From Exilibacterium tricleocarpae (GTDB lineage: Bacteria > Pseudomonadota > Gammaproteobacteria > Pseudomonadales > Cellvibrionaceae), in NCBI RefSeq assembly GCF_007004655.1, contig NZ_ML660089.1, positions 310,001-374,000 on the forward strand: DNA of 64,000 bases, written 5' to 3'. The notes under the pieces were generated by a model. It was not told where the DNA came from. It did no database searches and saw nothing but the letters and a program-made list of their open reading frames with translations. Shown piece by piece: positions 1 to 64,000 of this stretch; positions within the stretch are counted from its first letter, which is position 1; every line of letters starts with the position of its first letter. A program made the translations under genes and the position numbers.

Positions 1-22
1 CGGACCGGCACGCCGGTCGTAA
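1..22 (+). CDS. possible 3' end of fliM (partial)
   Basis: The first 22 bases contain an open frame (second frame of the window) ending in TAA at 20-22 and reading GPARRS. FliM is the usual gene directly upstream of fliN, so this may be its last residues. Six residues are too few to recognise the protein; the call rests on gene order alone. Confidence 0.3.
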
Positions 23-43
23 TGCCTGTCGAGGGAGACAACC

Positions 44-532
44 ATGAGTGACGACGACAACGGTGACGGTGAGATAACCCCGGGCGACGAGGATGTCGAT
101 CAGGGGGCCATAGCCGATGAATGGGCGGCCGCGCTGGAACAACAGGCGGAGGTCGATGACGCCATGGGCGAGGGGGACGCCGAGGTCGAAGCCGCCGGTG
201 AAGCGTTAGCGGCTGAGAATATCGACCTCGATGAATTTGAGGAGACGCCGCCGGGCAATGATGTCGGGGACAACCCCGATCTCGATGTCATTCTCGATAT
301 TCCGGTTTCCATTTCCATGGAGGTGGGTTCCACCTCGATTACCATTCGCAATCTGCTGCAACTGAACCAGGGTTCGGTGATTGAACTGGACCGCCTGGCC
401 GGTGAACCGCTGAACGTTCTGGTCAACGGCACCCTGATTGCCCACGGCGAAGTGGTGGTCATCAACGAGAAATTCGGCATTCGTATGACCGATGTGATCA
501 GCCCGTCCGAGCGGATCAAAAAGCTGCGATGA
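44..532 (+). CDS. fliN: flagellar motor switch protein FliN
   Basis: FliN forms the base of the cytoplasmic C ring with FliM. It switches rotation direction and docks export cargo. The protein has 162 residues. Residues 1-80 are an acidic, low-complexity extension rich in D, E and A. Residues 85-162 are the SpoA/C-ring domain, recognisable by VILDIPVSISMEVGSTSI, the LLQLNQGSVIELDRLAGEPL core and the KFGIRMTDVISPSERIKKLR end, which is near the family consensus. The start is supported by GGGAGA a few bases upstream. It opens the fliNOPQR-flhB run; fliM would lie just outside the window. The acidic N-terminus is typical of the longer FliN proteins of Pseudomonas relatives. Confidence 0.96.
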   Translation: MSDDDNGDGEITPGDEDVDQGAIADEWAAALEQQAEVDDAMGEGDAEVEAAGEALAAENIDLDEFEETPPGNDVGDNPDLDVILDIPVSISMEVGSTSITIRNLLQLNQGSVIELDRLAGEPLNVLVNGTLIAHGEVVVINEKFGIRMTDVISPSERIKKLR

Positions 533-587
533 ACTGCCGGCCGCCATGCCGATCGAGTCGATACTGTGACAACGCTATGTTAACGCT

Positions 588-1037
588 ATGTTAAAGAAAC
601 CCGTATCTCCGGGCACCCTTTACCCCGGTTTCTTTGCCGGTCTTGTGTTCGCTGCACCGGGCGGTTGGGCCCAGGCGCCGGCCGCTGCCACGGCCGGCGC
701 GCCTGATAATGCGGCGTATATAGGGCAGGTTATGTTGGGACTGCTGGCAATTCTGGCGATTATCTTCGCCATCGCCTGGCTGGTGCGCCGCTTGGGCGCC
801 GGTGGCTTGCTGCAGAGCGATAGCATGCGCGTGGTCGGCAGTCTGCCGTTGAGTACTCGCGAGCGACTGCTACTGGTCGAAGTGGCAGGCCGGCAACTGC
901 TGATCGGGGTGGCCCCCGGTCACGTGTCGACCCTGTATGTCTTCGACGAGCCGGTGGTCGCCATCAAACCGGACCGTGAATTGTCGGCGTTCGGCCGCAA
1001 AGTGCGCGATGTTATGCAGCAGGGGCGAACTTCTTGA
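588..1037 (+). CDS. fliO: flagellar biosynthesis protein FliO
   Basis: FliO is a small membrane protein that helps assemble or stabilise the FliP ring of the flagellar type III export gate. This one has 149 residues: a hydrophobic signal-like segment (about 12-30), a short linker, one strong membrane helix (about 47-67, [20 protein letters not shown]) and a cytoplasmic domain with the family pattern [20 protein letters not shown]. No good ribosome site precedes the ATG. Instead an 11-base word, AACGCTATGTT, is repeated in tandem just before the start; starting in the first copy would hit a stop at once. The stop overlaps the fliP start, so the two genes are probably translationally coupled. 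Confidence 0.9.
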
Positions 1038-1966
1038 GCAGGGTGGCGCCGGATGTGCACGGCCGCGAACCCGCCGTTGCCTGCGGCGTGGCACGCAGTG
1101 GCGTGTTCGCCGGCACCGATGCGGCGGGATTGCGTGAACACCGGTTGGGCGGGCGCCGGTTCAATCCCTGGGTAGTGGTTTTTTTTCTCAGCATCTGCTG
1201 CGCACTTACCGTGCCGGCGTTAGCGCAGGAAGTACCGGCGGCTGTCGCCGCCGATGAGGCCGCACCGGCATTGCCGATCGATGGCATTCCGGGGTTGCCG
1301 GCTTTTACCGTAACCACCAACCCGGACGGCAGCCAGGACTATACGGTAACCCTGCAGATTCTGGTCATTATGACCGTGCTGAGCCTGCTGCCGGCGCTGT
1401 TGATGATGATGACCTCTTTTACCCGCATCATTATCGTGTTTGCCATACTGCGCCAGGCCCTGGGTTTACAGCAGTCGCCATCCAATCAGATTCTGATCGG
1501 GCTGACGTTGTTTCTGACGTTTTTTATCATGGCGCCGGTCTTTGAAAAAGTTAACAGCGGCGCGCTGCAACCCTATATCAACCAGGACATAGGCGCGCGG
1601 GAGGCGCTGGCGCGCACCGCCGAACCTTTTCATGCGTTTATGTTGCTGCAGACCCGTGAAACGGATTTAGCGTTGTTTATGCGCATCGGTGATATCAACG
1701 GCGTCGCTACACCCCAGGACGTACCGATGACCGTGCTGGTGCCGGCTTTTGTCACCAGTGAATTGAAAACGGCTTTTCAAATCGGCTTTATTCTTTTTAT
1801 CCCGTTTTTGGTCATCGATATCGTCGTGGCCAGTGTCTTGATGGCGATGGGGATGATGATGTTATCGCCGTTGATTATCTCCCTGCCGTTTAAGATTATG
1901 TTGTTTGTGCTGGTGGACGGTTGGGGCATGGTGATCGGTTCGCTGGCGGCGAGCTTTGCAGTTTGA
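1034..1966 (+). CDS. fliP: flagellar export gate protein FliP
   Basis: FliP forms the pentameric core of the export gate through which axial proteins leave the cell. The mature part has the family sequence: [20 protein letters not shown], the [20 protein letters not shown] stretch, [11 protein letters not shown], and the C-terminal helices ending in [17 protein letters not shown]. The open frame gives 310 residues from a TTG at 1034 that overlaps the fliO stop, about 60 more than usual. The extra part precedes a signal-peptide-like helix (about 44-65, ending PALAQ), so the true start may be a later TTG just before that helix. No clear ribosome site decides this. It is followed 49 bases later by fliQ. 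Confidence 0.94.
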
Positions 1967-2015
1967 TCGGCATGGTGAACACAGCGGTGTGACAACCCGA
2001 ACAGGTAACACGATC

Positions 2016-2285
2016 ATGACACCGGAAATAGTGATGGACCTGCTGGCCGAAGCGCTCTACCTGACGGTGGTGATTGTCGGTCTGATTGTCGGCCCCAGTC
2101 TGGCGGTGGGGCTGTTGGTGAGTACGTTTCAGGCCGCCACCCAGATTAACGAACAAACGCTGAGTTTTCTCCCGCGCCTGATTATTACCCTGGCCACTAT
2201 CATGGTGGCGGGGCCGTGGTTGATCACTGAACTGACGGATTTGTTTACCCGCCTGATCACCAATATCCCGGTGCTCATAGGCTGA
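2016..2285 (+). CDS. fliQ: flagellar export gate protein FliQ
   Basis: FliQ is the small two-helix subunit of the FliPQR export gate. From the ATG at 2016 the protein has 89 residues, the normal family length, beginning MTPEIVMDLLAEALYLTVVI. It shows two membrane helices (about 14-38 and 52-75) joined by the conserved FQAATQINEQTLSFLPR loop. An upstream in-frame extension to 1956 exists but does not resemble FliQ. The last base of the stop codon is the first base of the fliR ATG. Confidence 0.95.
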   Translation: MTPEIVMDLLAEALYLTVVIVGLIVGPSLAVGLLVSTFQAATQINEQTLSFLPRLIITLATIMVAGPWLITELTDLFTRLITNIPVLIG

Positions 2286-3064
2286 TGTTACAGCTCACCG
2301 ACGTTGACATCATGCAGTTTGTCGGCCAGTACGGCTGGCCGCTGATACGCATCGGGGCGCTGTTTATGGCGATGCCGATTATCGGCACCAGAATCGTATC
2401 GGTGCGCGTGCGCGTCGTTCTGGCGGTGGCCGTCACACTGATAGTGGTGCCGCTGCTGCCGCCGCTGCCGGCGGTGGCGGGGCTGTCGTTACAGAGTTTG
2501 ATGATTGTCGTCCAGCAGGTCCTGATCGGCCTGGCCATGGGGTTTGTGTTGCAGGTGGTGTTTCAGTTGTTCGTGCTTGGCGGACAGTTTATCGCCATGA
2601 AAATGGGGCTCGGTTTCGCCTCCATGAACGACCCGGCCAACGGTGTCGTGGTCACCGTCGTCTCTCAATACTACCTGATTTTAACCACGCTGCTGTTTCT
2701 GAGTGTCAACGGGCACTTGGTCGTTATCGAAGTGTTAGTGGAGAGCTTCAACACGCTGCCGATTGCCGCCACCGGGCTGACGGCACAACACTTTTTTGAG
2801 CTGGCCGATCTGGGCGCCTGGATGTTTACCCGGGCCACGCTGATTGCGTTACCGGTACTTACCTCGCTGCTGGTGGTCAATCTGGCGTTCGGCGTGATGA
2901 GCCGGGCGGCGCCGCAAATGAATGTGTTTGCCGTGGGTTTTCCCATCACATTGATACTCGGCCTGTTGTTGATGTGGTTGAGCCTGGTCAGTTTCCTGCC
3001 GAATTACCAGTTGTTTATCGGCGAGGGGTTTGCGTTTTTACACCAGTTGGCCGGTACTCGGTAG
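2285..3064 (+). CDS. fliR: flagellar export gate protein FliR
   Basis: FliR is the single-copy subunit that completes the FliP5-FliQ4-FliR1 export gate and contacts FlhB. The protein has 259 residues with about six membrane helices. It carries the family stretches GWPLIRIGALFMAMPIIGTR near the N-terminus, the LGGQFIAMKMGLGFASMNDP loop, and LLVVNLAFGVMSRAAPQMNV in the C-terminal third. Its ATG overlaps the fliQ stop by one base, and flhB begins 7 bases after its stop, so translation is coupled through the run. Confidence 0.95.
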   Translation: MLQLTDVDIMQFVGQYGWPLIRIGALFMAMPIIGTRIVSVRVRVVLAVAVTLIVVPLLPPLPAVAGLSLQSLMIVVQQVLIGLAMGFVLQVVFQLFVLGGQFIAMKMGLGFASMNDPANGVVVTVVSQYYLILTTLLFLSVNGHLVVIEVLVESFNTLPIAATGLTAQHFFELADLGAWMFTRATLIALPVLTSLLVVNLAFGVMSRAAPQMNVFAVGFPITLILGLLLMWLSLVSFLPNYQLFIGEGFAFLHQLAGTR

Positions 3065-3071
3065 GTAGATC

Positions 3072-4205
3072 ATGGCCGCGGAAGACAACAGTCAGGAAAA
3101 GACCGAACAACCCACCCCGAAACGTCTCGAGAAGGCCCGCGAGGAGGGCCAGGTACCGCGCTCGCGGGAGTTGACCACCACCGCCGTGCTACTGGCCGGG
3201 ACGGTGGGTCTGTATATTTTCGGAGAGTTTATCGCCGCGCGATTGCTGGCTATTCTGCGCTACAACTTTGCCTTCGATCGCGCCGGTGCCTTTGATACCA
3301 GCGTCATGATATCCCACCTGGCCAAGTCGTTTGCCGACGGCCTGATCGCCCTGATACCGCTGTTTGTGTTGCTGTTGATTGCGGCGTTGGCCGGTCCCGT
3401 CGCGCTTGGCGGTTGGCTGTGGAGCACCAACGCGCTGGCGCCGAAATTCAGTCGCATCAATCCCATCGAAGGATTGAAGCGGATGTTTTCGGCCAAAGCG
3501 TTGGTGGAGTTGGCCAAGGCCCTGGCCAAGGTCGGCGTGGTGTTGGTGCTGGCGGTCTGGCTGCTGGCGAGCATGCGCCAGGATATGCTGGACCTCGCCA
3601 ACCAGGCGGTGCACGCCGGCATTGTCCATTCGGTGCAGATGAGCGCCTGGGCGGCCATTGCACTGTCGGCGGTTACCGTGTTGATTGCGGTGGTCGATGT
3701 GCCGTTTCAGATGTGGGATCACACCCGCAAGTTAAAAATGTCGCGCCAGGACATCAAAGACGAGACCAAGGACACCGAGGGCAAACCGGAAGTCAAAAGC
3801 CGCATCCGCCAGTTGCAGCGGGAAATGTCCAACCAGCGCATGATGGCGGCGGTGCCGGAGGCGGATGTGGTGATTACTAACCCGACGCATTTCTCGGTGG
3901 CCTTGAAGTATGACCCGGACACCATGGAGACACCGGTGGTGCTGGCCAAGGGTGTCGAGCACAACGCTATGAAAATTCGTGAAATCGCCCGCGCCCATCG
4001 TATCGACCTGGTGGCGGCGCCGCTGCTGGCCCGGGCGGTGTACTACACCACCGAGGTGGAGGAGGAGATTCCGGGAGCGTTGTACATGGCCGTGGCCCAG
4101 GTGTTGGCCTACGTCTTTCAACTGCGCAATTATCGCCGCGGCCAGGGACAAAAGCCTGTATACCCACGCAATATTGTTGTGCCGCCGGATATGCGGTTTG
4201 ATTGA
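3072..4205 (+). CDS. flhB: flagellar export switch protein FlhB
   Basis: FlhB sits at the export gate and switches secretion from rod/hook to filament substrates by cleaving itself. The 377-residue protein has the usual basic N-terminus (EKTEQPTPKRLEKAREEGQV), four membrane helices between about 35 and 215, and a cytoplasmic domain with the autocleavage site NPTH at residues 270-273 (VVITNPTHFSVALKYD). Cleavage is expected between N270 and P271. Downstream lie the conserved KGVEHNAMKIREIA and LLARAVYYTTEVEEEIPGAL segments. Length and residues are normal. It ends the fliN-flhB run. Confidence 0.97.
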   Translation: MAAEDNSQEKTEQPTPKRLEKAREEGQVPRSRELTTTAVLLAGTVGLYIFGEFIAARLLAILRYNFAFDRAGAFDTSVMISHLAKSFADGLIALIPLFVLLLIAALAGPVALGGWLWSTNALAPKFSRINPIEGLKRMFSAKALVELAKALAKVGVVLVLAVWLLASMRQDMLDLANQAVHAGIVHSVQMSAWAAIALSAVTVLIAVVDVPFQMWDHTRKLKMSRQDIKDETKDTEGKPEVKSRIRQLQREMSNQRMMAAVPEADVVITNPTHFSVALKYDPDTMETPVVLAKGVEHNAMKIREIARAHRIDLVAAPLLARAVYYTTEVEEEIPGALYMAVAQVLAYVFQLRNYRRGQGQKPVYPRNIVVPPDMRFD

Positions 4206-4409
4206 TCTGCCGATTTGATTGACGCACAGAACTGACCGCGACAGCGAAAGTTTAACCTGGTGTCGCGCAAGGGCAATTCAGCGTGGTGCTATCGACTTGC
4301 GCACGTCGCCGATGGTGTGTTGATGCCAGTGGTACACCGTCTTTATTGTGTTCTTCCCGCAGACTACATACACTCCCGGCGCAGTGGCCAAAAATAACAA
4401 GGGGGAAGC

Positions 4410-5513
4410 GTGGTTAAATTACCATCGAAGGGGCGGGTGGCCCTGTATATTGCAGTATTGCTGGCGGCATATCTGTTACTGTGGCCGGTGCCGGTAGAAC
4501 CGGTGAGCTGGGTCGCTCCGCAAGATCGGGGTTTTACCGGCGCTTTTGCCCCTAATCAAAAACTGGCGCAACTCGACAGCATCGCCATCGGCGATTATCA
4601 CGGCCCGGAAGGTGTGGCGCTGGGTGCCGACGGCACGGTCTATACCTCCACCCACGAGGGCTGGATTCTGCGCCTGGCACCGGGGCAGGATGTCGCCGAG
4701 CCTTGGCTCAACACCGGCGGCAGACCGCTGGGCATGGATTTCGACCGTCAGGGTAACCTGATTGTCGCTGATGCATTTATTGGTCTGCTGAGTATCTCTG
4801 CGGACGGTCGCCAGCAACTGCTGGCCAACACCGCCGCCGGCGTGCCGATCCGTTATGCCAACGGTGTGGCGGTGGCCGGCGACGGAAAAATTTACTTCAG
4901 CGACTCTTCGACCAAGTTCTCCGCCAGGGCGATCGGCGGCACCTACGAGGCGAGTCTGCTGGATATCCTGGAGCACGGCGGCCACGGGCGCCTGCTGGTG
5001 TTCGATCCGCAGACCCGCCAGACCCGCGTACTGGTAAGCGATTTGAATTTTGCCAACGGCGTGGCGCTGGCCGGCGACGACAGTTTTATATTAATAAACG
5101 AAACCAGTAAATACCGCGTTTTGAAACACTGGCTGGCGGGCGAGAAGGCGGGGCAGACACAGGTGTTGATCGACAATCTGCCGGGTTTTCCCGACAACCT
5201 GGGCCGCGGTCTGGAGGGGCGTTTCTGGTTGGGACTGGCATCGCCGCGCAACCGACTGCTCGATCGCCTGGCGGACAAACCCTGGCTGCGCACCCTGGTG
5301 CAGCGGCTGCCGGCGGTGCTGCGGCCCCAGGCTGTGGCGTATAGTCATATTGTGGCGATCGACGGGCAGGGCGAGGTGGTGGTTTCCCTGCAGGACCCGG
5401 ATGGTGGTTATGCTGTTACGACTGGAGCGGCGGAATCTGTGACCCATCTTTATATCAGCAGCCTTGTGGCCCCGGTCTTGGCCCGGGTGCCGAAAAGCCG
5501 TGTGGGGCTCTAG
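4410..5513 (+). CDS. SMP-30/strictosidine synthase-like beta-propeller, membrane anchored
   Basis: The 367-residue product starts with one N-terminal membrane helix (about 9-26) and continues as a six-bladed beta-propeller of the SMP-30/gluconolactonase/strictosidine synthase-like group, close to the animal APMAP type. Markers are GPEGVALGADGTVYTSTHEG, a blade with MDFDRQGNLIVADAFIGL, YANGVAVAGDGKIYFSDSST, and NETSKYRVLKHWL near the centre. Members are often calcium-dependent lactonases or esterases; the substrate here is unknown. The start is GTG, preceded by AAGGGGGA. It lies between flhB and flhA but has its own 204-bp upstream gap and no known flagellar role, so it looks like an insertion into the cluster. 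Family assignment is firm, function is not. Confidence 0.8.
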   Translation: MVKLPSKGRVALYIAVLLAAYLLLWPVPVEPVSWVAPQDRGFTGAFAPNQKLAQLDSIAIGDYHGPEGVALGADGTVYTSTHEGWILRLAPGQDVAEPWLNTGGRPLGMDFDRQGNLIVADAFIGLLSISADGRQQLLANTAAGVPIRYANGVAVAGDGKIYFSDSSTKFSARAIGGTYEASLLDILEHGGHGRLLVFDPQTRQTRVLVSDLNFANGVALAGDDSFILINETSKYRVLKHWLAGEKAGQTQVLIDNLPGFPDNLGRGLEGRFWLGLASPRNRLLDRLADKPWLRTLVQRLPAVLRPQAVAYSHIVAIDGQGEVVVSLQDPDGGYAVTTGAAESVTHLYISSLVAPVLARVPKSRVGL

Positions 5514-5636
5514 CATGCCAGTTTTCAGGCAGTTAGTTCAGATAAAAATCAGATCTATGGGAGTTGGTAGTTGCCTTAACGTGCACCTGATTGTCCAGGT
5601 TTTTTGAGATCGTGGTTTTGCTGCAGATCGTGGCAA

Positions 5637-5757
5637 ATCAATTGAAGGAGACGCCTTCTGAGACTCGGACTAGGCGTCCCCCCTCAACCCATCCCTGGGG
5701 GCTCGCGCACGGCATCCCTGCCGTGCACGGTCTCAGAAGGCGTCTCCTTCAATTGAT
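5637..5757 (+). repeat. long hairpin element, copy A
   Basis: A 121-bp imperfect palindrome. The outer arms at 5637-5664 and 5730-5757 are 28-nt exact inverted repeats. Close to the right arm is an inner hairpin at 5707-5726, GCACGGCA-TCCC-TGCCGTGC. Between them is CCATCCCTGGGGGCTC. The architecture (long arms, CATCCCTG apex beside the right arm) matches copies B to G at 30467-40285, although the arm sequence differs. It has no downstream T-run, so it does not read as a simple terminator. Confidence 0.85.
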
Positions 5758-5922
5758 TCTTCATTTGCACTTCAAATTTCTTCCCAAACTCGAGCGCTCC
5801 GCTCTTCAATATTGAGTGCCCCTTTCTCAAACAGGGCAATATCGCAAAGCGAATTATTGCAACAGCCGGATCAGGCGCGTGATAACGTTCAATAAACCCC
5901 TGGCGCCCCGAAGCATGCAGTT

Positions 5923-5940
5923 CAGGCACATTTCTTGCCA
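5923..5940 (+). promoter_or_regulatory. sigma-54 promoter for flhA operon
   Basis: GGCACATTTCTTGC matches the -24/-12 pattern GG-N10-GC exactly (GG at 5925-5926, GC at 5937-5938) and most of the extended consensus. Transcription would start near 5950, about 35 bases before the flhA ATG. In Pseudomonas and relatives flhA is sigma-54 and FleQ dependent, which fits. Confidence 0.75.
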
Positions 5941-5984
5941 TACCCCTCCAGTAGCACCCCACACCGTCAAAATACTGGAAACTT

Positions 5985-8171
5985 ATGGCCCGTCCCCTCA
6001 GCAACCGCTTTACGTTCGATCGCCAGACGGCCATCAGGCATTTGGGTAATGCCGGCCGCGGCAATCTGGGTATTCCGCTGCTGTTGCTGGTGTTGCTCGG
6101 TATGATGACGCTGCCGGTGCCGGCGTTTCTGCTCGATGTGTTTTTCTCTTTTAATATCGCCCTGTCCATCGTTGTGTTGCTGGTGGGTGTTTACACCCTG
6201 CGACCATTGGATTTCGCGGTGTTTCCCACGGTATTGCTGGTGGCAACCCTGTTGCGCCTGGCCCTTAATGTCGCCTCCACCCGGGTGGTGCTGCTCGAGG
6301 GGCACGCCGGTGGCGACGCCGCCGGCAAGGTGATCCAGGCGTTTGGCGAGGTGGTGATCGGTGGCAACTACGCCGTGGGTCTGGTGGTGTTTATCATCCT
6401 GATGATTATCAACTTTGTGGTGGTGACGAAAGGTGCCGGGCGCATTTCCGAAGTCAGCGCCCGCTTTACCCTCGATGCCATGCCCGGCAAGCAGATGGCG
6501 ATCGACGCTGACCTGAACGCCGGCCTGATCGATCAGGACGAGGCCCGCCGGCGCCGCGAAGACGTGGCCAGCGAGGCCGACTTCTACGGCGCCATGGACG
6601 GTGCCAGCAAATTTGTGCGCGGCGATGCGGTGGCCGGCATCCTGATCCTGGTGATCAATATTATCGGCGGACTCAGCGTCGGTATGGCCCAGCACGATCT
6701 TGAATTTCAGGACGCGCTGGAGAAATATATTCTGCTGACCATCGGCGACGGCCTGGTGGCGCAAATCCCGTCGCTGCTGTTGTCCACGGCCGCCGCCATT
6801 ATGGTGACCCGGGTCAACAGCGCCGAGGACGTGCGCAGCCAGGTGCTCAACCAGATGTTCGATTCGCCCAAGGCGCTGGCGGTGACCGCCGCCATTTTGC
6901 TGTTGATGGGCTCGATTCCCGGTATGCCCCATGTGGCCTTTATCGGTCTGGCACTGGTTGCCGGTGCGCTCGCCTACTTCATTCACCAGCGCAACCAGCG
7001 CGCGCCCGCCACGGCCGCCGGTGCGGCACCGGCCGTGGCGGCGGACGGCCTGGCGGCACTGCCGGCGGCAGCCGGCGCTGTGGCCGGCGAGGTGGAGCCG
7101 GCGCCGCCACCCCAGGAGATCAGTTGGGACGATGTGATGCCGGTGGATATGGTGGGGCTGGAGGTGGGTTACCGGCTGATTCCCATGGTCGATAAAAACC
7201 AGGGCGCAGAGTTGCTGGGGCGTATCAAGGGTGTGCGCAAAAAGTTGTCCCAGGAAGTGGGTTTTTTAATTCCCTCGGTACATATCCGCGACAACCTCGA
7301 TCTGCTGCCCAATGCCTACCGCATCACCCTGATGGGCGTTGCCGTGGGCGAGTCGGAGGTGCACCCGGACCGGCACCTGGCCATCAACCCCGGACAGGTG
7401 TTCGGCAAGGTAGAGGGCGTTGCGACCCAGGACCCGGCCTTTGGTCTGGAGGCGGTGTGGGTGGAGGTGGCGGAGAAAGACCAGGCGCAGACGCTCGGCT
7501 ACACCGTGGTCGATGCCAGCACCGTGGTGGCGACCCACCTGAACCAGATTTTACAGCGCCACACCCACGAACTGCTTGGCCATGAAGACGTGCAGAAGTT
7601 GCTCGATATGCTTGCCGAGACATCCCCCAAGCTGGCCGAAGAACTGGTGCCGGGCACCCTGACGCTGAAGACCTTGCTGAAGGTGCTGCAGAACCTGCTG
7701 CGCGAGCAGGTGCCGATTCGCGATATGCGCACCATTGCCGAAGCTTTGGCGGCCAATGGCGACAACAGTCAAGATCCCGCCACTCTCACCGGCCTGGTGC
7801 GGGTGGCGCTGGCGCGCCAGATTGTACAGGACATCGCAGGTGCAGAGCCGAACCTGCCGGTTATCACCCTGGAGCCGGGGTTGGAACAGTTATTGCTCAA
7901 GTCTGTTCAGCAGGCCCAAAAAGCCGGCGCCGAGGCCCCGGCTTTTATCGAGCCCATGCTGGCGGAGCGGCTGCAAAAATCGCTGCTGCAGGCAGCACAG
8001 AAACAGGAGCTGACCGGCAAGCCGGTGATCCTGCTGGTGGCGGCACCGCTGCGGATGATGATGGCCAGGTTTGTGCGCGGCAACTCACCGGAGATGGCTG
8101 TGTTGTCGTACACGGAGATTCCCGACAACAAGCAGATCACCATTGAAGCGACAGTCGGTGGTGAGGGTTGA
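5985..8171 (+). CDS. flhA: flagellar export component FlhA
   Basis: FlhA forms the nonameric ring under the export gate; it conducts protons and binds chaperone-substrate complexes. The protein has 728 residues. Residues 20-340 hold about eight membrane helices. The FHIPEP-family signature is present: SARFTLDAMPGKQMAIDAD, followed by DQDEARRRREDVASEADFYG. Residues 340-390 are an A/P-rich linker, and the rest is the cytoplasmic domain (EISWDDVMPVDMVGLEVGYR onward). The linker carries an A/G-rich run that is longer than needed. It heads flhA-flhF-fleN-fliA; flhF starts 33 bases after its stop behind ACAGGAGA. Confidence 0.97.
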   Translation: MARPLSNRFTFDRQTAIRHLGNAGRGNLGIPLLLLVLLGMMTLPVPAFLLDVFFSFNIALSIVVLLVGVYTLRPLDFAVFPTVLLVATLLRLALNVASTRVVLLEGHAGGDAAGKVIQAFGEVVIGGNYAVGLVVFIILMIINFVVVTKGAGRISEVSARFTLDAMPGKQMAIDADLNAGLIDQDEARRRREDVASEADFYGAMDGASKFVRGDAVAGILILVINIIGGLSVGMAQHDLEFQDALEKYILLTIGDGLVAQIPSLLLSTAAAIMVTRVNSAEDVRSQVLNQMFDSPKALAVTAAILLLMGSIPGMPHVAFIGLALVAGALAYFIHQRNQRAPATAAGAAPAVAADGLAALPAAAGAVAGEVEPAPPPQEISWDDVMPVDMVGLEVGYRLIPMVDKNQGAELLGRIKGVRKKLSQEVGFLIPSVHIRDNLDLLPNAYRITLMGVAVGESEVHPDRHLAINPGQVFGKVEGVATQDPAFGLEAVWVEVAEKDQAQTLGYTVVDASTVVATHLNQILQRHTHELLGHEDVQKLLDMLAETSPKLAEELVPGTLTLKTLLKVLQNLLREQVPIRDMRTIAEALAANGDNSQDPATLTGLVRVALARQIVQDIAGAEPNLPVITLEPGLEQLLLKSVQQAQKAGAEAPAFIEPMLAERLQKSLLQAAQKQELTGKPVILLVAAPLRMMMARFVRGNSPEMAVLSYTEIPDNKQITIEATVGGEG

Positions 8172-8204
8172 TCGGTTTAACGTTGGATTGACAGGAGACC
8201 CCGA

Positions 8205-9635
8205 ATGCAGGCGGAAATGCAGGTCAAGCGCTTTGTCGCGGCAGATATGCGCCGCGCCCTGGAGTTGGTGCGCGCGGAGTTGGGCCCGGAGGCGATTATT
8301 CTATCCAACCGGCGCACTAAACGCGGAGTTGAAATTGTCACCACGCTGGAGCAGCCGGTGAGCGGCACAACACCGCTCAGCGGTCGCAATTATGCCGAGG
8401 GTTTCACCGACAGCGACCGCCCGCTGGCCAGCGATGATGCCTGGCGGGGGCAGGTGGGTGTCGATGCCGCCCTCGGTGATTTCAGCGCAGCGGCCGGCGC
8501 GCCGGCAGCGGACGACAACGTGCAGCGCTCATCCGTTGCGGACAACGGGATCGGTCCCGCCTCGGGTAAAACGCGGGTGCAATTGGCACAGGAGATCGAC
8601 CGCGCCCGGGAACGCATGTTGAACGCCCGCCAGGAGGAGCCCGCGGCGGCGCCGACTGTTGCGGCGGACCAACCGGCGGCTGCGGCCGATCCGGCCGAGC
8701 AGCGGGAACTGGCGGTGTTGCGATCGGAAATCACCGGCATGCGCCAGTTGCTCGAGGAACAACTGGGTCAGCTGGCCCGGGACCGCAGCGCCCGCCAGTC
8801 TCCCGTACATACCAGTCTCTGGCAGCGGTTTACACGGCTGGGGTTGCCCGCACAGCAGATTGACATACTGCTGCGCGACGTCGAATCCGGCACCGATCTG
8901 ACCGGCGCCTGGCGCCGGGCCCTGGCGTGTCTGGCGCAGCGCCTGCCGGTGGCGGGCGCCGACGTCACGGCGGCCGGCGGCGTGTTTGCCGTGGTCGGCC
9001 CGACCGGCGCGGGTAAGACCACCACCATCGGCAAGCTGGCGGCCCGCTATGTACTCGAGCACGGCCCCGGTCAGGTAGCGCTGGTGACCACCGATACTTT
9101 CCGTATCGCCGCCCACGATCAACTGCGCGCGTTCGGCCGAATTCTCAATGTACCGGTGCGTATCGTCACCGACAGCGCCGACCTGGCGCCGGTGTTGCAA
9201 AGCCTGCAGCACTGCGCGCTGGTACTGATTGACACCGCCGGCCTGCGGCTCGGTGATCCGGTATTGAAGCAGCACTTGGCGGTCCTGCAGCGACAGACGC
9301 AGGTAAAAAAGCTGGTGGTGTTGCCCTGCAACAGCCAGTTGCAAATGATGAAGGCCACCCTGCACGCCTACAAACCGGCGGGACTTAGCGGCTGTGTGCT
9401 GACGAAAATGGACGAAACCGCGAGCCTCGGTGAGGTGCTCGGTGTCGTCATGTCGCAACGCCTGCCGGTGACCTACACTACAAATGGACAAAACATTCCG
9501 CAGGACATCGAAGTGGGCAAGGCGCACACGCTGGTAACCCGCGCCGTGGCCCTGTTGAAAACGGATATCGCCGGCGGCTCCGGCGCAACGGAGCCCGCCG
9601 TTCGGGACAAAGCGGCGACGCCGTGCTTTGGCTAG
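8205..9635 (+). CDS. flhF: flagellar placement GTPase FlhF
   Basis: FlhF is an SRP-family GTPase that marks the cell pole for flagellum assembly and stimulates early flagellar genes. The 476-residue protein has an N-terminal basic domain (MQVKRFVAADMRRALELVRA), a long variable A/P-rich middle (about 80-190), the N domain, and the G domain with P-loop VVGPTGAGKTTTIGKLAARY near 263-283, then DTFRIAAHDQLRAFG, DTAGL and TKMDE nucleotide-binding motifs. Presence of flhF with fleN predicts a polar flagellum. fleN follows almost directly. Confidence 0.96.
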   Translation: MQAEMQVKRFVAADMRRALELVRAELGPEAIILSNRRTKRGVEIVTTLEQPVSGTTPLSGRNYAEGFTDSDRPLASDDAWRGQVGVDAALGDFSAAAGAPAADDNVQRSSVADNGIGPASGKTRVQLAQEIDRARERMLNARQEEPAAAPTVAADQPAAAADPAEQRELAVLRSEITGMRQLLEEQLGQLARDRSARQSPVHTSLWQRFTRLGLPAQQIDILLRDVESGTDLTGAWRRALACLAQRLPVAGADVTAAGGVFAVVGPTGAGKTTTIGKLAARYVLEHGPGQVALVTTDTFRIAAHDQLRAFGRILNVPVRIVTDSADLAPVLQSLQHCALVLIDTAGLRLGDPVLKQHLAVLQRQTQVKKLVVLPCNSQLQMMKATLHAYKPAGLSGCVLTKMDETASLGEVLGVVMSQRLPVTYTTNGQNIPQDIEVGKAHTLVTRAVALLKTDIAGGSGATEPAVRDKAATPCFG

Positions 9636-9663
9636 ATAATTGAAACGAGAGGTAGACCCGCTA

Positions 9664-10491
9664 ATGATTCAACGTCGTCCCGTGCAGGTCGTGGCCATTA
9701 CCGGTGGCAAAGGCGGTGTTGGCAAAACCAACATCTCGGTCAATCTCAGTGTGGCGCTGGCGGAACAGGGGCGACGGGTGGCGTTGCTCGATGCCGATCT
9801 GGGGCTGGCCAATGTCGATGTACTGCTCGGCCTGCGCGCCGAGCGCACGCTCGCCGATGTCCTGTCCGGTCAGTGCAGCCTGCGCGATGTGCTGGTGCTG
9901 GGGCCGGGCGGCATTCGCGTGGTGCCGGCCTCTTCGGGGGTGTCGCAGATGGCGACGTTGAGTGTGCAGGAACACGCCGCCCTGATCCACGAATTCAGCG
10001 CGCTCGGTGAACAGATCGATATGCTGGTGGTGGATACCGCGGCGGGTATTTCCGACACCGTCATCAGCTTTGTGCGGGCCTCGCAGGAAGTGCTGGTGGT
10101 GGTTTGCGATGAACCCTCTTCCATCACCGATGCCTATGCGCTGATAAAAGTGCTCAATCGGGAGCACAAGATGCAGCGTTTTCGCGTGGCGGCGAACATG
10201 ACCCGCAGTGCCCAGGAAGGCCAGAATTTATTTCATAAACTGAACAAGGTCTGTGAACGCTACCTCGATGTGACTTTGCAGTATGCCGGCTATATCCCGT
10301 TCGATGACAACGTTCGCAAAGCGGTGCAGCGACAAAAACCGCTGCTTGAATTCTCACCGCGCTGCAAGGCCGCGCAGGCACTGCGCACCCTTGCCCAGAA
10401 GGTAGGGGAGTGGCCGCTGCCGAGTGCGCCGGGCGGACACCTGGAGTTTTTTGTCGAGCGGCTGCTGCAGTCGGCGAGCGCGGGCCATTGA
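9664..10491 (+). CDS. fleN: flagellar number regulator FleN (FlhG), MinD-like ATPase
   Basis: FleN/FlhG is a MinD-type ATPase that restrains flagellar number, in Pseudomonas by binding the regulator FleQ. From the ATG at 9664 it has 275 residues; an in-frame TTG at 9640 would add eight, but GAGAGGTAG sits well for the ATG. The deviant Walker A motif GGKGGVGKTN is at residues 14-23, followed by LLDADLGLANVDVLLGL, the Walker B region MLVVDTAAGISDTV, and an amphipathic C-terminus. It lies between flhF and fliA as in Pseudomonas and Vibrio. Confidence 0.95.
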   Translation: MIQRRPVQVVAITGGKGGVGKTNISVNLSVALAEQGRRVALLDADLGLANVDVLLGLRAERTLADVLSGQCSLRDVLVLGPGGIRVVPASSGVSQMATLSVQEHAALIHEFSALGEQIDMLVVDTAAGISDTVISFVRASQEVLVVVCDEPSSITDAYALIKVLNREHKMQRFRVAANMTRSAQEGQNLFHKLNKVCERYLDVTLQYAGYIPFDDNVRKAVQRQKPLLEFSPRCKAAQALRTLAQKVGEWPLPSAPGGHLEFFVERLLQSASAGH

Positions 10492-10494
10492 GCC

Positions 10495-11241
10495 GTGGCA
10501 GCAGCGGACGGATTGGCCATGTACGGTGAAGCACAGGCGCAGGCGCTGGCCATTCGGGTGGAAGACCACGCCCCGTTGGTAAAGCGTATCGCCCACCATA
10601 TGATGGCGAGAATGCCCGCCAGTGTACAGGTGGAAGACCTGATTCAAGCCGGTATGGTCGGATTGCTGGAGGCGGCGCAAAAATACGATGCCGAGCGGGG
10701 GGCAAGCTTTGAAACCTACGCCGGCATCCGCATTCGCGGCGCCATTGTCGATGAAATGCGCCGCGGCGACTGGGCACCGCGCTCGGTGCATCGCAATGCC
10801 CGCCAGGTCGCCGCAGCCATTCAGGCGGTGGAGGGGCGCACCGGCCGCGACGCCGGCGACCAGGAGGTGGCCGACGAATTGGGCGTGGCGCTGGGCGACT
10901 ATCACACCATGATTCAGGACGCTGCCTCGAGCCGGCTATTTAGCTATGAGGAGGCGTTCGGGGACGATGACAGTCGCCTGGTAAGCGAACGGGTCAGTCT
11001 GCCTTTTGTCGGCCCGCTGGAGGGCTTGCAGCGCGAGTCGCTCAAACGCGCCCTGGCCCAGGCGATCAGCCAGTTGCCGGAACGGGAGCGATTGGTGCTG
11101 GCGCTCTACTACGACGAGGAACTCAACCTCAAGGAAATCGGTGAGATTATCGGCGTCAGCGAGTCGCGGGTCAGTCAACTCCACAGCCAGGCGGCGCTGC
11201 GGCTGCGCGCCCGGCTGCAGGCATGGGGCAGCGACGATTGA
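10495..11241 (+). CDS. fliA: flagellar sigma factor FliA (sigma-28)
   Basis: FliA directs transcription of late flagellar and chemotaxis genes and is held by FlgM until the hook is complete. The 248-residue protein has region 2 (HMMARMPASVQVEDLIQAGM, then FETYAGIRIRGAIVDEMRR with the DNA-melting segment), region 3 (RQVAAAIQAVEGRTGRDAGD) and region 4 with the helix-turn-helix LNLKEIGEIIGVSESRVSQ. The GTG start at 10495 gives MAAADGLAMYGEAQ, similar to the family N-terminus; the ATG at 10519 is the alternative. Three bases separate it from the fleN stop. Confidence 0.95.
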   Translation: MAAADGLAMYGEAQAQALAIRVEDHAPLVKRIAHHMMARMPASVQVEDLIQAGMVGLLEAAQKYDAERGASFETYAGIRIRGAIVDEMRRGDWAPRSVHRNARQVAAAIQAVEGRTGRDAGDQEVADELGVALGDYHTMIQDAASSRLFSYEEAFGDDDSRLVSERVSLPFVGPLEGLQRESLKRALAQAISQLPERERLVLALYYDEELNLKEIGEIIGVSESRVSQLHSQAALRLRARLQAWGSDD

Positions 11242-11511
11242 CCCTGTAGCTATTTCTCAGTACCTTTGCCGAGACTTTTGCCGAGGCTTTGTCTGGTCTT
11301 GGGGTGGGGTCCCGGGGTGAGTATTCGAAGGCGGGATTTTGACCCGCCGAATTGTCCAAAAAATGCTCAGTTTTCAACGGGTTGATGGGTTCGGCGAGTC
11401 AACCTGAGGGGTTGTGCCGGTGTTGGGAGCACCGGTGGAGAGATCGTCTTTGGTAAATACTGGATACCCGCTAATCAGCTACTAGACTATTAGTTAAACG
11501 GCGTCCCCGCC
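11242..11511 (+). other. fliA-cheY gap with two small hairpins
   Basis: The 270-bp gap has no gene I can support. It holds two perfect 6-bp hairpins: GGCGGG/CCCGCC at 11330-11348 and CCGGTG/CACCGG at 11417-11435. Neither is followed by a T-run. I looked for sigma-28 and sigma-54 promoter patterns before cheY and found none that fit. Confidence 0.4.
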
Positions 11512-11532
11512 GTGGGCAAGACGGAGGTTGCA

Positions 11533-11916
11533 TTGGACAAAAACATGAAAATCCTGATTGTCGATGATTTCTCGACAATGCGCCGGATTATAAAAAACCT
11601 GCTGAGGGACTTGGGCTTCACCAATACGCACGAAGCGGATGATGGTATGACGGCGCTGCCGATGCTGAAAAGCGGTGATTTCGATTTCCTCGTAACCGAC
11701 TGGAATATGCCCGGGATGACGGGTATCGATCTGTTGAAGGCGGTTCGTGCCGACGACAAGCTGGCCTCTCTACCCGCCCTGATGGTGACGGCCGAGGCCA
11801 AGCGGGATCAGATTATCGAGGCGGCGCAGGCGGGGGTCAACGGCTACGTCGTCAAACCTTTTACCGCACAGGTGCTGAAAGAGAAGATAGATAAAATCTT
11901 CGAACGAATTGAGTAA
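11533..11916 (+). CDS. cheY: chemotaxis response regulator CheY
   Basis: CheY is phosphorylated by CheA and binds FliM/FliN to reverse the motor. GGAGG at 11523-11527 sits five bases before a TTG at 11533, giving a 127-residue protein starting [18 protein letters not shown]; the internal ATG at 11545 is too far from that site. The acid pocket DD (residues 11-12), the phospho-acceptor D56 in [12 protein letters not shown], the T in VTAEAK and the K in YVVKPF are all present. The sequence is near the Pseudomonas CheY. It heads cheYZAB. Confidence 0.96.
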
Positions 11917-11967
11917 ACGCCGTCTATTTCTGCGCCGATCACTCACCGGTATATAAAAGGTTTGGTA

Positions 11968-12765
11968 ATGGGAAATCAAAGCGACGAGCACCGAGAAGAG
12001 GTTTTTATTGCCGAGCTTCGCGACTGTGCCGAGTCACTCATCGAACAGCTCCAACAGGAAAACTACAACGAGGCTTCCAGGTTGATTCAGAATCTGGCCC
12101 GCACACGCGACAGTGACATCTTTCAGTCGGTTGGCAAGCTGACCCGAGGTTTGCACAATGCCATTGCCAATATCCCGATCGGCACCGAGGTGGGGACCGC
12201 GACGGAAAATAACGGTATTCAGGATGCCTCCGATCGCCTCAATTATGTTATTGACCTGACCCAAAAGGCGGCCGACAACACCATGGATATGGTGGATGCC
12301 GCCACCCCGGTCGCCGCGCAGTTGGGGCGGGAGGCGGCGGGGCTGAAAGGGGAGTGGGCGCGGTTGAAGAACCGGGATATGGCAGTCGGTGAGTTTCGCA
12401 GCCTCTACACGCGCATTGACGAACACCTGGACCATACCTGCGCGAGCACCGAAAAACTGAGCGGGAGTTTACAGAACATTGTTTTAGAACAGGGCTTTCA
12501 GGACCTGACGGGGCAGGTGTTGAAGCGGGTTATCGGCCTGCTGCAGGATGTGGAGCGGGACCTGGTCGATCTGGTGCGCATCGCCGGCCAGGTAGAGGAC
12601 ATTACAGGTTTGACCGGCACTGCCGATAAAGCCAGCGCGCCCACTGCCGTAAAAGAGGGCCGCGATACGAAAGCCGAAGGACCACAGATACATGCGAGCA
12701 CACGTGACGATGTGGTTTCGGGACAGGACGATGTCGATGATTTGCTGTCGAGTTTAGGGTTTTAA
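11968..12765 (+). CDS. cheZ: CheY-P phosphatase CheZ
   Basis: CheZ removes phosphate from CheY-P to end the switching signal. The 265-residue protein is a long helical hairpin. The catalytic D and Q lie in GFQDLTGQVLKRVIGLLQDV, and the CheY-binding tail is VDDLLSSLGF at the very end, after a variable linker. The ATG at 11968 is spaced 7 bases from AAAAGG; a TTG two codons earlier is a weaker choice. cheA begins ten bases after the stop. Confidence 0.95.
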   Translation: MGNQSDEHREEVFIAELRDCAESLIEQLQQENYNEASRLIQNLARTRDSDIFQSVGKLTRGLHNAIANIPIGTEVGTATENNGIQDASDRLNYVIDLTQKAADNTMDMVDAATPVAAQLGREAAGLKGEWARLKNRDMAVGEFRSLYTRIDEHLDHTCASTEKLSGSLQNIVLEQGFQDLTGQVLKRVIGLLQDVERDLVDLVRIAGQVEDITGLTGTADKASAPTAVKEGRDTKAEGPQIHASTRDDVVSGQDDVDDLLSSLGF

Positions 12766-12775
12766 GGGGCCATAA

Positions 12776-15112
12776 ATGAGTTTCAGTGATGACGAAGATA
12801 TCCTGCAGGATTTTTTGGTTGAAGCCGGAGAGATTCTCGAGCAACTCTCCGAGCAGCTTGTCGACCTCGAACAGCGTCCCGATGATACCGAACTGTTAAA
12901 TGCCATCTTTCGCGGCTTCCACACGGTCAAGGGTGGTGCCGGTTTCCTGCAATTGAACGCCATGGTGGATTGCTGCCATGTGACTGAGAATCTGTTTGAC
13001 ATCCTGCGCAACGGCAAACGGGCGGTGACCTCCGAGTTGATGGATGTGGTGCTGCAGGCGCTGGATACCGTCAACAACCAGTTTGACGCCATCTCCAATC
13101 GCGAGGAGCCGCCTCTGGCTGAGCCAGAGTTGATTGCCCAGTTGGAGCGCCTGGTGTCCTGTGAAGACCTGACTGAGGCCGCTGTCGCCGACAGTGAGCC
13201 GGCTGCGGCGGCGGAGCCGGCGCCGGTTGCCGGGGCGGATACCGCTGCTGCGGAGGGCGATATATCAGACACGGAGTTTGAACAGCTACTCGACGCTATC
13301 AGCGACACCGATGCCGCCGCCGCACCTGCCGCCGGTGGTGGGGATAGTGACGAAATTACCGAGGGCGAGTTCGACGCGCTGCTGGATCAGTTACACGGCA
13401 AGGGCAAAGGGCCGGCAACCGGTGACAAAGACGCACCTGTAGGCACCTCGTCAGAGACAGGTGCCACTCCGGCAGAGGCGGCCGCCGGCGCTGCAGCGGC
13501 GTCCGACAGCGACGAAATTACCGAAGAAGAGTTCGAGTCGCTGCTCGACCAGATACACGGCAGTGGCCGCGGACCGGGCGGTGAAACACCGGCGGCGGCT
13601 GCCCCGGGCGATAAACCGCCGGCGGCGGCTGCCCCGAGCGGTGAGGCCGCGCCGCCGCCGGCCGCAAAGGCCGGGGACGATCTGATTACCGAAGACGAGT
13701 TTGAAGACCTGCTGGATCAATTGCACGGCAAGGGCAAGGCGCCCGCCAATGAACAGGATAAAGCCGCAGCGACACCGCCGCCGGCCGCCAAGGCGCCGGC
13801 GCCCAGTGCGCCGGCGGCCAAGAAAACGCCGCCGAGCGCGCCACCGGCAAAACCCCCGGCAGCCGCCGCCGCGGCCGCCACCGCGGCGCCGGCGAAACAA
13901 CCTGCGGCCCGGCCCGGTCGCGAGGGCGGTCAGGCCGGCGCCGGCGAGACCACGGTGCGAGTCGATACCCAGCGTCTCGACGATATTATGAATATGGTGG
14001 GTGAACTGGTGCTGGTGCGCAACCGACTGGTGCGCCTGGGCTTAAGTTCCAACGATGAGGCGCTGGGCAAGGCGGTTGCCAACCTCGATGTAGTGACGGC
14101 GGATTTGCAGAGCGCGGTCATGAAGACCCGCATGCAGCCGATCAAAAAAGTCTTTGGTCGCTTCCCGCGGGTAGTGCGGGACCTGGCTCGCAACCTGAAA
14201 AAAGAAATCAATCTGGAGCTGCAGGGTGAGGATACCGATCTCGACAAAAATCTGGTCGAGGCGCTGGCCGACCCCCTCGTGCACCTGGTGCGCAACGCCG
14301 TCGATCACGGTATCGAGCTGCCCGCCACGCGCGAAGCCAACGGCAAGCCTCGCGTCGGCACCGTGGTTCTCGCGGCGGAGCAGGAGGGTGATCACATCCT
14401 GCTGACCATCACCGACGACGGCGGCGGTATGGATGCCGATAAACTGCGCGGTATTGCCGTAGATAAAGGTGTTCTCGACGAAGACGCGGCGCAGCGGCTG
14501 TCGGACACCGAGGCCTACAGTTTGATTTTTGCCCCCGGCTTTTCGACGAAAAAAGAAATTTCCGATGTCTCCGGGCGCGGCGTGGGTATGGATGTGGTGA
14601 AAACCAAAATCACCCAGTTAAACGGCTCCATAGAAATACAGTCAAAGCTCGGTGAGGGTTCACGCATCATCATCAAGGTGCCTTTGACCCTGGCCATCAT
14701 GCCGACCCTGATGATCATGCTGGGTGAGCAGACCTTTGCCCTGCCGCTGGTGAGCGTCAATGAGATTTTCCATATGGACCTCACCAAGAGCAATGTGGTC
14801 GACGGGCAGGAGTGTGTCACCATCCGCGAAAAGGCCATTCCCATCTTTCATTTAAAACACTGGCTGGTAAACGGTCAGTTTGGTGCGGCAGTGCCCGAAG
14901 AGGCCCACGTGGTGATTGTCTCTGTCGGCACCCAGCGGGTGGGCTTTGTCGTCGACCAGCTTATCGGTCAGGAAGAAGTGGTTATCAAACCGCTGGGTAA
15001 AATGTTGCAGGGGACGCCGGGTATGGCCGGCGCCACCATCACCGGCGATGGCACCATTGCCCTGATACTGGATGTGCCGAGCATGCTGCAGCGTTACGCG
15101 GACAGCCCATGA
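12776..15112 (+). CDS. cheA: chemotaxis sensor kinase CheA
   Basis: CheA autophosphorylates in response to receptors and passes phosphate to CheY and CheB. The 778-residue protein starts with an HPt domain whose acceptor is H49 (FRGFHTVKGGAGFL). Residues about 130-380 are a long A/P-rich linker holding four related acidic segments, such as DEITEGEFDALLDQLHGKGK. Then follow the dimerisation domain (LDDIMNMVGELVLVRNRLVR), the ATPase with N box VHLVRNAVDHGIELP, G1 TDDGGGMD and G2 SGRGVGMDVV, and the CheW-like regulatory domain to the end. No separate CheY-binding P2 domain is obvious; the repeated segments may take its place. Confidence 0.96.
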   Translation: MSFSDDEDILQDFLVEAGEILEQLSEQLVDLEQRPDDTELLNAIFRGFHTVKGGAGFLQLNAMVDCCHVTENLFDILRNGKRAVTSELMDVVLQALDTVNNQFDAISNREEPPLAEPELIAQLERLVSCEDLTEAAVADSEPAAAAEPAPVAGADTAAAEGDISDTEFEQLLDAISDTDAAAAPAAGGGDSDEITEGEFDALLDQLHGKGKGPATGDKDAPVGTSSETGATPAEAAAGAAAASDSDEITEEEFESLLDQIHGSGRGPGGETPAAAAPGDKPPAAAAPSGEAAPPPAAKAGDDLITEDEFEDLLDQLHGKGKAPANEQDKAAATPPPAAKAPAPSAPAAKKTPPSAPPAKPPAAAAAAATAAPAKQPAARPGREGGQAGAGETTVRVDTQRLDDIMNMVGELVLVRNRLVRLGLSSNDEALGKAVANLDVVTADLQSAVMKTRMQPIKKVFGRFPRVVRDLARNLKKEINLELQGEDTDLDKNLVEALADPLVHLVRNAVDHGIELPATREANGKPRVGTVVLAAEQEGDHILLTITDDGGGMDADKLRGIAVDKGVLDEDAAQRLSDTEAYSLIFAPGFSTKKEISDVSGRGVGMDVVKTKITQLNGSIEIQSKLGEGSRIIIKVPLTLAIMPTLMIMLGEQTFALPLVSVNEIFHMDLTKSNVVDGQECVTIREKAIPIFHLKHWLVNGQFGAAVPEEAHVVIVSVGTQRVGFVVDQLIGQEEVVIKPLGKMLQGTPGMAGATITGDGTIALILDVPSMLQRYADSP

Positions 15113-15149
15113 TTGACCGGGCCGGTCGCGGTGGGCGGGGACAGTGGTA

Positions 15150-16214
15150 ATGCCTATCAGAGTGTTGGTGGTGGATGATTCCAACTTTTTCCAGCATCGC
15201 CTGCAGGGGATGATTGGCGAGCACCCCGACCTCCAGGTGGTAGGCATCGCCGCCAACGGCCGCGAGGCCATTGCCAAAGCCGAGCAGCTCAACCCCGATA
15301 TCATCACCATGGATTACGAAATGCCGGTGCTCGACGGCGTGTCGGCGGTGCGCGAAATCATGGCCCGCCGGCCGGTGCCGATTCTTATGTTCTCGTCGCT
15401 GACCTACGAGGGCGCGCGCACAACGCTCAATGCCCTGGAGGCCGGTGCCGTCGATTTTATGCCGAAAGACTTTGCCGAAGTTTCTCGCGGCTCGACGGCG
15501 CTGAAGAAAAAACTGCACGAGCGACTTATTGCGATTGCCCGCCGCCAAGGTCGCCCCGGTGCGGCCAGGGGGCCCGCGCGCGAGGCGACGGCGAGTGCCA
15601 GGGAAACGGCGGCTGTTGCCGTTGCCAGAGAGAGTAAAAGCCTGAAAAACCGCATCAGCCTGGTGGTGATCGGTGCATCCACCGGCGGTCCGGTTGCGCT
15701 CACTGAGGTGTTGACACAACTGCCGGCGGATTTTCCCGCCGCCCTGGCCCTGGTGCAGCATATGCCGGCGAACTTCACCCGCGCGTTTGCCGAGCGCCTG
15801 AATAAACAATGCGCCATCGAAGTCCGAGAGGCGTGCGACGGCGACCGCCTGGCGCCGGGCACGGCGTTGCTGGCGCCCGGCGGCCGGCAATTGCTGTTCA
15901 AACGGCGCGACAGGGGGGCGGTCCGGGTACACCCCGGGGACGACCGCCTGAACTACAAACCCTCGGTGGATATCAGCTTTGCATCGGCCGCTGATGTCTA
16001 TGGCGACCGGGTCCTGGCGGTGGTGTTGACGGGCATGGGCGCCGATGGTTGTGAGGGCGCCCGGCTTTTGAAAGCCAAGGGCGCCACCGTCTGGTCGCAG
16101 GACGAGGCCAGCAGCCTAATCTACGGTATGCCGATGGCGGTGGCGCGCGCGCGGCTCAGCGACCTGGTGCTGGGTCTGAAGGATGTGGGACCGCGCTTGA
16201 CTAGGGAGCTGTGA
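15150..16214 (+). CDS. cheB: chemotaxis methylesterase CheB
   Basis: CheB removes methyl groups from receptors to give adaptation. From the ATG at 15150 it has 354 residues; a GTG two codons upstream is less likely. The receiver domain carries DD at 9-10 and D55 in TMDYEMPVLDG, then a basic linker, then the esterase domain with catalytic Ser in VIGASTGGP, His in VQHMPANFT and Asp in LTGMGADGCEG. It follows cheA by 37 bases, and its stop is one base before the motC ATG. No cheR is present in the window. Confidence 0.95.
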   Translation: MPIRVLVVDDSNFFQHRLQGMIGEHPDLQVVGIAANGREAIAKAEQLNPDIITMDYEMPVLDGVSAVREIMARRPVPILMFSSLTYEGARTTLNALEAGAVDFMPKDFAEVSRGSTALKKKLHERLIAIARRQGRPGAARGPAREATASARETAAVAVARESKSLKNRISLVVIGASTGGPVALTEVLTQLPADFPAALALVQHMPANFTRAFAERLNKQCAIEVREACDGDRLAPGTALLAPGGRQLLFKRRDRGAVRVHPGDDRLNYKPSVDISFASAADVYGDRVLAVVLTGMGADGCEGARLLKAKGATVWSQDEASSLIYGMPMAVARARLSDLVLGLKDVGPRLTREL

Positions 16215-16215
16215 G

Positions 16216-16956
16216 ATGGACCTGCTGAGTATCTTCGGCGTCATCCTCGGCTTCGCCGCGCTGCTCGGCGGCAACTTCCTGGAGGGGGGCACCTGGGAAT
16301 CCCTGTTGAACGGGCCGGCGGCGGTGATTGTGGTCGGCGGCACCCTCGGCGCGGCGATTCTGCAGACGCCGCTGGCGCATTTGAAACGTGCACTCGGTAT
16401 TTTCAGTTGGATTTTCCGGCCCCCGGTGCAGGCCTTCCAGCAGGGCATCGACAAGATTGTGCGCTGGGCGCTGACAGCCCGTAAAGAGGGGCTGCTCGGG
16501 CTGGAGACGCTGGCTGAGACCGAGGTCGACCGCTTTGCCCAGAAAGGGCTGCAGTTGCTGGTCGACGGCAGCGAGCCGGAGGCTATCCGGCGGGTTATGG
16601 AAACCGAGTTGATCATCGGCGAGCAGCGCGACCAGGATGCGGTAAAGTTTTACGAGAGCATGGGTGGCTATTCCCCCACCATCGGTATTATCGGGGCCGT
16701 TATGGGACTGATTCACGTGATGGGCAACCTGGCCGATCCCAGTGAGCTGGGGCCCGGTATCGCCATAGCGTTTGTGGCGACCATTTACGGCGTGGCGTTT
16801 GCCAATCTGTTTTTGCTGCCGGTCGCCAACAAACTGAAGATGTGTATCCACGAACAGTCGCAGTTTCGCGAGCTGATGGTCGAGGGCATTATCGCGATTG
16901 CCGAGGGGGAAAATCCCCGGGCCATCGAGCTGAAACTAAACGGGTATTTGAGATAG
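16216..16956 (+). CDS. motC: flagellar stator subunit MotC (MotA family)
   Basis: MotC is the MotA-type proton-channel subunit of the second stator of Pseudomonas-like bacteria. The 246-residue protein has two N-terminal helices (about 3-20 and 34-50), a cytoplasmic part with charged residues that touch FliG (GIDKIVRWALTARKEGLLGL), and two more helices around 150-172 and 180-205 (YSPTIGIIGAVMGLIHVMGN). AGGGAG lies 7 bases before the ATG, which nearly touches the cheB stop. It pairs with motD downstream. Confidence 0.93.
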   Translation: MDLLSIFGVILGFAALLGGNFLEGGTWESLLNGPAAVIVVGGTLGAAILQTPLAHLKRALGIFSWIFRPPVQAFQQGIDKIVRWALTARKEGLLGLETLAETEVDRFAQKGLQLLVDGSEPEAIRRVMETELIIGEQRDQDAVKFYESMGGYSPTIGIIGAVMGLIHVMGNLADPSELGPGIAIAFVATIYGVAFANLFLLPVANKLKMCIHEQSQFRELMVEGIIAIAEGENPRAIELKLNGYLR

Positions 16957-17062
16957 CCCAGCCTCGACCACTCAAGTTGTGTCGCTGCCAGCCGACAAGT
17001 GTAAGCGAGTGTATCTCAGGGATCGACCCCGCAGGGACGCATACTGATTCGAGGCTGCTGCC

Positions 17063-18061
17063 ATGCCCCGTCGCCGTGCCGCCGACATCAATATCAACCA
17101 CGAGCGCTGGCTGGTGTCCTATTCCGATTTCATCACCCTGTTATTTGCGTTTTTTGTGGTTATGTATTCGGTGTCTCAGGTCAACCAGGACAAGTACCGG
17201 GTGTTGTCCGATACCCTGATGCACGCCTTTAACAATGAACCGCCGCAGTCGCTCAAGCCCATCCAGGTCGGCCAGCCGCGCCTGGCGGTGGAGCCGGCGG
17301 CTATTGCACTTGCTGAAGGAAAGCAGACCGGTGAGTTTAGCGGCGACGGGGCGTTTGAAAAAATGGCTGACTTGCCGCAGTTGTCCGATCAGTTCAGCGA
17401 TCAGTTTGCCGAGCTGATCGATGCCGAACTGGTGCGCGTCAACAGCAACGAGTTCTGGCTCCAGGTGGAGTTGAAATCGAGCATCCTGTTCCCCTCGGGC
17501 AGTGCCGAGCCCGGCGCCCGGGCGCTGGTGATTTTCGAGGAGATGGCGGCGATGTTGGAAGGCTTTGACAACCCGGTGCAGGTCGAGGGTTTTACCGACA
17601 GCATCCCCATCAGCAATCAGCGTTACGCCAGCAACTGGGAGCTGTCCGCCGCCCGCGCCGCGGCGGTGGTCAAGTTGTTGGCCGGGGGTGGGGTGGCACC
17701 GCAGCGGTTGTCGGCGGTGGGTTACGGTCAGTTCCAGCCGATAGCCGACAATGCCACGGCGCAAGGTCGCGCCGAGAATCGACGGGTCGTATTGATGATC
17801 GCCCGCCAGCGCCAGCAGCGCCCGGCGATCAGTACACCGGAGCAGTTCGAAACGGCGGTTGCCGGTTCGCAGCCGCAGGTGGGGCAGGAGGTTGGGTCGC
17901 TCGATAGCGGCGCGCTCGACAATCGCGACGCCGGCACTGCGGAGCCGGGTGTCGCCGCCGGGCGCGAGGGTATTGTACCGGTGGAACTCGAGGGCGGCGG
18001 TCTGTTGTTCAGCAGTGATCCGGATTTGCCGAGGACCCCGAGTCTGCCGGAGAACGAGTAG
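17063..18061 (+). CDS. motD: flagellar stator subunit MotD (MotB family)
   Basis: MotD is the MotB-type partner of MotC and anchors the stator to peptidoglycan. The 332-residue protein has a basic N-terminus (MPRRRAADININHERWLVSY) and one helix at about 22-40, with the proton-carrying Asp expected in SYSDFITLLFAFFVVMYSVS. The OmpA-like peptidoglycan-binding domain is at about 130-255 (VEGFTDSIPISNQRYASNWE, LSAARAAAVVKLL, GRAENRRVVLMI). The last 75 residues are a low-complexity tail. The gap to motC is 106 bp. Confidence 0.93.
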   Translation: MPRRRAADININHERWLVSYSDFITLLFAFFVVMYSVSQVNQDKYRVLSDTLMHAFNNEPPQSLKPIQVGQPRLAVEPAAIALAEGKQTGEFSGDGAFEKMADLPQLSDQFSDQFAELIDAELVRVNSNEFWLQVELKSSILFPSGSAEPGARALVIFEEMAAMLEGFDNPVQVEGFTDSIPISNQRYASNWELSAARAAAVVKLLAGGGVAPQRLSAVGYGQFQPIADNATAQGRAENRRVVLMIARQRQQRPAISTPEQFETAVAGSQPQVGQEVGSLDSGALDNRDAGTAEPGVAAGREGIVPVELEGGGLLFSSDPDLPRTPSLPENE

Positions 18062-18062
18062 A

Positions 18063-18420
18063 GCGCTTAGGGGTAGCGCTTAGGGGTCGTAGTGCTTGCT
18101 TCTTAGCCAGTGCGGTCTGTGAGCTTAGCTGCTCGCTTAGGGGTCGTAGTGCTTGCTTCTTAGCCAGTGCGGTCTGTGAGCTTAGCTGCTAGCGCTTAGG
18201 GGTCGTAGCGCTTAGGGGTCGTAGTGCTCGCTTCTTAGCCAGTGCGGTCTGTGAGCTTAGCTGCTGGAAAACTTGCGACGAGTTGCCGTTGGCTGATTGA
18301 TTTTAGCGCTTAGGGGTCGTAGTGCTCGCTTCTTAGCCAGTCCGGTCTGAGAACCTGGCTGCTGACAGACTTGCGACGAGTTGCCTTTGGCTGATTGTTT
18401 TTCAAGCACTACGACCCCTT
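18063..18420 (+). repeat. tandem array of GGGGTCGTAGTGCTT repeats
   Basis: The motD-parC gap is filled by an array. Two identical 57-bp units lie at 18077-18133 and 18134-18190, each starting CGCTTAGGGGTCGTAGTGCT. A truncated start follows (18191-18208), then two longer units at 18209-18306 and 18307-18403 that add a segment with TTGCGACGAGTTGCC. The array closes with AAGCACTACGACCCCTT at 18404-18420, the reverse complement of the leading word. So the whole block is bounded by inverted copies of a 16-nt word. The same word occurs at 24735-24836 and 36992-37020. There is no transposase or coding frame in the array. Confidence 0.85.
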
Positions 18421-18479
18421 TAAATCGTCCTCGCTTAAATTAAGTGCCGTTAATCCCAGGCCCATTTTTTGCATCGAAC

Positions 18480-18500
18480 ACTCAAGCAATTCACTTGAGT
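18480..18500 (+). promoter_or_regulatory. inverted repeat upstream of parC
   Basis: ACTCAAG and CTTGAGT form a perfect 7-bp inverted repeat with a 7-bp spacer, 22 bases before the parC start. It could be an operator or a remnant of the array next to it; no protein can be named. Confidence 0.3.
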
Positions 18501-18521
18501 CGACAGTAGGGGATACCGAGC

Positions 18522-19331
18522 TTGCAGGTCTGGACAGTGGCGAATCAAAAAGGCGGTGTCGGCAAGACCACCACCAGCGTGGCGCTGGGCAGCCTGGCCG
18601 CCGGAGGTGGCTCGCGGGTGTTGCTGCTCGACCTGGACCCGCACGGTTCTATGAGTTGCTACTTTCGTCAAAATCCCGACACTGTCACCCGCAGTTGTTT
18701 CAATCTGTTTCGCGACCGGCAGGCGCTCGACCCCGCCGTCGTCAGTCGCCAGGTGATTGAGACGGCCTATGACAATCTCCACTTGCTGCCGGCCTCCACC
18801 GCACTGGCCACACTGGAACGCAAGGCCATCGGACCGGACGGCGCCGGTCTGGTGGTTGCCGGGGCGCTGGCGCACATCGCCGATATGTACGATCTCGTCA
18901 TCATCGATACTCCACCCCTGCTGGGCGTGCTGATGATCAATGCGCTCGCCGCCTGCCAGCGGCTGGTCATTCCGGTGCAGACGGAGTTCCTGGCCTTGAA
19001 GGGACTGGAGCGGATGGTGCACACCCTCGAGATGATGAGCCGTTCGCGCCGTGGCGGTATCGACTATACCATTGTGCCGACCCTGTTTGATCGCCGTACC
19101 CAGGCATCGGTCGGCAGTCTGCGCAGCATTCGCAATACCTATGGGGAGCGGGTCTGGCCCGGGCGAATACCGATCGACACTAAATTCCGCGATGCCAGCA
19201 AAGCCGGTGTACCGCCCCATATTCTCGCCCCCCAAAGTCGCGGCGTGCGCGCCTACCAGTCGCTGCGCAAATGGCTGTCGCAGGCGCCCCGGGACCTGTC
19301 CCCCGCCTGCGGCGTTGGAGGTGGTGCGTGA
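18522..19331 (+). CDS. parC: ParC, ParA-like ATPase for polar chemotaxis arrays
   Basis: ParC is a ParA/MinD ATPase that places and segregates chemoreceptor arrays at the poles in Vibrio and Pseudomonas. The 269-residue protein has the deviant Walker A NQKGGVGKTTTSVALG near residues 7-22, LLLDLDPHGSMSCYF, and Walker B DLVIIDTPPLLGVLMINALA. The start is TTG at 18522, with TAGGGGA about 8 bases upstream. It is a single-protein ParA without a ParB. Its location after motCD and before a CheW-domain partner distinguishes it from the chromosomal partition ParA. Its stop overlaps the next start (GTGA). Confidence 0.88.
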   Translation: MQVWTVANQKGGVGKTTTSVALGSLAAGGGSRVLLLDLDPHGSMSCYFRQNPDTVTRSCFNLFRDRQALDPAVVSRQVIETAYDNLHLLPASTALATLERKAIGPDGAGLVVAGALAHIADMYDLVIIDTPPLLGVLMINALAACQRLVIPVQTEFLALKGLERMVHTLEMMSRSRRGGIDYTIVPTLFDRRTQASVGSLRSIRNTYGERVWPGRIPIDTKFRDASKAGVPPHILAPQSRGVRAYQSLRKWLSQAPRDLSPACGVGGGA

Positions 19332-20320
19332 GCGAGCGCGAATCCCCCCAGGATACTCTGCAACAATATTTCGATGAGCTGCTGTTGGATACTGCGCCGC
19401 CCGCCGATGCGCCCGCGCCTCTGGCGCGTCCGCCGGCGCCGTCACCGGTGCCCGAGACGGCGCCGGCGATTGTTGCCGAGCGGGCTGAGCGGGTGGCGAA
19501 ACTGCTGCAAAGCCGGCCTCTGATGCCCGATCCGCCGCCGGCAACGGAGCGGGAACCGGTACCTCCGGCACCCGTGGTCGACACCGCGGCCGCCGCTATT
19601 CCCTTGGAGGATATTCCCGCAGCGGCTAGTCCCGTAGCAGATGATCCCTTAGCAGATGATCCCTTAGCAGATAGTCCCCCAGCGGACAGTCCCGTAACGG
19701 ATAACCCCACAGCAGAAGCGCCTGCGATTACAGTGCCGATAACAGAGGATATCCCGCCGCAGGCAGAGACGACCGGTCGGCCCGAATCCGAAGCTGCCCC
19801 TGATGTACTGCCCGCTCATGCACCGGTCACCGCCGCGCCGGCGGCAGCGGTTCAATGGCTCGACAACGGCCGCCCGGACTGGGCCCAGGCGCGTTTTGAA
19901 GCGCTGTTATTTCAGGTCTCGGGTCTTACGCTGGCGGTGCCGCTGATTTCCCTGGGTCAGATTCAGCCACTGAACGATGCCCTGACCCCGCTGTTCGGCC
20001 AGGCGGACTGGTTTATGGGCTTACAGCCGACGCCGATGGGGGACATTCGCACCCTCAACACGGCCAAATTCGTCATGCCGGAACGTTACAACGAGCGCTT
20101 TCTGGAGACGGCCAAATACGTGATCTCGATTAGTGGCCTGTCCTGGGGTATGGCGGTGGATTCCGTCAATCAGCCGATTACGCTGGACCCGGACGACGTG
20201 ATATGGCGCACGCAGCGCTCGCGGCGGCCCTGGCTGGCGGGTACGGTCAAGGAACATATGTGCGCGCTGATCGATGTGCCGATGATGGGAAAGCTGTTAG
20301 TCGATGCGGAGAAGCCGTAA
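19328..20320 (+). CDS. parP: ParP-like CheW-domain protein
   Basis: ParP links ParC to CheA and receptors so that arrays stay at the pole. The GTG at 19328 overlaps the parC stop and gives 330 residues starting VSERESPQDTLQQYFDELLL; a longer frame upstream is inside parC and is rejected. Residues 1-170 are a disordered A/P-rich region with short repeats (DDPLADDPLADSPPADSP near 120). Residues 180-330 form a CheW-like domain (FEALLFQVSGLTLAVPLISL, GLSWGMAVDSVNQPITLDPD). In Vibrio the equivalent C-terminal region binds CheA. The call combines domain layout with gene order. Confidence 0.85.
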   Translation: MSERESPQDTLQQYFDELLLDTAPPADAPAPLARPPAPSPVPETAPAIVAERAERVAKLLQSRPLMPDPPPATEREPVPPAPVVDTAAAAIPLEDIPAAASPVADDPLADDPLADSPPADSPVTDNPTAEAPAITVPITEDIPPQAETTGRPESEAAPDVLPAHAPVTAAPAAAVQWLDNGRPDWAQARFEALLFQVSGLTLAVPLISLGQIQPLNDALTPLFGQADWFMGLQPTPMGDIRTLNTAKFVMPERYNERFLETAKYVISISGLSWGMAVDSVNQPITLDPDDVIWRTQRSRRPWLAGTVKEHMCALIDVPMMGKLLVDAEKP

Positions 20321-20374
20321 GTCAATACGATTAGGACGATTTACAGCCCGCCGCAGATCACCAGTGCGACTGGC

Positions 20375-20396
20375 CACGGGTTTTCTCCCGTGTTTT
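20375..20396 (+). terminator. weak Rho-independent terminator after parP
   Basis: CACGGG-TTTTCT-CCCGTG followed by TTTT gives a 6-bp GC-rich stem and a short T-run, placed 55 bases after the parP stop. It would let cheW be transcribed separately. Confidence 0.45.
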
Positions 20397-20417
20397 GCCA
20401 TTAATAATCCCGGCCGG

Positions 20418-20446
20418 CTGGCATAGAAGCTGCTTTCTTCTATAGT
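20418..20446 (+). promoter_or_regulatory. candidate cheW promoter, sigma-54 or sigma-70
   Basis: Two readings overlap. TGGCATAGAAGCTGCT fits the sigma-54 GG-N10-GC rule (GG at 20420-20421, GC at 20432-20433). CTGGCA-N17-TATAGT (20418-20446) fits sigma-70 with 4 of 6 and 5 of 6 matches. Either would start within the 60 bases before the cheW ATG. Confidence 0.4.
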
Positions 20447-20500
20447 AAGGATGTAGTCTCGCTTGTTTTTTGACACCGATGCGCACGAGGAATTGACACT

Positions 20501-20986
20501 ATGGCAACGGGTTCCACCAAGAGTAAAAGCAGCGAAGATCCGATACTGCAATGGGTGACCTTCCGCCTGGCGGGAGAAACCTACGGCATCAACGTGATGC
20601 AGGTTCAGGAAGTGTTGCGTTACTCGGAGATCGCACCTGTGCCCGGAGCGCCGGCTTATGTGCTCGGTATCATCAATCTGCGCGGCAATGTGGTCACCGT
20701 TATCGATACCCGTCATCGGTTTGGCCTGCCCTCGGGCGAGTTAACCGACCACACCCGGATTGTGATTATCGAGGCCGACCACCACGTGATCGGCATCCTG
20801 GTCGATAGTGTGGCCGAGGTGGTTTACCTGCGGCTGTCGGAGATTGAAACCGCGCCCAATGTCGGTAACGAAGAGAGCGCGAAATTTATCCAAGGCGTTT
20901 GCCACAAGAACGAAGAGCTGTTGATCCTGATCGAACTCGACAAGCTGCTGACCGATCAGCAGTGGGCGGAACTCGAAGGGGTGTGA
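20501..20986 (+). CDS. cheW: chemotaxis coupling protein CheW
   Basis: CheW joins chemoreceptors to CheA. The 161-residue protein is a single CheW domain with the family core: QWVTFRLAGETYGINVMQVQ, then LRYSEIAPVPGAPAYVLGII, NLRGNVVTVIDTRHRFGL, and IGILVDSVAEVVYL. GAGGA lies upstream of the ATG. It lies after parP, separated by a terminator-like hairpin and its own promoter candidate. The adjacent DUF2802 gene follows 16 bases later. Confidence 0.95.
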   Translation: MATGSTKSKSSEDPILQWVTFRLAGETYGINVMQVQEVLRYSEIAPVPGAPAYVLGIINLRGNVVTVIDTRHRFGLPSGELTDHTRIVIIEADHHVIGILVDSVAEVVYLRLSEIETAPNVGNEESAKFIQGVCHKNEELLILIELDKLLTDQQWAELEGV

Positions 20987-21002
20987 CGGCGCGGAGGTAA
21001 CC

Positions 21003-21416
21003 ATGATGATGGCAGCTTGGATCGATATTGCGCTGGTGGCCAGCACCCTGACCAGCGGCCTGGCGGTACTGCTGGCGTTGCTGTGCAGTGTGCGGCAACG
21101 GCGCCAGGCCCGGTTGACCCGGCAGCTCTACCAGCAGTTGCAGCGCGAACTGCAGGTTGCCAACAGCGGCGCCATGGGTATGGGGCGGCGTTTGGTCGGG
21201 GTGGAGCGGCGACTGAAGTCCACCGTGCACAGACAGCAACAGTTTGAGCAGCAGGGCGAAAATCAAGCGTCCTATTCCGAGGCAATTACTCTCTTCGACA
21301 CGGGCATCGACGCCGCCGAAGTGGCCCGTCGATGCAACCTTTCCCAGGCCGAGGCGTCACTGATGGAAATGATGCACCGGCATATGAAGGATGGCCGGCG
21401 CGCGACCTGGGCCTGA
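21003..21416 (+). CDS. DUF2802 membrane protein next to cheW
   Basis: The 137-residue protein has one N-terminal membrane helix (about 7-28), a coiled-coil-like stretch rich in R and Q (about 30-85), and a C-terminal segment EAITLFDTGIDAAEVARRCN followed by LSQAEASLMEMMHRHM, which resembles a small helix-turn-helix. The same family (DUF2802) sits beside cheW in Pseudomonas. Its function is not known. GGAGGTAACC before the ATG is a strong ribosome site. It is probably cotranscribed with cheW. Confidence 0.8.
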   Translation: MMMAAWIDIALVASTLTSGLAVLLALLCSVRQRRQARLTRQLYQQLQRELQVANSGAMGMGRRLVGVERRLKSTVHRQQQFEQQGENQASYSEAITLFDTGIDAAEVARRCNLSQAEASLMEMMHRHMKDGRRATWA

Positions 21417-21457
21417 GCGCCGTTGCGCCGTCTGCCGCCGGGCGAAGTCCGTCAACC

Positions 21458-21967
21458 ATGCACCGTCAAACCACCGCTTTATTCGTAGCGACCGCACTCG
21501 TCCTGAGCGCTTGTGCGGTTATCGATGTGCGCGAGACGACGGCGTTTAACACCGGTCGCGGTGCGGTGCCGCACCAGACCCTGCGGGATATACGCCCGCA
21601 GCAAACGCGCGCCGACTGGCTGCTCCAGCACCTGGGTTACCCCGAGCGGATAACGCCGCAGGCGGACGCTGCGGAAATCTGGCACTACCGCCTCGAAGAG
21701 CGTCGCGATAACCTGTATCGCCTGATACTGCTGTTCCAGTACCGCGCTTCCAAGACCTACCGGCGCGATGTTTATCTGAAGCTCGTCGATCGGGTCGTGG
21801 TGGACATCTGGGGAGACCTCGACATTGAAAGCGCCCCACCGCCACCGGGATCGCCGGTGATAAATCGCAAGAAAAAACACAACCTGTTGCCGGACGAGGC
21901 CGCGGCACCGGCGGCGTTCAGTTTGCCGGCGCCGGCTTTGGCTGGGCGTCGAACTGTCGGCCGCTGA
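21458..21967 (+). CDS. small outer-membrane-type lipoprotein, unknown function
   Basis: From the ATG at 21458 the product has 169 residues with a lipoprotein signal peptide: TTALFVATALVLSAC, with the lipobox LSAC and Cys at 19. The rest has a compact region with ADWLLQHLGYPERITPQ and AEIWHYRLEERRDNLYRLIL, which looks like the SmpA/OmlA-type fold by pattern only, and a P/K-rich tail. I do not recognise the family. The last 50 bases overlap the 3' end of the convergent short-chain dehydrogenase gene. An upstream in-frame extension is ignored because it would remove the signal peptide. Confidence 0.65.
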   Translation: MHRQTTALFVATALVLSACAVIDVRETTAFNTGRGAVPHQTLRDIRPQQTRADWLLQHLGYPERITPQADAAEIWHYRLEERRDNLYRLILLFQYRASKTYRRDVYLKLVDRVVVDIWGDLDIESAPPPPGSPVINRKKKHNLLPDEAAAPAAFSLPAPALAGRRTVGR

Positions 21968-22697
21968 TCCCTTTGCTGTCCGGTCCCATCAGATACAGAT
22001 ATAAACCCATCAACTCGGCAGGTGTCTTGAGGGTGGCGGGGTCTTCGGCCGGATAGGCGCCGGCGCGCATTTTGGTGCGGGTGGCGCCGGGGTTGATACT
22101 GTTGACGCGAATCGAGGTGGTGCCGTCGAGTTCCTGGGCGAGAATCTGCATCAGGTTTTCAGTGGCCGCCTTGGAGACTGAGTAAGCGCCCCAGAAGGCT
22201 CTGCCCTGTAGCCCCACCGAAGAACCGGTGAAAATCAACGAGGCGTGATCGGATTTTTCCATTAGCGGCAGCAGCGCCCGGGTCATCAGAAACGGCGCGG
22301 TGACGTTGACCTGCAACACCCGCTGCCAGACATCGGCGGCATAGTGTTGGATGCTGGTGCGCTGGCCCAGTTCGCTGGCGTTGTGCAGCAGACCGTCGAG
22401 GCGGCCGAACTCCTGTTCCAGCGTCTGGTGCATATCCTCGTAGTCCTTCTCTACCGCTCCCTCGAAATTGATCGGGTAGATTGCCGGTTGCGGACCGCCT
22501 GCCGCCTCGATTTCATCGTAAACCGTTTCCAGTTTTGGAATCGTGCGGCTCAACAGCACCACCGTGGCACCGTGGGCGGCGTAGGCCATCGAAGCCGCCC
22601 GGCCGATACCGTCACTGGCACCGGTGACGGCAATGACCCGGTCCTTCAACAGTTGGCTGTCGGCACGGTAGTTAAGCAGGTCTTGCGTATCGGTCAT
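21918..22697 (-). CDS. yciK: YciK-type short-chain dehydrogenase
   Basis: This 259-residue protein is a short-chain dehydrogenase of the YciK group, with unknown physiological substrate. The NAD(P) site is VIAVTGASDGIGRAAS, the structural NAS is in LLHNASELGQ, and the catalytic residues are S in FTGSSVGLQG and Y-x3-K in WGAYSVSKAATEN. The ATG at 22697 gives MTDTQDLLNYRADSQLLKDR; the frame extends further upstream without similarity. It is the last gene of mtaD-ubiG-mupP-yciK, as in Pseudomonas, although a 362-bp gap separates it from mupP. Confidence 0.88.
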   Translation of the reverse strand: MTDTQDLLNYRADSQLLKDRVIAVTGASDGIGRAASMAYAAHGATVVLLSRTIPKLETVYDEIEAAGGPQPAIYPINFEGAVEKDYEDMHQTLEQEFGRLDGLLHNASELGQRTSIQHYAADVWQRVLQVNVTAPFLMTRALLPLMEKSDHASLIFTGSSVGLQGRAFWGAYSVSKAATENLMQILAQELDGTTSIRVNSINPGATRTKMRAGAYPAEDPATLKTPAELMGLYLYLMGPDSKGISGRQFDAQPKPAPAN

Positions 22698-23059
22698 ATA
22701 TCGTACTCTGTGGTTCTGTTTGTCGCAGTGCTTGTGCCTGACGAGCGCCTGCCTCTTACGGGCATGTGTTTGTGGCGCGACTAACCAGTTGATCACTGCA
22801 CCTGTTTACAGCTACGTCTTATAGCTACATCTGCTGCTCACTGCACCATCCGGAGTTTGACTCCCGACCCGTTCTTGACGAGCCGTTTGTGCGAATCGCC
22901 GGCGCCAACCTCCTGTTCCCGGCGTTTGGCCCCTTCTGCGCGGCTACTGGCCCGGCGGCGGGGCCCGGGTGACCAGAGCAGCGTCGGCGCAGGCAGGCGC
23001 TGCTCTGGCAGATGATAAAGGTAAGTTTCCGGCGGCAACAGGGATATCGCGCCAAATAG
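22698..23059 (-). other. yciK-mupP gap, 362 bp
   Basis: I see no gene in this gap. It holds a perfect 11-bp inverted repeat, CCAGAGCAGCG at 22973-22983 and CGCTGCTCTGG at 22998-23008, 14-nt loop, just after the mupP stop on the - strand. No T-run follows it in either direction. A GC-rich stretch GGCCCGGCGGCGGGGCCCGG lies beside it. Confidence 0.5.
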
Positions 23060-23716
23060 TTACAGATAGCCTTCGATTATGGGCCAAAGCTCCGTTGCGC
23101 TGTGCGCTATGTGATCGGCGTCCCACTGGCTTGCGGCACCGGTATCGGCCAGGTAGCCGTAGGCCGCGGCGATGGTCGGCATACCGGCGCGGCGGCCGCA
23201 CTCGATGTCGCGCACATGGTCGCCGATATAAATGGCGTCGCCGGTGTCGCAGTTGAGCCTGGTGCAGGCCAGCAGCAGTGGCTCCGGATCGGGTTTGGTT
23301 TGGCTGACGTGGTCCGGACAGACGGTGACGCCGGGCGCCAGCGCCAGCGCCTGCAGCAGCGGTTGGGTGTAGGCGTCCGGTTTATTGGTGACTATGCCCC
23401 AGGCAAGGTCCCGCGCGGTGCATTGTTGCAACAGCGGGGCAATGCCGTCGAACAGGCGGGTGTGAACTGCCAGGTTATCCCGGTAGATGGCCAGCAGGCG
23501 CTGGCGCAGGGGTTCGAAGTCGCTGTCGGTTTCGGTCAGTTCAAACCCCAGCGTCACCAGCGCCCGGGCGCCCTCGGAAACAGTCGCGCGAATGCGCTCG
23601 GCGGGCAGCGGCGCCCTGCCTTCCTGGGCCAGCAACTGATTCAGTGTCACCACGAAGTCGGGCGCCGTATCCAGCAGCGTGCCGTCCAAATCAAACAAGA
23701 CCGCTTTCAAAGTCAC
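23060..23716 (-). CDS. mupP: HAD phosphatase, probable MurNAc-6-phosphate phosphatase MupP
   Basis: The 218-residue protein is a HAD-family phosphatase with motif [14 protein letters not shown], motif II IVTNKPD, the motif III Lys in [13 protein letters not shown], and motif [19 protein letters not shown]. It could be labelled phosphoglycolate phosphatase, but its place directly after ubiG is that of Pseudomonas mupP, which removes phosphate from MurNAc-6-P in cell-wall recycling. The GTG start overlaps the ubiG stop (GTGA), so the two are coupled. The MupP call is from context; the HAD call is certain. Confidence 0.8.
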
Positions 23717-24456
23717 GGCGTCTCTCCCGCGCCGGCGGCAGCTTCGGTGCCGGGGGCGGCGGGTTTGCGGGCGTGTACCAGGTAGTTGACCCCGACATCG
23801 CGCGGGTTGAGCCGGTAGGTTTTGGTCAACGGGTTGTAGGTCATGCCGGTGATATCCACCAGGGTCAGGCCCGCCGCGCGCAGCCAGGCGCCCAGCTCCG
23901 AGGGGCGAATAAACTTGGCGTATTCGTGGGTGCCTTTGGGCAGTAGTTTCAAGACATACTCGGCGCCGATGATGGCGAAGGCGTAGGCTTTGGGGGTGCG
24001 ATTGATGGTGGAAAAATACAGGTCGCCCCCGGGTTTGGTGAGGTCGGCGCAGGCCTGAATGACCGAGCCCGGGTCGGGTACATGTTCGAGCATTTCCAGG
24101 CAGGTGACGATGTCGTAGTGTTGTGGTTGCTCGGTGGCCAGCGCTTCGGCGGTGGTGCGCTGGTATTCCACCTCGACCCCGCTCTCCAGGCGATGCAGCT
24201 CGGCGACCTTGAGCGGCGCTTCCCCCATATCGATGCCCTTGACCCGGGCGCCGCGCTGCGCCAGCGCCTCGCACAGGATGCCGCCGCCGCAGCCGACATC
24301 CAGCAGCCGGCGTTCGGCCACCGGCGAGGCGCGGTCGATATAGTTGCTGCGCAGCGGATTGATATCGTGCAGGGGCTTGAACTCCCCCTGGCGGTCCCAC
24401 CAGCGGCTGGCGAGGGCTTCGAATTTTGCGATTTCGGCGCTGTCTACGTTGGTCAT
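23713..24456 (-). CDS. ubiG: UbiG, ubiquinone O-methyltransferase
   Basis: UbiG carries out both O-methylations of ubiquinone synthesis using SAM. From the ATG at 24456 it has 247 residues: N-terminal [23 protein letters not shown] motif [20 protein letters not shown], and the [13 protein letters not shown] and [20 protein letters not shown] family segments. A C-terminal A/G/E-rich tail follows. A longer in-frame start lacks similarity. It is transcribed with mupP on the - strand; mtaD lies upstream across a 576-bp gap full of repeats. Confidence 0.95.
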
Positions 24457-24695
24457 GTGGATTCCTGGTGCTTTTACGCTTTGCTTTCTATCTATGTGTA
24501 CTGTCTGTTTACTGTTGCTATTCAACTGCGGTTGCTTTTCTACTGTGTAGTAGACGATTTATGTGTACTAACCGGCTTCTGATAAAGCGTATTGGTCATG
24601 AAGTTTCGATGAGTCCTGACAGTCAAGTGTGTACCAGGAGTGGACAGTTTGCTTTCTGTATCACCTGCGGCAGCAAGGTGCGGGGCCGTATGGTG

Positions 24696-24836
24696 CGGGG
24701 TCCGCGTATGCTGCGGGGTCGGAGCGTATGCTGCGGGGTCGGAGTGCTTGAATTTTGACCAGGCCGTTCCTGGTCAAAATTCAAGCACTCCGACCCCTAT
24801 CTACCTCAAGCACTCCGACCCTATCCGCTCCGGCGG
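24696..24836 (+). repeat. GGGGTCGGAGTGCTT repeats with perfect 29-bp hairpin
   Basis: The word GCGGGGTCGGAG and its partner occur several times. A near-perfect direct repeat with GCGTATGCTGCGGGGTC leads into a hairpin: arms 24735-24763 and 24769-24797 are exact 29-nt inverted repeats around CCGTT. A further inverted CTCAAGCACTCCGACCC follows at about 24808-24825. The core word is the same as in the array at 18063-18420 with T to G at one place. No T-run and no coding frame. It fills part of the ubiG-mtaD gap. Confidence 0.85.
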
Positions 24837-24844
24837 CACGGTGC

Positions 24845-24870
24845 GGGGACGTAACTTTAGTTGCGTCCCC
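24845..24870 (+). repeat. short hairpin in the ubiG-mtaD gap
   Basis: GGGGACGTAAC and GTTGCGTCCCC pair over 11 positions with one T.G wobble around a TTTA loop. It follows the repeat block directly. I see nothing else in the rest of this gap to 25032. Confidence 0.5.
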
Positions 24871-25032
24871 TTCGAGGGGTCCCACTCCCATCCGCGATGG
24901 CACCTCTACCTTCGCTCGCGGAGAAGGTTCCCTTCTTTATCACCGCTCACGTCGTAATACGCTCTTTTGCCCTCTTCATATCTCCATAAACCGATATTTT
25001 TCTATGCCTGGGCTTCGAGACCTCTGGCGCGA

Positions 25033-26358
25033 CTATGGCCCGGCCAGCTTCACCTGCCACTGCCTGGCCTTGGCGGTCAGTTCGCGGGCACTCAGGGTTT
25101 GCAGTTGTCGCTCCTTCAACAGCGCTTTGCCGGCGACCCAGAGGTGGCTGACGCGCTGGCTGTTGTCCGTATACACCAATTGCGACAGCGGGTGATACAG
25201 CGGTTGCAGTTCCAACTCGTCAAACTGCAGCGCACAGATATCGGCGGCCTTGCCCGGCTCCAGACTGCCGGTTTTATCCTCCAGTCCCAGCGCGCGGGCG
25301 CCGTCCAGGGTCGCCATTCGCAGCGCCTGCCGGGCGTTTACCGCCCGGGCGTCGGACGCTACGCCCTTAGCCAGCAGGGCCGCGGTGCGCATTTCGCCGA
25401 GCAGGCTCAGATCGTTATTGCTGGCGGCGCTGTCGGTGCCGAGGGCGACTGTGATACCGGCCTCCAGCAGGCGCGCCACCGGACAGAAGCCGCTGGCAAG
25501 CTTGAGATTGGATTCGGGGCAGTGAATGGCCCGGGCGCCGCTGAGCGCCAGCCGTTCGATATCGCCGTCGTCCACCTGGGTCAAATGCACACACTGGGCC
25601 AGCGGCGACAGCAGCCCCAGGTTGGCCAGGCGCTCGCTCGGGCGCACGCCGTGGGCGTTGATACCTTCGCGAACCTCCTGGGCGGTCTCGTGCAGGTGAA
25701 TCTGGATCGGTACCTGCAGCTCTTCGGCCAGGGTCGCAACGCGGGACAGGGGCCCGTCGCCGACGGTATAGGGGGCGTGGGGGCCGAAGGCCATATGGAC
25801 CAGGTCCTGGGAGCGGTAGTCGTCGTGCAGGGCCAGCCCCTTGCTGATGTACTCGTCCGGTCCCCTGCCCCAGACGGTGGCAAAGTCGAGAATCGGAAAG
25901 GCCACCTGGGCGCGGATACCGGCGTGTTGGGCGGCGGCGGCCGTCTCCTCGGGGTAGAAGTACATATCGGCGAAACAACTGGTACCGCTGCGAATCATCT
26001 CGGCAATGGCCAGATTGGCGCCATCCCTGACAAACTGTGGGTCGACCCAACGCTGCTCCGCCGGCCAGATATGCTGCTCGAGCCAGTCGTGTAACGAGGT
26101 GTCGTCGGCAAAGCCCCGCAGCAGACTCATGGCAGCGTGCCCATGGGCGTTGATCAGCCCCGGAATCACCAGGTGCTCGGGCAAATCCACGGTGTCGGTG
26201 GCGGCAAACTTCCTGGTGGCCTCCGCCTGCGGCACTATGGCCAGGATTTGCCCGTCGTTGACAGCGATACTGCAATGCTCAAATACCTGGTCTTCCGGCA
26301 CCACCGGGATAATCCAGCGCGCGTTGATTAAAAGATCGACAGTCTCCGGTGCAGTCAT
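25033..26358 (-). CDS. mtaD: MtaD, methylthioadenosine/S-adenosylhomocysteine deaminase family
   Basis: This 441-residue amidohydrolase belongs to the TRZ/ATZ group that deaminates 5'-methylthioadenosine and related compounds. Metal and substrate residues are visible: NAHGHAAMSLLRGF (HxH), IHLHETAQEV, AIHCPESNLKLASG and LGTDSAASNNDLSLL. The start at 26358 gives MTAPETVDLLINARWIIPVV. In Pseudomonas aeruginosa the gene in the same place upstream of ubiG deaminates methylthioadenosine, which supports the call, though other members use different purines or pterins. It is divergent from gyrA. The methylthioribose gene mtnA, found between gyrA and this gene in Pseudomonas, is absent here. Confidence 0.88.
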   Translation of the reverse strand: MTAPETVDLLINARWIIPVVPEDQVFEHCSIAVNDGQILAIVPQAEATRKFAATDTVDLPEHLVIPGLINAHGHAAMSLLRGFADDTSLHDWLEQHIWPAEQRWVDPQFVRDGANLAIAEMIRSGTSCFADMYFYPEETAAAAQHAGIRAQVAFPILDFATVWGRGPDEYISKGLALHDDYRSQDLVHMAFGPHAPYTVGDGPLSRVATLAEELQVPIQIHLHETAQEVREGINAHGVRPSERLANLGLLSPLAQCVHLTQVDDGDIERLALSGARAIHCPESNLKLASGFCPVARLLEAGITVALGTDSAASNNDLSLLGEMRTAALLAKGVASDARAVNARQALRMATLDGARALGLEDKTGSLEPGKAADICALQFDELELQPLYHPLSQLVYTDNSQRVSHLWVAGKALLKERQLQTLSARELTAKARQWQVKLAGP

Positions 26359-26602
26359 AGGAAATCCTTTGTTTTAAAAGCCTTACGGGCCTTTTAAGGT
26401 CATGGTGTTTAAAGCCAGGCCGGCTAATTAGCACATAGTTGCTCAAGGAAGCGCCATCGGTACCTGGTGTCTGTGTTTGGCTGCCTATCTTACTGATTTT
26501 TATGGTAGTATTCGACGTTTTGGTCCGCCGCACCGCAGTTGGTCCCAGAGCCGGCGCGGGTAAGTGACGACAACGCGATGATAACAAGGAATCCCTTGGT
26601 TT
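26359..26602 (+). other. divergent mtaD/gyrA promoter region
   Basis: Both flanking genes are transcribed outward from this 244-bp gap, so it must hold two promoters. A possible gyrA promoter is TTGGCT with TTATGG 17 bases on, followed by a leader with AAGGA before the ATG. The match is modest and no operator is evident. Confidence 0.35.
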
Positions 26603-29254
26603 ATGGGCGACTTAGCGAAAGAAATATTACCCGTCAGTATTGAAGATGAGCTGAAACAATCCTACCTGGATTACGCCATGAGCGTCATTGTCGGGCGCGC
26701 CTTGCCCGATGTCCGTGACGGTTTGAAGCCGGTGCACCGGCGCGTGCTGTTCGCCATGAGTGAGCTCAACAACGACTGGAATAAAGCCTATAAAAAATCG
26801 GCCCGCGTGGTGGGCGATGTGATCGGTAAATACCACCCCCATGGCGACGCGGCTGTATACGATACCATCGTCCGTATGGCCCAACCCTTCTCCCTGCGCT
26901 ATATGCTGGTGGACGGCCAGGGCAACTTCGGTTCCATCGACGGTGACGGCGCCGCCGCCATGCGTTATACCGAAATACGCATGACCAAACTCGCCCACGA
27001 GTTGCTGGCCGATCTGGATAAGGAGACGGTTGATTTCGTCCCCAACTACGACGGCACCGAACAGATTCCCGATGTCCTGCCCACCCGGGTGCCCAACCTG
27101 CTGGTCAACGGCTCCTCCGGCATTGCGGTGGGCATGGCCACCAATATTCCCCCGCACAACCTGCGCGAGGTGGTCAAAGGCTGCCTGGCAGTCATTGACA
27201 GCCCCGAGATCAGTGTCGATGAGTTGATGGAGGTGATTCCCGGGCCGGATTTCCCCACCGGCGGTATCATCAACGGGCGTGCCGGTATCGTGCAGGCCTA
27301 CCGCACCGGGCGCGGCCGTATCTATGTGCGTGCCAAGGCCGATATCGAGCGGGATGACAAGACCAATAAAGAGACCATTATCGTCTCCGAGATTCCCTAC
27401 CAGCTCAACAAGGCCCGCTTGATCGAGCGTATCGCCGAGCTGGTGAAAGAGAAAAAGATCGAGGGGATTTCCGAGTTGCGTGACGAATCGGACAAAGACG
27501 GGTTGCGGGTCGTTATCGAACTGAAGCGCGGCGAGATGGGTGACGTGGTACTCAACAACCTCTACGCCCAAACCCAACTGGAAAGCGTATTCGGCATCAA
27601 TATGGTGACCCTGGTCGATGGCCAGCCGCGCATTCTGAATCTCAAGCAGTTGCTGGAATACTTTATCTTGCACCGCCGCGAGGTGGTCACCCGGCGCACC
27701 GTGTACCTGTTGCGCAAAGCCCGGGAACGGGGCCATATTCTCGAGGGTCTGGCGGTGGCGATCGCCAATATCGACGCCGTGATCGAGCTGATCAAGGCGT
27801 CGCCCACACCTGCCGAGGCCAAGGAGGCGTTGATTGCCAGGGGCTGGGCGGTGGGCGATGTCAATCAGTTCCTAGAGCGCGCCGGCGCCGATGCCTGCCG
27901 CCCCGAGGAACTCGAGGCACATTACGGCCTGCGCGACGGCCAGTATCACCTGTCGCCGGCCCAGGCCCAGGCGATCCTCGAGTTGCGCCTGCACCGCCTC
28001 ACCGGTATGGAACACGACAAGCTGCTGGCCGAATATAAAGAGAAGCTGGAGCAGATCGGCGAGTTTCTGGCCATCCTGGGCGACCCGGAGCGCCTGATGC
28101 AGGTGATTCGCGGCGAACTGGAACAGGTAGTGGCGGACTTCGGCGATGAGCGGCGCACGGATATCCAGAGTTCCAAGTCTGACCTGACCGTGGAGGACCT
28201 GATCAGCGAGGAGGATCGGGTGGTTACCATCTCCCACGGCGGTTACGCCAAATCCCAGCCGTTGGATGCCTACCAGGCGCAGCGCCGCGGCGGTATGGGG
28301 AAGGCCGCCACGGCGGTCAAGGACGAGGATTTTGTCGAGCACCTGCTGATCGCCAGCACCCACGATACGATTCTGTGTTTTACCAATGCCGGTAAGGTCT
28401 ACTGGCTCAAGGTGTATCAGATTCCGCTCGCCGGGCGCCAGTCCCGCGGGCGTCCGATGGTGAATCTGCTGCCGCTGGAGGAGGGCGAGCGCATTACCTC
28501 AATCCTGCCGGTAAGGGAGTACGACGACGATCATTTTATCTTTATGGCCACCGCCAGGGGCACCGTGAAGAAGACTCCTTTGACTCAGTTCTCCCGGCCT
28601 CGCAGCGTCGGCCTGCGCGCCATCGACCTGGATGACGGTGACGACCTGATCGGCACGGCTATTACCGACGGCAACTGCGATGTGATCCTGGTGTCCTCCT
28701 CCGGTAAGGCCGCCCGTTTCAAGGAGACCGATGTGCGCTCCATGGGCCGGATATCCCGCGGTGTGCGGGGCATCAGACTGACCCAGGAGCAGCGCGTGAT
28801 TTCCATGGTGATCCCCGCCGCCGGCGGCAAGGTGATGACCGTCAGTGAGAACGGCTACGGCAAGCGCACCGATGTTGACGACTTCCCCACCAAGGGCCGC
28901 GGCAGCCAGGGGGTGATCGGTATGCAGACCACCGAGCGCAACGGCCAGTTGGTGGGGGCCACCCAGGTGTTCGACGGCGATGAGATCATGCTGATTTCCG
29001 ACCAGGGCACCCTGGTCAGAACCCGGGTCGACGAGGTCTCCATCCTCGGGCGCAACACCCAGGGGGTACGCCTGATCAAAGTGAAAGAGGGCGAGCACCT
29101 GGTGGGCGTGGAGCGGATAGAGCGCATTGAGGCGGCGGCAGTCGATCTGGAAGATCAGGGCTCCGGAGACAGTAGCCCGGAAGACAATAACCCGGAAAAC
29201 AATAACCCGGAAAACAATAACCCGGAAGACAACAGCCCGGACGCCGGCGAGTGA
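26603..29254 (+). CDS. gyrA: DNA gyrase subunit A
   Basis: GyrA cuts and rejoins DNA to introduce negative supercoils, with GyrB. The 883-residue protein has the breakage-reunion domain with catalytic Y122 ([11 protein letters not shown]) and the C-terminal beta-pinwheel with GyrA box QRRGGMGKA. The quinolone region reads [13 protein letters not shown], so the residue matching E. coli Ser83 is Ala (A83) while D87 is kept. The last 25 or so residues are a tail of PE(N/D)NN repeats encoded by a 15-bp tandem repeat. N-terminus [20 protein letters not shown] is normal. pheA follows 55 bases later. Confidence 0.97.
29176..29240 (+). repeat. 15-bp tandem repeat in gyrA 3' end
   Basis: Four units of CCCGGAARACAAYAR start at 29176, 29191, 29206 and 29221, and a degenerate fifth at 29236. 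The two middle units are identical. They encode [10 protein letters not shown] repeats at the acidic GyrA tail. The array stays in frame on gain or loss of a unit. Confidence 0.9.
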
Positions 29255-29309
29255 GTTGAACGCTCGCAAAGCGATAATTTCATTTAATTGATGGGATGGT
29301 AATACCAGC

Positions 29310-30428
29310 ATGGCAGCAGACCAAGAGCCGCCCGTAGCGCAGGGCTCCCCGGCCGAGTTGGGGCAGTTGCGCGAGCGTATCGATGCTATCGATCTCAAGC
29401 TTGGCGAACTGATCAGCGAGCGCGCCGCCTGCGCCCAGCAGGTGGCCGACGTGAAAAAGGCCGCTGGCGGCGCGGCCCTCTACTACCGCCCGGAACGGGA
29501 AGCCCAGGTATTGCGCAATGTGATGGCGCACAATCACGGTCCCCTGGACGACGAGGAGATGGCGCGGCTGTTTCGCGAAATCATGTCGGCCTGCCTGGCC
29601 CTCGAACAACCGGTAAAGGTGGCTTTTTTGGGGCCCGAGGGTACGTTTACCCAGCAGGCCGCGCTCAAGCACTTCGGGCACGCCGCCGTCAGCGTGCCCA
29701 TGTCGGCGATCGACGAGGTGTTCCGCGAAGTGGAGGCGGGCGCGGTTAACTACGGAGTGGTGCCGGTTGAGAATTCCACCGAAGGGGTGGTGAACCACAC
29801 GCTCGATAATTTTATGGATTCCAATCTGAAAATTTGCGGCGAGGTGGAGTTGCGCATCCACCAACACCTGCTGGTGTCCGGGGTTACCAATACCGATAGC
29901 ATCACCCGCATCTACTCGCACTCCCAATCGCTGGCCCAGTGCCGCAAGTGGCTGGATGGTCACTATCCCCACGCCGACCGGGTGGCGGTTAACAGTAACT
30001 CCGAGGCGGCCAAGCGCATCAAAGGCGAGTGGAATGCCGCCGCCATCGCCGGTGAGATGGCGGCCGATCTTTACGGGCTCGAGGTGCTGGCGGAGAAGAT
30101 CGAGGACCAGCCGGATAATTCCACCCGCTTTTTGATTATCGGCACCCAGGAGGTGCCGCCCAGCGGCCAGGATAAGTCCTCCATTGTCGTGGCTATGAAA
30201 AATCAGCCCGGTGCCTTACACGATTTGCTGCGGCCGTTTCACGAGCACAACGTCGATTTGACCCGGGTCGAGACCCGCCCATCGAGCAGCGGTACCTGGA
30301 ACTATGTGTTTTTTATTGATTTCTCCGGACATATCGACGACGAACCTGTGCGTGCGGCACTTCGGGCCGTGGGGGAGCGGGCATCGGATTTGAAGGTGCT
30401 CGGTTCTTATCCGAAAGCGGTTTTGTGA
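29310..30428 (+). CDS. pheA: bifunctional chorismate mutase/prephenate dehydratase PheA
   Basis: PheA converts chorismate to prephenate and then phenylpyruvate, the committed steps to phenylalanine. The 372-residue protein has an AroQ mutase domain (about 12-95, LRERIDAIDLKLGELISERA), the dehydratase (VAFLGPEGTFTQQAALKHFG; VPVENSTEGVVNHTLDNFMD; NSTRFLIIG near 270), and a C-terminal ACT domain (KNQPGALHDLLRPFHEHNVD, VETRPSSSGTWNYVFFID) for feedback by phenylalanine. In Pseudomonas serC lies between gyrA and pheA; here it does not. Confidence 0.96.
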   Translation: MAADQEPPVAQGSPAELGQLRERIDAIDLKLGELISERAACAQQVADVKKAAGGAALYYRPEREAQVLRNVMAHNHGPLDDEEMARLFREIMSACLALEQPVKVAFLGPEGTFTQQAALKHFGHAAVSVPMSAIDEVFREVEAGAVNYGVVPVENSTEGVVNHTLDNFMDSNLKICGEVELRIHQHLLVSGVTNTDSITRIYSHSQSLAQCRKWLDGHYPHADRVAVNSNSEAAKRIKGEWNAAAIAGEMAADLYGLEVLAEKIEDQPDNSTRFLIIGTQEVPPSGQDKSSIVVAMKNQPGALHDLLRPFHEHNVDLTRVETRPSSSGTWNYVFFIDFSGHIDDEPVRAALRAVGERASDLKVLGSYPKAVL

Positions 30429-30466
30429 TGGTGGCATTTCCTTAAGCAATAATGTGCCAATCGATC

Positions 30467-30656
30467 GGTCTGCCGCTGGGTAGGGCTTTCAGAAACACGC
30501 CGTAAACCCCCGCGAGCGGGTCCAGCCCAAAGCCAGAGGCTTTGGGCGTTGCGCGGGGCGAAGCAGCGCTTCACTGTTTCCCGCTCCACCCATGGGGGCT
30601 TCACGACAGCATCCCTGCTGTCGAGAGTTTCTGAAAGCCCTACCCAGCGGCAGACC
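30467..30656 (+). repeat. long hairpin element, copy B
   Basis: A 190-bp element in the pheA-cysC gap. Arms 30467-30496 and 30627-30656 pair at all 30 positions. Inside are GCCCAAAGCC-AGA-GGCTTTGGGC (30525-30547), GAAGC/GCTTC (30560-30572), GAGCGGG/CCCGCTC (30514-30520 with 30580-30586), and CGACAGCA-TCCC-TGCTGTCG (30604-30623) beside the right arm. Flanks CATTTCCTTAAGCAA on the left and ACCTACC on the right recur at other copies. The multi-branched fold suggests a structured RNA or ssDNA. Confidence 0.9.
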
Positions 30657-30751
30657 TACCTACGATATCTTAATCAAGGTGGATAGCGATAACGTGAAAA
30701 GGCCGATATTGACAACATTTGGGCTGACAGCACTCTAGGAAAGGTGAACCT

Positions 30752-31342
30752 ATGAGCAATCTGACCTGGCACGAGCACAGAATTACCCGCGATATGCGGT
30801 CTGTGCAAAAGAACCAACAGCCTTGTCTGTTGTGGTTTACCGGCTTGAGTGGGGCCGGCAAGTCGACCCTTGCCAATGCGCTGGAACACGAACTCTACAA
30901 GCGCGGCCACCACTCCTACCTGTTGGATGGGGACAATGTGCGCCACGGCCTCAACAAAGACCTGGGCTTCTCCGACAAAGACCGGGTTGAGAATATCCGC
31001 CGTATCGGTGAGGCGGCCAAGCTTTTTGTCGATGCCGGACTGATTGTGATATGCGCGTTTATTTCCCCTTTTCGCAGTGATCGCAATATCGTCAGGTCGC
31101 TGTTCGAGCCGGGAGAGTTTATAGAAGTTTATGTGGATACGCCGCTGGATATCTGTGAAGTGCGCGATCCCAAAGGGCTCTATAAAAAAGCCCGGCGCGG
31201 CCAGATTAAAAACTTCACCGGTATCGATTCTCCCTACGAGCCGCCGGAGGATGCGCAGGTCACCATCAAGGCCGGCGAGGCCACGGTGGAGGATTCGGTG
31301 ATCCTGCTGACCAATTACTTGAAGGATCAGGGGATTGTTTGA
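30752..31342 (+). CDS. cysC: adenylylsulfate kinase CysC
   Basis: CysC phosphorylates adenosine 5'-phosphosulfate to PAPS for sulfate assimilation. The 196-residue protein has the P-loop [20 protein letters not shown], the [20 protein letters not shown] motif and [28 protein letters not shown] precedes the ATG. It stands alone between two hairpin-rich gaps, about 3.3 kb before cysD-cysN, with tyrA-aroA in between. CysN here lacks a fused kinase domain, so this gene would supply it. Confidence 0.95.
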
Positions 31343-31608
31343 GTTTTGTCGGGGTGGCAAGGCAGGGCCGGTTTTCAGTGGTTCAGGTGTGAATACAAAT
31401 TCGACCGCACCGCAGACAGGCTCCGCCCGCAACCCCAGCCAGTGGTTTGTTATACAGAGTCCGCTTGAAAAGGCCCGGGTGCTTTACAAGCTTGATGATA
31501 AAAATGGTCTTGATAGCGATGGTATTCACTTTAGGTGCCTACTTTAGTTGGTAGTACTCTAGCAACTAGTGCTTCGACCAGAAAAGAATTTCACTTTGGT
31601 GGCACTTA
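31343..31608 (+). other. gap between cysC and element C
   Basis: I see no gene, promoter or structured repeat that I can support in this stretch apart from short runs before copy C. Confidence 0.4.
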
Positions 31609-31720
31609 GGTCTCAATCCGGGCATAGCCCTTTGGGACCTGCGCCAGCAGGGATGCTGGCGAAGAGCCTACAGGGATGTATTCACGGCGTGTCCCAAAGG
31701 GCTATGCCCGGATTGAGACC
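31609..31720 (-). repeat. long hairpin element, copy C, inverted
   Basis: A 112-bp element. Arms 31609-31638 and 31691-31720 pair at all 30 positions; their sequence shares little with copies B and F. An inner hairpin CGCCAGCA-GGGA-TGCTGGCG lies at 31642-31661, close to the left arm. The loop is GGGA, the reverse complement of the TCCC loop in copies A, B, D, E and F, so this copy is in the opposite direction. CAGGGATG also occurs at 31670-31679. Confidence 0.85.
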
Positions 31721-31795
31721 GGGCTGGCTAAGGAGACCAAAACCCGTTTTGGAGTGAAAAGATTTACTGATCATAATACTAGGTTCCAACTGAAC

Positions 31796-32043
31796 GGCCT
31801 GGCTCTGGGGAGGGCTTTCAGAAACACGGACTAGGCGTCCCTTGATGAACCCCTGCAAGCGGGTCCAGCCCAAAGCCAGAGGCTTTGGGCGTTGCGCGGG
31901 GCGAGGCAGCCCTTCGCTGTTTCTCGCTCCACCCATGGGGGCTCGCCTAAAGCGCCTACTGTCGTTTAAGGCGCCTACTCTTGGTGGTCCCGACAGCATC
32001 CCTGCTGTCGAGAGTTTCTGAAAGCCGTCTCCAGAGCCAGGCC
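31796..32043 (+). repeat. long hairpin element, copy D
   Basis: A 248-bp element before tyrA-aroA. Arms 31796-31825 and 32014-32043 pair at 28 of 30 positions; one mismatch would be a G.U pair in RNA. It shares with copy B the hairpin GCCCAAAGCC-AGA-GGCTTTGGGC (31868-31890) and ends with CGACAGCA-TCCC-TGCTGTCG (31991-32010). Compared with copy B it has an insertion with GCCTAAAGCGCCTACT, a word also found in copy F. Confidence 0.88.
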
Positions 32044-32184
32044 TACCCTCGGTATTTATAATTGAGTTGGGTGACGGTAACGTGCAGATCGATAAATTGT
32101 TAAAATTTTTCCAAGTACTCTCGAAGGTAGTCGTCTCAAACGATGGTAAGCGCTTGAAGCGGTTGTCATGCAGACTTAACACAT

Positions 32185-34458
32185 ATGAGCACTCAACCGG
32201 ATTACAGGCCTGACCGCAAAATGAGATTTCCGCACGAAGAAAACCTGATCAACAAACTGGTCGTTATCGGCCTCGGCCTGATTGGCGGCAGTCTCGCCGC
32301 CGGTTTAAAAGCCAATGGCCGCTGCGGTGAAGTGATCGGAATCGCCCGCCGCCAGGATACCTGCGAGCAGGCCAAAGCCCTCGGTATTGTCGACCGGGCC
32401 TACACCTCGCTAAGTGAGGTGGCGGCGGAGCTGGGCGAGCGCGACTTGATTTTTATTGCCGTGCCGACTCTCGCCGTTGCGCGGGTGTTCGCGGAGATAA
32501 AGGCCGTGGTATCCCCGCAGGTCACCCTCACCGATGGCGCCAGTGTCAAAGGCAGTGTGCTGGCAGCGGCGGTCGAAGTCTTTGGCGAGGTGCCGGCGCA
32601 ACTGGTGCCGGGCCACCCGATCGCCGGTTCGGAAAAAAGCGGGGTGACTGCCGCCCGCGCGGAGTTATATCGCGATCACCGGGTGATCCTGACGCCCACG
32701 CCTGAAACGGGACAGGCACATCGTGATAAAGTGCGCCGGGTTTGGCAGAGCGTGGGTGCGGAGGTGTTGGAAATGCCGGTAGCGGAGCACGACGAAGTGC
32801 TTGCCGCCACCAGCCACCTGCCCCATGCCATCGCCTATTCACTGGTGGATACGCTCGCCAACGATGCGGAGAATGAAAATATTTTTCGCTATGCGGCAGG
32901 CGGTTTTCGGGATTTTACCCGGATTGCCTCCAGTGATCCGGTGATGTGGCACGACATTATGCGGGCCAATCGCGACAGCGTGCTGAAAGCGCTGGATTTG
33001 TTCAGCCAGAACCTGGCGGGTTTAAGGCAGGCGATCGAGACAGAAGACAGCGAAACGCTGTTGGGGGTGTTTACGCGCGCAAAAGCGGCGCGGGACCATT
33101 TTACAAAAATGTTGGCAAAACAGGCGTATTCGAATTCTATGCAGGACAGAGAGTTAAGGTTTCATTTACAGCCCGGTGGCAAGGTGTCGGGTTCGATTCG
33201 CGTGCCGGGCGACAAGTCTGTTTCCCATCGCGCCATTATGTTGGGTTCGCTCGCCGAGGGAGTGACTGAAATAGAGGGCTTTCTCGAAGGCGAGGATGCG
33301 CTCGCGACGCTGCAGGCGTTTCGGGATATGGGGGTGGTTATCGAGGGGCCTTCCCAGGGGCGGGTCAAGGTGCACGGGGTCGGTTTGCACGGCCTGCGGC
33401 CACCGCCGGGTCCGCTGTACCTGGGTAACTCCGGCACGTCGATGCGGTTGCTGGCCGGGTTGCTGGCGGGGCAGGCATTCGATGTGGTGCTGACCGGCGA
33501 TGAATCCCTGTCGCAGCGACCCATGAATCGGGTCGCCAAACCGCTGGGCCTTATGAACGCGGCGATCGAAACTGGCGCCGGCGGCGTGCCGCCGGTGAAG
33601 ATAACCGGCGGCCGGCAATTACAGGGTATCGATTACACCATGCCGATGGCCAGTGCCCAGGTGAAATCCAGCCTGTTGTTGGCCGGGTTGTATGCCGAGG
33701 GCAGCACTCGCGTCACCGAGCCGGCGCCGACCCGGGACCACACCGAGCGTATGTTGGCGGGGTTTGGCTACCCGGTTGAGCGGCGTGGCGCCACCGCCGA
33801 GCTGAGCGGGGGTGGAACCCTGACGGCTGCTGCTATCGACGTACCGGCCGATATTTCCTCGGCGGCGTTTTTTATGGTGGCGGCTTCCATCGCGCCGGGC
33901 TCCGACCTGACGTTGTTGCACGTCGGCGTCAATCCCACCCGTATCGGTGTGATCAATATCCTGCGGTTGATGGGCGCGGATTTGACCCTGTCGAACGAAC
34001 GCGTTGTAGGAGGGGAGCCGGTCGCGGATATCCGTGTTCGCTATGCCCCGTTGCAGGGCATTCACGTTCCGCCGGACCAGGTGCCCCTGGCCATTGATGA
34101 GTTTCCGGTGCTGTTTGTGGCGGCCGCCTGTGCCCAGGGAGAGACCGTGCTCACCGGTGCACAGGAGCTGCGAGTCAAGGAAAGCGACCGGATTCAGGCC
34201 ATGGCCGACGGTTTACAAGTGCTCGGTGTGCGCGCGGCGCCGACGCCCGACGGGATTGTTATCCGCGGCGGTGAAATAGGTTCGGGCCGTGTCGACAGCT
34301 TGGGGGACCACCGTATTGCCATGGCGTTTTCCATTGCGGCCCTGCGTGCCGGCGGTGAAATACAGATCGACAACTGCGCCAATGTGGCGACGTCCTTTCC
34401 GGGGTTTGCCGAGATCGCCCGAGGCGCGGGAATAAGCTTAGAAGTATACGATACATAA
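32185..34458 (+). CDS. fused prephenate dehydrogenase/EPSP synthase TyrA-AroA
   Basis: This 757-residue protein joins two aromatic amino acid enzymes. Residues about 20-310 are the NAD-dependent prephenate dehydrogenase (VVIGLGLIGGSLAAGLKANG; LVPGHPIAGSEKSGVTAARA; ATSHLPHAIAYSLVDTLAND), the tyrosine branch. Residues about 318-757 are 3-phosphoshikimate 1-carboxyvinyltransferase (PGDKSVSHRAIMLGSLAEG; LYLGNSGTSMRLLAGLLAG; LRVKESDRIQAMADGLQ; DHRIAMAFSIA), the target of glyphosate. The same fusion occurs in Pseudomonas. The ATG at 32185 is followed by another at 32221; either works. hisC, the usual upstream neighbour in Pseudomonas, is missing. Confidence 0.94.
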   Translation: MSTQPDYRPDRKMRFPHEENLINKLVVIGLGLIGGSLAAGLKANGRCGEVIGIARRQDTCEQAKALGIVDRAYTSLSEVAAELGERDLIFIAVPTLAVARVFAEIKAVVSPQVTLTDGASVKGSVLAAAVEVFGEVPAQLVPGHPIAGSEKSGVTAARAELYRDHRVILTPTPETGQAHRDKVRRVWQSVGAEVLEMPVAEHDEVLAATSHLPHAIAYSLVDTLANDAENENIFRYAAGGFRDFTRIASSDPVMWHDIMRANRDSVLKALDLFSQNLAGLRQAIETEDSETLLGVFTRAKAARDHFTKMLAKQAYSNSMQDRELRFHLQPGGKVSGSIRVPGDKSVSHRAIMLGSLAEGVTEIEGFLEGEDALATLQAFRDMGVVIEGPSQGRVKVHGVGLHGLRPPPGPLYLGNSGTSMRLLAGLLAGQAFDVVLTGDESLSQRPMNRVAKPLGLMNAAIETGAGGVPPVKITGGRQLQGIDYTMPMASAQVKSSLLLAGLYAEGSTRVTEPAPTRDHTERMLAGFGYPVERRGATAELSGGGTLTAAAIDVPADISSAAFFMVAASIAPGSDLTLLHVGVNPTRIGVINILRLMGADLTLSNERVVGGEPVADIRVRYAPLQGIHVPPDQVPLAIDEFPVLFVAAACAQGETVLTGAQELRVKESDRIQAMADGLQVLGVRAAPTPDGIVIRGGEIGSGRVDSLGDHRIAMAFSIAALRAGGEIQIDNCANVATSFPGFAEIARGAGISLEVYDT

Positions 34459-34641
34459 TCTTTGCGCAGGTTTATCCTATAATGCACCCTCGCCGGGGCG
34501 GGTTTTGTTGGGGCTTTCAAACCGCCGTCGCTATTTAATCACGATCAGTCAGCCGAAAGCTGCCCGGTTAGCCGGGTGGGTTGACAGTGGTCTAACCGTA
34601 GTAATCTGACAACAGTAGTCTAACAACAGTAGCTCGATATC

Positions 34642-35553
34642 ATGTCCAACAGTTATGATCTGACTCACCTGAAGCAACTGGAAGCGGAGAGTATTCATAT
34701 TATTCGCGAGGTTGCCGCAGAATTTGACAACCCCGTTATGCTCTACTCCGTCGGCAAAGACTCGGCGGTGATGATGCACCTGACCCAAAAGGCGTTTCAC
34801 CCGGGCAAGCCGCCGTTCCCGCTGCTGCATGTCGATACCACCTGGAAGTTTCGCCAGATGATTGAGTTCCGCGAGCAGCGCGTCAAGGAGCTGGGATGGG
34901 AGCTGCTGGTCAATATCAATGAGGAAGGCGTGAAAATGGGGGTGAATCCGTTCACCTACGGCAGCGCCAAGCACACCGACATCATGAAAACCCAGTCGCT
35001 GAAACAGGCGCTGGACAAATACGGCTTTGACGCGGCTTTTGGCGGCGCCCGGCGCGACGAGGAAAAATCCCGGGCCAAAGAGCGGGTCTACTCTTTTCGC
35101 GATAAAAACCACCGCTGGGACCCGAAAAACCAGCGGCCGGAATTGTGGAATATTTATAACGGTAAAGTGGACAAAGGCGAAAGTATTCGCGTGTTTCCAC
35201 TTTCCAACTGGACCGAGCTGGATATCTGGCAATATATTCATTTAGAAAGCATTCCTATTGTACCGCTGTATTTTGCCGCCAAGCGTCCGGTGGTGGAGCG
35301 GGATGGGGTCCTGATTATGGTCGACGACGATCGTATGCCGCTGGAGCCCGACGAGCAAATTCAGGAAAAAATGGTGCGCTTTCGCACCCTGGGGTGCTAC
35401 CCGCTGACCGGTGCCGTGGAGTCTACGGCGACCACACTGCCGGAAATTATCCAGGAGATGTTGTTGACCACCACCTCCGAGCGGCAGGGCAGGGTGATCG
35501 ATCACGACAGCTCCGGCTCCATGGAGAAGAAAAAGCAGGAGGGTTATTTTTAA
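34642..35553 (+). CDS. cysD: sulfate adenylyltransferase subunit CysD
   Basis: CysD is the catalytic subunit of ATP sulfurylase, forming APS from sulfate and ATP. The 303-residue protein has the PP-loop motif [40 protein letters not shown] and [20 protein letters not shown], all normal for the family. Its TAA stop overlaps the cysN ATG by one base (TAATG), so CysD and CysN translation is coupled to give a 1:1 complex. Confidence 0.97.
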
Positions 35554-36983
35554 TGTCTCACCAGTCAGCACTAATCGCCGAAGATATCGACGAGTATCTC
35601 GCCCAACACGAACGCAAGGAGCTGTTGCGGTTTTTGACCTGTGGCAGCGTGGACGACGGCAAGAGCACCCTGATCGGGCGCCTGTTGCACGACTCTAAAA
35701 TGATTTACGAAGACCAACTGGAGGCGGTCAAAGCCGACACCGGCAAACACGGCACCACGGGCGAAAAAATCGACCTGGCGCTGCTGGTCGACGGTCTGCA
35801 GGCGGAGCGGGAGCAGGGCATTACCATCGATGTGGCCTACCGTTATTTCTCCACGGCCAAGCGCAAATTTATCATTGCCGACACGCCGGGGCACGAACAG
35901 TACACCCGCAATATGGCCACTGGTGCTTCCACCTGTGATCTTGCCATTATTCTTATCGATGCCCGTCACGGGGTGATGACGCAAACCCGGCGCCACAGCT
36001 ATATTGCCTCGCTGTTGGGCATCAAGCATATTGTGGTGGCCATCAATAAGATGGACCTGGTTGATTTCAGCCAGGTTATTTTCGACAAAATCAAAGCGGA
36101 CTATATTCAGTTTGGCGAAAAGCTGGGTATGCAGGATATTCATTTTGTGCCGCTATCGGCGCTGGACGGCGACAATGTGGTTAACCGCAGTGACTACATG
36201 CCCTGGTATGACGGCCAGCCGTTGATGGATATTTTGGAGTCGGTGCAGATCAGGGACGATAAGAACCTGACCGACTTTCGTTTCCCTGTCCAGTATGTCA
36301 ACCGGCCGAATCTGGACTTCCGCGGTTTTTGCGGCACGGTTGCCTCGGGCATTGTCAAGGTGGGCGATGAGGTGAAGGTGTTGCCTTCGGGAAATACCAG
36401 CCGGGTTGCCGATATTGTCACTTTCGATGGCGACTTGCCGGAAGCTTTCTCGGGACAGGCGGTGACCCTGACGCTGGAGGACGAAATCGATATCAGCCGC
36501 GGTGATCTGATTGTGCATGCGGCGCAGGAGGTGACCCAGTCCAACCATCTGAAGGCGCATGTGGTCTGGATGGCGGAGGCGGCCTTATCGCCGGGCAGGC
36601 AGTACCTGTTTAAGTTTGCCAGCAAAGCGGTTACCGGCCAGGTCGAGAATGTGGATCATCGCATTGATGTCAATACGCAGGAATTGCACCAGGCGGATTT
36701 GCTCCAGTTAAACGATATTGCTTTGGTCGACATTACCTTGAATCAGGTGGTGGCGGTGGATCCCTATGGACGTAACCGGGCGACGGGTGCGTTTATTGTT
36801 ATTGATCGGTTGACGAATATTACGGTTGGGGCGGGTATGGTGGTTGAGAGCCTCCAGCAAACTGAAGCCAAGAGTTTCGACCCGGATGCGGTCAGTGAAT
36901 TTGAAATCGAGTTGAATGCGTTGGTGCGCAAGCATTTTCCCCATTGGGGGGCGGTGGATATTGAGAAGTTGTTGAAGCGGTAG
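35553..36983 (+). CDS. cysN: sulfate adenylyltransferase GTPase subunit CysN
   Basis: CysN uses GTP hydrolysis to drive APS formation by CysD. From the ATG at 35553 the product has 476 residues, starting [21 protein letters not shown] motifs are [34 protein letters not shown] and NKMDLVDF. The EF-Tu-like domains follow. It lacks the C-terminal APS kinase domain of the Pseudomonas CysNC fusion; cysC is a separate gene at 30752. A frame upstream of the ATG lies inside cysD and is rejected. Confidence 0.96.
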
Positions 36984-36991
36984 TGGCTTGT

Positions 36992-37020
36992 AAGGGGTCG
37001 TGTAAGGGGTCGTAGTGCTT
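36992..37020 (+). repeat. solo copy of the GGGGTCGTAGTGCTT repeat
   Basis: AAGGGGTCGTAGTGCTT at 37004-37020 follows a partial copy AAGGGGTCG at 36992-37000. The next bases (GCTTTTTAGTC...GTCTGGCT) resemble the unit in the array at 18063-18420. I find no inverted partner before fitA, so this is a half element. Confidence 0.7.
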
Positions 37021-37159
37021 GCTTTTTAGTCAAAGCAGTCTGGCTAAAGGCAGGTGCTGCGGCTCTTGGTTAAGCTGGTGGGTGCCAAACTTGCCCAGAG
37101 CCTTCTTATCGAGGCTCGTGGTTTTGTGGTTTGGCAAGCTATATAGGTCCATCCCAAGG

Positions 37160-37200
37160 TGCTATCACTGATTGCACTCAAGTGATAGCAATGCTATCAT
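37160..37200 (+). promoter_or_regulatory. candidate FitA/FitAB operator
   Basis: TGCTATCACT (37160-37169) and AGTGATAGCA (37181-37190) form a perfect 10-bp inverted repeat with an 11-bp spacer, and a third related half-site TGCTATCAT follows at 37192-37200. It lies 37 bases before the antitoxin ATG. FitA-type ribbon-helix-helix proteins bind such palindromes to repress their own operon. Confidence 0.6.
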
Positions 37201-37236
37201 CCCTGGTCGCTGGCAATAGTGCTACGGAGGTGACCT

Positions 37237-37470
37237 ATGGCGAATTTAGTCGTTCGAAACATTGATGATGCTATAGTACGAAGCCTCAAGGCCCGTGCCG
37301 GTAAGCATGGTGTCAGCGCAGAGGCGGAGCACCGGAAAATTTTAGAATCTGTACTGCTGGCACCCAAAAGAAGGAGCTTTGCCGAAGTGCTGAGATCAAT
37401 CCCCAATGTGGGGGAAGACTCCGACTTCGAGCGCATTCAGGATGACAGGGAAGGCGATGTATTTAATTGA
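37237..37470 (+). CDS. FitA-like ribbon-helix-helix antitoxin
   Basis: This 77-residue protein is the antitoxin of a FitAB/VapBC-type pair. The N-terminus MANLVVRNIDDAIVRSLKAR is the DNA-binding ribbon-helix-helix, AGKHGVSAEAEHRKILESVL the helices, and the acidic tail with DFERIQDDREGDVF should block the toxin's active site. GGAGG sits at 37225-37229, a good distance from the ATG. It overlaps the toxin gene by 14 bases, a usual arrangement that couples translation. Confidence 0.85.
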   Translation: MANLVVRNIDDAIVRSLKARAGKHGVSAEAEHRKILESVLLAPKRRSFAEVLRSIPNVGEDSDFERIQDDREGDVFN

Positions 37471-37873
37471 TACAAATGTTATCAGCGAGATCAGGAAAAA
37501 AGCCAAAGCCAACCGTGGTGTCAAGTCGTTTTTCAGGCAAGCCGATCAAGAGGACGCTCGGCTTTTTATCAGTGTAATCACCATCGGTGAACTCAGGCGA
37601 GGTGTGGAGATGATTCGACACCGGGGCGATACGCGACAAGCGGATCGCCTGGAGGCATGGTTAACGACAATAATCGACGCCTACTCCGATAACATACTGG
37701 ATTTCACTGAGGCGGAAGCGCAGGTCTGGGGAAGGTTGAGAACCCCTCATTATGAACATGCCCTCGATAAGCAAATAGCCGCTACGGCGCTCACCTTTGG
37801 TCTGACCCTGGTGACGAGAAATATCGGCGATTTCGCCGCAACGGGTGTCGAGTTGATGAATCCATTTGATTGA
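37457..37873 (+). CDS. FitB/VapC-type PIN-domain toxin
   Basis: The 138-residue protein is a PIN-domain ribonuclease toxin. Its acidic active-site residues are D5 in MYLIDTNVISEIR, E in SVITIGELRRGVEM, D in HALDKQIAATALTFG and D in TRNIGDFAATGV. The ATG at 37457 is preferred to an upstream start because it gives the family N-terminus MYLIDTNV. FitB-type PIN toxins cut RNA, often tRNA; the target here is unknown. It appears intact, so the pair may be active. Confidence 0.85.
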   Translation: MYLIDTNVISEIRKKAKANRGVKSFFRQADQEDARLFISVITIGELRRGVEMIRHRGDTRQADRLEAWLTTIIDAYSDNILDFTEAEAQVWGRLRTPHYEHALDKQIAATALTFGLTLVTRNIGDFAATGVELMNPFD

Positions 37874-38037
37874 ATTGAAGCGCTTTTTTTCCGACGAAGC
37901 CTGAATGCACTGCGTGTTGACAGAGAGTGGGTGATGACAAGGTTCTCGCAGGAAATTTCCTGATTTTGTAGCCGTTCTCTGGCTTGAAAAGGAGGCGTTT
38001 AACAGCACTTCCTTAAGAAATCGTTTGCTAATTTGCT

Positions 38038-38067
38038 GGTCTGGCTATGACTGGGGCTTTCAGAAAC
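38038..38067 (+). repeat. truncated hairpin element, left arm only (E0)
   Basis: A left arm with the inner end GGGGCTTTCAGAAAC, as in copies B, D, E and F, but without an inverted partner. It is followed by about 30 bases and then the CCTTAAGCGAAAATGTGCCA leader of copy E. It looks like the remainder of a copy deleted by recombination with copy E. The 5' flank resembles that of copies B and F. Confidence 0.7.
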
Positions 38068-38135
38068 ACAGAGTGTATCCTCTCGGTACCCCCGCCCCTT
38101 GGGGCTTGCCTTAAGCGAAAATGTGCCAATTGAAC

Positions 38136-38262
38136 GGCCTGGCACTGGCTGGCGCTTTCAGAAACACGGGCTAGGCGCCCCCTCGATAAACCCGTCCCTG
38201 GGGGCTTCCCGACAGCATCCCTGCTGTCGAGAGTTTCTGAAAGCGCCAGCCAGTGCCAGGCC
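38136..38262 (+). repeat. long hairpin element, copy E
   Basis: A 127-bp element in the fitB-comEA gap. Arms 38136-38165 and 38233-38262 pair at all 30 positions. CGACAGCA-TCCC-TGCTGTCG is at 38210-38229. Its arms differ from those of copy F at positions 3, 13 and 18, and each change has its matching change on the other arm. The rest of the 753-bp gap to 38626 shows no gene. Confidence 0.9.
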
Positions 38263-38626
38263 TACCTTCAGTATGCTTAATCAATGCCGGTGCGATTGGG
38301 ACAGGGATCGATAAACTGATGCAAGTATGCCTGATGGCGTTCCATCGTCTCCGACCTTGTTAATTCTATGCAGGTTGTTTAACTCAGTCTGGAGTTTCTG
38401 ATTTTTATTCAGGTCGTTGAGTGATCGATTTTTTTCAAACTCTGTCGACACTTAGCTGCGGATCGCAAGGGGAAACTGTTGATAAAGGGTTGCAGATATC
38501 AACATTGCTGTAGGAAATTCCCCACTTTTGTAAGCAATTTCTCACAAAACTTTCAGCTTTTTTCCAGTATAACTTCTCGTTTTCGCGGCGTATGCTGACT
38601 TCTCAACCTAACATGGAGGTTATGTA

Positions 38627-38923
38627 ATGAAACAAGTTGTTTCTTCTCTCTTTTTTGTTTTCGCGCTTTTACTTTCTCTTGCATCCACTGCGGCGGTCGC
38701 CGAAAGCGGTGCTCAGCAAATGCCGGCCCAGGTCAATATCAATTCAGCCGATGCCGAGACACTCTCTCTGGTACTCAAGGGCGTGGGCCGCTCCAAGGCG
38801 GAAGCCATTGTGGCCTGGCGTGAGAGTCACGGCGGTTTCAGCTCGGCAGATCAGTTGGCGGAGGTCAAGGGGATTGGCCTCAAGCTGGTGGAGAAGAATC
38901 GCGATCGCATCCTGCTGAAATAA
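38627..38923 (+). CDS. ComEA-like helix-hairpin-helix protein
   Basis: The 98-residue product has a signal peptide (about 1-24, ending VAES) and one helix-hairpin-helix pair (VNINSADAETLSLVLKGVGR, SKAEAIVAW, then LAEVKGIGLKLVEKNRDRIL), the ComEA family DNA-binding fold. In competent bacteria ComEA binds incoming DNA in the periplasm. GGAGG lies upstream of the ATG. It is a single short gene with no competence neighbours in the window, so a role in DNA uptake is inferred from the family alone. Confidence 0.85.
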   Translation: MKQVVSSLFFVFALLLSLASTAAVAESGAQQMPAQVNINSADAETLSLVLKGVGRSKAEAIVAWRESHGGFSSADQLAEVKGIGLKLVEKNRDRILLK

Positions 38924-38955
38924 CCGTTAGAGCCGGTCCAGCCGGCGTTTGGCTG

Positions 38956-39093
38956 CCCCGCCTACCAGGGCATAGCTTTGCGGGCCCCGTCAAAGGAGAC
39001 GGACGGGTGCTTCAGGGATGAAGCTCGATAACGGATTATCGAGGCATCAGGGACGCGATGCGCGCCCGCAGAGCTATGCCCTGGTAGGCGGGG
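38956..39093 (-). repeat. long hairpin element, copy G, inverted
   Basis: A 138-bp element in the comEA-pyrF gap. Arms 38956-38985 and 39064-39093 pair over 30 positions with one G.U-type pair. Inner hairpins: GCTTCA-GGGA-TGAAGC (39009-39024) and CTCGATAA-CGGA-TTATCGAG (39024-39043). The GGGA apex is the complement of the TCCC apex, so this copy is reversed relative to B, D, E and F. Its arm sequence is unrelated to theirs. Confidence 0.85.
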
Positions 39094-39162
39094 TTAATCA
39101 ATGAACTTTTATCAGTCGGCTTCTATCGGTGTATACTCCCGCTTTTGTGCGGAGAGTTTGCC

Positions 39163-39930
39163 ATGACATCGGGTACTTCCCAGGCGAGTAAACCTGCTGC
39201 CGGTACAGGCCCCCGCCCTTCGGGAGGCCGCACAGCCGGACCCCGTATCATTGTCGCGCTGGACTATGACAATGCGGCCGACAGTTTAAAATTGGCTGAG
39301 CGTCTGAACCCGTCGAGCTGCCGGTTGAAGGTGGGTAAAGAACTTTTCACGTCCTGTGGTCCCCAGGTAGTCGAGCAATTGATTGCTCGCGGCTTCGATA
39401 TTTTCCTCGATCTGAAATTTCACGATATTCCCAATACGGTAGCCAAAGCGGTGGTGGCGGCGGCCGATTTGGGGGTCTGGATGTTGAATGTGCACGCCGG
39501 CGGCGGTGAGCGAATGATGGTTGCGGCGCGAGAGGCCTTGGCCGGGCGTACAGGTCGGGTGCCGCTACTGATTGGGGTCACCGTATTGACCAGTATGGAT
39601 GCCGGTGATCTGGCGGCGGTCGGTGTCGAGCGGGCGCCGGCACAGCAGGTACAGCTATTGGCGCAGTTGACTCTAAAGTCGGGGCTGGATGGGGTAGTGT
39701 GTTCAGCGCTGGAGGCCCCGGTTTTACGGCAGTCCCTGGGCACGGATTTTTGTCTCGTTACCCCCGGTATTCGGCCCGCCGGCAGCGCCGCTGACGACCA
39801 GCGCCGCGTGGTGACACCTGCCGATGCCATTGCTGCCGGCAGTAGTTACCTGGTTATTGGCCGCCCGATTACCCAGGCTGAGGACCCGGCGGAGGTCTGC
39901 GCTGGGATCGAAAAATCGCTCGGCAAATGA
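39163..39930 (+). CDS. pyrF: orotidine 5'-phosphate decarboxylase PyrF
   Basis: PyrF makes UMP from OMP, the last step of pyrimidine synthesis. From the ATG at 39163 it has 255 residues; GGAGAG is 6 bases before it, and a TTG six codons upstream is rejected. The active site tetrad is visible in [12 protein letters not shown], the K in [11 protein letters not shown] and the signature [36 protein letters not shown] is the phosphate loop. In E. coli pyrF follows lapB; here it lies upstream of cmk-lapA-lapB. Confidence 0.96.
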
Positions 39931-40151
39931 GTTGGTAACGTGGAATTGACCTGTCGTGGGTGCTTTGGGCGCGATGCTAACAGGTTGGTTGGAGGACTGT
40001 GCGGCTTGGCACTTGGGCCAAGTTTGCTTCCCGTGAGCAGCCACAATATCGGGCCTTACTCGAATGGCATTCGCTTGAGGAGACTACTTTTGATGGTACC
40101 TAGGTGCTGTTAGGAATGGCATTTCCTTAAGCAAATATGCTCCAATTGATC

Positions 40152-40285
40152 GGTCTGGCACTGACTGGGGCTTTCAGAAACACGTCGTGATCCCGTCCTT
40201 GGGGACTCGCCTAAAGCGCCTACTTTTGGTCCCGACAGCATCCCTGCTGTCGAGAGTTTCTGAAAGCCCCAGTCAGTGCCAGACC
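40152..40285 (+). repeat. long hairpin element, copy F
   Basis: A 134-bp element before cmk. Arms 40152-40181 and 40256-40285 pair at all 30 positions. CGACAGCA-TCCC-TGCTGTCG is at 40233-40252, next to the right arm. The left flank CATTTCCTTAAGCAAATATG and right flank ACCTACCTTCAGT match those of other copies, so the full unit is larger than the arms. Confidence 0.9.
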
Positions 40286-40443
40286 TACCTTCAGTGCGTT
40301 TAATTGAAGCCGGTTCGATTGGATCAGGTCGATAAACCGGTGCAAATACGCTTAAGACAGCGGCATTCGTGCGAAGTGATTAGGTTTTTTATCCCGCAAT
40401 CAAATCCATGTGGCGGTCAGCATTTTAAGGAGTTTTGTTTTTT

Positions 40444-41121
40444 ATGTCATTTCCCGTTATCACTATTGACGGCCCCAGCGGCTCGGGCAAGGGGACCATC
40501 AGCCAGTTAGTGGCGCAAAAACTCGGTTATCATTTTCTCGATAGCGGTGCGCTCTACCGGGTAACCGGGGTAGCCGCCAAGTTCCACGGCGTCGCTATGG
40601 ATGACGAGCCGGCGCTGGCGCAAATTGCGGCAAATCTGGATGTGCGGTTCGAAACCGGCGCCGATGCCGGTGTGAAAATCATCCTGGAAGGCGCCGACGT
40701 GACCCGGGAAGTCCGGTCGGAGGAGGGGGGGATGAATGCGTCCCGGGTCGGTGCTCTGCCCACCGTGCGGCAGGCACTGCTGGCGCGACAGCGGGCATTT
40801 GCGGTGCAACCGGGCCTGGTAGCGGATGGCCGCGATATGGGCACAGTGGTGTTTCCCGACGCGCCGGTGAAGGTTTTTCTTACCGCCAGCGCCCGCGAAC
40901 GGGCCCAGAGGCGTTACAAGCAGTTGCTGGAGAAAGGCGAGTCTGTTAGCTTCGACGATATTTTGGCGGATATCGAAGCCCGGGACGAAAGGGATAGCAG
41001 TCGCGCCGCCGCGCCGCTAAAACCCGCGCAGGATGCGTTGTTGCTGGATAGTACCGGCATGTCCATAGATGATGTATTTAACGCGGTGATGAGGGCTTTC
41101 GAAGACCGCGTTATACCCTGA
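40444..41121 (+). CDS. cmk: cytidylate kinase Cmk
   Basis: Cmk phosphorylates CMP and dCMP. The 225-residue protein has the P-loop [20 protein letters not shown], the substrate segment [15 protein letters not shown], the [20 protein letters not shown] segment and the lid [15 protein letters not shown] lies 11 bases before the ATG. In Pseudomonas cmk is followed by rpsA; here lapA-lapB, a Uma2 gene and tRNA-Asn come between. Confidence 0.96.
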
Positions 41122-41140
41122 ATTTAGGTTGGTTTACTCC

Positions 41141-41440
41141 ATGTTATGGCTAAAACGTATAGTGCTGCTGGCGGTGGTGTGCCTTTTTCTGGTGGTTGGC
41201 TTTGTATTCCACTCCAGCAATGCCGTTGAAGTACCCTTGAATCTATTTGGTATCACCTTTGTGCCCACGGGCTTAGGCTTGTTGCTGCTGTTGTTCTTTT
41301 TTGCAGGCGGCCTGTTTGGTTTTTTTGTCAGCCTGCTGCCCTATTTCGGTGCCAAGAAACAGGTATTGCTGCTGAACCGGAAGGTCAGCGGCTACGAAAA
41401 AGAGATAGCCAAACTCCGAACGGCGCCGCTGCGGACATAG
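41141..41440 (+). CDS. lapA: lipopolysaccharide assembly protein LapA
   Basis: LapA is a small inner-membrane protein that works with LapB to regulate LPS synthesis. From the ATG at 41141 it has 99 residues with two membrane helices (about 4-22 and 40-62, GLGLLLLLFFFAGGLFGFFV) and a basic cytoplasmic coiled tail (KKQVLLLNRKVSGYEKEIAK). The family motif is in the FVFHSSNAVEVPLNLFGI loop. lapB starts four bases after its stop. Confidence 0.9.
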   Translation: MLWLKRIVLLAVVCLFLVVGFVFHSSNAVEVPLNLFGITFVPTGLGLLLLLFFFAGGLFGFFVSLLPYFGAKKQVLLLNRKVSGYEKEIAKLRTAPLRT

Positions 41441-41444
41441 CATC

Positions 41445-42632
41445 ATGATTGATTGGGGCCTGATCCCACTGGTTTTTGTCGCCATAGCCATCGGCTACTG
41501 GCTGGGCTGGCGCGGGCATAAAAAGAAACAACAGGCCCTGGCCCGCTCGGGTTTGGACAGCCGCTATTTCCAGGGTCTCAACTACCTGCTCAATGAAGAG
41601 CCGGATGCCGCTATAGATACCTTTATCGAGGCCCTGGAAGTCAACAGTGAAACCCTGGAGACTCACCTGGCCCTGGGCAACCTCCTGCGCAAGCGCGGCG
41701 AGGCCGGACGGGCCATTCGCATCCACCAGAATCTGCTGGCCCGGCCCTCATTATCGCCCCTGCAACTGCAACAGGCGCAGTTGGAACTGGCCCGCGACTA
41801 TATTAAGGCCGGCCTTCTGGATCGCGCCGAGAGTTTGCTGCAGGAATTGGCGGAATCCGCCTCCCAGGCCACCCGGGATATCTGCCTGGAGCACCTGGCG
41901 GAAATCTACCGGGACGAGCGGGAGTGGGAGAAAGCCATTCATACCGTGGACTTGCTGGGCGGCCGCCGGTTTGCCAAGTTACCGCTGAAATGGCGGGTGG
42001 CCCAGGCTCACTTTTGCTGCGAGTTGGCTGACGAGGCGCTGGAGCGCTCCGATTACCTGTCGGTGCGGCGGCATCTGAAGCAGGCATTCAGCTATGACAA
42101 GGAGTCCGTGCGGGCCAGTTTGCTATTGGGTGACCTCGAACACAGGTTGGGTCACCATCGCGAGGCGATCAAAGTCCTGAAGCGGATTCCGGAGCAGGAC
42201 CCCACCTATATTCCCGAGTCCTTGTCCCTGGTGATTGCCAGCTATGAGGCCCTGGGCAAGCTCGGGGACCTGAAGAAATACCTCAATCAGCTCTTGGAAG
42301 AACACCCCAGCAGCTCCGTGATCTTGTCATTGGCCGAGCGGGTTAACCAGGAGCAGGGCGAGGTGGCAGCCGCCGGTTTTATCGGCGATCACCTGCAATC
42401 CCGTCCGTCGCTGAAAGCGGTCGGCCGGCTACTGGAATTCCAAAATGGTACCAATACCCGCCTAAAAGAAAACCTCGGCCTGGTGAAACAACTGATCGAC
42501 CAACTGATGGTGGCCCGCTCTACATACACCTGCCAATCCTGTGGTTTTTCCGGCAACCAGTTGCATTGGTTGTGTCCGAGCTGTAAGTCCTGGGGGTCGA
42601 CCAAGGCGGTGAGGGGGGCTGAGGGGGAGTAG
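41445..42632 (+). CDS. lapB: lipopolysaccharide assembly protein LapB (YciM)
   Basis: LapB (YciM) is a membrane-anchored TPR protein that promotes LpxC degradation and so limits LPS synthesis. The 395-residue protein has one N-terminal helix (about 4-21), a long TPR array (about 45-340, starting SRYFQGLNYLLNEEPDAAID), and a C-terminal rubredoxin-like metal domain with CQSCGFSGNQLHWLCPSCKS (four Cys). All features of the family are intact. It closes the cmk-lapA-lapB group. Confidence 0.95.
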   Translation: MIDWGLIPLVFVAIAIGYWLGWRGHKKKQQALARSGLDSRYFQGLNYLLNEEPDAAIDTFIEALEVNSETLETHLALGNLLRKRGEAGRAIRIHQNLLARPSLSPLQLQQAQLELARDYIKAGLLDRAESLLQELAESASQATRDICLEHLAEIYRDEREWEKAIHTVDLLGGRRFAKLPLKWRVAQAHFCCELADEALERSDYLSVRRHLKQAFSYDKESVRASLLLGDLEHRLGHHREAIKVLKRIPEQDPTYIPESLSLVIASYEALGKLGDLKKYLNQLLEEHPSSSVILSLAERVNQEQGEVAAAGFIGDHLQSRPSLKAVGRLLEFQNGTNTRLKENLGLVKQLIDQLMVARSTYTCQSCGFSGNQLHWLCPSCKSWGSTKAVRGAEGE

Positions 42633-42845
42633 ATTATTAAATGTTAAAAGACACTATGATATCTCTTGTCGGCTTTTAGTCGAGTTAGTAGACACAATGT
42701 TATCCCTTAGGGCCTTGTATACGCCTCGTGAACTTGGTGGGGCGTGGAGCATGTGAGGAGGTTTAAACGCCGTTGGGTTCATTAGCATCGTGGCAGCAAG
42801 CATAGTGGCTGCTGGTGCTGCAGTTAGGCGGGGAGCGGAGTATTT

Positions 42846-43415
42846 ATGCCGATTGCGCAAAAAGTGACCCTTCTTACCCCTGATGAGTACATTCGATCAG
42901 AGGAGGAGGGTGATATCAGGCATGAATATGTCAATGGTTATATTTATGCCAAGGCTAGCGCTAGCCGGCGACATAATCTAATAGCCATGGCACTGGTCCG
43001 GTTGCTAGGCGATTATCTGCAAGGGAAGTCTTGCAGGACTTATATGGCGGATATGAAGTTAAATATACGGACTGCGGGCATTGAATGCTTTTATTATCCG
43101 GATTTGATGGTTTCATATGATTCCAACCCGCCTCACGACTACTATGAAGACAAGCCTGCACTACTAATTGAAGTGTTGTCCGCCACCACAGAAGCCAGGG
43201 ACCGACTTGAAAAGCTGGCAGCTTATACGTCTATTCCCTCCCTGGTAGAGTATATGCTGGTCGGCCAGGACTGGATTGGCGCTGATATATACCGGCGGGT
43301 CGGAGAAAACTGGGTATTGAACACCTATAAAGGCGGGGAAGTCACCGTCTTAGAGTCTGTGAACTTGTCTCTTCCGATAGATCAAATTTATATGGATGTG
43401 ATAGGCCAGGTATGA
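42846..43415 (+). CDS. Uma2 family (DUF820) putative endonuclease
   Basis: This 189-residue protein is of the Uma2 family of PD-(D/E)XK nuclease fold proteins, best known from cyanobacteria. Markers are TPDEYIRSEEEGDIRHEYVN, the acidic residues of YPDLMVSYD and the motif LLIEVLSATTEARDRLEKLA, where Asp, Glu and Lys-like residues fit a nuclease core. Its role is unknown and it has no partner gene here. The gene is less GC-rich than its neighbours, and it sits just before a tRNA gene, a common place for insertions. Confidence 0.75.
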   Translation: MPIAQKVTLLTPDEYIRSEEEGDIRHEYVNGYIYAKASASRRHNLIAMALVRLLGDYLQGKSCRTYMADMKLNIRTAGIECFYYPDLMVSYDSNPPHDYYEDKPALLIEVLSATTEARDRLEKLAAYTSIPSLVEYMLVGQDWIGADIYRRVGENWVLNTYKGGEVTVLESVNLSLPIDQIYMDVIGQV

Positions 43416-43472
43416 GCCGCCATCTACGAAAAACCATATAGAAAACAAACAGTTACTAACTCAAATAAACAG

Positions 43473-43499
43473 TTGACAGGGCCCCGATCCCTCTATAAG
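43473..43499 (+). promoter_or_regulatory. sigma-70 promoter for tRNA-Asn
   Basis: TTGACA at 43473-43478 and TATAAG at 43494-43499 with a 15-bp spacer, followed by the GC-rich discriminator GCGCCCC typical of stringently controlled stable RNA genes. The tRNA starts at 43536. Confidence 0.7.
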
Positions 43500-43535
43500 A
43501 TGCGCCCCTACATTGGCTGGGGCCAATGTTTCCGT

Positions 43536-43611
43536 TCCGCCTTAGCTCAGTTGGTAGAGCAAATGACTGTTAATCATTGGGTCGCTGGTTCGAGCCCAGC
43601 AGGCGGAGCCA
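43536..43611 (+). tRNA. tRNA-Asn (anticodon GUU)
   Basis: A 76-nt cloverleaf with acceptor TCCGCCT/AGGCGGA, discriminator G and encoded CCA. The anticodon stem is AATGA/TCATT with loop CTGTTAA, so anticodon GTT reads AAC/AAU (Asn). D and T arms (GCTGG-TTCGAGC-CCAGC) are intact. Confidence 0.96.
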
Positions 43612-43628
43612 TATTAAGGTAGTTAAAG

Positions 43629-43658
43629 AGAGCTTATCCCCCGGGATAGGCTCTTTTT
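43629..43658 (+). terminator. Rho-independent terminator after tRNA-Asn
   Basis: AGAGCTTATCCC pairs with GGGATAGGCTCT across a CC loop (one internal mismatch), followed by a T-run. It lies 18 bases after the tRNA. Confidence 0.9.
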
Positions 43659-43852
43659 GTATGGGCTCAATTTTCGCTATGTCAGATTGGGACCCTGGTG
43701 TTGACCTGGGTCATTTTCCGGTTCATTACCGGCGTCGGCCGAGCGGATTTGTGCCTCTGCACTGGAAAATAAACCCCGCCCAGTGTTTAATGTGTAAAAT
43801 CATGTAAGCCCTTGATGTACAAGGAGGATTCTGGTACGTTTGCGCCTCCGAC

Positions 43853-43948
43853 GGTCCCTGTATAACGACGGGCATAAAGCCCATGTGACAGGGACCATTT
43901 TTAGGATGGGTGACAAGGCTGGTCTGCCAGGATTGCCGGATTGTCACC
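43853..43948 (+). other. structured leader candidate upstream of rpsA
   Basis: Two nested or adjacent inverted repeats lie 140-240 bases before the rpsA start: GGTCCCTGT/ACAGGGACC (43853-43861 and 43888-43896, with an inner GGGC/GCCC) and GGTGACAA/TTGTCACC (43909-43916 and 43941-43948). The first is followed by ATTTTTAGG. No coding frame is convincing here. Since E. coli rpsA is autoregulated through a structured leader, a regulatory RNA is plausible but not shown. Confidence 0.45.
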
Positions 43949-44088
43949 CCAAGTAAAATCGGCCCACACATCTGGCGGTGTGGTAGAGCAGTTCGACGAT
44001 GTTGGCGATTCCCTGTAGCCCGATTACGGGTTAGACCACAGGTGGACGCGGCTGGATGGTTCTGTGCTGTATATTGATGGGTAATCTA

Positions 44089-45774
44089 ATGAGCGAAAGC
44101 TTTGCTGAACTATTTGAAGAAAGTTTAAAGACCGTTGATATGGTCCCCGGTTCCATAGTGACCGGTGTTGTGATTGATATTGATAAAGACTGGGTGACTG
44201 TACACGCCGGTCTCAAGTCTGAAGGTGTTATTCCTGCTGCACAGTTTTACAACGATATGGGCGAGATCACGCTCAATGTCGGTGATGAAGTTCAGGTTGC
44301 GCTGGAGACTGTTGAAGATGGCTTTGGTGAGACTCGCCTCTCGCGTGAAAAAGCCAAGCGCGCAGAAGCCTGGAAAGTACTTGAAGCGGCCCACACCGCC
44401 GATGAAGTGGTTAAAGGCGTAATTAACGGTAAGGTTAAAGGTGGCTTTACGGTCGATGTTTCCAGCATCCGCGCCTTCCTACCGGGTTCCCTGGTCGATG
44501 TTCGCCCCGTGCGCGAAACGACTCATCTCGAAGGGAAAGAGCTGGAATTTAAAGTTATCAAGCTGGACCAGAAGCGCAACAATGTTGTCGTGTCTCGCCG
44601 CGCTGTTTTGGAGCAGGCCAACTCTGCCGAGCGCGAAGAATTGCTGGCCAGTTTGCAGGAGGGTATGGCGGTCAAGGGTATCGTCAAGAACCTGACCGAC
44701 TACGGTGCCTTTGTTGACCTGGGTGGTGTTGACGGTCTGCTGCATATCACCGATATGGCTTGGAAGCGTATTAAGCACCCGAGTGAGATTGTCAATGTCG
44801 GCGATGAAATTGACGTTAAAGTGTTGAAGTTTGATCGCGAGCGCAACCGCGTCTCCCTCGGCCTCAAGCAGTTGGGTGAGGACCCCTGGGTGTCTATTAC
44901 CCAGCGTTATCCGGAAGGTGCCCGCATCAAAGCCAAGATTACCAATCTCACGGACTACGGTTGTTTCGCCGAGTTGGAAGAGGGTGTCGAAGGTTTGGTG
45001 CACGTCTCTGAAATGGACTGGACCAACAAAAATATCCATCCGTCCAAGGTTGTGCAGGTTGGTGATGAGCTTGAAGTCATGGTCTTGGATATTGACGAAG
45101 AGCGGCGTCGAATTTCCCTGGGTATCAAGCAGTGTCAGGAAAATCCGTGGGATGCGTTCGGCCGACAGTTTGCCAAAGGCGACAAGATTTCCGGCAAGAT
45201 CAAGTCGATTACAGACTTTGGTATTTTCATTGGTTTGGATGGTGGTATCGATGGTTTGGTGCACCTGTCCGATATTTCCTGGCAAGAAGCTGGTGAAGAG
45301 GCCGTGCGCAAATACAAGAAGGGCGATGAGCTGGAGACCGTTATTTTGGCCATCGATCCGGAACGTGAGCGTATCTCGCTGGGTATCAAGCAGTTGGAGG
45401 AAGACCCCTTCTCCAGTTATGTAGCCGCCAACGACAAGGGCACTGTGATTAAGGGCACTGTGAAAGAGGTGGATGCAAAAGCTGCTATTATTACTTTGGC
45501 GGAAGATGTAGAAGCGACCCTGAAGGCCTCAGAGATCAGCCGCGATAAAGTTGAAGATGCACGTAACGTGTTGAAAGAAGGCGACGAAGTGGAAGCCAAG
45601 ATTATCAGCATTGATCGCAAGAATCGCGCCATTAACCTCTCCATCAAGTCGAAAGACACTGATGAGGAGAAGGCGGCGATTAAAGAGCATTCGGCCAAGC
45701 AGGCTGAGCAGGCTCAACCGGCGACCATTGGTGATTTGATCAAGGCGCAGATGCAGAGTCGGGACAAGCAGTAG
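44089..45774 (+). CDS. rpsA: 30S ribosomal protein S1
   Basis: S1 unfolds mRNA at the ribosome and is needed to start translation of most messages. From the ATG at 44089 the protein has 561 residues, the usual length, starting [20 protein letters not shown]; an in-frame ATG at 44056 is rejected. Six S1 domains are seen, e.g. [40 protein letters not shown] and [20 protein letters not shown]. No strong ribosome site precedes the start, as in E. coli, where S1 controls its own synthesis. It precedes ihfB. Confidence 0.97.
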
Positions 45775-45780
45775 GGCGGA

Positions 45781-45803
45781 GGGGCGGCGTGAGTCGCCCC
45801 TTT
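45781..45803 (+). terminator. probable rpsA terminator
   Basis: GGGGCG and CGCCCC with an extended GC/GT inner stem and a GTGA loop, followed by a weak T-run, six bases after the rpsA stop. The T-run is short, so termination may be partial. Confidence 0.5.
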
Positions 45804-45880
45804 CCATACTTCCACAACATTAGGGAAGCTCGTTGCCGTTACTAACCACAATAACTCTTATGCAACACTAGGGAAAGATT

Positions 45881-46171
45881 ATGACCAAATCTGAATTAAT
45901 CGAACACCTTGCTGAGCACCAGGATCAATTGTCCGGGAAAGATGTGGAACTGGCGGTGAAGTTGATGTTGGAGCATATGTCCCAGGTGCTTGCCGCTGGT
46001 GAGAGGATTGAGATTCGGGGGTTTGGGAGTTTTTCGCTGCATTATCGGTCGCCGCGGATTGGACGGAATCCGAAGACTGGGGATTCTGTGGAGTTGGCTG
46101 GGAAGTATGTGCCGCATTTTAAGCCTGGGAAGGAGATGCGGGATCGGGTTAATGAGAGTTTGGGCCACTAG
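45881..46171 (+). CDS. ihfB: integration host factor beta subunit IhfB
   Basis: IhfB pairs with IhfA to bend DNA at specific sites and supports sigma-54 promoters, recombination and replication. The 96-residue protein shows the HU/IHF fold with [37 protein letters not shown] and the DNA-intercalating arm [20 protein letters not shown]. It follows rpsA, as in most gammaproteobacteria. The AT-rich polysaccharide cluster starts after it, the same place where Pseudomonas has its O-antigen locus. Confidence 0.96.
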
Positions 46172-46219
46172 CATCTTTATCTATATTATTTAAATCTTTT
46201 GAGCTTAGAAAGTTTAGTT

Positions 46220-46348
46220 TTGGCTAACAAGAAAGTCTACCCACATCATTGTGGTGCGTGCTTTATTGACCCCGATGCAATTCATGCAGTCATTGAGCTT
46301 GGATTCGATTATTTGTCTGCGGGAGATAAATTCGAGAAAAGTATCTAA
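46220..46348 (+). CDS. short open frame, possible gene remnant
   Basis: A frame from TTG 46220 to TAA 46346-46348 gives 42 residues, LANKKVYPHHCGACFIDPDA at the start. I do not recognise it and it has no good ribosome site. It may be a remnant of a lost gene in the ihfB-wbpB gap; the rest of this gap has no other gene I can support. Confidence 0.25.
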   Translation: MANKKVYPHHCGACFIDPDAIHAVIELGFDYLSAGDKFEKSI

Positions 46349-46579
46349 CTTTGGGTTGTGACGCTAGGATAAAGCGGGTTGCGGCTTTACCAGAGTGGTA
46401 CGGTTATCCAATAAAAGTGTTAGGAGAATTACAGAGCCAGTTGATATAGCTGGTCCATGGACATAAGTAGCTTGTTTGTTAAGCTGGAGTTATTACTTGT
46501 GTATAAAGACTATTTTGCTGGAATTAGGTTTGTCAGTTAATGGAGTTTTTGTGGACTTTAAGTCTCTTCTCATTTAAAG

Positions 46580-46591
46580 CGCGGTAGGCTT
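46580..46591 (+). promoter_or_regulatory. candidate ops element for RfaH
   Basis: CGCGGTAGGCTT shares seven of the eight core bases of ops (GGCGGTAG) plus one later T, and lies about 70 bases upstream of wbpB, the first gene of the cluster. RfaH recruited at ops prevents early termination in long O-antigen operons. The match is short and may be chance. Confidence 0.35.
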
Positions 46592-46661
46592 TCCGATTAC
46601 CCTAGATTTAGAAATAATCTCATGCACATCAATGTCTACTTGAGGAAAATAAACTAGTGTT

Positions 46662-47615
46662 ATGAAGAACTTTGCGTTAGTCGGCGCTGCTGGTTATATA
46701 GCCCCACGTCACATGAGAGCAATTAAAGAAACGAAAAACAAATTGGTGGCGGCTTTAGATCCTAGTGACTCTGTTGGGATAATAGATAGTTTCTCCCCCG
46801 ACGCTAAATTTTTTACAGAATATGAGAGATTTGATAGACATATTGATAAGCTGAGGAGAAGTAATCATGAGCATAAGGTTGATTATATATCAATTTGTTC
46901 GCCCAATTATTTGCATGACTCGCATGTCAGGTTTGCTTTAAGGTCCGATTGTGACGCAATTTGCGAAAAGCCTCTTGTGCTTAATCCGTGGAATATAGAT
47001 GGTTTGTTGGATGTTGAGCGGGATAGTGGTCGAAAGGTAAATACCATCCTCCAACTACGATTGCATCCAGAGATTATTGCGTTACATGAGAAGGTAAAAA
47101 AAGATACTTCTAACAAAAAATGCGAAGTGGATTTGACCTACATTACCTCTCGCGGGAGCTGGTATATGCAGTCGTGGAAGGGAGATGTGAAGAAATCTGG
47201 CGGTATTGCAACAAATATAGGTGTACATTTTTACGATATGCTTCACTATTTATTTGGTGCGCTGCAAGAAAACGTCGTGCACTGTCACGCCGATAACAAA
47301 TCGGCGGGATATCTCGAGTATGAGAACGCTCGAGTTCGGTGGTTCTTGTCATGTGATTTTGATGATATTCCAACCCCTATAAAAAAAGCAGCGCAGCGAA
47401 CTTTTCGTTCGATTGTTGTCGATGGTAAGGAGATTGAGTTTTCTGAGGGCTTTGCGGATTTACATACTCGCAGTTACCAAGAGATTCTGGTGGGGGGAGG
47501 TTTTGGTCTAGAGGAAAATCGGGTCGCAATTGAGACAGTAGCTGATATTCGTACAGCTGAGGTTAGAGGCTTGGTGGGGGACTACCACCCATTTCTAAAA
47601 AAGGTGTCTATATGA
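46662..47615 (+). CDS. wbpB: WbpB, UDP-GlcNAcA 3-dehydrogenase (Gfo/Idh/MocA family)
   Basis: WbpB oxidises UDP-N-acetylglucosaminuronic acid at C3, the second step to UDP-ManNAc(3NAc)A. The 317-residue protein has the NAD-binding start [20 protein letters not shown], the conserved [15 protein letters not shown], and the substrate region [20 protein letters not shown] with the HFYDML core of this group. Its stop overlaps the wbpD ATG (ATGA). The base composition is much more AT-rich than upstream genes. Confidence 0.92.
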
Positions 47616-48187
47616 CATACGAGGTACATGACAGCGCAGTCATTGATGACGGTGCTCAGATCGGTGAAGGTTCGCGAATCTGGCACTTTGTGCACGTATG
47701 TAGTGGTGCTAGAGTTGGTGCCGGTGTTTCACTTGGTCAGAATGTGTTCGTGGGTAATGACGTTGTGATCGGTGATCTATGTAAGATTCAAAATAATGTA
47801 TCGGTATATGATAGTGTGATTTTGGAAGATGGGGTGTTTTGTGGTCCGAGTATGGTGTTTACTAATGTTTATAATCCTCGTACGGCCATAAATCGTAAGA
47901 ACGAATATAGGCGCACTTTGGTCAGGCGCGGTGCCACTTTGGGTGCTAACTGTACCATCGTGTGTGGTGTGACCATAGGGGCACATGCCTTCGTCGGTGC
48001 TGGTGCTGTTGTTACAAAAGATATACCTGATTACGCTCTGGTTGCTGGCGTTCCTGCTAAGCAAATTGGATGGATGAGTGAATATGGAGAGCAGTTAGAC
48101 TTACCATTGGAAGGAAATGCGGAGACAGTTTGCCCACATAAGAACTGTGTCTATAAGTTACGTGGTAGTGTGATTTCAAAGAACTAG
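47612..48187 (+). CDS. wbpD: WbpD, UDP-2-acetamido-3-amino-glucuronate N-acetyltransferase
   Basis: WbpD adds an acetyl group to the 3-amino group of the sugar. The 191-residue protein is a left-handed beta-helix with hexapeptide repeats ([60 protein letters not shown]) and [20 protein letters not shown] at the end. It overlaps wbpB by four bases and precedes wbpE, as expected for a coupled pathway. Confidence 0.92.
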
Positions 48188-48242
48188 TTTATGACTCTCT
48201 TAGCTAAAGTTTTAAATACCTGGTCGTTTAAGAAGTGTTTGT

Positions 48243-49361
48243 ATGCAATTTATTGATTTAAATGCACAGTATCGCCAGATCGAGAAAGAAATCAACCGAA
48301 GAATTAAAGGCGTCTTAGAACATGGACAGTATATTCTTGGCCCGGAGGTGTCTGAGCTAGAAGCCTCTCTCGCTAGCTTTGTTGGTGTTAGGAATTGTAT
48401 TGCTGTTTCTAGCGGAACAGATGCATTACTTATATCACTGATGGCTTTAGGCGTTGGTCATGACGACGAAGTTATTGTTCCAGCCTTTACATATATCGCC
48501 CCGGCAGAGATAGTAGCGCTTCTTGGCGCTAAACCCATATATGTAGATGTTGATAAAAAAACTTATAACCTTGATCCGCAACTATTGGAAGCAGCGATTA
48601 CCGAGAATACTAAAGCAGTAATACCAGTGAGTTTATATGGGCAATGCGCTGATTTTGATGAAATTAATCAAATCGCTGAAAAGTATAAGTTACCTGTCAT
48701 CGAGGATGGTGCACAGAGCTTTGGTGCGTTATACAAGGGCCGAAGATCCTGTGGGTTAACAACGGTTGGAACTACTAGCTTTTTTCCGTCGAAACCACTG
48801 GGAGGTTATGGAGACGGAGGAGCGGTTTTCACAAACGATGATGAGCTTGCGACAGTCATGCGTCAAATTAGCAAGCACGGACAAGATTATCGTTATCACC
48901 ACGTTAGAGTGGGTGTTAATGGTCGCATTGATACACTTCAGGCGGCTGTTTTATTGGCGAAGCTTGTGATATTTCCGCAAGAACTTGAGCTTCGAGGCGA
49001 GCTCGGTGCCAAGTATACGAAGTTATTCAATGATATTTGTCCTGAAGTAAAAACTCCTTTTATTAACGAATGGAATAGTTGTGTGTACGCGCAGTACACG
49101 ATCGTGTTGGAGCATCGCGATTGTGTTGTAAACCACTTGAAGCAGGCAGGTATCCCAACAGCAATTCATTACCCTATGTCACTGAATAAGCAGCCTGCCA
49201 TAAGTGATGACGCTGCTTTTGTACCGGTAAGTGAAAGGTTAGCTAAACATGTGCTTAGTATACCCATGCATCCAAACCTGTCAGAAGAGGAGCAACTAAT
49301 TGTTGTAGAGGAATTAAATAGAGCATGCACTAAAGCGAAAATAAAGACCTTTGGGACGTAA
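48243..49361 (+). CDS. wbpE: WbpE, PLP-dependent UDP-3-keto-sugar aminotransferase
   Basis: WbpE puts the 3-amino group on the keto sugar made by WbpB, using glutamate. The 372-residue protein belongs to the DegT/DnrJ/EryC1 family, with start MQFIDLNAQYRQIEKEINRR, PLP site with Lys in TTSFFPSKPLGGYGDGG, and AVSSGTDALLISLMALGVGH. It closes the wbpB-wbpD-wbpE unit; the order wbpB-D-E matches Pseudomonas except that wbpC is absent. Confidence 0.92.
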   Translation: MQFIDLNAQYRQIEKEINRRIKGVLEHGQYILGPEVSELEASLASFVGVRNCIAVSSGTDALLISLMALGVGHDDEVIVPAFTYIAPAEIVALLGAKPIYVDVDKKTYNLDPQLLEAAITENTKAVIPVSLYGQCADFDEINQIAEKYKLPVIEDGAQSFGALYKGRRSCGLTTVGTTSFFPSKPLGGYGDGGAVFTNDDELATVMRQISKHGQDYRYHHVRVGVNGRIDTLQAAVLLAKLVIFPQELELRGELGAKYTKLFNDICPEVKTPFINEWNSCVYAQYTIVLEHRDCVVNHLKQAGIPTAIHYPMSLNKQPAISDDAAFVPVSERLAKHVLSIPMHPNLSEEEQLIVVEELNRACTKAKIKTFGT

Positions 49362-49561
49362 AAAAGGCCTTGAGTGGTGAATTTTTTCTCCATAGCACAA
49401 TGAGCTATATAGGCTGATGCCAGAAGCGGACTTTGGTCTTCTGGCTTTAAACAGAGTGGGGTAACATTTTTCATTGCTCCATTTTGAATAGACCGAAGTG
49501 TGGTGAGACTTGGTATGGAAGTTATTAGCTTGTGTAAGAACAGAGTTGAAGTGGTTTAATT

Positions 49562-50690
49562 TGAATGTACACACCCTTAAGCGTGAAAATAGCGCTAGCG
49601 AGGTGTTTAATGACTGTACAAAAGAGACGCAAATATACCGATGAGTTAAAGCAGGATGCGGTGAGGCTAGTGATTGAACAGGGGTACAAGGTACTTGAGG
49701 CCACCAGAAATTTGGGGAGTCGGCGCTGGAAGGCCACCGGCACAACTGATAGTGGGTAGCCATCAAGCGCCGAGCCCATCAAAGAGCAGGCGCGAATCCG
49801 CGAGTTGGAGGCGCAGGTGAAACGCCTAGAAATGGGGCGGGAGATCTTAAAAAAGGCGGTTGTAGGCTCGACTTTATTCGGCAGGAGAGGAAGGCCTATC
49901 CCGTGACCTTGTTGTGCGTGCCATGAGCGTTAGCCGAAGTGGATTTAAAGGCTTTGGGGCGGGTGGCGATCGCGAGCTGAAAGCGACTAACAAAGACATT
50001 TTTGAACGTTCCCAGGACCTACGGTTCTTGACGTATGTCGAATGCCTTCAGGTCTTGGGCTTTAATATTGGGCGCCATCAGGCGAGAAACTTGATGCAGA
50101 CGTTGGGACTGCGGGTATTGCCGGCGAGGCGTTTTAGAGTAGCCACCCATAGTCGCTATAACTACCCTGTGGCACCTAATCGGCTCGACAGGCTGTTTTA
50201 CTTTATGGTCGAAAAATATCACTTGTCTGTGGGCCCAGGAAGGCTGGTTGTACTTGGTGGTGGTTATTGATCTGTTCTCGCGCAAAGTAGTGGGTTGGGT
50301 ATCGACAAGCGCTTGACGAAGGCGTTGGTGACCAATGAGTTGACGATGGCGGTGTGGCGCATACGGCCACCGAGAGACCTGCCGCAGCACTCTGATCGCG
50401 ATAGCCAGTACGCGAGCTATGCCCAGGCAGAGCTGAAAAAGCACGGCATGGTGTGTAGCATGAGTCGCAAGGGGAATTGTTGGGATAATGCCGTGGTCGA
50501 GCGCTTTTTTCGCAGCTTGAAAACGGAACGGACAAGTCATCGAGTGTATCAAGTGTGTGAAGTGGCACAACAGGACGTGATTGACTATATAGCAGTGTTT
50601 TACAACAGCCGACGACTTCATATCTACCTGGTCCATCAGAGCCCAAATGATTATGAGGCTGCCACTTTACCTAAAGCGGCTTAACTGGGT
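49562..50690 (+). pseudogene. decayed IS3-family element
   Basis: Pieces of an IS3-family transposase are spread over 1.1 kb in changing frames. An OrfA start (QKRRKYTDELKQDAVRLVIE, 49610 on) stops at 49757; an OrfA end (ARIRELEAQVKRLEMGREIL) follows in another frame. OrfB is broken into at least two frames: 49914-50270 (MSVSRSGFKGFG) and 50295-50684, which still has the DDE-domain words DSQYASYAQAELKKHGM and SRKGNCWDNAVVERFFRSLK. The first catalytic region is lost. It lies between wbpE and wbpI, so it is a scar within the cluster. Clear ends were not found. Confidence 0.85.
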
Positions 50691-50787
50691 GTCCATTTGG
50701 GCTTGATAACTACAAGTATTTACTTATGTCTCAAAAAGGCGTCGTCTAAAACTATATACATTGATTGGGTAATTTGAATTAACTGGT

Positions 50788-51873
50788 ATGAAACTAATCA
50801 CCATTTTAGGGGCACGACCTCAGTTCATTAAAGCGGCTACCGTATCCAAAGCTTTCGTTAATTTCGCTAATGAACAGAACATTTATATTGATGAGATAAT
50901 AGTTCATACAGGCCAGCACTACGACGGCAATATGTCCGATATCTTCTTTAAAGAATTAGGTATACCTAACCCCAAATATTTCCTAAGTGTAGGTTCTGGA
51001 ACACATGGCCAGCAAACAGCAGCTATGCTTATTAAAATTGAAGAAGTTCTTCAAAAAGAAAAGCCGCAATGCGTTCTTACCTATGGAGATACTAATTCTA
51101 CTTTGGCGGGAGCATTAGCAGCCTCAAAGATGAATATTCCATTGGTACATATTGAGTCAGGCTTACGGAGTTTTAATAGAAATATGCCTGAAGAGATAAA
51201 TAGGGTAATTACGGATCATGTTTCGTCGCTTCTGTTATGCCCTACTAAGACAGCTACAGTAAATCTCGAAAAAGAGGGAATAAAAGATGGAGTGCGAGAA
51301 GTTGGTGACGTGATGCAAGATGCGGTGTTAGAAGCGGCAAAAGGTTTCGATAACTCAGAGGTGTTAGTCAAACACAATCTCTGTTTTGAAGAATACTTTT
51401 TGTTAACTTTGCATCGTGCGGAAAATACTAAAAATGGAGAAAACATAACCTCAATTCTAAATGAGTTAGCAGAAATAGACACTAAAGTTTTATGGCCTAT
51501 TCATCCTCGGGCGCAAAGCGTAATCCAAAGTACCAATGTGAATGTTCCTAGCAGTGTTATCGTTACTAGCCCTCTGGGATATGGTGAGACTATTACACTC
51601 CTCAAAAACTCAAAGGCACTGATAACCGATTCGGGAGGAATGCAGAAAGAAGCGTATTGGTTAGGGCGCCCATGTGTAACATTAAGAGAAGAAACTGAAT
51701 GGGTAGAAACAGTCGATATGGGTTGGAATCAGTTGGTTGGGGCTAACCCTGTTATGATCCGTGAGGCGCTATGCAATATAAATGTGCCTGCTGAAAGGCC
51801 TGATGCGCTTGGTAAATGTGGAGCTAGTAGGAGGTGCGTAAAGGAAATTGTAAAGTTCATTTTTTCATTGTGA
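50788..51873 (+). CDS. wbpI: WbpI, UDP-GlcNAc(3NAc)A 2-epimerase
   Basis: WbpI inverts C2 of UDP-GlcNAc(3NAc)A to give UDP-ManNAc(3NAc)A. The 361-residue protein is of the non-hydrolysing UDP-GlcNAc 2-epimerase family: MKLITILGARPQFIKAATVS, TYGDTNSTLAGALAASKMNI, VHIESGLRSFNRNMPEEINR and the C-terminal DSGGMQKEAYWLGRPCVTLR. A plain WecB-type UDP-GlcNAc 2-epimerase is an alternative; the neighbouring wbpB-D-E genes favour WbpI. Confidence 0.88.
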   Translation: MKLITILGARPQFIKAATVSKAFVNFANEQNIYIDEIIVHTGQHYDGNMSDIFFKELGIPNPKYFLSVGSGTHGQQTAAMLIKIEEVLQKEKPQCVLTYGDTNSTLAGALAASKMNIPLVHIESGLRSFNRNMPEEINRVITDHVSSLLLCPTKTATVNLEKEGIKDGVREVGDVMQDAVLEAAKGFDNSEVLVKHNLCFEEYFLLTLHRAENTKNGENITSILNELAEIDTKVLWPIHPRAQSVIQSTNVNVPSSVIVTSPLGYGETITLLKNSKALITDSGGMQKEAYWLGRPCVTLREETEWVETVDMGWNQLVGANPVMIREALCNINVPAERPDALGKCGASRRCVKEIVKFIFSL

Positions 51874-51936
51874 TCCAAAACTTCTCCGAGGGAAGCTTTG
51901 AACTATGCATCTCTGTGACGTTAGGAGTATAGATAA

Positions 51937-52518
51937 ATGAAATTTTTTGTCTTACTGGTAAAGCGACTTTTTCGGCCCTCCAAACGAAATAACATTCGAT
52001 TGATAAATCACATAGTTCAAAAGTGGTTTGGTGTGAATTCAAAGTTTCCATTGAGCGTTCACTATACGACCACGTTAGCATCACCCAGTAATATTAAGTT
52101 TAAGGGCGGAGAGAAGTTTATTTCAAGTATGGAATCCAGCGGGGGGTGCTATTTTTCTGCGGTAAATGGGATCTATTTTGGACATAATGTATTATTTGCT
52201 CCTGGGGTCAGGATTATTAGCGGTAATCATTCAATGGACATTTCTAGAGCTGCAGTTAAAAGCGATCCTGTTAAGGTGGGGGATAATGTTTGGATCGGTA
52301 CGTCAGCTGTCATATTGTCTGGTGTTAGTGTCGGTGATAATGCGGTAGTTGGAGCGGGAGCAGTAGTTACTAAAAATGTTGGTGAGTATGAAATAGTTGC
52401 TGGAGTTCCAGCAGCTAAGATTGGCCAAATTTGTACTTGTGGCCTACAGATGCATGAATCAATCGGTCGATGGAGATGTTCTACATGCGATGTAGTAAAT
52501 GACTTTGAAAAAAAATAG
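51937..52518 (+). CDS. hexapeptide acyltransferase with C-terminal Cys cluster
   Basis: The 193-residue protein has a basic, hydrophobic N-terminus (1-50) and a left-handed beta-helix acyltransferase core ([60 protein letters not shown]) that probably O- or N-acetylates a polysaccharide sugar. Unusual for this family, the last 30 residues hold CTCGLQMHESIGRWRCSTC, a four-Cys pattern that could bind zinc. It lies between wbpI and the flippase. Confidence 0.8.
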   Translation: MKFFVLLVKRLFRPSKRNNIRLINHIVQKWFGVNSKFPLSVHYTTTLASPSNIKFKGGEKFISSMESSGGCYFSAVNGIYFGHNVLFAPGVRIISGNHSMDISRAAVKSDPVKVGDNVWIGTSAVILSGVSVGDNAVVGAGAVVTKNVGEYEIVAGVPAAKIGQICTCGLQMHESIGRWRCSTCDVVNDFEKK

Positions 52519-52523
52519 CTCAC

Positions 52524-54104
52524 ATGGATTACAGTAAGTCTGCAGTCCTTTCTAGTATAGTTTGGACATATACATATAAAATTTTTATCCAACTAGCCTC
52601 AATAGTTACACAGCTTTTGGTGATCCGCCACCTGTCTGTATCTGAATTTGGTTCTTTCAGTTTAGTTGCTAGCATAGCTACTTTGTTGGGAGCTGCAAGT
52701 GTTACTCCGATAGGGTGTGTCTTAGCAAGGTACATCCCGGAATATGCCCGTTTCGAGGACTATTTCAGAATTAAGTCGCTATTTGTATATTCCTGTTTTC
52801 TGTCTGTCGTGTCCATTTTTCTTATACTACTTCTAATAAATATTTATTCCTCAATTTTTATTGGTTTTTTAAATTTTCCGTACTTTGACGATGTGTTAAT
52901 TCCCATTTGTTTTTATATAGCTTTAGCGCTGCTAAATATATTAATAGCTGCAACTCTTACTTCTATGATGCTTCACGGGAAATTGGCGAAGCTCTATATT
53001 GTTCAGTCGTTAGTTACTACGGCACTTAATTTGAGCATATTGCCGTGGATTAATTTATCACTTTTGTTGTTAGTAAGTTCTTTAGGGTTTGTAACTGTAG
53101 TAGTTCCCGGTGCAGTGATTGTTACCCGCTATATTATACGTCTAAAAAGAAGCACCGATAACATGCAATATATACAGAAGAGAAAAAGTAATCGCTTCAG
53201 AGTGTACAAGTATGGGTTTTTTAGCCTAGGTAATGAATTTGGATCAGCTGTTGTCGGTAAAGTCTCTAGCTTGATAGTTGCCTCTGCGACCTTGAACCCT
53301 ATACAGGTAGGGCTACTTTCAGTGGGGTATCGACTTTATCAAATGCTGTTTCAGCTTATACCTTTAAAAGAATTAAATGCGGTGTTTAGGCCTGCAATGG
53401 TCAATCGCTTCGGGTCAGAGAAACAAGTTAGTGAAGAAGCTAATAGTATTGCAAATCTGATGACCAAAATACTGCTTTGTATTTTTGGCGTGCCTATAAT
53501 CTATTTGGTTGCTTTTAGCGATATTTTTGTATCATTAATATTTGGAAGCCAGTATTCTAATTCTTGGTTAGTCGTTTCAGTGGTCCTCCTTGGGGGGTTA
53601 ACGGTTTCGTTATTTTATTCTACAGGCCTGATGGCTGTAGTATTAGAACGGATCGACTTGGCAATGTACTGTAAGCTGATTGTCTTGATTACGCTCCCTT
53701 TAAGTGTCGTTTGCGCCAAGGTCTATGGTATATTAGGCATTGTTATTATTACACTTTTTGGTGACTTCGCGCGCAATTATCTCCTGTATAGATTACTTAG
53801 TGGAAAATATGGCCTGAAGATCAAATGGTATGAGCTCAAAGGAGTTGTTGTTTATTTTGGTTTGCTTGCCTTGTTTTGTATCTTATTTCGATCATTGAGT
53901 GTATACAACGTCTGGGTATTTATAGGAATTACGGGAATCTATTTTTTAATTGCTTTTGTTTTTTCTTTTGTTAGCAAGATTTTTACAGATAAAGATTCGC
54001 TATTTTTAAAGCGTTTTCTTTCAGTGTCTAGTTATGGGCAGAAAATTATTTTGTTTTTTGAGATTTTTAATGACTTTATGAATTTTTTTAGAGGAAGGTT
54101 TTAA
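52524..54104 (+). CDS. wzx: Wzx-type polysaccharide flippase
   Basis: This 526-residue membrane protein has about 12-14 helices over its length and belongs to the oligosaccharide flippase (MATE-like/Wzx) superfamily, which moves lipid-linked O units to the outer leaflet. Its N-terminus has the usual VWTYTYKIFIQLASIVTQLL and VIRHLSVSEFGSFSLVASIA. Flippases are poorly conserved, so the call rests on topology, this N-terminal pattern and the context. Its TAA overlaps the next ATG. Confidence 0.82.
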   Translation: MDYSKSAVLSSIVWTYTYKIFIQLASIVTQLLVIRHLSVSEFGSFSLVASIATLLGAASVTPIGCVLARYIPEYARFEDYFRIKSLFVYSCFLSVVSIFLILLLINIYSSIFIGFLNFPYFDDVLIPICFYIALALLNILIAATLTSMMLHGKLAKLYIVQSLVTTALNLSILPWINLSLLLLVSSLGFVTVVVPGAVIVTRYIIRLKRSTDNMQYIQKRKSNRFRVYKYGFFSLGNEFGSAVVGKVSSLIVASATLNPIQVGLLSVGYRLYQMLFQLIPLKELNAVFRPAMVNRFGSEKQVSEEANSIANLMTKILLCIFGVPIIYLVAFSDIFVSLIFGSQYSNSWLVVSVVLLGGLTVSLFYSTGLMAVVLERIDLAMYCKLIVLITLPLSVVCAKVYGILGIVIITLFGDFARNYLLYRLLSGKYGLKIKWYELKGVVVYFGLLALFCILFRSLSVYNVWVFIGITGIYFLIAFVFSFVSKIFTDKDSLFLKRFLSVSSYGQKIILFFEIFNDFMNFFRGRF

Positions 54105-55285
54105 TGCAGAAAAAAATACTTGTAGATGGTTTGAGTGCGCTAACGGACGGTAATGTGGCGCTTTACTATCGATTAAAAAGATATGGATTTGATCATCTGC
54201 TCGCCTATAGAAGTGCTGATCGGCTTCCTTCTCCTGCTTTGCAAGTTCGCACAAAAAAATTTTCCGCTAACTACTTTATTGAGTTCTTTCAGTTTGTTTT
54301 TTTACTGATAAAGGAAAAGCCTGACCTTGTTGAGTTCTATCTGCATCAGTTTGGACGCTTGGGTGTTCTGTTTGAGATTTTGAAGATAGGCTCTTGTCTG
54401 TTTTTTCGTACTCCTATTACAGTCATTTGTACTGGTAGAGAGTTGTTAGACTTTGGGAGAAGTAGATTTTTAAAAGACTTATCCGTAAAGCTGGCACTTA
54501 GATGTTCAAAGAGGTTTCAAATAAAGGAAAGCTATATGCTTTCTAAACTTGATGAATTTGATATAGTGCCGAGAGAAAAAGCTAAGTTTATACACAACGG
54601 GGTATTTGAAGGCCTATCCAAATGTCAATTTAAAAAAAGCAAAGACCAGAAAGTTGTTTTGTTCTTCAACTCCTTTAAGGTCTGGAGGAATGTTGACCTT
54701 CTCGCGGAGGCTGCATTAGAGTTAGTGAGAAGACGAAATGACGTTGTTTTTCTTCTTGTAGGGGCTAGGAACCGTAATGAAGTCGATAGTGTATCTAACA
54801 TAGTTCAGAGAATTTCGCCGCAGGACAGATGGCGGGTTCAAATTCACCAGATGAATGATAACAGAGAATTTTATTATGGTCTGGCGGATTTGTTTGTTCT
54901 TCCTGCTGACTTAGTTTGGTTAAATAATTCTGTATTAGAGGCTATGCTTTTGGAAGTCCCCGTCTTACTCCCTGATGTCGAATGGGTGGATAAGATAGTT
55001 GCGGATGGGGTTTCTGGCTTTGTTCATGAGCATAAAAATCTGAGTTCGCTTGTAAGTAAGATAGATTATTTTTTAGATATAGATAAACAGAGTGTTAGTG
55101 CGATAGTTTCTCGTGCCAAAGCCGAAGTTCTTGATAAATTCGGTTCAGAAAAAAGAGCATATCTGCACAGTCTTTTTTATAAAACAGTTTTCACAGACTA
55201 TGAGGTGCCTTGTGGGATATTTGAAGGAGATAAAGTTAGGGTTCTCAGTCTTGATGAAATTAAAAAAGCGGTAGACGATACATAA
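54104..55285 (+). CDS. glycosyltransferase (GT4-like)
   Basis: The 393-residue protein looks like a GT-B glycosyltransferase of family 4. The C-terminal half has FFNSFKVWRNVDLLAEAALE, the acidic EX7E-like region with SVLEAMLLEVPVLLPDVEWV and a VADGVSGFVHEHKN end, while the N-terminal half is divergent. Donor and acceptor are unknown. Its ATG overlaps the flippase stop by one base, so the two are coupled. Confidence 0.75.
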   Translation: MQKKILVDGLSALTDGNVALYYRLKRYGFDHLLAYRSADRLPSPALQVRTKKFSANYFIEFFQFVFLLIKEKPDLVEFYLHQFGRLGVLFEILKIGSCLFFRTPITVICTGRELLDFGRSRFLKDLSVKLALRCSKRFQIKESYMLSKLDEFDIVPREKAKFIHNGVFEGLSKCQFKKSKDQKVVLFFNSFKVWRNVDLLAEAALELVRRRNDVVFLLVGARNRNEVDSVSNIVQRISPQDRWRVQIHQMNDNREFYYGLADLFVLPADLVWLNNSVLEAMLLEVPVLLPDVEWVDKIVADGVSGFVHEHKNLSSLVSKIDYFLDIDKQSVSAIVSRAKAEVLDKFGSEKRAYLHSLFYKTVFTDYEVPCGIFEGDKVRVLSLDEIKKAVDDT

Positions 55286-55636
55286 AGCGAATAACCATTT
55301 TTTGTGCGGTTAATATTATTTAACTATATTAAAGTTAGACCAATTTTTATATAGATAAAGGCAAGCAAATACTATTCAGACATTAGAACACAATAAAGTA
55401 GAGTGGCTTATGACGTTTTATAGTAGGAGGGGGCGATGTTTAAATTGGTTTTAGTGTTACGTTACTATTGGCGGCCAAAGGCCTACCCTATAGCTGTGTA
55501 AAAAGAAGAGTCGCTGCGAGACCGATCAAGAAAATGTGGTAGAAGTCTTTTTACGAATTAAAGTTTCGTTGGTTCGTTGTCTGGTTGGAGTTTTTAGGGC
55601 CAGCGTAAAAAACTGAGATCGCAGGAAAGTGATTAA
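55286..55636 (+). other. 351-bp gap with 21-codon open frame
   Basis: AT-rich and mostly featureless. It contains a short frame, 55436-55501, of 21 codons (MFKLVLVLRYYWRPKAYPIA) with a very good GGAGG at 55426-55430, five bases before its ATG. It could be a small protein or the start of a deleted glycosyltransferase. Confidence 0.4.
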
Positions 55637-56734
55637 ATGAAAATAGCATATCTTTCTAGCTCGACACTCCCGTCAACACAGGCAAATAGCGTGCATGTGA
55701 TGAAAATGTGTTCAGCACTTGCGAGTGAGGGGCACAACGTTACCTTAGTTGGACAACAGGGGCATACAAAAAAGAACAGCAGTATTTGGTCGAATTATGG
55801 AGTTAATAGCAATTTTGGTATTAAATTTGTTAAGCGTTTTGCTGGAAAGTTAGGTAGCGTACTCTATGGTGCTGGAGTGGCTTGGTATTTAACATCTCTT
55901 AAACCAACCTTACTATACGGCAGGTGTCCGCATAGCCTATTTTTTAGCTGTGGACTTGGAATTTCTTTTATTTATGAAGCTCATTCACTCCCAGGTAATC
56001 AATTTAGATATGGGCTGGAGCGGTTGTTGTTTTTAAATCCAAATTTCAAGCGCTTAATTGTTATAAGCAATGCGCTCAAACAGGCTTATTTGGAGAAATT
56101 TTCAGTTTTAAAAGGCAAGGATATAGTTGTTGCCCATGATGGAGCAGATGTAAGTAATGTACCAGGAGGTTGTAGAACTCGTAACAATAAAAGTGCAAAA
56201 CTAAAGGTGGGTTATGTCGGATCTCTCTATCCAGGAAAAGGAATGGAAGTCATTGCAAGATTAGCGAGAACAGCACCGGAGTATGAATATCACGTTGTTG
56301 GTGCTAATGGTCTTTTTGATAAATGGCGTCAGGAACTCGAAGAGAGAGTAATATTTCACGGGCAAGTGCAGGCTGCTTTAGTTCCAGAGCTTATGCAAAG
56401 TTTTGATATCCTTCTCCTACCCCCACAAAACAAAGTGGAAACAGCACAAGGTGGTGATATAGCACGCTTCATGTCCCCCCTAAAAATGTTTGAATATATG
56501 AGCGCTAGTCGCCCTATTGTTGCATCAGACTTACCTGTGATCCGTGAGGTTCTGGTCCACGAACATTCTGCCTTGCTTGTTGATCCTCGGGATATATTGG
56601 GGTGGTGTGCCGCATTAAGGAGGATATCTGACGATCCATTACTTGCAGAAAAAATGTCGAAAAATGCCTATGAAACTCTTCTTCGTTCTTACAGTTGGAG
56701 GGTAAGAGCTAAGTTGGTTATACCTTTGTTGTAA
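55637..56734 (+). CDS. glycosyltransferase family 4
   Basis: The 365-residue protein is a GT-B enzyme: N-terminal MKIAYLSSSTLPSTQANSVH, and a C-terminal half with VGYVGSLYPGKGMEVIARLA, LMQSFDILLLPPQNKV and MFEYMSASRPIVASDLPVIR, the donor-binding region of GT4. It adds one sugar of the O unit; which one cannot be told. It is followed by the polymerase gene. Confidence 0.85.
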   Translation: MKIAYLSSSTLPSTQANSVHVMKMCSALASEGHNVTLVGQQGHTKKNSSIWSNYGVNSNFGIKFVKRFAGKLGSVLYGAGVAWYLTSLKPTLLYGRCPHSLFFSCGLGISFIYEAHSLPGNQFRYGLERLLFLNPNFKRLIVISNALKQAYLEKFSVLKGKDIVVAHDGADVSNVPGGCRTRNNKSAKLKVGYVGSLYPGKGMEVIARLARTAPEYEYHVVGANGLFDKWRQELEERVIFHGQVQAALVPELMQSFDILLLPPQNKVETAQGGDIARFMSPLKMFEYMSASRPIVASDLPVIREVLVHEHSALLVDPRDILGWCAALRRISDDPLLAEKMSKNAYETLLRSYSWRVRAKLVIPLL

Positions 56735-56788
56735 TTACTTAATCATTCTTATTTTAGATTGTTAGGACTAAAGAGTTGGGAGGCTGTT

Positions 56789-58054
56789 TTGACTTACCTT
56801 GTGAAGAGAGCTTCTCTGGTTAATATTTTTATTGGATTTGCGGTGGCAATGTTTATATTGTCACCTTATTTTGCTATAAAAGGAGGAGTGCTGCACGGTG
56901 GCCTGATCGGTCTCTTCGCCTTGTTTTTATCAGCGCCAGGTGCCACGATCCGCTCATTACGGAATGAAAAACTGTATATAATAGGATTACTAGGGGTGGG
57001 AATAGGGTTCTATGCTATATTAATGGGCCTACTAAATGGAGCACCGGATTTCGATCATCTTAAAATTGGGTTGCAAATTCCTATCTACATAACCTTTGGT
57101 CACATCATAGGAAGAATCTGGTGGCGGGAGGGGTGTACTAACGATCAAGCTCATATACGATTAGCGAAATTCGTTTTAGCCACCGCTGTTATAAACAGCA
57201 TACTGATTATATTAAGTCACTATAATTCTGAGCTTAAAGCATTTTTGGAAGGAATGCTGGCGGAGACTGGCAACATCAAACACGCAGAACATCCGTTTAG
57301 GCATCGCGGACTTGCATCGGCTGGAGGTGCTAATCTTTCTCTTTTAAACGCTTTGATGGTTTGGATTGCTCTTGTCTTATCGGCAAGAGGTGAGCTGAAG
57401 CCAATTACCTCGATACTGTTATGTACGATACTTCTTTTCGCTACCCTCTATATCGGCAGAACTGGTCTGCTTCTCGGTATAGGATTTATTTCAATTTTTC
57501 TTTTGCTACTATTTTGTATGTTAAAGAGGAGGCGGCAAATTTTATCATGGGTCCTGGTTTTTACTATTGGGGGAATAGCTCTATTTCCCTTACTAGAACA
57601 ATTTGTCAGTAATACGGTGATGAAGTATTCTTTGTTTTTTCTCGAAGATGGTTTATCGAGTTTTAGAGAAGAAGGCACAACAGAGATTTTAAAAAAAATG
57701 TTGTTTCTTCCTGAGTCTTTGTGTCACTTGATAACAGGTGTTGGTGGGGTCCACAATGATCCCGCTAATAGACACTCAGACATTGGATATGTAAAAACGA
57801 TATTCGCTGTTGGGATTCCTCTTGCGTTTTTTATATATATAGCAATTGCTATAGCTTTTTCCAGGCTTGTGTTAAGCAAAAACCTTGTGTTCTATTTTCT
57901 GCCTATAGTCGGGGCTTTGTTTATCGCAGAGCTTAAAGAGCCTTTTTTGTATCACGGTTATTCTTCACGGTTTATTTGGTCGCTTTTTGGTTTAAGGTTA
58001 TTTTATTTGGGAACGCGTGTAGGAGTTGAACCAAGAGAAAGGTCTATTGTGTGA
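56789..58054 (+). CDS. wzy: Wzy-type O-antigen polymerase
   Basis: The product is a membrane protein of about 421 residues with roughly ten helices, a large periplasmic loop (about 150-200) and the O-antigen ligase/polymerase pattern HRGLASAGGANLSLLNALM in its loop. Wzy joins O units in the periplasm. The annotated frame extends to a TTG at 56759, but GGGAGG at 56778-56783 sits five bases before a TTG at 56789, giving MTYLVKRASLVNIF, which I prefer. WaaL ligase is the main alternative; context with Wzx favours Wzy. Confidence 0.75.
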   Translation: MTYLVKRASLVNIFIGFAVAMFILSPYFAIKGGVLHGGLIGLFALFLSAPGATIRSLRNEKLYIIGLLGVGIGFYAILMGLLNGAPDFDHLKIGLQIPIYITFGHIIGRIWWREGCTNDQAHIRLAKFVLATAVINSILIILSHYNSELKAFLEGMLAETGNIKHAEHPFRHRGLASAGGANLSLLNALMVWIALVLSARGELKPITSILLCTILLFATLYIGRTGLLLGIGFISIFLLLLFCMLKRRRQILSWVLVFTIGGIALFPLLEQFVSNTVMKYSLFFLEDGLSSFREEGTTEILKKMLFLPESLCHLITGVGGVHNDPANRHSDIGYVKTIFAVGIPLAFFIYIAIAIAFSRLVLSKNLVFYFLPIVGALFIAELKEPFLYHGYSSRFIWSLFGLRLFYLGTRVGVEPRERSIV

Positions 58055-58097
58055 ATGTGTGAAATTGGTAGAGCTGAGGTGCTAACGTAAGATAGCT

Positions 58098-59222
58098 ATG
58101 TACAAAGTCATTCATTTAATAACCGGTTTATCAACTGGTGGGGCGGAGCGGGCGCTTTGCAACGTGCTCCAAGGGGGGGTAAGCAAAGATTTCGATAACC
58201 TCGTTGTTTCTCTAACAGATGAAGGGACTGTGGGTGCATCAATTAGAGCGTTAGGCGTACCGGTAGCTACTTTAGGTATGCAGAGAGGAAGACCGTCTAT
58301 TTCAAGTGTATTCAAATTAAGGAATATTATCTATAAATTCCAACCTGATTTAATCCAAGGATGGATGTACCATGGTAATTTAGTGTCAACCTTTGCAAGT
58401 AAAATGGCTCGTAAGCAGACTAAAGTAGTTTGGAATATCCGACACTCAGTCTATAATATGAAGGATGAAAAACCCTCGACTAGGTTTATCATTTACTTAA
58501 ACCGCCTTTTTTCCACAGTTCCTGATACGATTCTTTATAACAGTCAAACATCACGACAGCAGCATGAGGCACTTGGCTTTTCGAAGTATAAGGGGAAAGT
58601 GCTTCCCAATGGCTTTGACTTGAAGCTTTTCTCTTACTCTCATAATACACGGTCGCGTATGCGGGAAGGTTTAGGGATCCCAGCCAACTCATTTGTTGTA
58701 GGTCATGTGGCACGTTTTCACCCGATGAAGAATCACATGAGTTTTTTGAAAGTAACCACTTCCCTTGTTTCTCGTTACCCTGGCTTGTATGTTGTACTAT
58801 GTGGCCGAGATGTCGTAATTGAAAATAGAGAGTTGAGTAGCTTGATCCCGGTAAGTTTAAGAAACAGATTCCGCCTGTTAGGTGAGCGTAATGACATTCC
58901 TGGTGTTATGAGCGTTATGGATATTTTTTGTCAAAGTTCTTGGTCTGAAGCGTTTCCCAATGTCCTTGGCGAGGCAATGGCCTCTAGCCTCCCTTGTGTT
59001 GCCACCGATGTTGGCGATAGTGCAAGCATCGTTGGTGACTCTGGTATAATTGTCCCACCGCGAGATGAAGCCGCTTTGGAAGCGGGCATCGAAAAGTTGC
59101 TTTTGGCTTCGGACGAAGAAAGATCCTTTTTGAAGGTTAGGGCGAAAGAGAAGATTCACAAATGCTATGCGTTGAATAATGTAGTAGTTGGTTATAAATC
59201 GCTTTATAGAGATTTACTGTAA
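58098..59222 (+). CDS. glycosyltransferase family 4
   Basis: The 374-residue protein is a typical GT4 enzyme: MYKVIHLITGLSTGGAERAL, then GWMYHGNLVSTFA, KVLPNGFDLKLFS, and the donor region FCQSSWSEAFPNVLGEAMAS with the conserved E-x7-E. It forms one linkage of the O unit; the sugar is unknown. It follows the polymerase gene by 43 bases. Confidence 0.88.
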   Translation: MYKVIHLITGLSTGGAERALCNVLQGGVSKDFDNLVVSLTDEGTVGASIRALGVPVATLGMQRGRPSISSVFKLRNIIYKFQPDLIQGWMYHGNLVSTFASKMARKQTKVVWNIRHSVYNMKDEKPSTRFIIYLNRLFSTVPDTILYNSQTSRQQHEALGFSKYKGKVLPNGFDLKLFSYSHNTRSRMREGLGIPANSFVVGHVARFHPMKNHMSFLKVTTSLVSRYPGLYVVLCGRDVVIENRELSSLIPVSLRNRFRLLGERNDIPGVMSVMDIFCQSSWSEAFPNVLGEAMASSLPCVATDVGDSASIVGDSGIIVPPRDEAALEAGIEKLLLASDEERSFLKVRAKEKIHKCYALNNVVVGYKSLYRDLL

Positions 59223-59335
59223 GATTTTTTTCTTTCGCGTTTTCGCTATTTATTTGAGTAAAGTAGATCCTAGCTGGTATTGAAAAGCAGATTTAGCTGT
59301 ACTATTTCGATAAAGTTTTTTTGAGAACTGTATAA

Positions 59336-60463
59336 TTGAAAACTAAGTTAATCTTTTTTGTTACAGAAGACTGGTATTTTTGTTCTCATCGTTTGCCGAT
59401 AGCCCGGGCAGCCAAAAAAAATGGTTACGATGTGATAGTGGCAACTCGCGTCCGGCAACATGGTGATGTCATAGAGAAAGAAGGTTTTCGGCTGTTGCCA
59501 CTGACATTGAGTCGACGTAGCATAAATCCCCTCAGCGAACTAGCACTTCTACTTGAGATCATTCGTATATATAGGAAAGAAAAACCGGATATAGTTCACC
59601 ATGTTGCTCTGAAGCCTGTTATATACGGTAGTATAGCTACAAAATTCTTGAAAAATGTGAAAGTTGTTAATGCAGTTGCGGGTCTTGGTTTTATATTTAG
59701 TTCTAATCGCCCGTTGGCTCGAATACTTAGGCCGGTAATAAAGTTTGTTTATAGTAGGCTATTTAGAAATTCCAATAGTGTCGTAATCGTCCAGAATCCA
59801 GAAGATCAACAGTTACTGCTTCAGTCTCTCTCTGTTCCGGACGCGAGAGTAAAGCTAATTAGTGGTTCCGGAGTCGATATTAAGCAATTTAAAAATCTGA
59901 GGGAGCCCAGCGGACCTATGGTGGTAACTTTGGTGTCGAGGATGTTATGGGATAAAGGTGTTGGAGAGTTTGTTAATGCAACAAAAATACTTAAAGAGAA
60001 TGGCCTTAGTTTTAGGGCTCTATTAGTAGGTAAACCTGATTCTGAAAACCCAGCATCGGTTAGTCGAGAGCAGCTATTAAGGTGGCAGGAGTCGGGATTG
60101 ATTGAGTGGTGCGGCCATCGGAACGACATACCGGCGGTTTGGGCGGAGTCCCATATTGCAGTTTTACCTAGCTATTACGGCGAGGGTGTTCCCAAAAGCC
60201 TTATCGAGGCTGCTGCTAGTGGTCGGGCGATCGTCACGACCGATATGCCGGGTTGTCGTGAGATAGTGAGAAATAATAGGAATGGACTTTTAGTACCCCC
60301 TCGAGATGTAGTCGCTTTAGCATCAGCCCTCGAAAAACTGATGGTAAACGAGTTTCAACGTAAAGAAATGGGAAAGTGCGGACGTCAGATAGTTGAGCAA
60401 GAGTTTTCTGAGGAGCTTGTCGTGGCCGCTTCATTAGATCTTTATAAAAGGTTGCTAAGCTAA
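59336..60463 (+). CDS. glycosyltransferase family 4
   Basis: The 375-residue protein is a GT4 enzyme of the group with start KTKLIFFVTEDWYFCSHRLP and the loop VVNAVAGLGFIFSSN, related to PglA-like first transferases that act on an initial undecaprenyl-linked HexNAc. The donor site is in LPSYYGEGVPKSLIEAAASG. The only start available is TTG at 59336. It overlaps the epimerase gene by one base (TAATG), and this pairing recurs in clusters that start with a PglC-type enzyme. Confidence 0.85.
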   Translation: MKTKLIFFVTEDWYFCSHRLPIARAAKKNGYDVIVATRVRQHGDVIEKEGFRLLPLTLSRRSINPLSELALLLEIIRIYRKEKPDIVHHVALKPVIYGSIATKFLKNVKVVNAVAGLGFIFSSNRPLARILRPVIKFVYSRLFRNSNSVVIVQNPEDQQLLLQSLSVPDARVKLISGSGVDIKQFKNLREPSGPMVVTLVSRMLWDKGVGEFVNATKILKENGLSFRALLVGKPDSENPASVSREQLLRWQESGLIEWCGHRNDIPAVWAESHIAVLPSYYGEGVPKSLIEAAASGRAIVTTDMPGCREIVRNNRNGLLVPPRDVVALASALEKLMVNEFQRKEMGKCGRQIVEQEFSEELVVAASLDLYKRLLS

Positions 60464-61416
60464 TGCGCGTGCTTGTGACAGGAGCCAATGGCTTTATCGG
60501 TAGAACTTTGTGCCAGCAGTTAGTAAAAACTGGGCTTAGAGTGAGTGCTTCAGTTCGTTCACCAGAAGGTAAACTAAGTCTTCCCGACATCACAGATTTT
60601 GTGGTGGGTGATATCACCGCCCATACTGATTGGGGTAAAGCGCTTGCTAATAATGATGCCTTGATTCATTTGGCTGCTAGAGTTCATACTATGCAGGATA
60701 GCGCTGACGACTCGCTTGACATTTTTAGGACAACAAATGTCCAGGGCACGATAAACCTAGCCAAGCAGGCAGCTAATGCAGGGATTAAACGATTTGTTTA
60801 TGTTAGTAGTATTAAAGTCAACGGAGAGAGCAGTGCTACGCCATTTTCTCACAATCAGGTAGCTGCTCCCGAGGAGCCCTATGCTATATCAAAACAGGAG
60901 GCAGAAATAGGGCTTAAAGAACTATCGCAAAAGTTAGGTCTAGAAATTGTTATTATTCGGCCTCCATTAGTCTATGGTCCGGGTGTAAAGGGAAATATCC
61001 AGACATTGGCTAAAATGATTAAGAGGGGAAATCCTTTACCGTTGGGCATGGTAAACAACAGAAGAAGTCTGATTAGTGTTTATAACTTGGTGGATTTGAT
61101 GAGGGTTTGCCTTACCAATCCTCATGCTGCAGGGCAGACTTTTTTGGCGTCTGACGATCGAACGATTTCGACTAAACAGCTCGTGAAATACCTTTCTAAG
61201 GGATTGCAGCGAAAAGTAGTTTTGCTACCAGTTCCTATTATAGTTTTGAAAACTTTTGCCAGCTTTTTGGGTAAGGCAGAACTTGTAAATCGACTAGCCG
61301 GTGATCTTGAGGTCGACATTTCGTATACTAAACATAAATTGGATTGGGTACCTCCCTACACAGTTGAGGAGTCATTCTCTATGATGTTCCATAATGAAGA
61401 ATGTACAAAGCGGTAA
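60463..61416 (+). CDS. NAD-dependent sugar epimerase/4-reductase (WbpK/WbpV-like)
   Basis: The 317-residue protein is an extended short-chain dehydrogenase: MRVLVTGANGFIGRTLCQQL (NAD site), VYVSSIKVNGESS, and the catalytic Y-x3-K in EPYAISKQEAEIG. It resembles WbpK/WbpV-type enzymes that reduce or epimerise UDP-4-keto HexNAc to QuiNAc or FucNAc. Such an enzyme needs a WbpM-type dehydratase, probably further downstream. The exact product is not decidable. Confidence 0.82.
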   Translation: MRVLVTGANGFIGRTLCQQLVKTGLRVSASVRSPEGKLSLPDITDFVVGDITAHTDWGKALANNDALIHLAARVHTMQDSADDSLDIFRTTNVQGTINLAKQAANAGIKRFVYVSSIKVNGESSATPFSHNQVAAPEEPYAISKQEAEIGLKELSQKLGLEIVIIRPPLVYGPGVKGNIQTLAKMIKRGNPLPLGMVNNRRSLISVYNLVDLMRVCLTNPHAAGQTFLASDDRTISTKQLVKYLSKGLQRKVVLLPVPIIVLKTFASFLGKAELVNRLAGDLEVDISYTKHKLDWVPPYTVEESFSMMFHNEECTKR

Positions 61417-62378
61417 TGGTAGGTTAACAAGCGGAGCCCTGATAGAATCAACAGAGCGCTGTTGTAAAAACCCTATAACCTTTGACAAAAAAAACAGTGA
61501 TAGTCAATTGTTTATGATGACAGATAAATCGAGCTCGCCAAACACATTTTATGCGTGAATACAATCCAGGCTCTCCGGAGCCAATTTTATCAGACCAACG
61601 GTCTGAACTATAACCGATTCGTCTATTGGTGACAGAAGCTTCACAAAAAAGTGAGATCAAGCCGACCGGGCTGGACAAACGTGGAGGCACGCAGGTTCTT
61701 TGTCGATCCAGCCAGACAGAGAGCCTCTTTCTAGCTCTACCCAGTGATTTGGTCCTTCGAGGCATTTGCTCTGACAACGTCGCCATTGTTCGAGAGTTAC
61801 TGGAGAGCATCTGATGGCCCGTCATTTCAGGCCGTCACTCGGAGGGTGTCAATACGTCGGTTTAATGGCGCTTAAAGCACAAGAGGTTAATGGGCATTAT
61901 TCTGAAAGTTGCATTACGTGGTCGAGATTACAAAGGTCGAAGCAAAGTTAGGATACTGTATGTTGGTTTACAATATTTTGCGCTTGATAGGGCAAAACGG
62001 GTTATTGAATCCATGCACACCGAAGCGTCAGAAAGCGAGGCAGATTTAATGTCTGTGGCGGCAATGCTTATTCGGTGTGCACAAGCCTGTCGACTGTATA
62101 TTAGCAGAGGTTGCCGATCCCGACATATATTAGACGAACTTTATGAGGTCTTAACATTTGCTTAGTGTGACAACGAACAATCAGTTCATCGGCCAAGCTG
62201 TTAGGTTAGCTTTAAAGGGTAAGTTTGTTAAAATGGTATAAAAAGCACAGATCTGATTGCGCTGAAGATACTTTCACGAAAAGTGGGTTGAGGTCAGAAC
62301 TCGTTGACGCAGAGTGTAGCAGCAATGTTACAAAATCACGGGCTCAGGCTAAATTGTTAACCACATAAGAGAAGAGTA
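61417..62378 (+). other. 962-bp gap, probable gene remnants
   Basis: Between the epimerase and the methyltransferase I recognise no intact gene. Short frames exist (61626-61814; 61890-62165) with no strong ribosome site. The 61890-62165 frame gives 91 residues including SEADLMSVAAMLIRCAQACR; I do not recognise it. The stretch is likely a decayed insertion or lost gene. Confidence 0.45.
61890..62165 (+). CDS. unrecognised 91-residue open frame
   Basis: An open frame in the gap described above. It contains a basic start (LKVALRGRDYKGRSKVRIL) and a helical, Cys-containing end (LIRCAQACRLYISRGCRSRH). No domain is recognised; it could be a remnant or spurious. Confidence 0.25.
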   Translation: MGIILKVALRGRDYKGRSKVRILYVGLQYFALDRAKRVIESMHTEASESEADLMSVAAMLIRCAQACRLYISRGCRSRHILDELYEVLTFA

Positions 62379-63296
62379 ATGTTTTTTAAAAGAGTTTTTT
62401 TTCCGACATGTAAATTATTGTTAAAAATAGTTCTATCCCGTTTGCCTGTGAGCTATCCAATGTGGCGTCGAATAAGTCTTTTTAGGCGTGGGCGGATGGA
62501 TGAGCCAAAATGGGCTTATGATACCTTTTTGCGGCATGCTGCCTATGGTGATCTGTTACACCATAATGCCTCAGTGTGTACATTTGTTGAAAGAAAAGAC
62601 AGTGCTGAATTTGAGGTACTTGAGCTTGGCCCTGGTGATTCAATCTTTACAGCGATAATAGCTAATCGTATGGGAGCATCAAAGAGTTATTTAGTAGATG
62701 TTGCTGACGCAGCTTTGTCGGGTTATGACGACTGCCGTAGAATGATCCGATATTTAGAAGATAAAGGGTTTTGTTGTGATGATCTAATAAGTCTCAAAGA
62801 CAGTAAGGCGATTTATGATCGGATCGGTCTAGAGTATGCTATCAGAGGAATTGAATCGATAAAGTTAATGGAGTCGAATTCGATTGATTTTATTGTCTCT
62901 AATTCAGTGTTGGAACACTTACCCAAGAGAGAGTTTGAGGGTTATATGGAAGAACTATATCGAGTATTACGGCCTGGTGGTAAGGTTGTACATCATATAG
63001 ACTTAAAAGACCATTTAGGTGGAGGGTTGTATAATTTAAGATTCAGCGAACAGGTTTGGGAGCGTCCTCTTTTTAGCCAGTCAGGTTTTTATACCAATCG
63101 CATTCGTTGTAATGCATTGATTGAGTTAATCACTGCTGTCGGATTTCACTTAGAGAAAGTTTCAGAATTTACTTGGAGTGAATTGCCTATTTCTCGCGAG
63201 TCGCTGGCTGCCCCTTTTAGATATCTATCAGAGGAAGAGTTGAAAATCAGAGGGGTCCATATTGCTCTTACTAAAAACGGGGAAGATTGTAAGTGA
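62379..63296 (+). CDS. SAM-dependent methyltransferase
   Basis: The 305-residue protein has a class I SAM methyltransferase domain from about 80: motif I FEVLELGPGDSIFTAIIANR, SIDFIVSNSVLEHLPKREFE, and LYRVLRPGGKVVHHIDLKDH. The N-terminal 40 residues are hydrophobic/basic and could associate with membrane. It probably methylates a sugar of the O unit or a chain end; the target is unknown. It lies between the epimerase and the initiating transferase. Confidence 0.85.
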   Translation: MFFKRVFFPTCKLLLKIVLSRLPVSYPMWRRISLFRRGRMDEPKWAYDTFLRHAAYGDLLHHNASVCTFVERKDSAEFEVLELGPGDSIFTAIIANRMGASKSYLVDVADAALSGYDDCRRMIRYLEDKGFCCDDLISLKDSKAIYDRIGLEYAIRGIESIKLMESNSIDFIVSNSVLEHLPKREFEGYMEELYRVLRPGGKVVHHIDLKDHLGGGLYNLRFSEQVWERPLFSQSGFYTNRIRCNALIELITAVGFHLEKVSEFTWSELPISRESLAAPFRYLSEEELKIRGVHIALTKNGEDCK

Positions 63297-63676
63297 ATAC
63301 GGCTATAAAGCCATCTAACGAGAGTGTGGCTGTGCATCTGGTTGTATTCAAAATTCTATTTCGTTTCATTAAAGTCGAACAAAAAGAAATGGTACATGAT
63401 AGATGCGTAAGTACCAAACCAACCTCAGGTTTGCATCTGCGCTTTGAGTGACTCACAGACTAAAGCCCTTGGCTTTGTCGGAGGATATTTACTTTGGAGC
63501 GCCGCTAATATGCGCAATTTTGTTTAAATGTTTGGTGCCACCAATTACCGGTGGCTTTCCTCGTTGCTGGTGGATTAAGTTTCGTAGCTCAATCTTATCA
63601 ATTTAGAAAGGGAACGACTGTCTCAAGGTTGCGAAAGACATTTTACGTTATCAAATGAAATCTACTTAAGTCTTAT
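63297..63676 (+). other. 380-bp gap, no gene seen
   Basis: I see no gene, RNA or clear repeat here. It is AT-rich like the surrounding cluster. Confidence 0.5.
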
Positions 63677-64000
63677 ATGAAAAATCACCACGAAAGTGTA
63701 AAAAATAGAAGGTTAGTTTTACGATTTCTCGATCTTGTACTTTCCCTACTGGGAATAATACTGACAATTCCAATTATGGCTGCCATCCTTGTTTTAACCT
63801 TTTTTGATAGTGGGTCTCCACTCTTTTTTCAAAAGCGACTTGGTAGGCACAAAAAGCAGTTCACACTCGTTAAATTTAGAACCATGAGAATAGGTACTCC
63901 GTCTATTGGTACTCATCTGGTTCCGGCAACCTCAACAACTAAGCTCGGGAATCTATTAAGAAAATCCAAGTTGGACGAGCTACCACAGCTCTTCAATGTG
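63677..64000 (+). CDS. initiating sugar-phosphate transferase (PglC/WcaJ type), partial
   Basis: The first 108 residues of a bacterial sugar transferase that puts the first sugar phosphate on undecaprenyl phosphate. A membrane segment (about 18-40) is followed by the family words SPLFFQKRLGRHKKQFTLVK, KFRTM and KSKLDELPQLFNV, which hold the Asp-Glu pair of the active site region. The gene runs off the window end. With the GT4 and epimerase genes above, it points to an O unit begun on a diacetamido or acetamido sugar. Confidence 0.9.
   Translation, partial: MKNHHESVKNRRLVLRFLDLVLSLLGIILTIPIMAAILVLTFFDSGSPLFFQKRLGRHKKQFTLVKFRTMRIGTPSIGTHLVPATSTTKLGNLLRKSKLDELPQLFNV

Follow-up and report, generated by a model that had tools for sequence, protein, structure and literature searches.

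A Dispersed Gammaproteobacterial Repeat Whose Mobile RNA-Like Module May Capture the Global Regulator CsrA

Copy B is a palindromic repeat in a 64,000-nt stretch of the Exilibacterium tricleocarpae genome (the window; contig NZ_ML660089.1, positions 310,001 to 374,000), and its family is a large gammaproteobacterial set of dispersed elements built around an RNA-like module of about 112 nt. A stem of free sequence and retained pairing, P1, closes a three-way junction from which two hairpins, P2 and P3, emerge, and both hairpins are capped by ANGGAX hexaloops. Judged by sequence, the two loops match the published high-affinity CsrA/RsmE motif. The copies are also mobile, and the element looks like a MITE that carries an RNA module. 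The best explanation that we can offer, on which our own confidence is evenly divided, is a dispersed MITE-borne module with two predicted CsrA/RsmA loops that would act as a set of CsrA sites or as a CsrA sink. The module of copy B may thus be a mobile RNA able to capture CsrA, a global regulator and master switch of the cell.

A preliminary description of copy B had proposed a multi-branched fold in place of a plain palindrome, and this was borne out. The arms are fully paired, and both strands fold as RNA far below shuffled controls (-125.1 kcal/mol, z -11.75, for the plus strand and -136.7 kcal/mol, z -11.93, for the minus strand, with 0 of 200 shuffles as low in each case). The arms account for most of this excess in fold energy; the 130-nt interior taken alone gave z -2.59 on the plus strand (2 of 200 shuffles as low) and z -5.03 on the minus strand (0 of 200). 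Three of the four hairpins named in that description appear in the minimum free energy (MFE) structure of at least one strand, where 30525-30547 and 30604-30623 belong to both structures and 30560-30572 to the minus-strand one. The fourth, 30514-30586, is a 7-bp inverted repeat (GAGCGGG/CCCGCTC), yet it is found in neither MFE structure, and the minus strand closes the region in another register (30505-30511/30594-30600 and 30513-30519/30586-30592). The 30525-type hairpin is kept in copy D at 31868-31890, as had been claimed. Twelve copies with interiors of 130-131 nt, aligned over their length, retain this hairpin by paired changes, with GCCCAAAGCC/GGCTTTGGGC in two of them and forms like ACCGAAATC/GATTTCGGGC in the remainder. 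The P3 loop of all 12 is CANGGGTG, with GGG at the GGA position, and GGA is kept in P2 only. Since the P3 loop of copy B reads CATGGGTG, its GGA has been lost, and because the insert of about 78 nt in P3 leaves P2 as the only GGA loop, copy B is a derived copy in which a structured insert interrupted the P3 loop and left a single ANGGAX loop. The GGA strand of copy B is the minus strand, which runs antisense to pheA and cysC. A search of 30400-32200 for sigma-70-like promoters gave none.

The window holds more palindromes of this kind, whose arms measure 29-30 bp and whose interiors measure 52-188 nt; some of the arms are quite different, and the inner hairpins are similar (Table 1). Copies B and C flank cysC, and copy C is an intact member in the sense orientation to that gene. 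Repeats of other kinds also occur in the window. A perfect 29-bp palindrome with a 5-nt loop at 24735-24797 (GGGGTCGGAGTGCTTGAATTTTGACCAGG) belongs to a different family with relatives in loci L038 and L037, imperfect 98-nt repeat units containing CTTAGGGGTCGTAGTGCT lie at 18074-18401, and three 73-nt direct repeats spaced 162-168 nt apart at 13343-13745 perhaps mark a repeated protein domain.

Table 1. Copy B, its parts, and other copies in the window.
Feature	Position	Strand	Description
Copy B	30467..30656	-	30-bp arms and 130-nt interior; relative to the 112-nt module, a variant with an insert of ~78 nt in the P3 hairpin; covariance-model match of 109.2 bits on the minus strand
P1 left arm of copy B	30467..30496		arm complementarity, 30/30 with right arm
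P1 right arm of copy B	30627..30656		arm complementarity, 30/30 with left arm
P2 hairpin of copy B	30604..30623	-	minus-strand loop CAGGGATG (C-ANGGAX-G); from sequence and folds
P3 arm of copy B, enlarged by insert	30505..30600	-	P3 loop CATGGGTG
Insert hairpin of copy B	30525..30547	-	kept by compensatory changes among 130-type copies
Second insert hairpin of copy B	30560..30572	-	minus-strand MFE
Left flank of copy B	30432..30466		common to other family-1 copies; holds degenerate outer terminal repeat TGGCATTTCCTTAAGC and GTGCCAATCGATC
Copy C	31609..31720	+	textbook 112-nt module, 30/30 arms; 120.7 bits
GGA loops of copy C	31648-31655 and 31671-31678		CAGGGATG, both intact; arm family other than that of copy B
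Copy D	31796..32043	-	28/30 arms, 188-nt interior with further inserts; below 112-nt model threshold (E<=0.001)
Copy with unrelated arms	5635..5759	-	29/29 arms, core motifs unchanged; 76.4 bits
Lone left arm of truncated copy	38041..38067	-	adjoins copy 38136..38262
Family-1 copy	38136..38262	-	30/30 arms, 67-nt interior; 91.8 bits
Divergent relative	38956..39093	+	29/30 arms, 78-nt interior, CAGGGATG-type hairpins; below model threshold (E<=0.001)
Family-1 copy	40152..40285	-	30/30 arms, 74-nt interior; 87.9 bits

The shortest form of the module consists of 30 + 52 + 30 nt (112 nt), so that a P1 stem of about 30 bp closes a 52-nt core with the hairpins P2 and P3. In the aligned structure, P1 has 30 bp, P2 has 10 bp, and P3 has 3 + 3 bp with a 5-nt bulge. 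A covariation alignment of 23 copies from several genera had 95.0% of its cells paired, compared with 70.5% in shuffles and 33-45% in slid controls, and double-sided changes were present at 38 of 46 pairs, including 6 of 10 in P2 and 4 of 6 in P3. The P1 score is partly circular because the arms were chosen for complementarity, and P2 and P3 are therefore the less biased part of this result. Arm sequences vary between copies while their complementarity stays, and the immediate flanks of the module differ between genomes. Outward extension of 210 copies gave arm lengths of mostly 28-33 bp, so 30 bp is a typical and not a fixed length. In genome G182, CATGGATG/CAGGGATG hairpins are found in the flanks as well, outside the 112-nt unit (L294-L301). 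These loci carry identical or near-identical copies, three of which start within 12 nt of the contig start.

A search by blastn with copy B gave matches in 8 of 58 genomes. The covariance model detected the element in 68 of 117 sampled relatives, in 46 of 274 class genomes at E <= 1e-6, and in 19 of 299 genomes of a phylum sample, all 19 of which belong to the same class, the Gammaproteobacteria (the own genome is included in all four counts). For each genome, these searches scored candidates up to a fixed cap. Such repeats can evidently be found by a covariance model where sequence search fails (68/117 versus 8/58). The model was built from GGA-bearing copies, and therefore GGA is somewhat favored and degenerate copies are missed: those at L007 and L018, known by blastn, gave no model match, and copy D, 38956-39093, and some blastn-known copies score below the model threshold. 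Outside a 400-kb sample of the own genome, copies were admitted on high blastn or model scores, which enriches intact ones among them. The own genome has at least 147 model matches (3 partial) among 150 scored of 1745 candidates, and G035 has at least 149 among 150 scored candidates. In the 400-kb sample the model finds 20 distinct places (E <= 0.01; one match is partial), and by extrapolation a whole genome would hold about 360. An inverted-repeat search that used no sequence model and requested interiors of at least 40 nt was also run on the window and the 400-kb sample. It returned 33 long inverted repeats, 26 of which have CANGGANG in the loop, as compared with 2.2% of random 74-nt windows; of the seven others, four have interiors of 4-7 nt, the extension step having shortened interiors. 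Rfam gave no match at E<=1 for 30400-32150 and, for the whole window at the gathering threshold, a single tRNA only. Phage and plasmid collections queried once, with copy C, returned no similarity. Six core strings occur in no paper of the open-access collection searched, and among the results listed by searches of it on the core octamer, repeats, and CsrA, the titles and abstract openings gave no description of the element. In the portions consulted, the Rfam 12.0 paper names MITEs and CsrA separately from each other, and the S. degradans genome paper reports an integron repeat of 140 bp.

On the GGA strand both loops read C-ANGGAX-G, with the hexaloop usually directly on the C-G pair and the two GGAs 20 nt apart in the 112-nt form. 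Among the 112-nt copies of the own genome, CANGGANG is present in P2 in 58 of 58 and in P3 in 58 of 58. The corresponding counts for 112-nt copies of other genomes are 94/105 and 100/105, and GGA itself is in place in 99/105 (P2) and 102/105 (P3), the variation falling mainly at N and X. A reading as GNRA tetraloops was rejected: it suits the GGGA forms alone, whereas TGGA forms are common and CGGA and AGGA are also present. According to the sections consulted, a high-affinity RsmE site is an ANGGAX hexaloop directly on a stem (PMC4005645), the CsrA SELEX consensus is RUACARGGAUGU, and CsrA bridges two sites separated by 10-63 nt, optimally by more than 18 (PMC7652899). The 20-nt spacing lies within this bridging range; copy B keeps one loop. 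Transcripts passing through a copy in the GGA orientation would fold into a stable clamp, and this clamp would bind one CsrA/RsmA dimer via both sites. The copies would then serve as scattered binding sites for CsrA or, taken together, as a sink for it, and every new insertion would spread the CsrA site. We suggest only tentatively the broader possibility of a class-wide mobile RNA that spreads two-site CsrA/RsmA clamps, with copy number and orientation setting free CsrA or the CsrA control of scattered transcripts. Should the loops bind CsrA, a selfish repeat would enter a global regulatory circuit through its hundreds of mobile high-affinity sites, and there would be a reason for a palindromic repeat to be common to a bacterial class. 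Against the CsrA reading stand the absence of an orientation bias, the absence of csrA co-occurrence, the loss of one loop in B-type forms, the weak strand polarity of the inner helices, and the negative promoter search in 30400-32200. CsrA was found in 42 of 46 element-bearing genomes and in 235 of 274 overall (cross-tabulated by eye), so that no co-variation with the element was seen and co-occurrence was set aside as uninformative. The element-bearing genomes that showed no CsrA are G123, G184, and G215, which are 67-88% complete, and G310, which is 98% complete.

Arm mismatches have a strand polarity. Read on the GGA-loop strand, they are G·U in 57 cases and A·C in 10 among 126 distinct copies, and the ratio is 89 to 18 in the arms of 154 distinct 112-nt copies. 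The own-genome arms (76 copies) have 18 G·U and 5 A·C, and those of other genomes have 84 and 16 (124 of 133 copies, nine with fewer than 24 paired positions having been dropped). The inverted repeats found without a model gave 20 versus 6 in 53 motif-bearing units and 22 versus 8 in all 57. Across 48 independent close pairs, one-sided changes comprised 27 GU, 3 AC, and 12 other, and two-sided changes comprised 75 transitions and 39 transversions. Inner helices have only a weak polarity, as their count of 72 G·U to 17 A·C becomes 29 to 16 once a habitual U·G pair is removed (nominal P 0.04; P values here treat the copies as independent, which does not hold). Because one strand prefers G·U over A·C among its arm mismatches, a folded single strand is constrained. 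Such a polarity is expected of a folded strand of either RNA or ssDNA; folded single-stranded DNA likewise accepts G·T wobbles. Even without CsrA, a stem with free sequence and retained pairing, together with a strand-polar G·U bias in its arms, offers a natural test of folded-strand selection in a transposable element.

The own genome carries the module in a MITE-like unit of about 235 bp, with terminal inverted repeats of 19-22 nt (GAATGGCACTTCCTTAAGC..GCTTAAGGAAGTGCCATTC) around it. Both ends are recognizable (<=2 mismatches in 10) at 32 own-genome copies, where the outer ends read GAATGGCAC...GTGCCATTC. Target-site duplications of 10-11 bp with at most one mismatch accompany 13 of these 32 copies, and 11 of the 13 units are 234-236 bp long. 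In 6 of the 13 duplications the duplicated string is GGGACGCCTG or its complement, which belongs to another repeat. That repeat is a second dispersed palindrome, GGGACGCCTGCAACTTAGCAACTT, with 26-bp arms, and it is a recurrent insertion target with GGGACGCCTG as the 10-bp duplication; it was seen at L105, L107, L108, and other loci, and also at L032:15816-15906 and L038:8753-8876. Separately, long poly-G/poly-C tracts occur in the own genome at L048:2749-2829 and L040:3664-3808, the latter adjoining a run of N. The preliminary description had favored a structured RNA rather than a transposon end or terminator. Its RNA part is upheld by a single-strand constraint with strand polarity and a covarying two-hairpin core, and the exclusion of a transposon end finds no support, in view of these units with their terminal inverted repeats and target duplications and of the nearest named relative, which has no copy at this locus. 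The proposal was thus half right, because a MITE-like unit appears to carry an RNA module.

Judged by PheA, that relative is Exilibacterium sp. PL25a_bin.9 (87% identity), and its orthologous locus, L185, has no family copy. The order gyrA, pheA, cysC, tyrA/aroA is unchanged there, and the idea of a gene cassette bounded by copies B and C was rejected on this ground. Between its pheA and cysC, the same locus has a perfect 30-bp palindrome composed of A/G-rich simple sequence (L185:11127-11212) that is unrelated to the family. In Microbulbifer, a copy occupies one orthologous place in 4 of 12 loci, with arms that are partly compensated by eye, and the other 8 gave no model match at that place. 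In Billgrantia (Halomonadaceae), an orthologous element is found in opposite orientations between the same flanks (L227:8751-8863, L259:8729-8840, and L243:8740-8854), as if it had been inverted via its arms.

Mobility of this kind could also belong to a DNA-only selfish element, with the fold serving as an ssDNA intermediate or as a transposase recognition hairpin and the GGA loops contacting that enzyme and not CsrA. We regard this as possible but doubtful. The own-genome units with their ends and duplications favor it, as does the dominance of inverted pairs among neighbors within 300 nt ('- then +' in 30 of 37 pairs, '+ then -' in 4, and '+ +' in 3). Genomic context points the same way. 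The context set comprised 216 distinct places, with mechanical ORFs of at least 120 codons as flanking genes and two weaker places of the 400-kb sample left out; 60 places are convergent, 14 divergent, 122 tandem, and 20 at locus edges. Divergent regions are therefore avoided, and the 54 sense and 68 antisense tandem contexts give no orientation bias relative to flanking genes (P 0.24). More than half of the element overlaps a mechanical ORF in 54 of the 216 places, and these ORFs are probably often spurious. Terminal repeats and duplications such as those described suggest a DDE-type transposase acting on double-stranded DNA, but such an enzyme should not need the inner stem. Transposition of ssDNA would instead predict a replication-strand bias, and G035, the only genome analyzed for this, showed none (69 leading, 80 lagging, P 0.41). 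The own genome has Y1_Tnp genes at six places, and no family copy was found in these loci, up to 1.5 kb on each side, which also led us to reject a RAYT-driven REP. Host-type genes fill the few stretches inspected between paired copies. An autonomous element between neighboring copies was likewise rejected in G182 and G319, where the stretches contain host-type ORFs by eye (a Sel1-like ORF and aroA).

DNA gene conversion, or template switching at the cruciform, might maintain arm identity with no selected function, but this is improbable. Such a process would agree with arms that are perfect within 56 of 76 own-genome copies although the copies differ from one another, and with the inversion of the whole element between the same flanks in the Billgrantia orthologues. 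However, it predicts no difference between G·U and A·C, and the 57:10 ratio in the arms already puts it under strain. The conserved loops, as well as the conservation and covariation of P2 and P3, also stand against it.

Transcription terminators or stabilizers of mRNA 3' ends would account for the long GC-rich stems and for their enrichment in convergent and tandem gaps. This role is very unlikely, since of 210 copies only 2 on the GGA strand and 6 on the other strand have a T-run within 12 nt after the element, with a TTTT background of 3.4%, and the loop consensus would be left unexplained. The missing T-tract after the stem supports the preliminary description in its preference for a structured RNA over a terminator. 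Hardly credible is the notion that the arms are guides or spacers, captured as 30-nt copies of targets and flanking a scaffold that stays fixed, to which arm lengths clustered at 28-33 bp and arms unrelated between many genomes lend some appeal: the arms look related by eye, with compensatory changes, within G021, G035, and G078 and in the Microbulbifer orthologues, copy C has no similar phage or plasmid records (one query), and 16-mers of the 76 own-genome arms recur outside detected palindromes in nine 40-nt bins, eight of them at or beside known copies and the ninth in L022 near 2120.

The reading of the element as a MITE-borne module with predicted CsrA/RsmA loops places it with MITE-borne palindromic repeats and CsrA-site RNAs, not as a proven CsrB/RsmZ member. 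It resembles the CsrA/RsmA-sequestering RNAs CsrB, RsmY, and RsmZ, as described in the portions of the sources consulted, in its ANGGAX hairpin loops on stems and its dimer-bridging spacing (PMC4005645, PMC7652899). Unlike them, it is dispersed in many copies, is carried by a MITE, and has two loops on a three-way junction whose long stem is free in sequence; its region is also without an Rfam match (30400-32150, E<=1) and without a promoter found (30400-32200). The REP/BIME palindromes of the GTAG and CGTC families are similar to the element in their high copy number, their location mostly in tandem and convergent gaps, and their frequent pairing in opposite orientations (PMC3733652, in the part consulted). 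The same part of that source gives 20-40 nt for REP, whereas the element has 112 nt and no conserved GTAG/CGTC tag. GTAG adjoins the arm in family 1 and some G078 copies and does not do so in the listed copies of G021, G035, and G111. The element further differs from REP/BIME in having no RAYT link in the own genome and a two-loop core that is common across the class. Its likeness to MITEs lies in the own-genome unit of about 235 bp, the terminal inverted repeats, and the 10-11-bp target duplications. In contrast to MITEs, it carries a class-wide module while the immediate flanks differ between genomes.
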